Assembly: GCA_947631215.1 (NCBI GenBank)
Contig: CANRKN010000073.1
Span: 1-10,390, forward strand
Origin: an uncultured Oscillospiraceae bacterium
Lineage (GTDB): Bacteria; Bacillota_A; Clostridia; Oscillospirales; Oscillospiraceae
Direction: 5' to 3'
Length of the DNA: 10,390 nucleotides
Notes under the pieces: generated by a model
Database searches by the model: none
Told to the model about the DNA's origin: nothing
What the model saw: only the letters and a program-made list of their open reading frames with translations
Translations under genes and position numbers: made by a program
Part shown: positions 1 to 10,390 of the stretch, one piece after another
Position numbering within the stretch: position 1 is the stretch's first letter
Layout of the letters: each line of letters starts with the position of its first letter

Positions 1-180
1 GTGGTGACCCAGCGCATCGACAACCTGGCCGGCACCGGCGCGGTGAGCGTGGGCGGCAAGACCTGGTCCGCCCGCTCTGCCAATGGCGAGGCCATCGACC
101 TGGGCGCCGTGGTGACGGCCCAGAGCATCCAGGGCGTGAAGCTCATCGTCTCTCCTGCCGAAAAAGCATCCAAATCATAA
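1..180 (+). CDS. NfeD-like protein, C-terminal fragment
   Basis: The window opens in frame inside this gene, and only its last 59 residues plus a TAA stop are present. The fragment has the pattern of the NfeD soluble OB-fold domain: a Gly-rich turn (GTGAVSVGGKTW), then SARSANGEAIDLGAVV and a closing QGVKLIV strand. NfeD proteins are membrane-anchored partners of stomatin/SPFH proteins, and the next gene, 18 bases downstream, is an SPFH protein. The pair therefore looks like the usual nfeD-SPFH operon. The membrane segments, and a possible protease domain of long NfeD forms, would lie upstream of the window, so long and short types cannot be told apart. The Val at position 1 is internal, not a start. 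Confidence 0.8.
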   Translation: MVTQRIDNLAGTGAVSVGGKTWSARSANGEAIDLGAVVTAQSIQGVKLIVSPAEKASKS

Positions 181-198
181 AAAGGAGGAAGATACCGT

Positions 199-1128
199 AT
201 GTACGATGTGAGTTCTGTAACGCATGTCTTTGGCCCGGCGTTCATCGCCCTGGCCGTCCTGCTGGTGATCGTCGTCCTTATCCGCAACATCCGGGTGGTG
301 CAGCAGGCCCGGGCCTTCGTGGTGGAGCGGCTGGGCGCCTACCACGCCACCTGGAACGTGGGGCTGCACTTCAAGATCCCCTTCATCGAGCGCATCGCCA
401 AGGTGGTGTCCCTCAAGGAGCAGGTGGCGGACTTCCCGCCCCAGCCCGTCATCACCAAGGACAACGTGACCATGCAGATTGACACGGTGATTTATTTTCA
501 GATCACCGACCCGAAGCTTTATACCTACGGCGTGGAGAACCCCATGCTGGCCATCGAGAACCTGACGGCCACCACCCTCCGGAACATCATCGGCGAGCTG
601 GAGCTGGACGAGTCCCTCACCAGCCGGGACACCATCAACGCCAAGATGCAGCAGATATTGGACGAGGCCACCGACTCCTGGGGCATCAAGGTCAACCGGG
701 TGGAGCTGAAAAACATCACCCCGCCCAAGGAGATCCAGAACGCCATGGAGAAGCAGATGAAGGCCGAGCGGGAGCGGCGCGAGTCCATCCTCAAAGCCGA
801 GGGCGAGAAGCGGGCCGCCATTTTGGAGGCCGAGGGCGAGAAGGAATCCGCCGTGCTCCGGGCCGAGGCCAAGAAGGAGGCCGCCATCCTGGAGGCCCAG
901 GGCAAGGCCCAGGCCATCATCGCCGTGAACGAGGCCACCGCCGAGGGCCTGAAGCTGCTGAACCAGGCCGCCCCCAGCGATCCCATCGTGAAGCTGAAGG
1001 CCCTGGAGGCCTTCGCCGCCGCCGCCAACGGCCAGGCCACCAAGATCATCATCCCCTCGGAGATACAGGGCGTGGCCGGCCTCGCCGCCGGTATCGTGGA
1101 AGCCATCAAGGAGCCGGAAAAGAAATAA
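199..1128 (+). CDS. SPFH/stomatin-family membrane protein (QmcA-like)
   Basis: A 309-residue protein with the layout of bacterial stomatin/prohibitin homologues, which form oligomeric scaffolds at the membrane. One hydrophobic segment (about residues 13-29) anchors the N-terminus. The SPFH domain follows (about 31-180) with family-typical stretches such as VVERLGAYH, GLHFKIPFIE, QPVITKDNVTM and NITPPKEIQNAMEKQMKAERERR. A charged alpha-helical region holds four 11-residue repeats (197-240, of type ILKAEGEKRAA), as expected for the coiled coil that drives assembly. The C-terminus is Ala/Gly-rich and ends in KEPEKK. The start follows an AGGAGG ribosome site at 183-188 with 10 bases spacing, directly after the NfeD-like stop, so the two genes are probably co-transcribed. 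Family assignment is firm; the exact cellular role is not known from sequence. Confidence 0.93.
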   Translation: MYDVSSVTHVFGPAFIALAVLLVIVVLIRNIRVVQQARAFVVERLGAYHATWNVGLHFKIPFIERIAKVVSLKEQVADFPPQPVITKDNVTMQIDTVIYFQITDPKLYTYGVENPMLAIENLTATTLRNIIGELELDESLTSRDTINAKMQQILDEATDSWGIKVNRVELKNITPPKEIQNAMEKQMKAERERRESILKAEGEKRAAILEAEGEKESAVLRAEAKKEAAILEAQGKAQAIIAVNEATAEGLKLLNQAAPSDPIVKLKALEAFAAAANGQATKIIIPSEIQGVAGLAAGIVEAIKEPEKK

Positions 1129-1139
1129 GTTTATGACAA

Positions 1140-1170
1140 AACCCCGGGACGCGTTCTGCGTCCCGGGGTT
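1140..1170. terminator. Strong hairpin, probable bidirectional terminator
   Basis: A perfect 13-bp inverted repeat (1140-1152 with 1158-1170) with a 5-base loop lies just after the SPFH stop. Read on the minus strand, the stem runs into a TTTTGTC tail, so it fits termination of the small-peptide genes coming from the right. On the plus strand the T-rich stretch (1184-1189) is displaced from the stem, so the signal is weaker there. It sits between two convergent transcription units. Confidence 0.75.
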
Positions 1171-1191
1171 GCTATATGGAAATATTTTTCC

Positions 1192-1454
1192 TTACACTTT
1201 CGGCAATTCCTTCTTGACGCATTTCGCGCCGCCTTCGCTCATGGCCTTGGGAATGGCTACCTTTTTGTTGTTCCCCCCATAGGGACAGGTCCCGGGGCCT
1301 TCGAAGGCGCAGCCAATACAATTGACAGCTATAAACAACCGCTGCTCCTCCGGAAGATCACTTATGTCGATCGTGCCGCCGGTGACCTTTTCCAGGGCGT
1401 CCTCCTGTTCAGAGGTTAGCCCCCCCCCCGCATGGTTTTCTTCTCTTCGTTCAT
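1192..1454 (-). pseudogene. Small Cys-containing peptide, double-Gly-type leader, out of frame at a G10 run (copy 1)
   Basis: The ATG at 1454 follows an AAGGAGGA ribosome site (1461-1468, 6 bases spacing). As written, the G10 run (1420-1429) gives MNEEKKTMRGGG and then a stop. With 8 or 11 G the frame continues: the leader reads LTSEQEDALEKVTGG, followed by a tail of about 60 residues holding a CIGC pair, a later TCPY and one further Cys, ending KKELPKV. Leu at -7, Val at -4 and Gly-Gly at -2/-1 match double-glycine leaders removed by C39-peptidase transporters. This suggests a secreted RiPP or bacteriocin-like precursor, but no modification enzyme or exporter lies in the window. The downstream frame has no ATG, GTG or TTG of its own before the run. 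It may be phase-variable, rescued by slippage, a true pseudogene, or a sequencing error. Homology to copy 2 supports that the frame is real. Confidence 0.62.
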
Positions 1455-1469
1455 GGTTTTTCCTCCTTA
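1375..1469 (-). repeat. Direct repeat, copy 1 (SD plus leader region)
   Basis: This stretch matches 1648-1740 with only scattered differences. On the minus strand it runs from the ribosome site through the start codon, the G run and the leader, and similarity stops right after the two Gly codons (1375-1380). The repeat therefore covers exactly the leader-coding part and not the tail. Confidence 0.85.
1420..1429 (-). repeat. G10 homopolymer run in copy 1 (C10 on + strand)
   Basis: Ten consecutive C on the plus strand, lying at codons 9-12 of the copy 1 peptide gene. The run length sets the reading frame of everything after it: 8 or 11 keeps the gene open, 10 closes it. Runs of this length are prone to slipped-strand change. 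Confidence 0.9.
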
Positions 1470-1485
1470 TGTTATTTGTTGTATC

Positions 1486-1726
1486 TTAACTGTGTTCAGG
1501 ACAGGTTTCATAGCCCCTCAAAGTATTGTACATCGTTATTGGGGTATAGGGGCAGTTCTTCCCACATTTCGTGCAGTTACCGCAATTTTTCGAGGTAAAC
1601 TTTGAGACAAAGCTGGCCATTGCATCAAGCTCGCTGACGCTGAGCGCCCCGCCGGCGACCTTTTTCAGGGCGTCCTCCTGTTCAGGGGTTAGCCCCCCCC
1701 CGCATGGTTTTCTTGTCTTCGTTCAT
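1486..1726 (-). pseudogene. Small Cys-rich peptide, double-Gly-type leader, out of frame at a G9 run (copy 2)
   Basis: First gene of the minus-strand pair. The ATG at 1726 is preceded by GGGAGGA (1734-1740, 7 bases spacing). With the G9 run as written (1693-1701) translation stops after 14 residues (MNEDKKTMRGGANP). With 8 or 11 G it reads on through LTPEQEDALKKVAGG and ALSVSELDAMASF to a Cys cluster NCGNCTKCGKNCPY and a final ETCPEHS, giving about 79-80 residues. The N-terminal third is nearly identical to copy 1. The tails differ but share NCxxC, a later CPY and one more Cys. The likely class is a precursor peptide with a removable leader; a small metal-binding protein is the alternative. 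It lies 31 bases upstream of copy 1, so one mRNA probably carries both. Confidence 0.62.
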
Positions 1727-1740
1727 GGTTTTTTCCTCCC
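1648..1740 (-). repeat. Direct repeat, copy 2 (SD plus leader region)
   Basis: Partner of 1375-1469. The Gly-Gly codons lie at 1648-1653, after which the two genes diverge in nucleotide sequence while keeping a similar Cys layout. Confidence 0.85.
1693..1701 (-). repeat. G9 homopolymer run in copy 2 (C9 on + strand)
   Basis: Nine consecutive C on the plus strand, at the same codon position as the run in copy 1. It is out of frame by a different amount (9 against 10). The two copies therefore do not share one inherited frameshift of identical length. Confidence 0.9.
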
Positions 1741-1763
1741 TAATAATATAATTTCATACAACC

Positions 1764-1792
1764 ATATTAGCGGAACGCCGGGCGGCCGTCAA
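1764..1792 (-). promoter_or_regulatory. Sigma-A type promoter for the small-peptide pair
   Basis: On the minus strand TTGACG (1787-1792) and TAATAT (1764-1769) are separated by exactly 17 bases. The predicted RNA start, near 1757, leaves about 30 bases to the first peptide start codon. The match is strong enough to suggest the pair is an independently transcribed unit and not dead DNA. Confidence 0.78.
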
Positions 1793-1884
1793 TCGCTCTG
1801 CCCCGAATCGACAAAAACACGACCCGAATCACGCCCAACGCCGCATAAAAGCGGCATTTGCGTCTGTGTGGCCAAAGCAGCAAT

Positions 1885-1914
1885 AAGCCCGCGCTCAAAA
1901 ATGAGCGCGGGCTT
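1885..1914 (-). terminator. Hairpin terminator downstream of the membrane-protein gene
   Basis: A perfect 13-bp stem (1885-1897 with 1902-1914) with an AAAA loop on the plus strand lies 18 bases past the stop of the gene at 1933-3015. On the minus strand the tail is only moderately T-rich (ATTGCTGCTTT), so termination is probable but not textbook. The rest of the 1797-1932 gap shows only a small GCCGC/GCGGC stem (1840-1855). Confidence 0.65.
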
Positions 1915-1932
1915 GGTCTATAAGTTTTGTTC

Positions 1933-3015
1933 TCATTCCGTCGGTCCCAATTCCCCTACCATGCCCTCTTCCGCGGGCGGGGCGGGCTCCGGGGTCACCG
2001 GCTCGGGAGTGGCCGGTTCAGGCGTCACAGGTTCAGGCGTCACCGGCTCCGGCGTTATGGGCACCTCTGTGGGCGCGGGGGTATCCGTGGCTGGCACGTC
2101 CGTGGCCGGGGCGGCGGCCAGGGCCTGGAACACCACATAGAGGGTGTGGTTCTGGCGCACGTTGTCGAAGGTATAGGCCGTCTGAGTGGACACGTTGGCC
2201 CCGTCCACCAGTATCTGGGCGATCTCATAGCCCAGCTCCGGGGTGATGATGAAGCTCTGGTCGCTCCCCTCCTCCACGTCCACCGACCCGGAGGGGGACA
2301 CGCTGCCGCCGCTGCCGGCGGTCACGGTGATGGTGTGGTACACCTTGGGGGGCGCGGGCACGTTGGTGGGCCTGGGAGGCATGGTGCCGGCCAGGTAGTC
2401 CCCGCTGGGGGCGGGCGACGGGCTGGCGCCCGGGTCCGCCAAGAGGTATTCCCGGGCAAGCAGATACCCGCCCAGCAGCACCGCCGCCGTGATGAGGATA
2501 GCCACCAGCCACTTCAGCGCCTTCGCGCCGCCTCCGCCGCCCCTGTCGGGAGGCGTCTCGTCATACTGCCGGGGCGGCTGGACGTATACCCGGGGCGGGG
2601 GCGTGGGGTCCGCCACCACCACCTTGGGCCGGGGCGGCGCCTCAGGCACGCTCCGGCGCTGGGACGGAGCACTGGGCTCCTCCTTCTCCCGGTCGTACAC
2701 CCTGCGGAACACCGGGTCCGCAGGCGGCTCCTTCCGGGTGGGCAGGTCCGCGGTCAGGTCGTCCCCCTCGTCCCCGGCAGGCGCGGGGGCCTCATGGCGG
2801 CCCCGCTGGACGCCGGAGGCCGCGGTTTTTTCTCCCGCCGCCGGTTTGGCCGGGGCCGCCTTCCTGTCCATGGCCCGGCTCACCTGCTCCTCCAGGTCCG
2901 CTCTGTCCAGAAAGGCGTCAAGGTCGAAGCCGTCCTTTTGCGCCGGCTCTTCCTTCGTCCACTGGACCTCATCCCCGGAGGGGGTGCTATTTTTGTTCTC
3001 CTGGTCAAAACTCAT
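1933..3015 (-). CDS. Single-pass membrane protein with InlB-like repeat domain and TPEPV tail
   Basis: A 360-residue protein of unknown function. Residues 1-165 are hydrophilic, rich in Pro, Glu, Lys and Arg, and probably disordered and cytoplasmic. A run of five Gly (159-163) precedes one membrane helix (about 167-187, ALKWLVAILITAAVLLGGYLL). Outside, a Pro/Ser linker leads to one beta domain (about 226-298). Its features, ITVTAGSGGSVSPSG, an LGYEIAQILVDG strand and a closing YVVFQA, resemble divergent InlB B-repeat or bacterial-repeat domains found on Firmicute surface proteins. A Pro/Thr tail follows with five TPEPV/TPEPA units (321-345). The start follows a modest AGGTAGGG ribosome site. 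The 67-base gap to the divergent reductase must hold both promoters. No peptidase, sortase or enzyme motif was seen. It could anchor to or sense the envelope, but that is conjecture. Confidence 0.8.
   Translation of the reverse strand: MSFDQENKNSTPSGDEVQWTKEEPAQKDGFDLDAFLDRADLEEQVSRAMDRKAAPAKPAAGEKTAASGVQRGRHEAPAPAGDEGDDLTADLPTRKEPPADPVFRRVYDREKEEPSAPSQRRSVPEAPPRPKVVVADPTPPPRVYVQPPRQYDETPPDRGGGGGAKALKWLVAILITAAVLLGGYLLAREYLLADPGASPSPAPSGDYLAGTMPPRPTNVPAPPKVYHTITVTAGSGGSVSPSGSVDVEEGSDQSFIITPELGYEIAQILVDGANVSTQTAYTFDNVRQNHTLYVVFQALAAAPATDVPATDTPAPTEVPITPEPVTPEPVTPEPATPEPVTPEPAPPAEEGMVGELGPTE
1981..2055 (-). repeat. Five 15-bp tandem units coding TPEP(V/A)
   Basis: Five imperfect 15-base units encode residues 321-345 of the membrane protein. 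The units differ at third positions (ggttcaggcgtcaca, ggctccggcgttatg and similar), so the peptide repeat is better kept than the DNA repeat. Unit number could vary between strains without breaking the frame. Confidence 0.85.
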
Positions 3016-3042
3016 TTTGCCCTACCTTTAGAACGCAATGTG

Positions 3043-3051
3043 TGGTATGAT
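3043..3051 (+). promoter_or_regulatory. Extended -10 element for the SDR gene
   Basis: TGGTATGAT is an extended -10 motif (TGn plus TATGAT). A -35 at the right distance is poor (TACCTT, 3023-3028, 17-base spacer), which extended -10 promoters tolerate. It lies between the two divergent genes, 31 bases before the SDR start codon. Confidence 0.5.
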
Positions 3052-3069
3052 ACTGCTACTAAACTATGC

Positions 3070-3075
3070 AGGAGG
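3070..3075 (+). promoter_or_regulatory. Ribosome site that fixes the SDR start
   Basis: AGGAGG lies 7 bases before the ATG at 3083. The upstream in-frame ATG at 3038 lies before or inside the -10 element and has no ribosome site, so 3083 is the start. Confidence 0.8.
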
Positions 3076-3082
3076 GCGCGCC

Positions 3083-3796
3083 ATGGGACACAAGGCCCTT
3101 GTCACCGGCTCCTCCCGGGGCATTGGCGCCGCCGCCGCGCGGCGGCTGGCCGCCGACGGGTGGGACGTGACCGTACATTATAATACTTCCAAAGCCGCCG
3201 CAGAAGCGCTGGCGGCGGAGCTGGGGACCCGGGCCATAAAGGCGGACGTATCGGACCCCGCCCAAGTCCAGGCACTGTTCGCCGCCGCGGGCCCGGTGGA
3301 CCTGCTGGTGTGCAGCGCCGGCGTAGCCGAATACGGTCTTCTCACCGATATGGACGAGAACGCCTGGCAGCGGCTTCTCGCCGTGAATACCGACGGGGCC
3401 TACCGCTGCTGCCGGGCCGCCATCCCCCACATGGTCCATGAGAAAGCGGGCAACATCATCCTCGTCTCCTCGGTCTGGGGTATCTACGGGGCCAGCTGCG
3501 AGGCGGCCTATTCCGCCTCCAAGGCGGCGCTGATAGGTCTGGGCAAAGCCCTGGCCAAGGAGCTGGGCCCCTCGGGCATACGGGTCAACGTAGTGGCCCC
3601 GGGCGTCATCGACACGGACATGCTGGCCCGGTTCGACTTCGCCGACCGCCAGGCGCTCATAGACGAGACGCCCCTGGGGCGCTTAGGCCAGCCGGAGGAC
3701 GTGGCGGAGCTCATTGCCTTCCTCGCCTCGGACAGGGCCTCCTTCATCACCGGCCAGGTGATAGAGTGCTCCGGCGGTTTCCCAGCCGCTACCTAA
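3083..3796 (+). CDS. SDR-family oxidoreductase, 3-oxoacyl-ACP reductase-like (FabG-like)
   Basis: A 237-residue classical short-chain dehydrogenase, the size of FabG. The Rossmann nucleotide-binding motif TGSSRGIG is at 8-15. The NNAG position is CSAG (77-80). The catalytic set is Asn102, Ser130 (VSSVWG), Tyr143 and Lys147 (YSASK). VAPGVIDTDM (171-180) and a FITGQVIECSGGF ending are typical of the FabG branch, and His32-Tyr33-Asn34 after beta-2 suits NADP(H). It probably reduces a keto group on an acyl carrier or a small substrate. There is no acyl carrier protein, fabD or fabF beside it, so a main fatty-acid-synthesis role is not supported by context. It stands as a single gene, divergent from the membrane protein and convergent with cdsA. 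Substrate specificity cannot be read from sequence. Confidence 0.88.
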   Translation: MGHKALVTGSSRGIGAAAARRLAADGWDVTVHYNTSKAAAEALAAELGTRAIKADVSDPAQVQALFAAAGPVDLLVCSAGVAEYGLLTDMDENAWQRLLAVNTDGAYRCCRAAIPHMVHEKAGNIILVSSVWGIYGASCEAAYSASKAALIGLGKALAKELGPSGIRVNVVAPGVIDTDMLARFDFADRQALIDETPLGRLGQPEDVAELIAFLASDRASFITGQVIECSGGFPAAT

Positions 3797-3861
3797 CTCG
3801 GCAATCATCCAAAAGCTCAGCCCGGTGACCAGCCCACGCAAGACCCGGTAAGCTGCAAAGC

Positions 3862-4659
3862 TCAGAACACCCCGGGCAAAAACAATGCAAGGCAGAAATA
3901 GGCCGCGGGGATGGAGAAGAGCATGCCGTCCATCTTGTCCATGATGCCGCCATGCCCGGGCATGAGGTGGCTGTAGTCCTTCACCCCGGCCATGCGCTTT
4001 ATAAGGGACGCGGCCAGGTCGCCCACCTGCCCGAAGCAGCTGGCCACAAATGCCGTGAACACGCACAGCCAGAAGCTCCAGCCCAGTATCCAGGCGATGA
4101 GCGCGCCGGCTAGGATGGCGGCGGCGCCGCCGATGATGGTCCCCTCCCAGGTCTTGTGGGGGCTCACGATGGGGGCCAGCTTGTGCACGCCGCAGTACTT
4201 GCCGCCGATCATGGCCATGCTGTCGCAGGCCCAGGTGCCCAGCACGCCCAGCACCAGCGTCATGAGCCAGGCGTCGGACCCGGCGGCGTAGAGGATGATG
4301 GTGTAAAAGCCGAAGGGCCACAGGAGCAGGAAGAGCTCCGTCATGGCGAATTTCACGCCCCGCTCCGGCTTCAAAATGCCCCAGAACATGGCCGCGAAGG
4401 CCGCGAGAGCGTATACCGCCACCATCCAGCCCACGCTGGCATGCGCCAGGCACAGGACGGTCTGCACCGCCATATAGGCGATGGGCAGTATTTTGGAAGA
4501 AGGTACTCCGGCCTGGAACAGTACGCTCTGCAGCTCATAGGACGAGCACACCGCCAGGGCGAAGAAGAACAGCACCCTGGTGAACCTGCCCAGCAGTATG
4601 CAGCCAAAGGTGACCACCACGATGATCGCGGCGGGCAGCAGCCTCTTTTTGATATCCAT
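3862..4659 (-). CDS. cdsA: Phosphatidate cytidylyltransferase (CDP-diglyceride synthase)
   Basis: A 265-residue multi-pass membrane enzyme that makes CDP-diacylglycerol from phosphatidate and CTP, the branch point for bacterial phospholipids. Several hydrophobic helices cover the N-terminal two thirds. The CdsA signature lies at about 218-244: SLIKRMAGVKDYSHLMPGHG followed by GIMDKMD, where the usual DR is DK, a mild variation. CDSMAMIGGKYCG and VSPHKTWEG (145-173) are also family motifs. The start at 4659 is chosen because AGGGGTG (4666-4672) lies 6 bases upstream. The in-frame ATG at 4692 lies inside the promoter. In many Firmicutes cdsA sits in a uppS-cdsA-dxr cluster; here it is alone. 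The 65 bases between it and the SDR gene show no clear terminator. Confidence 0.93.
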   Translation of the reverse strand: MDIKKRLLPAAIIVVVTFGCILLGRFTRVLFFFALAVCSSYELQSVLFQAGVPSSKILPIAYMAVQTVLCLAHASVGWMVAVYALAAFAAMFWGILKPERGVKFAMTELFLLLWPFGFYTIILYAAGSDAWLMTLVLGVLGTWACDSMAMIGGKYCGVHKLAPIVSPHKTWEGTIIGGAAAILAGALIAWILGWSFWLCVFTAFVASCFGQVGDLAASLIKRMAGVKDYSHLMPGHGGIMDKMDGMLFSIPAAYFCLALFLPGVF

Positions 4660-4680
4660 ATGAATCACCCCTGATTTTAT

Positions 4681-4709
4681 ATTATAATGCAATCATTTCC
4701 TGTTGGCAA
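4681..4709 (-). promoter_or_regulatory. Near-consensus promoter of cdsA
   Basis: On the minus strand TTGCCA (4704-4709), a 17-base spacer and a perfect TATAAT (4681-4686). RNA should start near 4674, about 15 bases before the start codon. This gives a very short leader and excludes the ATG at 4692. Confidence 0.85.
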
Positions 4710-4715
4710 GTGGGC

Positions 4716-4750
4716 AAAAAGCTGCCGGAGACGTCCGTCTCCGGCAGCTT
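4716..4750 (-). terminator. Intrinsic terminator of the glnN-asnA operon
   Basis: A 14-bp perfect stem (4719-4732 with 4737-4750) and a 4-base loop, followed on the minus strand by TTTTT (4716-4720). It starts 13 bases past the asnA stop. The cdsA promoter begins immediately beyond it, so the two units are cleanly insulated. Confidence 0.92.
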
Positions 4751-4763
4751 CGCGTTATTGGTC

Positions 4764-5771
4764 TTACAGGAGTTTGATACCCGCGGCCTCGCAGGCGGCG
4801 TAGGTCACCTCGTCCCACACGCCGGACTGGACCTCGCCGATGTGGGCGCAGCCCATGAGGAGCATGCACAGCCGGCTCTGGCCAATGCCGCCGCCGATGG
4901 TGAGGGGCAGTTCCCCGGCCAGCAGGGCCTTGTGGAAGGGGAACGCCCGCCGGTAGTCGCACCCGGCCTCGGTGAGCTGGCGATCCATGCTCTCGGGGTC
5001 CACCCGGATGCCCATGGAGGATATCTCGAAGGCCCGGTCCAGCACGTGGTTGCGGAAGATGATGTCCCCGTTCAGCTCCCAGTCGTCATAGTCGGGGGCC
5101 CGGCCGTCATGGGGCTTGCCGGAGCGGAGATTCTTACCGATCTGCATGAGGAACACCGTCTCGTGGGCCTTGGTGAACTCGTTCTCCCGCTCGGAGGGGG
5201 CCAGATGGGGATACAGGTCCTCCAGCTCCTGGGTGGTGATCACGGTCACGTCCCGGCTCAAACGGGTCGTGATCTGGGGAAAGGCCCAGCGGACCTCGTC
5301 GCAGGTCATGCAGATAGCGTCCACGATGCGCTGTACCGTGTCCTTGAGGTACGCCACGTTCCGCTCCTCCGGGGTGATGATCTTCTCCCAGTCCCACTGG
5401 TCCACGTACACGGAGTGGAGGTTATCCAGCACCGGCTCATCCCGGCGGATGGCGTTCATGTCGGTGTACAGGCCGTTGCCCTCCCGGAAGTCATACTCCC
5501 GCAGGGCCCAGCGCTTCCACTTGGCCAGGGAATGGACAATCTGATACTCCCCCTCCCCCGTGGCGGGCACGTCGAAGCCAACAGGCCGCTCCACGCCGTT
5601 CAGGTCGTCGTTGAGGCCCGTGTCCGCCCGGACGAACAGCGGGGCGGACACGCGCTTTAAATTCAGCGCCGCCCGGAGGTTGGCCTGGAAATGGGACTTG
5701 ATGAACTCGATGCACCGCTGTGTCTCATAGACGTCCAGCGCGGTCTTATATCCTTCTGGGATGGTCAGCAT
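4764..5771 (-). CDS. asnA: Aspartate-ammonia ligase (asparagine synthetase A)
   Basis: A 335-residue protein, matching the usual 330 or so of AsnA. It forms asparagine from aspartate, free ammonia and ATP in the cytoplasm, and is related in fold to class II aminoacyl-tRNA synthetases. Recognisable stretches are LFVRADTGLNDDLNGVERPV (46-65), KWKRWALREY (84-93), SVYVDQWDWEK (120-130), and the C-terminal motif-3-like GGGIGQSRLCMLLM (293-306) with HIGEVQSGVW. The ATG at 5771 follows AAGGAGA (5779-5785) by 7 bases, and that ribosome site overlaps the glnN stop codon. The genes are therefore tightly coupled. AsnA uses ammonia and not glutamine, so pairing with glutamine synthetase groups two ammonia-fixing amide synthetases under one promoter. 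Confidence 0.96.
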   Translation of the reverse strand: MLTIPEGYKTALDVYETQRCIEFIKSHFQANLRAALNLKRVSAPLFVRADTGLNDDLNGVERPVGFDVPATGEGEYQIVHSLAKWKRWALREYDFREGNGLYTDMNAIRRDEPVLDNLHSVYVDQWDWEKIITPEERNVAYLKDTVQRIVDAICMTCDEVRWAFPQITTRLSRDVTVITTQELEDLYPHLAPSERENEFTKAHETVFLMQIGKNLRSGKPHDGRAPDYDDWELNGDIIFRNHVLDRAFEISSMGIRVDPESMDRQLTEAGCDYRRAFPFHKALLAGELPLTIGGGIGQSRLCMLLMGCAHIGEVQSGVWDEVTYAACEAAGIKLL

Positions 5772-5783
5772 ATCTTAGTCTCC

Positions 5784-7877
<2,094 letters not shown>

Positions 7878-7904
7878 TTTCTTCCTCTCCTTATCCTCAA
7901 AAAG

Positions 7905-7921
7905 GTTTTATGCGATAAAAC
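7905..7921 (-). other. AT-rich hairpin in the glnN leader
   Basis: A 7-bp inverted repeat GTTTTAT/ATAAAAC with a 3-base loop, followed on the minus strand by CTTTTT just before the ribosome site. Too AT-rich to be a convincing terminator alone. It may be a second structural element of the leader. Confidence 0.4.
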
Positions 7922-7922
7922 G

Positions 7923-7970
7923 AAAAAACGGCACGGGCACACGGAAATATCCGCGACGCCTTTGCCGTTT
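7923..7970 (-). terminator. Leader terminator (attenuator) upstream of glnN
   Basis: On the minus strand AAACGGCA (7963-7970) pairs perfectly over 8 bp with TGCCGTTT (7926-7933), and the T run extends to six (7923-7928). Inside, a second stem CGCGG/CCGTG closes a 6-base ATATTT loop. The hairpin begins within a few bases of the predicted RNA start and precedes the glnN start by about 45 bases. It would stop transcription before the gene unless disrupted. Confidence 0.75.
7954..7967 (-). promoter_or_regulatory. Candidate ANTAR-target hairpin competing with the leader terminator
   Basis: On the minus strand CGGC (7964-7967) can pair with GTCG (7954-7957), including one G-U, closing a hexaloop AAAGGC. 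The known ANTAR RNA target is a pair of short stems with hexaloops having A at position 1 and G at position 4; this loop fits. Its 5' arm is also the terminator arm, so the two folds exclude each other. The second hexaloop downstream (ATATTT) has A1 but not G4, so the match is partial and the stem is only 4 bp. Confidence 0.4.
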
Positions 7971-7980
7971 CAACACCTAG

Positions 7981-8010
7981 ATTTTACTCTCTCTGCGCCC
8001 CCGATGTCAA
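7981..8010 (-). promoter_or_regulatory. Promoter of the glnN-asnA operon
   Basis: Minus strand TTGACA (8005-8010), 18-base spacer, TAAAAT (7981-7986). RNA should begin near 7970-7974, right at the leader hairpin. It gives a leader of about 95 bases. Confidence 0.82.
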
Positions 8011-8094
8011 GGGCGCGCACATTGGCGTTTCCCACAAAATAGCGCCGCTCATAGGGCCGCGATATCGGCATATGCCCCATTCTTCCCCGAGAAA

Positions 8095-8123
8095 TTGACA
8101 AATGGGATGGGAGTGGGTAAAAT
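8095..8123 (+). promoter_or_regulatory. Promoter of the ANTAR-guaA operon
   Basis: TTGACA (8095-8100), 17-base spacer, TAAAAT (8118-8123). It has the same two hexamers as the divergent glnN promoter. Predicted RNA start is near 8130, about 58 bases before the GTG start. The 84 bases between the two -35 boxes contain a perfect palindrome GGCATATGCC (8067-8076), a possible operator but unproven. Confidence 0.82.
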
Positions 8124-8170
8124 CAGCATAAATAAAGGTATATCCCCGTCTTACCGCCATCCATTCTATG

Positions 8171-8178
8171 AAAGGAGG
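8171..8178 (+). promoter_or_regulatory. Ribosome site that fixes the ANTAR-regulator start
   Basis: AAAGGAGG lies 9 bases before the GTG at 8188. A longer reading from TTG at 8095 would start inside the -35 box and is excluded. Confidence 0.85.
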
Positions 8179-8187
8179 ACCGCGCCG

Positions 8188-8772
8188 GTGCAGTCCCGCC
8201 CCTACGCTTCGCTTCTTCTGATCACCGCCTCCCAGGGCACCGCCGCCCATTTCGCGGCCTTCCTGCCGGAGGACCGCTTCGCCCCGGAGCTGAACGTATG
8301 CTCCCCCCTGGAGGCGAACTATGTCCTGGGCGAGACAGCCTACGACGTTGTGGTCATAGACGGCACCGTCCCCGCTGAGTCCGGTACGGACCTGGCCCGC
8401 TTCGCGGCGGAGAGCGGCGTGTCCGGGGTGCTGCTGCTGGCGGAGGAGGACGACTTCGAGGCCGTGTCGGCCCTGGCGGCGGAGCACGGCTTTATGGCCC
8501 TCAAGAGCCCCGTGGACCCCTCCCTTCTGAAACAGAGCCTGGGCATGATGGCGACCGTGAGCCAGCGGATGCACGCCCTGGCCTCCCGGGCCGAGCGCCT
8601 GCAGGCCAAGATGGACGAGCTGCGCCTGGTGGACCGGGCCAAGCTCATCCTCATCCAGCGGTTCAAGATGACCGAGAAACAGGCCCACCGCTTTATCGAG
8701 AAAAACGCCATGGACCGGTGCGTCACCCGCCGGGCCGTGGCCGAAAAGATCATCCGTACATACGACATATGA
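8188..8772 (+). CDS. ANTAR-domain response regulator, probable transcription antiterminator
   Basis: A 194-residue protein starting at GTG. Residues about 7-115 fold as a receiver-like domain: beta-1 SLLLITAS, a DVVVIDG strand with Asp58 at the phospho-acceptor position, and LKSP with Lys106. The usual acidic pair after beta-1 is absent (ASQG) and the Thr/Ser of beta-4 looks replaced by Ala85, so it is probably a degenerate receiver. A helical linker (about 120-142) leads to an ANTAR domain (about 138-194: [20 protein letters not shown], then [12 protein letters not shown] and AVAEKII). ANTAR domains bind dual-hairpin RNA and prevent termination, as in AmiR, NasT/NasR and EutV. The protein lies divergent to glnN, whose leader has a terminator, and is co-transcribed with guaA 11 bases downstream. 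It is inferred to tie glnN-asnA expression to nitrogen status; no cognate kinase is in the window. Confidence 0.85.
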
Positions 8773-8783
8773 GAGGTGCATCC

Positions 8784-10325
8784 ATGAAACACGAGGCAGT
8801 CCTCATCATCGACTTCGGCGGCCAGTACAACCAGCTCATCGCCCGGCGGGTCCGGGAACACCACGTATACTGCGAGCTGAAGCCCTACACCATCACCCTG
8901 GACGAGATCCGGGCCTTTGACCCTATCGGTATCATCTTCACCGGCGGGCCCAACAGCGTCTACGCCCCCGGCGCGCCCCAGGCGGACCCGGAAATATTCT
9001 CTCTGGGCGTGCCCATCCTGGGCATATGCTACGGCTGCCAGCTCATGGCCCACCATCTGGGCGGCCAGGTGACCCCGGCCCAGGAGGATACCGCACGGGA
9101 GTACGGCAAGACCCATACATACTTTGACCCCGCCTGCCGCCTGTTCAAGGGCCTGCCGGCGGAGAGCGTCACCTGGATGAGCCATGGTGACTATATGGCG
9201 AAGGTGCCCGAAGGGTTTACCCTCGCCGCCCGCAGCGACAGCTGCCCTAACGTGGCCATCGCTGACGAGGCCCGGGGCTTTTACGGCGTACAGTTCCATC
9301 CCGAGGTGAACCACACCGAGTTCGGCCGGGATATGCTCAAAAACTTCCTCTATGAGGTCTGCCATGCCCGGGGCGACTGGACCATGGAGGACTACAAAAA
9401 TACCGCCATCGCCTCCCTGCGGGAGAAGATCGGCGCAGGCAAGGTGCTGCTGGCCCTGTCCGGGGGCGTGGACTCCTCCGTGGCGGCGGCCCTGCTGGCC
9501 GAGGCCGTGGGCAGCCAGCTCACCTGCGTGTTCGTGGACCATGGCCTGATGCGCAAGGATGAGGGCGACGAGGTGGAGGCCGCCTTCGCCCCCTGGCCCA
9601 TCAACTTCGTCCGGGTCAACGCCGAGGCCCGGTTTTTGGAAAAGCTGGCCGGTGTGTCCGAGCCGGAGCGGAAGCGGAAGATCATCGGCGAGGAGTTCAT
9701 CCGGGTCTTCGAGGCCGAGGCCAAAAAGATCGGCGCGGTGGATTATCTCGCCCAGGGCACCATCTACCCCGACGTGGTGGAGTCCGGCACCGGCGACGCC
9801 GCCGTCATCAAGAGCCACCACAACGTGGGCGGCCTGCCCGACTATGTGGACTTCAAGGAGATCGTGGAGCCCCTGCGGCTGCTCTTTAAGGACGAGGTGC
9901 GGCAGCTGGGCCGGGAGCTTGCTCTGCCCGAATACCTGGTCTCCCGCCAGCCCTTCCCCGGGCCGGGCCTCGCCATCCGCGTCATCGGCGAGGTGACGAA
10001 GGCAAAGCTGGACACTCTCCGTGAGGCGGACTTCATCTTCCGGGACGAGGTGGCCAAGGCCGGCTTGGAGAATACCATGGACCAGTACTTCGCCGTGCTG
10101 ACCAACATGCGCTCCGTAGGCGTCATGGGCGACGACCGGACCTATGACTACACCCTGGCCCTGCGCAGCGTCACCACCTCCGACTTCATGACCGCCGACT
10201 GGACGCGCATCCCCTACGAGGTGCTGGACGCCGTCTCCACCCGCATTGTCAACTCCGTCCCCGGCGTCAACCGCATCGTCTACGACATCACCTCCAAGCC
10301 CCCCTCCACGATAGAGTGGGAATAA
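8784..10325 (+). CDS. guaA: GMP synthase (glutamine-hydrolysing)
   Basis: A 513-residue full-length GuaA, which converts XMP to GMP using ATP and glutamine amide nitrogen in purine synthesis. The N-terminal class I amidotransferase domain has [15 protein letters not shown] (9-23), FTGGPNSVY (52-60), the nucleophile Cys82 in GICYGCQL, and the His172/Glu174 pair in [11 protein letters not shown]. The ATP pyrophosphatase domain carries the PP-loop [10 protein letters not shown] (223-232). The dimerisation domain has [14 protein letters not shown] and ends with the canonical PPSTIEWE. The start at 8784 follows GAGAGGTG, which overlaps the stop of the ANTAR gene region. An in-frame ATG at 8718 lies inside that gene and lacks a ribosome site. 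Being second in an operon with a nitrogen regulator is less common than guaB-guaA pairing. Confidence 0.97.
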
Positions 10326-10330
10326 CTGAC

Positions 10331-10363
10331 AAAACCCGCAAAGCCTTGAAAACACTGGGTTTT
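10331..10363 (+). terminator. Weak inverted repeat after guaA
   Basis: AAAACCC (10331-10337) and GGGTTTT (10357-10363) form a 7-bp stem around a loop of about 19 bases, with one further T after it. This could be a weak terminator or part of a recombination site at the end of guaA. The remaining bases to 10390 show no gene. Confidence 0.35.
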
Positions 10364-10390
10364 TGAAGCGGAAACGGGGCATTTGATAGC

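Follow-up and report, generated by a model that had tools for sequence, protein, structure and literature searches.

Campylobacter, Helicobacter and Neisseria are textbook examples of phase variation through poly-G runs. Runs of at least seven G or C in a reading frame or promoter have been taken as contingency tracts in Campylobacter, where, according to the available text of PMC6321876, 53% of tracts are G9 and 26% are G10; the accessible part of PMC8355987 ascribes this profile to an insertion bias at G8 and a deletion bias at G11 and longer. As far as these two accounts describe them, the Campylobacter loci resemble those reported below in having G runs both within open reading frames and between genes, with 9 and then 10 as modal lengths, in switching either a frame or a promoter, and in including many glycan genes. 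A second body of work concerns the NHLP and Nif11 precursor peptides and the exporters TIGR03796 and TIGR03797. In the available portion of PMC2887384, these precursors show the GG motif, variable Cys-rich cores and large sets of paralogues that are also found here; their genes likewise lie away from the exporter, and the same exporter pair occurs in one relative of the organism described here.

Here we analyse a 10,390-nucleotide stretch of DNA from an uncultured Oscillospiraceae bacterium (the window), which carries two small tandem genes with a long G run in each. We consider it probable that the two are orphan GG-leader peptide genes subject to phase variation, each forming an SSR contingency locus that is rarely ON, with export of the product by an NHLM-type transporter.

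Two tandem peptide genes and their reading frames

Copies A (1486..1726) and B (1192..1454) are paralogous and follow each other on the minus strand between 1192 and 1726. A preliminary description of the window had proposed two paralogous small genes with good ribosome sites, and this is borne out: the ATGs at 1726 (copy A) and 1454 (copy B) are each preceded by a strong ribosome site on the minus strand, AGGGAGG at 1735..1741 and AAGGAGG at 1462..1468, respectively, and both genes have a Lys-rich start. The poly-G tract falls at codons 9-12 in both copies, as G9 in copy A (1693..1701, minus strand) and G10 in copy B (1420..1429, minus strand), and appears on the plus strand as 9 C and 10 C. 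A run scan found these two alone among G/C runs of at least seven in the whole window, and both exceed the length used to define contingency tracts.

Both runs had been described as out of frame, correctly so: the start frame meets a stop after 14 (copy A) or 12 codons (copy B). From the run onwards, copy A has an open frame of 71 codons and copy B one of 79, and neither of these open frames has an upstream start codon of its own; the length of the run decides whether the start is joined to it. The lengths given earlier for an open frame, 8 or 11 G, are right for copy A and agree with the frame relation in copy B. Translation of the open frames from the natural DNA gives a leader ending in V-A-G-G (copy A) or V-T-G-G (copy B), followed by a Cys-rich core. 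The double-glycine codons, whose positions were counted by hand and whose two Gly columns are invariant in a 53-sequence alignment, lie on the minus strand at 1648..1653 (KKVAGG, copy A) and 1375..1380 (EKVTGG, copy B) and mark the predicted cleavage sites.

The claim of one strong promoter stands in part. A predicted sigma-70 promoter, TTGACG-17-TAATAT, lies upstream of both copies (1764..1792, minus strand). Its match of 9/12 does not in itself make it strong, as one such site was found against 0.6 expected in shuffled sequences; the stretch is, however, conserved upstream of a single-copy orthologue in two related genomes, G001 and G021. At the same locus these genomes are missing copy A and retain the copy B orthologue, the neighbouring genes and the promoter stretch. 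The window aligns to both with about 94% identity in two outer blocks and 89-91% in the middle block.

In the gap between copy B and the convergent SPFH gene, a GC-rich hairpin (1141..1167, no strand assigned) was noted by eye as a possible two-way terminator; it is not among the terminator-scan results for the window. Scanning the window against Rfam (gathering threshold) and for tRNAs returned zero matches. Further along, at 8095-8772, a gene for an ANTAR-domain regulator is flanked by glutamine synthetase-like and GMP synthase-like genes, both recognized by eye.

ON and OFF members of the peptide family

The comparison set consists of four uncultured Oscillospiraceae metagenome-assembled genomes of one genus: G001, G012, G021 and G033. 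Of the genomes compared, G001 is the nearest to the window, with 43% of the window's 31-letter words in common. Eight of 35 genomes of the genus match the G001 gene at the DNA level, and the four relatives hold 43 of the 49 places among the matches listed.

Across 53 aligned members, L, V, G, G and three Cys are invariant, a further C-P is nearly so, and the core is variable outside the Cys columns; as in NHLP and Nif11 precursors, a double glycine precedes a variable core rich in modifiable residues. Some members have a leader that is free of the glycine stretch, namely P0004-P0006, known as proteins only, and three tandem L024 genes. No Pfam or NCBIfam model matched the window peptides above cut-off, and the leader models TIGR03793 and TIGR03798 gave no match for P0001, P0002 and P0003. 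The run-bearing relative L127 reached 25.0 bits with PF07862 (Nif11; cut-off 23.8) and 31.9 bits with TIGR03798 (cut-off 32.3). The same genomes encode further run-bearing peptides whose cores, by eye, are different. A ferredoxin-like reading of copy A was discarded, the matches (E 0.0007 to 0.2) all being far below cut-offs and reflecting Cys spacing only. The predicted structure of the family had a mean pLDDT of 56. Conservation was too low for a genome scan with the family alignment; a DNA pattern scan of species genomes gave 23 stretches, 18 from Oscillospiraceae and five from unrelated taxa.

In total, 42 small genes had a run shortly downstream of a ribosome site and start; three of these candidates lacked V-x-GG and were dropped. 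The remaining 39 run-bearing genes, the window's included, comprise 15 ON and 24 OFF (L055:1988 is read as OFF). Both states are present in each of the four relatives, and both window genes are OFF. In 16 of the 39 genes, the window's two among them, the frame is closed at both 9 and 10 G, and all 16 are OFF, which fits rare-ON switching and also partial decay.

OFF genes occupy both wrong frames (14 of 23 in one and nine in the other), so that no single programmed frameshift explains them. Programmed ribosomal frameshifting on the run, by which the ribosome itself would yield the long product, draws on the facts that G runs can be slippery and that the closed frames end shortly after the run, but the OFF genes would need both kinds of shift. 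At one locus, G012 (L068:1130, G9) is out of frame by one and G033 (L069, G10) by two, despite identical 10-nucleotide flanks, and no Rfam family reached threshold in the window. We therefore regard frameshifting as extremely improbable.

Four OFF genes have full-length public protein twins, identical after the run in 60/60, 57/57, 76/76 and 47/49 residues; only the Cys-rich subfamily served as query in the searches for twins, and the twins could stem from a different assembly of the same samples. Neither window gene has an identical full-length twin, the best matches being 69/75 residues for copy B and 62/67 for copy A; P0044 is a full-length relative of copy A's kind. More than one run length occurs in 15 of 22 groups of runs with shared flanks, paralogues included. 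Among 15 cross-genome pairs with identical 10-nucleotide flanks, eight are equal in length and seven differ, the latter representing five loci (three of the pairs share one G033 run). The comparison of run lengths in relatives proposed in the preliminary description thus gives lengths that differ between identical flanks at five loci, and its view of the genes as contingency loci is strengthened by the ON and OFF relatives, the full-length twins of OFF genes and the length differences. Some of these differences could be assembly error, since the relatives are metagenome bins, and the variation in tract length is between homologues in the relatives.

Substitution patterns bear on whether the two genes are still maintained, and several pairs of intact downstream frames have clearly fewer nonsynonymous than synonymous changes, though others do not. 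Copy A and its ON relatives (G012, G033) agree at 62 of 67 residues, with 7/42 synonymous (0.17) and 5/159 nonsynonymous (0.032) changes, a ratio of 0.19. An orthologous pair that is OFF on both sides, L015/L201, has a dN/dS of 0.22. Copy B differs from its ON relatives by 5 to 8 changes, with ratios of 0.43 and 0.85, too few changes to show selection, and in several other pairs the ratio approaches or exceeds 1, reaching 4.0 in an OFF-ON pair with 8 changes. A decaying pair, formerly functional, broken by slippage of the run and now drifting, would be consistent with the OFF state of both window copies and with the copy B ratios, which leave room for relaxed constraint. Decay is nevertheless very unlikely in view of the intact frames of 71 and 79 codons, the low ratio of copy A and the recurrence of the same pattern, with ON members, in four genomes. 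Set against decay, a fixed frameshift or a chance pair, phase variation is the reading that the comparative evidence favours.

Long G runs in the relatives

Together, the four relatives have 129 runs of exactly G7, 14 of exactly G8 and 137 of at least G9. The corresponding counts are 25, 4 and 31 in G001; 27, 3 and 33 in G012; 30, 1 and 28 in G021; and 47, 6 and 45 in G033. A trough at G8 followed by a peak means that the runs are more than chance, and a chance origin was rejected for this reason. Among 35 genomes, the ratio of long runs to G7 is highest in these four, followed by G003 (18 to 31) and G014 (14 to 25).

The trough also bears on homopolymer error in sequencing or assembly, under which the true lengths would be in frame. 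Homopolymers are error-prone, but several bins share the same run class, the trough at G8 and both states, and we give error a very slim chance.

Lengths were read for 134 of the 137 runs: 86 G9, 40 G10, seven G11 and one G12. Where a genome had several runs of the same length with identical 40-nucleotide flanks, they were treated as one, and the ON copy L024:3724 was merged with its twin in this way. The profile, with modes at 9 and 10, is close to that published for Campylobacter. Since lengths 9 and 10 make up 126 of the 134 runs in the relatives and open neither window copy, each copy should be mostly OFF.

The runs have a characteristic surrounding sequence. Clustering by flanks left 81 of the 153 runs collected from the window and six genomes; in these, the run is followed by T in 94% and then by A in 69%, and preceded by C or T in 95%. 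At the same loci, runs of G5-G7 (n = 287) are followed by T in 26% and by TA in 5%. Positions -11 to -7 are richer in A (48% vs 18%). Stop codons account for part of the TA: stops in two frames within 15 nucleotides of the run occur at 22 of 81 runs, as against 2.0% of random places and 2.1% after G5-G7. The pattern Y-G9-N(0-3)-TA is present in 117 of 400 family genomes and exceeds its reversed control by 27 to 4 in G001 and 17 to 4 in G021, overlapping matches at one place being counted.

The flank pattern is common across kinds of genes and is seen in the four relatives and also in G014 and G020. Long G runs followed by T occur elsewhere as well, in 6/6 cases in G050, which belongs to another genus, 13/13 in G027 and 8/9 in G025; the picture is mixed in G061, and in a Campylobacteraceae bin T and A follow once each.

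Runs of this class are found in other genes. Ten run-bearing proteins were scanned and comprise two glycosyltransferases, a DegT aminotransferase, a UDP-galactopyranose mutase, a cytidylyltransferase, two epimerases, an FkbM methyltransferase, a DUF4422 protein and an AraC regulator. In the gene for this AraC-type regulator (L009, L137), the run is a G10 and in frame in G001 but, between identical flanks, a G9 and out of frame in G021. In a conserved permease-like gene, recognized by eye (L034, L125, L166:5981, L213), the run is in frame in all four species, even at length 10.

Other runs lie in promoters. In 12 of 134 cases the run occupies the spacer of a sigma-70 match of 9/12 or better, against 0.41 expected with shuffled flanks; about six of the 12 are independent, five representing one repeated promoter family and others pairing up, and the shuffles ignore such kinship. 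The claim at a loose threshold (20/134 vs 11.4 shuffled) was abandoned for this strict test. A set of similar promoters (L016, L028, L129, L131, L197) has the run between a TTG-type -35 and TACAAT, and its spacer ranges over 16-18 with run length.

The spacer runs are informative about transcriptional slippage, in which the DNA length is fixed and RNA polymerase slips on the G run to place a few mRNAs in frame. Slippage would let an OFF length persist, and two orthologous pairs, L067/L223 and L162/L212, are indeed OFF at G9 in two species, with proteins identical at 49/49 and 53/54 residues. On the other hand, orthologues do differ in DNA length, public proteins represent open versions of OFF genes, and mRNA slippage has no effect in a promoter spacer. 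Slippage in transcription thus seems unlikely. The pair is real rather than due to chance, and is most likely a phase-variable one within a lineage that has a genome-wide poly-G system.

Thirty runs were observed near the 3´ end of long open reading frames, with the next start found for 26 (loci L128, L136, L145, L146, L153, L158, L159, L179, L181, L184, L208 and L217, in G033, G021, G012 and G014). At 16 of the 30, exactly one frame stops between -5 and +1 nucleotides from the start of the next gene, and the other frames mostly stop far earlier; the current length reaches the junction in six of the 16 and misses it in ten. Six of these 16 upstream genes were scanned and gave glycosyltransferases, epimerases, DegT and DUF4422. 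The arrangement looks like phase-variable translational coupling, although overlapping starts are common in operons anyway.

Proposed switching and export, and comparison with known systems

Under phase variation, slipped-strand replication would alter the length of the G run within the leader codons. Certain lengths only would join the start to the leader-core frame, the others leading to termination within a few codons, and the assembled lengths of both window copies are OFF. For each copy, the ON state would then be confined to a rare, heritable and reversible minority of cells, with most cells OFF. The preliminary description had envisaged an arsenal of four states. This is formally right, but the states would not be freely sampled, since lengths 9 and 10 open neither copy; they would be very unequal, because the length bias, if valid here, makes both genes rare-ON.

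In the ON state, the precursor would probably be cleaved behind the double glycine, with export by a C39 ABC transporter of the NHLM type whose gene lies elsewhere in the genome. Cleavage and export are predicted in this way from the motif and from the exporter of the relatives. A C39 exporter was found in all four of these, and in each of them GG-leader Cys-rich peptides adjoin the exporter operon (L234-L237, L064). No run of at least nine G is listed beside the C39 exporter in the four genomes. The G001 exporter pair scores above the NHLM ABC1 and ABC2 cut-offs (948 vs 853.3 and 751 vs 709.4 bits); NHLM scoring covered G001, and the proteins of G012, G021 and G033 are equal in length to the G001 pair with near-identical starts. 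In four further comparison genomes (G014, G018, G008 and G024), a C39 match was obtained in G008 alone; in G024, which is 78% complete, the family is matched three times and C39 not at all.

Peptide systems of this type usually serve competition or signalling among gut bacteria, and such a role is proposed here. For the window's own strain we infer switching, its bias towards rare ON states and this role from the comparative data.

We regard as evenly balanced a wider proposal for this Gram-positive gut lineage. It would possess genome-wide poly-G contingency, with a random set of GG-leader peptides in each cell alongside switched glycan genes, regulators and promoters, and with 3´-end runs as a separate class of switch that places a stop on the next start; the flank pattern would hint at a dedicated means of producing or maintaining the runs.

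Both contingency loci and GG-leader peptides have been described before; a phase-variable GG-leader precursor was not found in the literature, and the union of the two in an Oscillospiraceae commensal was not found either, the search covering open-licence papers. With some 30 to 45 runs per genome, an Oscillospiraceae commensal would extend poly-G phase variation to a major gut phylum. Randomly switched peptide sets would also help explain the poor visibility of such peptides in single genomes, where they are hard to see because OFF copies offer no complete reading frame to call.

Among described switches, the 3´-end runs of the relatives, as distinct from the window genes, are like the C-terminal switching of Helicobacter canadensis, in which, according to the available text of PMC2823697, the tail of the protein is changed. 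They also resemble the suspected coupling of cj0045 and cj0044 mentioned in the accessible part of PMC8355987, in that the next gene may be affected. Compared with the NHLP and Nif11 systems as presented in the available portion of PMC2887384, the leaders in the window are short, are missed by the models for those families and contain a poly-G run. They differ further in that no modifying enzyme (cyclodehydratase, LanM or radical SAM) was seen among the five neighbouring window genes scanned. Unlike the Campylobacter loci, as far as PMC6321876 and PMC8355987 describe them, the runs reported here belong to a Firmicute lineage, include many switched GG-leader peptides and share a common flank pattern.
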